Shown here: positions 1-9,927 of the stretch, one piece after another
How the letters are laid out: every line of letters begins with the position of its first letter
Numbering within the stretch: the stretch's first letter is position 1
Notes under the pieces: model-generated
What the model was told of the DNA's origin: nothing
What the model saw: the letters and a program-made list of their open reading frames with translations, nothing else
Databases searched by the model: none
Position numbers and translations under genes: made by a program
Source of the DNA: an uncultured bacterium
GTDB lineage: Bacteria; CALINM01
Direction of reading: 5' to 3'
Length of the DNA stretch: 9,927 bases
NCBI GenBank assembly: GCA_938045315.1
Contig: CALINM010000098.1
Location: forward strand, 1 to 9,927

Positions 1-2
1 AA

Positions 3-107
3 AGAGTTTTTAAAGACAGAAAGGTTTTTGGAATAGATTGCTCAGACATAATTATTGGTTTGGGTTCCATACACTGTCTTACACAACAGATACCTATGTA
101 TAAATAG
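3..107 (+). CDS. aguA: Agmatine deiminase, C-terminal end (partial, cut by window start)
   Basis: This is the final 34 codons of a gene that begins before the window, ending in TAG at 105-107. The visible protein includes RKVFGID followed by [13 protein letters not shown]. This matches the C-terminal signature of agmatine deiminase / Porphyromonas-type peptidylarginine deiminase (PF04371), where a glycine-rich turn precedes I-H-C and T-Q-Q-x-P, and the Cys (TGT at 75-77) is the catalytic nucleophile. The family hydrolyses agmatine to N-carbamoylputrescine and ammonia in the cytoplasm, a step of arginine-derived polyamine synthesis. The usual GGGN/GGGG turn reads GLGS here. The next gene starts 75 bp downstream behind its own promoter, so aguA is probably the end of a separate transcript. 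The assignment rests on a short but distinctive motif. Confidence 0.72.
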
Positions 108-130
108 ACAAAACTTTAGATCCTGTGATG

Positions 131-159
131 TTGCTTAAAAAAATTTATTAATATATACT
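131..159 (+). promoter_or_regulatory. Sigma70-type promoter for the mscS-polX-mla operon
   Basis: TTGCTT (131-136) and TATACT (154-159) are separated by exactly 17 bp, a good match to the -35/-10 consensus. They lie in the only non-coding gap upstream of the six-gene operon. Transcription would start near 166, leaving a leader of about 17 nt that carries the GGGGAG ribosome-binding site. The local AT-richness means some match is expected by chance, but spacing and position are both favourable. Confidence 0.6.
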
Positions 160-182
160 TTTAAACTACGGGGAGTAACTGA

Positions 183-1217
183 GTGGAAAATTTAAAAGTT
201 CTTATTCCAATCTTTATTGGTATCATTTCTATCATTATCTTATTCCTTATTCGCGGAGTTTCTTTTAGATTTTTACACCTTTGGGCTTCAAAAACTGAAA
301 CGAAATTGGACGACATCGTAATTAAATCTATTAAAAATCCATCTATTTACTGGTGTATAGCCATAGGTTTTTATATAGCAATAGCCTTATCAGAAATACC
401 TGATAAATACTCAATATTTACTAACAAAATCATAAATGTAATAATTATATTTTCTATAACCATTGCAGCATCAAATTTAGTAGGTAAAATTTACAAAAAC
501 TACATAATAGAATCAAAACTTCCCTTGCCCACAACAGGTCTATTATACGGAATAATTAAAGGGACAATTATCGTCATTGGTCTTGTGATGATTTTAAGTT
601 TTCTTGGAGTATCAATAACCCCTATAATCACAGCATTGGGTGTAGGAGGTTTAGCAGTAGCACTTGCCTTAAAGGATACATTAGAAAATCTTTTTGCAGG
701 TATACATATATTAATTGAAAAATCTATAAGAGTCGGTGATTTTATAAGACTTGAAACAGGTCAGGAGGGGTATGTAGAAGATATAACATGGAGAACAACT
801 CGAATAAGAATGCTACCTAATAATATGGTAGTCATTCCAAATAGTAAATTAGCTCAAAGTATAGTTACAAATTATTATTTACCTGAAAAAAGAATGGCAT
901 GTTTTATTAATATAAGTGTGAGTTATAATTCTGACCCTGAACACGTAGAGCGTGTTCTTTTAGAAGAAGCTATAAGGGCTACTGATGAAATACCTAATGT
1001 TTTAAAAGACCCTGCTCCTACTGTTAGATTTTCTCCTGGATTTGGTCCCAGTTCTATGGATTTTACAATTGTTTTGCATGTTAAAGAATTTATAGATCAA
1101 TTTCCAGTTTTACACGAAATGAGAAAAAGAATTTTTAAAAGATTTAAACAAGAAAATATTGAAATACCTTTACCTGAACAAAGACTTTATTTAAGAAAAG
1201 AAACAAATGAAAAATAA
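183..1217 (+). CDS. MscS-family small-conductance mechanosensitive channel
   Basis: This is an inner-membrane channel that opens under membrane tension and releases solutes on osmotic downshock. The 344-residue protein has hydrophobic segments near residues 5-23, 54-70, 82-100 and 122-142. These are followed by the glycine/alanine-rich pore helix (about 145-172, TPIITALGVGGLAVALALKD). The soluble MscS beta domain follows, with RVGDFI at 183-188, a WRTTRIR stretch near 203-209, VVIPNS at 216-221, and an alpha/beta C-terminal domain. It is slightly longer than E. coli MscS (286 aa), with extra N-terminal membrane helices as in YnaI-like members. GTG at 183 is chosen as start because GGGGAG (170-175) sits 7 nt upstream. 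The gene opens an operon and its last 11 bp overlap polX. The family call is firm; the gating and ion selectivity of this member are not known. Confidence 0.93.
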   Translation: MENLKVLIPIFIGIISIIILFLIRGVSFRFLHLWASKTETKLDDIVIKSIKNPSIYWCIAIGFYIAIALSEIPDKYSIFTNKIINVIIIFSITIAASNLVGKIYKNYIIESKLPLPTTGLLYGIIKGTIIVIGLVMILSFLGVSITPIITALGVGGLAVALALKDTLENLFAGIHILIEKSIRVGDFIRLETGQEGYVEDITWRTTRIRMLPNNMVVIPNSKLAQSIVTNYYLPEKRMACFINISVSYNSDPEHVERVLLEEAIRATDEIPNVLKDPAPTVRFSPGFGPSSMDFTIVLHVKEFIDQFPVLHEMRKRIFKRFKQENIEIPLPEQRLYLRKETNEK

Positions 1218-2922
1218 AGAAATAGCAAAGATATTTGATGAACTGGGAGACATGCTTGAATTCCTGGGGGAAAACCCTTTTCGTGCCAGGGCCTATAAAA
1301 GGGCATCACAGATTATTTATGGGCTTCCTGAGGATATTGAAAAACTGTACTCATCAGGGAAACTTTCAGAAATAAAAGGTATTGGAGAGAGTATTATACA
1401 TAAGATCGGCGAATTCATAGAAACAGGAAAAATTTCAGCATATGATGAGTATCGTTCGAAAATACCTGAGGGGCTATTAGAGCTTTTAAGTGTGCCATAC
1501 ATAGGACCTGTAACTCTTCGGACCCTTTATAAAACTTTACACATAACAAATTTTGATGAACTAATTAAAGCTTGTGAAGATAAGTTAGTTAGGAATCTTC
1601 CTAACTTTGGCCCCAAAAAAGAAGAAAATATTTTAAAAGGGCTACTAAGATATAAAGAACAGATATTTAGATATCCAATCGGGCTAATATTTGATGATAT
1701 TATTAAACTCATTGAAGACATTAAAAATATTACTGGTGTAATTAGAGCTGAAGTCGCTGGCAGTTTTAGAAGGATGAAAGAAACAATAGGCGACATAGAT
1801 ATCCTTGCCTCTGGTAAAAGTACAACAGAAATAATTAGAAATTTTACAAAATTACCTGTGATTAAAGAAGTTATATCAGAGGGTGAAACAAAATGCTCTG
1901 TTGTTCTTTCAACGGGAATGCAAGCAGATCTAAGGGTTGTTGATGATAATTCCTATGGTGCCTGCCTTCAATACTTTACTGGTTCTAAAAATCATAATGT
2001 AAAACTTAGAGGAATAGCTAAAGATATGGGATTTAAAATCAATGAGTATGGCATATTTAAAGGTGATAAATTAATCCCCTGCCCTGATGAGGAAATTGTT
2101 TATCAAACTTTAGGCCTGCCATGGATACCACCTGAAATGAGAGAAGATAATGGTGAAATTGAACTGGCTCAAAAAGGCAACTTACCAAAACTTATTGATT
2201 ATAATGAAATTAAGGGAGATGTCCACTTACACTCCACTTATAGTGATGGTGGGGAAAGCATCAAAGTAATGGCAGAGGCGGCAATAAAAAAGGGGTATGA
2301 GTATATTGTTATAACAGATCATTCGCAAAGTCTCAAAATTGCCAAAGGATTAGAAATAGAAAGGCTTTTAAAACAGATGGAAGAGATTGATAAGCTAAAT
2401 AGGGAACTTTTTCCTTTTAAAATCTTTAAAGGTTCAGAAGTAGATATTAAACATGATGGCACATTAGATTACCCTGATGAAGTATTAAAACAACTTGATT
2501 TTGTTATTGCATCTATACACTCGGGTTTTAAAGATGATGAAAAGAAAATGACAAAAAGAATTTTAAACGCCATAGAAAACAAGTATGTAACCATGATTGC
2601 CCATCCCACAGGAAGGATTTTAAATGCCAGAGAACCATATAATGTAAACATCATAGAAGTGTTTAAAATGGCTGCAAAAACAAATACCTTCTTAGAAATA
2701 AACGCATACTTTGACAGATTAGATTTAAATGATGTAAATATAAGAATTGCTAAAGAATATGGTGTAAAATTCTGTATAGGCACAGACTCACACAATTCGA
2801 TTCAATTAAATATGATGATCTATGGAATTGGGCAGGCTCGAAGGGCCTGGTTGACAGCTTCTGATATTATAAATACAAAGAAATTAGAAGATTTCCAAAG
2901 AGCAATAAAAATAAAACGATGA
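1207..2922 (+). CDS. polX: DNA polymerase X with C-terminal PHP nuclease domain
   Basis: This is a bacterial family X DNA polymerase, which fills short gaps in base-excision and break repair. The PHP domain adds a metal-dependent 3'-5' exonuclease and, in some homologues, AP endonuclease. The 571 residues match the usual length of about 570. Helix-hairpin-helix motifs lie near 55-64 (IKGIGESI), 96-108 and 130-143. The palm has GSFRR (185-189), GDID with D196 and D198, a third Asp at D241 (ADLRV), and YFTGSKNHN at 256-264. The PHP metal ligands appear complete: HLHS (340-343), TDHS (370-373), E411, H438, AHPTGR (465-470) and TDSH (526-529). Both activities should therefore be intact. ATG 1207 lies 11 bp inside mscS behind a purine-rich AAGAAAAG, so translation is probably coupled. 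The stop overlaps the next start as ATGA. No functional link to its membrane-protein neighbours is evident. Confidence 0.96.
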   Translation: MKNKEIAKIFDELGDMLEFLGENPFRARAYKRASQIIYGLPEDIEKLYSSGKLSEIKGIGESIIHKIGEFIETGKISAYDEYRSKIPEGLLELLSVPYIGPVTLRTLYKTLHITNFDELIKACEDKLVRNLPNFGPKKEENILKGLLRYKEQIFRYPIGLIFDDIIKLIEDIKNITGVIRAEVAGSFRRMKETIGDIDILASGKSTTEIIRNFTKLPVIKEVISEGETKCSVVLSTGMQADLRVVDDNSYGACLQYFTGSKNHNVKLRGIAKDMGFKINEYGIFKGDKLIPCPDEEIVYQTLGLPWIPPEMREDNGEIELAQKGNLPKLIDYNEIKGDVHLHSTYSDGGESIKVMAEAAIKKGYEYIVITDHSQSLKIAKGLEIERLLKQMEEIDKLNRELFPFKIFKGSEVDIKHDGTLDYPDEVLKQLDFVIASIHSGFKDDEKKMTKRILNAIENKYVTMIAHPTGRILNAREPYNVNIIEVFKMAAKTNTFLEINAYFDRLDLNDVNIRIAKEYGVKFCIGTDSHNSIQLNMMIYGIGQARRAWLTASDIINTKKLEDFQRAIKIKR

Positions 2923-3704
2923 AAAAAATTTTAGATTTTTTGTTTGATAGAGTATTAGGTACCACTTATAACTTAGTATCTTTTTTTTACATTTGCATAG
3001 AAGCTTTTTTTAAAAACTTTCCAAAAGGCATAAATTTATTTTTCAATATATGTAAGAAACAAATTTACTTCACTGGCATTCAAGCAACTCCCATAACAAT
3101 TTACATTGGTATATTTATGGGTATGGTAGTAGTTACTCAAATTGCATCATTCATCACTGGTATAGGCGATCTATCGACAATTTCTAAAGTCATAAACATA
3201 GGTTTAATGAGAGAAATCATTCCCCTAATTATGGCAATTATAACAATCACAAGGAGCGGCGCTGCTATAACATCGGAATTAAACCTGATGAAAATACATA
3301 ATGAATTTTTAACTTTTAAAAGCTTAGGTATTAACTACATCTACGCCCTGATTTTCAGTAGAATCATCAGTTTTGTTATATCATTAATGGGATTAACAAT
3401 TATAGCCACTTTTATGTCCATATTAAGTGGTGGCTTATCTCTAACTATATTCACAAATATATCATCCGAGGATTTTTTTAATGCTTTTTTTTACCAGATA
3501 TCTATATTTGATATTTTACTTTTACTTTTAAAATCCTTCTTTTTTGGAGTTGCGATATCAACAATATGCTGCTTTTATGGTCTTGTTATAAAAAAAAGTA
3601 TTACTGAAATTCCCCAACTAAATACAAAGGCTATTTCAAAATGTTTTTATTATGTTTTCATCATCAACATTACATTGGACATGCTGGTGGTGATATGGGA
3701 ATAG
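2919..3704 (+). CDS. mlaE: MlaE-type ABC permease of an MCE lipid transporter (divergent)
   Basis: This integral inner-membrane permease should assemble with the MlaD/MCE protein and an ATPase to move phospholipid between inner membrane and periplasm. The 261 residues are normal for the family (about 255-265). An N-terminal amphipathic region is followed by hydrophobic segments near 60-80, 98-115, 140-178 and 195-225, and a final one at 243-260. The diagnostic stretch is REIIPLIMAIITITRSG at 98-114 followed by AAITSELNLMKI at 115-126. It corresponds to the family pattern RE-x-x-P-x-[LM]-x-A ... R-x-G-x-x-I-x-x-EL-x-x-M. The next stretch, normally close to V-T-E-Q-I-D-A-L, reads HNEFLTFKSLG and has lost the usual Q and D. 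Its ATG overlaps the polX stop by 4 bp, and its own end overlaps the next gene by 10 bp, implying coupled translation. Family membership is secure although the sequence is more diverged than usual. Confidence 0.88.
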   Translation: MKKILDFLFDRVLGTTYNLVSFFYICIEAFFKNFPKGINLFFNICKKQIYFTGIQATPITIYIGIFMGMVVVTQIASFITGIGDLSTISKVINIGLMREIIPLIMAIITITRSGAAITSELNLMKIHNEFLTFKSLGINYIYALIFSRIISFVISLMGLTIIATFMSILSGGLSLTIFTNISSEDFFNAFFYQISIFDILLLLLKSFFFGVAISTICCFYGLVIKKSITEIPQLNTKAISKCFYYVFIINITLDMLVVIWE

Positions 3705-4348
3705 TATACGATTTTAGAGATTGTATCTTAAATATTGAAAATGAAACTATGCAAGCTATAAATTTTACAATAAACGAAGGAAATAAAGTTGCAATAGTCT
3801 TTTCACGAGATATTTTTGATGTAGCTTTATTACATTTACTTTTTTTTATTAATAGAGATTATCAAGGACACGCTTTATTTAAAGGTAAAGAATTCAGAGA
3901 TATACCAGATGAAGATATTACGGAAATTTTAACTAAAAAAATACATGTCTCTACTCACTTGCCACTTATAAGCAACCTGAAACTAATAGAAAACGTATAT
4001 TTACCGCTTCTTTATCACACAAATAAATCGGAAAAAGTTCTTTTCAAAGAGGCTTATGAAATTCTAAAACAACTAAAAATAGAAAATAGTTTCAACAAAC
4101 TACCTGCATTTCTTACCAATAATGAGAAGAAACGAGCACTTTTAGCAAGGGCTTTTATGACTGATGCAGAAATTATATATTACTCACATGTGTTAGATGA
4201 TACCAATAAAGAAGAAAGAGAGTTTTATTTGAATTGTATTTTAGATTTTCACAACAAAAGAGAGCAAAGAATAACAATTATGACTTTTAGGCAAAAAATA
4301 CATATACCAGAAAATTTTAAATTTGACAAAATTATAAGTTTAAAATAA
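3695..4348 (+). CDS. mlaF: MlaF-position ABC protein with all ATPase motifs degenerate
   Basis: This gene sits where the MlaF ATPase gene belongs, between permease and MCE genes, and its 217 residues follow the ABC layout. INFTINEGNKVAIV (22-35) matches the strand before Walker A. LISNLKLIENVYLPL (91-105) matches the region after the Q-loop. LTNNEKKRALLARAFMTDAE (140-159) matches the segment from signature to Walker B. Every functional motif is altered: no GxxGxGK[ST] around 37-44, Thr87 where the Q-loop Gln should be, LTNNE for LSGGQ, IIYYSH (160-165) for the Walker B with its catalytic Glu, and no H-loop His near 198 (TFRQ). ATP hydrolysis looks impossible, so a structural or regulatory role is inferred. 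ATG 3695 is chosen because GGTGG (3686-3690) lies just upstream. An upstream in-frame ATG at 3641 would add 18 unlike residues inside mlaE. The open frame argues against a pseudogene. Confidence 0.72.
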   Translation: MGIVYDFRDCILNIENETMQAINFTINEGNKVAIVFSRDIFDVALLHLLFFINRDYQGHALFKGKEFRDIPDEDITEILTKKIHVSTHLPLISNLKLIENVYLPLLYHTNKSEKVLFKEAYEILKQLKIENSFNKLPAFLTNNEKKRALLARAFMTDAEIIYYSHVLDDTNKEEREFYLNCILDFHNKREQRITIMTFRQKIHIPENFKFDKIISLK

Positions 4349-4357
4349 GTTTATACT

Positions 4358-5362
4358 ATGGCTACGATACAAGACATTGACCCAAGATTCAGACATATTG
4401 GTAAGAAAGTTTTTATATTTATAACATTAAGCATCGCCATTTTAATAATTGTAATTTACCAATTAGGTAAAGTAAAAGACATTTTCGCTAAAACTGTTAA
4501 TCTTTACTTTACACACGATACTGCCTTTGAATTATCAGTAAACATGCCTGTTAAACTCGCGGGATTTAGAATAGGTAGGGTCTCAAATATTAATTTAGAT
4601 GAAACAGGACATGTACTTATTGAATTAGAGATAAAAAAAAGGTACCTGAAATGGATTAGGCAGGATTCCACCGCAACAATTAAAAAAGAAGGCTATATAG
4701 GTGAATCTATCATAGAGATATCCTTTGGTTCCTTAGATAAACCTCAGTTAAAAGACGGTGACAAAATAACCTTTGCAAAAACAAAAGGATTAGAAGACAT
4801 TGCAAAAGAAATTGTTGAAGAGTTGAAACCTGTAGCTATAGACGTAAAAAATTTCGTTGAATATATAGTTAATCCCCAAGGTGATGTAACAAAAATATTG
4901 AAAAATACTGCTTTTTTAACTTCCGAGCTTAGAACTACAAATGATGAACTAAGGAAAAGAATTATAGAAACAAGAAGATCTTTAAAAGAACTTGAAGAAA
5001 CTTTAAGAAATGTAAACCAGGCTTCTCAAGATTTACCCAAATTAACAAAAACTGTAGATAACTCTTTACAAGAAATAGAGGCTTTGTCAAAAACACTTAA
5101 TCAGAAAATTCCTGTATTACTCGATGAAACTCAGAAATCACTTGAAGAGATAAACAAAATAGCAAAGGATATATCAAGACAATCTCCTCGTATCGGGATA
5201 ATGATTGACAAAGCTGAAAATATAGCAGACAACGTAGATGATATTACTGAAGCAGTGAAAAAAAGTTGGTTTATTCGCGGGAATCTACCGCCTAGAACTC
5301 CTCCATCTCTTATACCACCTGCTATATTGCTGCCTGAAATTAATAATGGTAAAGAAAAATGA
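4358..5362 (+). CDS. mlaD: MlaD-like MCE-domain protein, membrane-anchored with long coiled coil
   Basis: This is the substrate-binding MCE subunit of the lipid transporter, anchored in the inner membrane and facing the periplasm. A short cytoplasmic N-terminus precedes one membrane helix at about 17-36. The MCE domain spans roughly 46-125 and includes VNMPVKLAGFRIGRV (61-75), matching the family's G-x-x-V-x-[LY]-x-G-[IV]-x-[IV]-G-x-V core, and GYIGESIIEI at 112-121. Residues about 145-300 are heptad-rich, charged and largely without proline, as expected for a helical needle or coiled coil. A WFIRG motif at 304-308 and a proline-rich tail (PPRTPPSLIPP) end the protein. At 334 residues it is longer than E. 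coli MlaD (183 aa), closer to the needle-forming MCE proteins. ATG 4358 lies 9 bp after the previous stop with no clear Shine-Dalgarno, so reinitiation is likely. No mlaC or STAS-domain mlaB gene is present nearby. Confidence 0.92.
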   Translation: MATIQDIDPRFRHIGKKVFIFITLSIAILIIVIYQLGKVKDIFAKTVNLYFTHDTAFELSVNMPVKLAGFRIGRVSNINLDETGHVLIELEIKKRYLKWIRQDSTATIKKEGYIGESIIEISFGSLDKPQLKDGDKITFAKTKGLEDIAKEIVEELKPVAIDVKNFVEYIVNPQGDVTKILKNTAFLTSELRTTNDELRKRIIETRRSLKELEETLRNVNQASQDLPKLTKTVDNSLQEIEALSKTLNQKIPVLLDETQKSLEEINKIAKDISRQSPRIGIMIDKAENIADNVDDITEAVKKSWFIRGNLPPRTPPSLIPPAILLPEINNGKEK

Positions 5363-6186
5363 GAGTTATAACATTATCTTTAATTTTTATTTTTCTGTTT
5401 AGCTGTTCTTCAAAAACAATATTACCTAAAGCACCAATGGTAAAAGAATCAGAACGGATATTAGAAAAAGCTGAAAAATTCTTGCTCTCACAAGATACAG
5501 AAACAAAAGAACTAATTGAAACTGGACTAAGCTTATCAATAGCCACAAATATACCCGATTTAAAAATACGGGCACTTTTACTTAAAGTAAATTATAATAT
5601 CAGAGAAGGCAAAATTGATGAAGCAATAAAAAATTTAAATGCAGCAAAACAAATATCAATTAATGAATCCTCACAATTCATCCCCTATGTAAAATATTAT
5701 GAAACTTTAGTTGCCTATGTTACAAATGATAGTGATGCGCTAAAAAATCTATTAATTGACAATACTAATTACCCTGATCATGTACAAATGGGTATAAACA
5801 TTTTAAAATCCCTGTTTTACATTAACTCAAACGATTTGGTCTCTGCTGAAAAGCATATTAATGAAACTCTTAAGATATCAAATAGTAAAAATTTATTGGT
5901 CGAAAAATCTTTTGCTCTTAAGCTATTGTCATGGATTAATTTCAAAAATAAAAACTTTAATGAAGCATTGGATATAATCAATGAATCGCTTGATATAGAT
6001 AGATCTCTTAACCTTTTAGATTATTTATACTGGGATTTGGAATTTATAGCTAAAATCTATCTAAATAAATACGATAAAGAAAAAGCTCTTTACTATTATA
6101 GTACTGCTTATGAGTTAGCTTTAATAAACAAAAATCAGAATAAAGCAGATTATTTTAAATCAGTAATTCAGAATTTATTGAAATAA
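5359..6186 (+). CDS. Putative TPR lipoprotein at the end of the Mla operon
   Basis: This is a 275-residue protein of unassigned function. Its N-terminus is a lipoprotein signal: a hydrophobic run (about 4-14) and a lipobox-like LFSC (13-16) with C16 as the lipidation site, followed by SSKT. Residue 17 is Ser rather than Asp, which by the E. coli +2 rule would favour outer-membrane sorting. The rest is helical with tetratricopeptide-like repeats, clearest near 70-100 (NIREGKIDEAIKNLNAA), 183-213 (NFNEALDIINESLDID) and 222-256 (DKEKALYYYSTAYELA). The ATG overlaps the mlaD stop as ATGA, so it is co-translated with the MCE genes. By inference it could be an envelope partner or scaffold for the lipid transporter. 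No enzymatic motif is visible, and the family was not recognised beyond TPR. Confidence 0.8.
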   Translation: MRVITLSLIFIFLFSCSSKTILPKAPMVKESERILEKAEKFLLSQDTETKELIETGLSLSIATNIPDLKIRALLLKVNYNIREGKIDEAIKNLNAAKQISINESSQFIPYVKYYETLVAYVTNDSDALKNLLIDNTNYPDHVQMGINILKSLFYINSNDLVSAEKHINETLKISNSKNLLVEKSFALKLLSWINFKNKNFNEALDIINESLDIDRSLNLLDYLYWDLEFIAKIYLNKYDKEKALYYYSTAYELALINKNQNKADYFKSVIQNLLK

Positions 6187-6206
6187 ACCCTTTTTGATGA
6201 TAATAT
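6178..6206 (+). promoter_or_regulatory. Probable promoter for tRNA-Ala, overlapping an AT-rich hairpin
   Basis: TTGAAA (6178-6183) and TAATAT (6201-6206) are 17 bp apart, about 14 bp before the mature tRNA. An alternative -10, GATAAT (6199-6204), has a 15-bp spacer. The -35 overlaps the last codons of the TPR lipoprotein gene. The same stretch contains an inverted repeat, TTTTTGAT (6191-6198) and ATCAAAAA (6209-6216). It is too GC-poor to be a convincing terminator but might influence read-through from the operon. Confidence 0.4.
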
Positions 6207-6219
6207 ATATCAAAAATTA

Positions 6220-6292
6220 GGGGATGTAGCTCAGTTGGGAGAGCAAAGCGTTCGCAACGCTTAGGTCGGGGGTTCGAATCCCCTCATCTCCA
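6220..6292 (+). tRNA. tRNA-Ala, anticodon CGC
   Basis: The 73-nt sequence folds as a full cloverleaf. The acceptor stem is GGGGATG with CATCTCC (6285-6291), the D-arm GCTC...GAGC, the anticodon stem AAGCG/CGCTT with loop TTCGCAA (anticodon CGC at 6253-6255), and the T-arm GGGGG-TTCGAAT-CCCCT. The acceptor carries a G3:U70 wobble pair, the main identity element for alanyl-tRNA synthetase, and discriminator A73 (6292). It reads GCG codons. The 3' CCA is not encoded (the sequence continues TGT), so it must be added by nucleotidyltransferase. The gene lies 33 bp after the lipoprotein gene and is convergent with the DsbC-like gene. No clear rho-independent terminator follows in 6293-6329. Confidence 0.97.
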
Positions 6293-6329
6293 TGTTATTC
6301 AGTTCTTTCTCTCAAATTTAGATAAAAAA

Positions 6330-7112
6330 TCATTTTGAATTTATGAGATTTTTCAGTTCTTCTTTTGTCCTCCATCCTGAAATTACTTTACCATTTGACA
6401 GAACAATTGCCGGCGTACCACTAATACCAAAACTATTAGCCTGTCTTTTATTTGCAAGGGCATAATTTTCTTTACAACTCAATTTTGGTATCTCTTTACC
6501 CTGATAACTCATTTCAAGCATCTTGATGGCCTCGTCCATATTTTCCTTTGATTTACATAATATTGACTCTGCTTTCCACTGGGCATTGGGATGAATATCA
6601 AGACCGAATAAAATAATATATACTAAAACTTCTTTATCTTCGTTTAATAATTTTTCCAGTTCCTGATGAAGTTTATAGCAATGTGGACATTCAGGATCGC
6701 TGAACACATAAATCTTTTTCTTTCCATTTTTATTACCCATAATTAATGCATTTTTTATAGAAATCTTATTAACATCTATTTTTTTTTGTTCTTCCATTGC
6801 TGATTCAGTAATACTTTTCTTGCCTTCTATATCAATAACATTCCCTATAATTAGATACTTTTTACTAAAATCCAAATAGACAATACCAATTTTAGATTTA
6901 TTATCCTTTACAAAAAGCTCATAAACACCACTAATCTGGGGATAACCAATTTTTTCAACCTTTATGTTAGGATCTAACTTATTTAAAATCTTTGTTGCCT
7001 CTTCTTTAGTAATTTTATGGCAACTTTTACAATCCCCACTTTCCATTTTACTAAAAGCATAACCTAAATTTGAAATGGATATGTAAAAAAGAAAAATTAA
7101 TAATTTTTTCAC
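6330..7112 (-). CDS. dsbC: DsbC/DsbG-like periplasmic thiol:disulfide protein with N-terminal CxxCH motif
   Basis: This is a secreted thioredoxin-fold protein of the DsbC family, which isomerises or reduces disulfides in periplasmic proteins. With the chosen start it has 260 residues. A signal peptide occupies about 1-19 (cleavage after GYA). A short N-terminal domain resembles the DsbC dimerisation domain. The thioredoxin domain begins near 132 with CPHC (142-145) and ends with the cis-proline loop SGTPAIV (231-237). C186 and C213 could form a structural disulfide. CKSCH at 28-32, right after the signal peptide, is a c-type haem-attachment pattern or a second redox pair. GTG at 7112 is preferred because AGGGAGG (7117-7123) precedes it. 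An upstream in-frame ATG at 7155-7157 would place the coding start inside the promoter spacer and spoil the signal peptide. The gene is monocistronic or the end gene of the minus-strand cluster. Confidence 0.87.
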   Translation of the reverse strand: MKKLLIFLFYISISNLGYAFSKMESGDCKSCHKITKEEATKILNKLDPNIKVEKIGYPQISGVYELFVKDNKSKIGIVYLDFSKKYLIIGNVIDIEGKKSITESAMEEQKKIDVNKISIKNALIMGNKNGKKKIYVFSDPECPHCYKLHQELEKLLNEDKEVLVYIILFGLDIHPNAQWKAESILCKSKENMDEAIKMLEMSYQGKEIPKLSCKENYALANKRQANSFGISGTPAIVLSNGKVISGWRTKEELKNLINSK

Positions 7113-7137
7113 AAATCCTCCCTTTAGTTTTAAACGT

Positions 7138-7165
7138 ATTATAACATACACTGGCAAATTTACAA
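7138..7165 (-). promoter_or_regulatory. Extended -10 promoter of the DsbC-like gene
   Basis: On the minus strand TTGTAA (7160-7165) and a perfect TATAAT (7138-7143) are 16 bp apart, and TG-T directly precedes the -10 (TGTTATAAT), forming an extended -10 element. Transcription would start near 7131. That leaves a leader of about 19 nt holding AGGGAGG and the GTG at 7112, which supports the shorter start for this gene. Confidence 0.65.
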
Positions 7166-7213
7166 CAGCATATCTTCAAGTAACCAAATTTTGAGAAATA
7201 AAATCTGTTAATA

Positions 7214-8194
7214 TTAAAGAAAACCATTTTTTAAATACCATTCGTAGGTATTATGTAAGCCTAATTTTAGAGATGTATAGGGAACATAATTGAGAAATTT
7301 GCATATTTTCTCATTGTTTATAGCCCAGTTATCCCTTGTAAGCTCTTTAACAAGATCAAGATTTAGAATAAGTTTTCTTTTAAAAAATTTCCCGATTATT
7401 TCCGATAAAAAACCTAAGATTGGCAAAATCTTACCAGGAATACTAATATTTTTAAGCTTTTTACCTACGACTTTTGAGAAAATATCTCTTATTTCGTAAA
7501 GGGGATAATTTTCACCTCCAATAAAAAAAACTTCACCCGATGTAAAACCCTTTTTCAACAACATCGAAAGAATACTAATTAAATCTTCAATATAACATAG
7601 GTTAATTAATCTATTTGGACTACCAATAGTTACAAAAAAACCATTTTTTGCTAACCTAAAAAATGGTAAAAGATAAAAATCTCTTGGCCCATAAACAATA
7701 GTGGGTCTTAATATCAAAACTTCCATATCATTTTTATATTTTAGCACTTCTTCCTCTGATAATAATTTGCTTTTACCAGAGTGAGAGACAGGTTTTGGTT
7801 GAATAGTCTCATCTCTTATTTCCCCCCTATTTCCTGGGCCACAAGCAGCTTGGCTTGAAAAATATATAAATTTTTTTACATTTTTACTTTTTAAAGCGGC
7901 ATGTAAGATATTCTTAGTACCAATAAAATTTACTAAATAATACCTGTGCCAATCCACAGAGTAGGTAAGCCCAGCAATATGAATAACAATATCTACATTA
8001 TCAAATAAATTACTCAAAGTTTCTGGAAACAATAAATCTCCTTCTTTAACTATAATCTTGTCTTTCTTGTCTTTAATCCATCTAAGTTCACTTGTATTTC
8101 TCACGAGACATGATACATCATAATTTTCTCTTAGTAACATATCTAACACATGGCTTCCAATGAAACCGGTTGCACCGGTTAAAAGAACATGCAT
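7214..8194 (-). CDS. NAD(P)-dependent epimerase/dehydratase-like extended SDR, catalytic Tyr replaced by Ser
   Basis: This is an atypical extended short-chain dehydrogenase/reductase, similar to NDP-sugar epimerases and 3-beta-hydroxysteroid dehydrogenase-like proteins. With start ATG 8194 it has 326 residues, a normal length. The nucleotide-binding TGATGFIG lies at 6-13, GDL at 52-54 and HIAG at 72-75. FSSQAACGP (112-120) has the expected active-site Ser. LRPTIVYGP is at 162-170. The YxxxK motif reads SGKSK (139-143), with Lys143 kept but Ser139 (TCT at 7778-7780) in place of the catalytic Tyr. The start is set by GGGGGAG (8204-8210), 9 nt upstream, and by the usual beta-strand just before TGATG; 13 further in-frame upstream codons are unlikely to be used. 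It is divergent from a glycosyltransferase gene, which fits sugar or glycolipid metabolism. Its substrate cannot be told, and its catalysis may be altered. Confidence 0.85.
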   Translation of the reverse strand: MHVLLTGATGFIGSHVLDMLLRENYDVSCLVRNTSELRWIKDKKDKIIVKEGDLLFPETLSNLFDNVDIVIHIAGLTYSVDWHRYYLVNFIGTKNILHAALKSKNVKKFIYFSSQAACGPGNRGEIRDETIQPKPVSHSGKSKLLSEEEVLKYKNDMEVLILRPTIVYGPRDFYLLPFFRLAKNGFFVTIGSPNRLINLCYIEDLISILSMLLKKGFTSGEVFFIGGENYPLYEIRDIFSKVVGKKLKNISIPGKILPILGFLSEIIGKFFKRKLILNLDLVKELTRDNWAINNEKICKFLNYVPYTSLKLGLHNTYEWYLKNGFL

Positions 8195-8248
8195 ACTTTG
8201 ACTCTCCCCCCAAATAACTAACTTAAATACCAAAGAAATTAAATTTTA

Positions 8249-8260
8249 TGTTATTATAAA
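8249..8260. promoter_or_regulatory. Overlapping divergent -10 elements between SDR and glycosyltransferase genes
   Basis: On the plus strand TG-T-TATTAT (8249-8257) forms an extended -10 ending 6 nt before the glycosyltransferase ATG. On the minus strand the same bases give a perfect TATAAT (8253-8258) directed toward the SDR gene, with a leader of about 50 nt. Neither direction has a good -35 at 16-18 bp. A shared near-symmetric -10 could start transcription both ways. AT-richness makes this suggestive only. Confidence 0.4.
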
Positions 8261-8263
8261 AAT

Positions 8264-9127
8264 ATGAATAAAAATTTACCACTAATTTCTATCATAATTC
8301 CAGTTTATAACAGAGAAAATTTCATTAAAGAGTCAGTTTTATCTGTACTTAATCAAACCTATAAAAATTTTGAGTTGATAGTTTACGATGATGGTTCAAG
8401 GGATAATACAGAAAAAATTATGAATAAGATTATAAGTATCTACCATCAATACAATATAAGATACTTTAAAAGCAAAAAAAATAATGGCCCATCCTTTGCA
8501 AGAAATAGAGGTGTGGAATTATCTAATGGTGAGTTTATTGCCTTCCTTGATTCAGATGATTTGTGGTTAAAAAATAAATTAAAGATCCAGGTTGAAGAAA
8601 TGGTAAAAAATAACTGGGACATATGTCAAACTGATGAAATATGGATACGAAATGGCAAAAGAATTAATCCCCAAAAAAAACATAAAAAAATATCAGGCAT
8701 GATATTTGAGAAAGCTTTGAAGTTATGTATAGTTTCCCCTTCAGCGGTGATGATGAGAAAGAACCTTTTTTTAGAATTAGGTGGTTTTGATGAAAACCTA
8801 CCTGCTTGTGAAGACTATGATTTATGGCTTAGAATATCATTAAAAATACCAATATACTTAATAGAAAGAAAACTTGTAATTAAAAGAGGTGGACACGAAG
8901 ATCAACTATCAAAAACTATACCCCATTTAGATAGATTTAGAATCTATAGTATTGGAAAAATTTTGAAAACAAACAACCTTACAGAGGAACAAAAAAATCT
9001 TGCCATCTCTGAATTACTTAATAAATGTAATATTTATTTAAAGGGGGTTAAAAAAAGAGGTTTGCTAGATGAAGCAAAAAAAATTGAAAGATTATACTTA
9101 TCCTATGTTATTAAAAAGGATCACTAA
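8264..9127 (+). CDS. Family 2 (GT-A) glycosyltransferase
   Basis: This is a cytoplasmic or membrane-associated sugar transferase using a nucleotide-sugar donor, probably for cell-surface polysaccharide or lipid glycosylation. The GT2 domain is complete. It begins with ISIIIPVYNRENFI (8-21) and has the nucleotide-binding Asp pair in YDDGSRDNT (41-49). GPSFARNRGV follows at 75-84. The metal-binding DSDD is at 96-99, and CEDYDLWLR (182-190) supplies the likely catalytic acidic residues. A later RGGHEDQLS (208-216) and a helical C-terminus of about 60 residues follow, with no membrane helix. ATG 8264 is the only sensible start: a stop (TAA at 8240) lies just upstream in frame and the GT2 fold begins at residue 7. 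There is no Shine-Dalgarno, and the likely -10 ends 6 nt before the ATG, so the mRNA may be leaderless. Acceptor and sugar cannot be inferred. Confidence 0.92.
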   Translation: MNKNLPLISIIIPVYNRENFIKESVLSVLNQTYKNFELIVYDDGSRDNTEKIMNKIISIYHQYNIRYFKSKKNNGPSFARNRGVELSNGEFIAFLDSDDLWLKNKLKIQVEEMVKNNWDICQTDEIWIRNGKRINPQKKHKKISGMIFEKALKLCIVSPSAVMMRKNLFLELGGFDENLPACEDYDLWLRISLKIPIYLIERKLVIKRGGHEDQLSKTIPHLDRFRIYSIGKILKTNNLTEEQKNLAISELLNKCNIYLKGVKKRGLLDEAKKIERLYLSYVIKKDH

Positions 9128-9927
9128 AAAAGATATAATTTTATCAAGAGATTTACTTGTATTCTATGAATCTAATACCGTAGAAAATCCCTCCTTTATT
9201 TTCTTGAAAAAGGGGAATAAACTTTATCCTCTAAACAATTTCAAGGCATTATTATACTTAATGCAAACCCGAAAAAAAATAAAGGGGATAGTTTTTGAGG
9301 ATCCTTCTCATATAATTCATGTTTTTAATGTTTTGCTTAGAGAAAATTCTTTAAATATCATCGAAAAAATCCAACTTTCACGATTCTTAAAATTTTTTAA
9401 AATTGAAAAACTAATTCCCCATTTTCAAATAGATAAATTTTTAAAATACGAAGAAATATTGACACTACCTGATGAAGTTATTGATCTTATAGCAAAAGAC
9501 ATTATTCCCATCGATCTGGCTGGAAAGTTAAAATTTTTAGATCCCATCCATCTTAAATCTTTCTTAAAATTGATCTGTGATTTTAAACTAACTCAGAGCC
9601 AGCAAAGGGAGGTTTTTGATTTTATAAAAAGTAAGACTTATAGTAATAAACTTCAGCTTATTTTAGATGACGCTAATGACAGAGAAACATTGATGCAAAA
9701 AATCAGGGAAGTTACAATGCCTCAATACATGGAAATAAAAAAAATTTTTACATATAATAAAAATAAACTCAATCTACCTGCAAAAATAAATCTTGTAGAA
9801 ACGCCTTTTTTCGAATCAAAAAATATGAAAATTGAAATCTTTTTCAACAATTATGAGGAGCTTAAAGATAAAATTAATAAACTTACAAAAAATTTGATAG
9901 ATAAGAAAAACATATGGGAGAAAATTT
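9069..9927 (+). CDS. Divergent ParB-like protein, N-terminal 286 codons (cut by window end)
   Basis: A reading frame stays open from 9069 to the window end. ATG 9069 has AGAGG (9056-9060) 8 nt upstream. ATG 9105, 12 codons on, is an alternative with a weaker site. The gene overlaps the glycosyltransferase by 59 bp. The residues follow the order of ParB/Spo0J proteins. A degenerate N-terminal domain is followed by RENSLNIIEKIQLSRFLKFF (91-110), comparable to the ParB E-N-x-x-R-x-x-L-x-x-I-E segment. A helical block (129-187, with LPDEVIDLIAKDIIPIDLAG and LTQSQQREVFDFI) resembles the ParB helix-turn-helix region. The GxRR CTP-binding box of real ParB is not visible; PLNNFKALLYL stands at about that place. 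The C-terminal part (LNLPAKINLVETPFFESK, 234-251) is not a known ParB dimer domain. It may be a ParB-derived protein of unknown role rather than a chromosome partition protein. The family call is a recollected pattern match. Confidence 0.5.
   Translation, partial: MKQKKLKDYTYPMLLKRITKKDIILSRDLLVFYESNTVENPSFIFLKKGNKLYPLNNFKALLYLMQTRKKIKGIVFEDPSHIIHVFNVLLRENSLNIIEKIQLSRFLKFFKIEKLIPHFQIDKFLKYEEILTLPDEVIDLIAKDIIPIDLAGKLKFLDPIHLKSFLKLICDFKLTQSQQREVFDFIKSKTYSNKLQLILDDANDRETLMQKIREVTMPQYMEIKKIFTYNKNKLNLPAKINLVETPFFESKNMKIEIFFNNYEELKDKINKLTKNLIDKKNIWEKI

Follow-up and report, generated by a model that had tools for sequence, protein, structure and literature searches.

A conserved MlaF homologue without ATPase motifs in a second type of bacterial MlaE/MCE operon, a probable ATP-independent lipid conduit

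The route by which phospholipids reach the outer membrane, and the direction in which Mla systems move them, are the subject of a long-standing argument that turns on the role of ATP hydrolysis. The locus described here raises the question of what an Mla-type operon does when the gene in the ATPase position encodes a protein devoid of ATPase motifs. It lies in a stretch of 9,927 nucleotides, hereafter the window, which is the whole of the 9.9-kb contig C98 of genome G000 (1.86 Mb, 92% complete). The original prediction, made from the letters of this DNA, held that a complete pseudo-ATPase gene lies between mlaE and mlaD and suggested that it has been kept by selection for a non-catalytic role.

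The gene, which we call pseudo-mlaF, occupies positions 3695 to 4348 of the forward strand and forms a frame of 217 codons from ATG to TAA with no internal stops. Its 217-residue product scores 24.7 bits against the Pfam ABC_tran profile (PF00005), just below the cut-off of 25, and 25.8 bits with neighbours. Matches to the NCBIfam LolD profile (1.9e-18) and to LolD in the PDB (1.4e-11) likewise indicate an ABC ancestry. When a profile of three pseudo-MlaF sequences was aligned with canonical MlaF by profile-profile comparison (hhalign), the two matched over 194 columns with a probability of 98.6%, and the sequence profiles place pseudo-MlaF in the ABC family. An AlphaFold2 single-sequence model reached a pLDDT of only 46 and gave no usable fold. 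The frame and the profile matches confirm that an intact ABC ATPase-like gene lies between mlaE and mlaD.

The positions of the catalytic motifs were read from the alignment of pseudo-MlaF to canonical MlaF, supplemented for Walker A by the alignment of orthologues. The former Walker A motif (3800 to 3823, forward strand) reads FSRDIFDV and does not fit GxxxxGK[ST]. The Q-loop reads VSTHLPL, with Thr in place of Gln, and the former signature motif (4112 to 4135, forward strand) reads LTNNEKKR instead of LSGGQ/M. In the former Walker B motif (4172 to 4192, forward strand), which reads IIYYSHV, Ser replaces the Asp and His replaces the Glu, and in the former H-loop (4280 to 4294, forward strand; MTFRQ) the His has become Arg. 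The alignment bears out the predicted absence of all five motifs. Judged by its sequence, pseudo-MlaF descends from the ABC ATPases without having kept their chemistry, and its identity as a real, conserved, ATPase-dead MlaF homologue is well supported.

Pseudo-mlaF is flanked by the expected partners of a lipid transporter. Upstream is mlaE (2919 to 3704, forward strand), which encodes a 261-residue permease carrying the motif KSITEIPQ. This protein scores 157.5 bits against PF02405 (cut-off 22.5), which is the only family that it matches at E ≤ 1; it is not of the PqiA/LetA type. Downstream is mlaD (4358 to 5362, forward strand), which encodes a 334-residue MCE protein (PF02470, 55.9 bits, cut-off 25.1) with a long helical C-terminal region. 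The fourth gene of the cassette (5359 to 6186, forward strand) encodes a TPR lipoprotein (TPR_2, 34.5 bits) with a Cys after FLFS, the lipobox being judged by eye. The start of pseudo-mlaF overlaps the stop of mlaE by 10 nt, 9 nt separate its end from mlaD, and the start of the lipoprotein gene overlaps the mlaD stop. Starts and stops overlap or almost touch throughout the operon; this arrangement, and the 10-nt overlap of mlaE and pseudo-mlaF in particular, suggests translational coupling. Two further genes adjoin the cassette. A PolX-type DNA polymerase gene (HHH, Pol beta and PHP domains) at 1207 to 2922 on the forward strand has a stop that overlaps the mlaE start; it adjoins the operon in G001 and does not in G002. 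On the reverse strand, the gene at 6330 to 7157 encodes a CPHC thioredoxin-like motif (DsbC/DsbG-like by eye) together with an N-terminal CKSCHK (CxxCH), and G001 has a similar gene at the same place.

Comparison within the phylum covered three genomes: G000, G001 from the same genus and G002 from the same family. The same four genes occur in G001 and G002 in unchanged order, with identities to the window of 65% and 38% for the F protein and of 84% and 57% for MlaD in the two orthologous operons. All five motif losses are common to both orthologues, so that relatives with normal Walker motifs were not encountered. Errors of sequencing or assembly are ruled out as their cause, since G001 and G002 show the same losses. 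Two stretches of pseudo-MlaF stand out as conserved among the three orthologues, namely a new motif, RD[IL][FY]D, at the former P-loop, and SNLKLIEN, directly after the former Q-loop, which is invariant. Using our own Nei-Gojobori script, we obtained a dN/dS of 0.146 for pseudo-mlaF against G001, with dS near saturation, and values of 0.12-0.34 for the F gene where pairs drawn from other phyla had a dS of less than 1. These values are mostly two to three times those of mlaE and lie far below 1 throughout, indicating that pseudo-mlaF is under purifying selection. Together with the orthologues they lead us to reject local decay, and the shared losses and the low dN/dS support the predicted selection for a non-catalytic role.

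The F-gene profile proved too general to single out the family in genomes, and a profile of the window-type MlaE was used instead. It was searched in 386 genomes across the domain and then in greater depth within four phyla, those of G263, G336, G113 and G172, and well over a hundred mlaE neighbourhoods were recovered; a search for related loci in named genomes returned only one distant ATPase. Neither for the window's phylum (3 genomes) nor for that of G336 (24 genomes) did the search carry a label marking it as a sample from a larger group, and no genome is common to the lists for the phyla of G263, G113 and G172. On account of these search labels and separate lists, the window's phylum and the other four appear to be five different ones. 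Further carriers (G090, G107, G142, G148, G166, G287 and more) are not counted in the phyla.

The recovered MlaE proteins split into two clades with 100/100 support, and the window MlaE falls outside the canonical one. A diagnostic position near the C-terminus is Pro in the window type (TE[IV]PQ) and Gly in canonical MlaE. The partner proteins follow this division. Among loci with a scorable partner F (which excludes L165, where the gene is cut by the end of the locus, and L183), the Gly-type MlaEs are accompanied in 33/33 cases by an MlaF with Walker A, Q, SGG, Walker B Asp and Glu, and His, and none of the 82 Pro-type partners has all six motifs. SGG is absent from every Pro-type F (0/82), Walker A is kept in 32/82, Q in 23/82 and the Walker B Glu in 16/82; His was scored in 12, a figure that includes chance alignments in shortened proteins. 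In 34 of the 82, Walker A, Q, SGG, Glu and His have been lost together. The tallies include many close relatives whose losses are not independent events, and counts on the MlaE tree are the fairer measure: one change for the signature and seven for Walker A, which fits an early abandonment of hydrolysis followed by repeated erosion of the remaining motifs. The loci were picked by similarity to the window-type MlaE, and intermediate types may be unsampled. Two loci with a degenerate F (L257 and L271) stand outside the 82, their MlaE having neither Pro nor Gly at the diagnostic position. The sole break in the two-clade split is a matter of labelling: L152, a locus in which no F gene was found, was grouped with the window type although it has a canonical MlaE.

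Part of the family may still bind ATP, as the retained Walker A motifs and the occasional Walker B Glu indicate. In L041 (G172) and L260-L262 (G589, G570, G606), F keeps Walker A and is without SGG and the H-loop His; here ATP binding may still be possible, and these proteins could represent an intermediate stage. Other arrangements were also seen. The window-type MlaE of L201 (G398) and L259 (G611) has neither an F nor an MCE gene adjoining it. In L264 (G614; 3-2361), a gene with a metallo-beta-lactamase fold (by eye) lies between a window-type mlaE and a downstream F with Walker A, and in L263 (G578) a metallo-beta-lactamase-fold gene follows mlaE, with no F on the available stretch.

Beyond the permease and its partner, a lipoprotein-like gene lies 3' of mlaD in about 12 of 20 inspected neighbourhoods in addition to the window (lipobox by eye). 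TPR repeats exceed the Pfam cut-off in 7 of the 9 fourth-gene proteins tested, as they do in the window; they are weak in G002 and absent in G113. The cassette with a TPR lipoprotein was found again in several phyla. The view of the operon as a single case was not borne out, as it is a member of a multi-phylum clade, and on these comparisons it represents a second type of lipid-transport operon that is widespread among bacteria.

What this second type has retained in its F proteins points to the permease. In ABC transporters, the segment of the nucleotide-binding domain (NBD) that follows the Q-loop meets the coupling helix of the membrane subunit. In pseudo-MlaF this segment, PLISNLKLIENVYLPLLYH (3962 to 4018, forward strand), holds the invariant SNLKLIEN and is expected to face the MlaE coupling helix. 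The position of N94 in P0001 is Asn in 80/82 window-type F proteins and Ser in 33/33 canonical MlaFs (Asn in 0/33), and at Y107 of P0001 Tyr replaces the canonical Glu. In MlaE, a coupling-helix Glu that is invariant in the canonical clade is replaced in the Pro type. The same segment is kept in the phylum of G113, where the F proteins of several families (L193, L238, L241-L256) are about 162-175 residues long and have the N-terminal half, with the P-loop, deleted. These short proteins match the window F with a probability of 97% over 66 columns at 38% identity, in a stretch holding SNLxxxEN, and match canonical MlaF more weakly (89.6%). The loss of the P-loop half excludes an ABC ATPase function for the predicted proteins.

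All three genomes of the window's phylum carry a second, canonical MlaE beside a fully conserved MlaF. G000 has one intact canonical mlaEFD, whose MlaF scores 403 bits against the canonical MlaF profile, the next ATPase reaching 201 bits; the search for an MlaF away from the window mlaE, proposed with the original prediction, thus returned a single canonical protein.

Given these findings, we favour, with a confidence somewhat above even, a reading in which pseudo-MlaF is an NBD-like, non-catalytic subunit of a second, ancient MlaE/MCE transporter type, in which MlaE, the MCE protein and the lipoprotein form a conduit that operates without ATP. We infer that two pseudo-MlaF chains would sit beneath the MlaE dimer, at the place of MlaF, and would act as a scaffold, with the conserved segment that follows the Q-loop as its hold on the permease. 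Each composite ATP site of an ABC dimer is made of the Walker motifs of one chain and the signature of the other. Since pseudo-MlaF is without both sides, its homodimer has no site and pairing with MlaF would not yield a complete one either, and in G000 pseudo-MlaF is predicted neither to bind nor to hydrolyse ATP. The window transporter probably works without ATP, with MlaE, an MCE hexamer and the lipoprotein making up a putative trans-envelope lipid conduit, and the ATP-driven work would fall to the canonical MlaEFD of the same genome. MlaFEDB is reported, by hydrolysing ATP, to keep lipids from passing spontaneously from MlaD to MlaC (PMC10212509), and a motorless version would therefore be expected to flow passively. 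Flow through the conduit would most likely be passive, down a lipid gradient and towards the outer membrane, though a further ATPase or a different energy source may take part.

The canonical MlaF of G000 also lends itself to another explanation, that pseudo-MlaF is accessory or regulatory and that a true ATPase encoded elsewhere energises the window-type MlaE, either replacing pseudo-MlaF or pairing with it. A suitable ATPase is at hand in this genome, and sharing of an ATPase between MCE systems is known from mycobacteria (MceG). However, the absence of a complete composite site speaks against the heterodimer, as does the co-divergence of the permease-facing positions (Ser to Asn and Glu to Tyr relative to MlaF, with the coupling-helix Glu of MlaE replaced), and full replacement would leave a conserved pseudo-MlaF without its site. 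The heterodimer put forward in the original prediction is weakened by these observations, and we regard energisation in trans as unlikely. It is also improbable, in our estimate, that pseudo-MlaF is a plug or sensor that keeps MlaE shut until a cytoplasmic signal or a ligand at the former nucleotide pocket opens it. The conserved RD[IL][FY]D motif would fit such a new binding role in the window's phylum, but the former P-loop varies from one phylum to another and is missing altogether in that of G113, which argues against a ligand site common to the family.

Two further explanations would detach pseudo-MlaF from transport altogether. The complex of pseudo-MlaF with MlaE is a predicted one, and the protein could instead work independently of MlaE, for instance as an adaptor in solution, its place in the operon reflecting co-regulation only. 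We consider this very unlikely, given that its best-conserved segment is the expected permease contact and that the type of this segment switches with the MlaE clade. That the gene is a non-functional relic in decay might be suggested by the loss of its catalytic motifs and by a rate of evolution mostly about two to three times that of mlaE, but neither the three genomes of the phylum nor the related operons show a damaged frame, dN/dS is far below 1, the interface segment is conserved and the operon has been maintained across several phyla. A relic is hardly credible in the face of this evidence.

The favoured reading, a transporter built on a non-catalytic NBD-like subunit, can be set beside known systems. 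The canonical MlaFEDB and MlaEFD systems of E. coli and Veillonella parvula share with the window the E-F-D gene order, the MlaE permease, the MCE protein and a homologous F. They differ in that the window F is without any ATPase motif and its MlaE falls in a clade of its own, in which TE[IV]PQ takes the place of a Gly-rich segment; in addition, a TPR lipoprotein gene follows in the window and there is no mlaB or mlaC among the adjoining genes. The Mpc system of Brucella abortus likewise consists of four genes, for a permease, an F protein, an elongated MCE protein and a lipoprotein, but MpcF is reported as an ABC ATPase whose transporter is well conserved, MpcE carries a fused STAS domain and the lipoprotein resembles PqiC (PMC12436622). 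No ATPase domain is present in the MCE system PqiABC (PMC12436622, PMC10897342), and its authors leave open whether it is passive or is driven by an unidentified ATPase or the proton motive force (PMC10897342). In PqiABC and LetAB of E. coli, as in the window operon, the inner-membrane protein that accompanies the MCE conduit has no ATPase, and the Pqi system includes an outer-membrane lipoprotein. The fold of PqiA and LetA differs from that of MlaE, and PqiC has an ABC auxiliary lipoprotein domain (DUF330) where the window lipoprotein has TPR repeats (PMC10897342). The window operon probably encodes a lipid conduit that is independent of ATP and can in principle be compared with PqiABC. Among ABC proteins, the heterodimeric exporters TAP, TM287/288 and CFTR also have degenerate NBD motifs kept by selection. 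These exporters retain one complete ATP site, whereas a pseudo-MlaF homodimer would have none and its operon is without a canonical partner.

In the open-access literature, a scope that leaves out most subscription papers and all bioRxiv preprints, we found no description of an ATPase-dead MlaF family. A survey of Mla in 1083 genomes does not contain the word 'degenerate', we found no account of an ATPase-dead MlaF in it, and it cites 'uncertainty of MlaF annotations' (PMC10665443). Annotation pipelines would probably call such genes 'ATP-binding protein' or miss them, and surveys of Mla may for this reason have mixed the two types.

We see an even chance that a clade found in at least five phyla gave up ATP, that its NBD is now structural, with half of it deleted in one phylum, and that lipids move through its transporters without hydrolysis. 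This would be an unusually extreme case among ABC proteins, with both NBDs of a homodimer dead and half of the domain deleted in one lineage. A natural MlaE/MCE family from which evolution has removed the motor would be a direct test of the role of ATP. If lipids do still move in this family, then the MlaE-MCE core would be a passive conduit and ATP would only set the direction.
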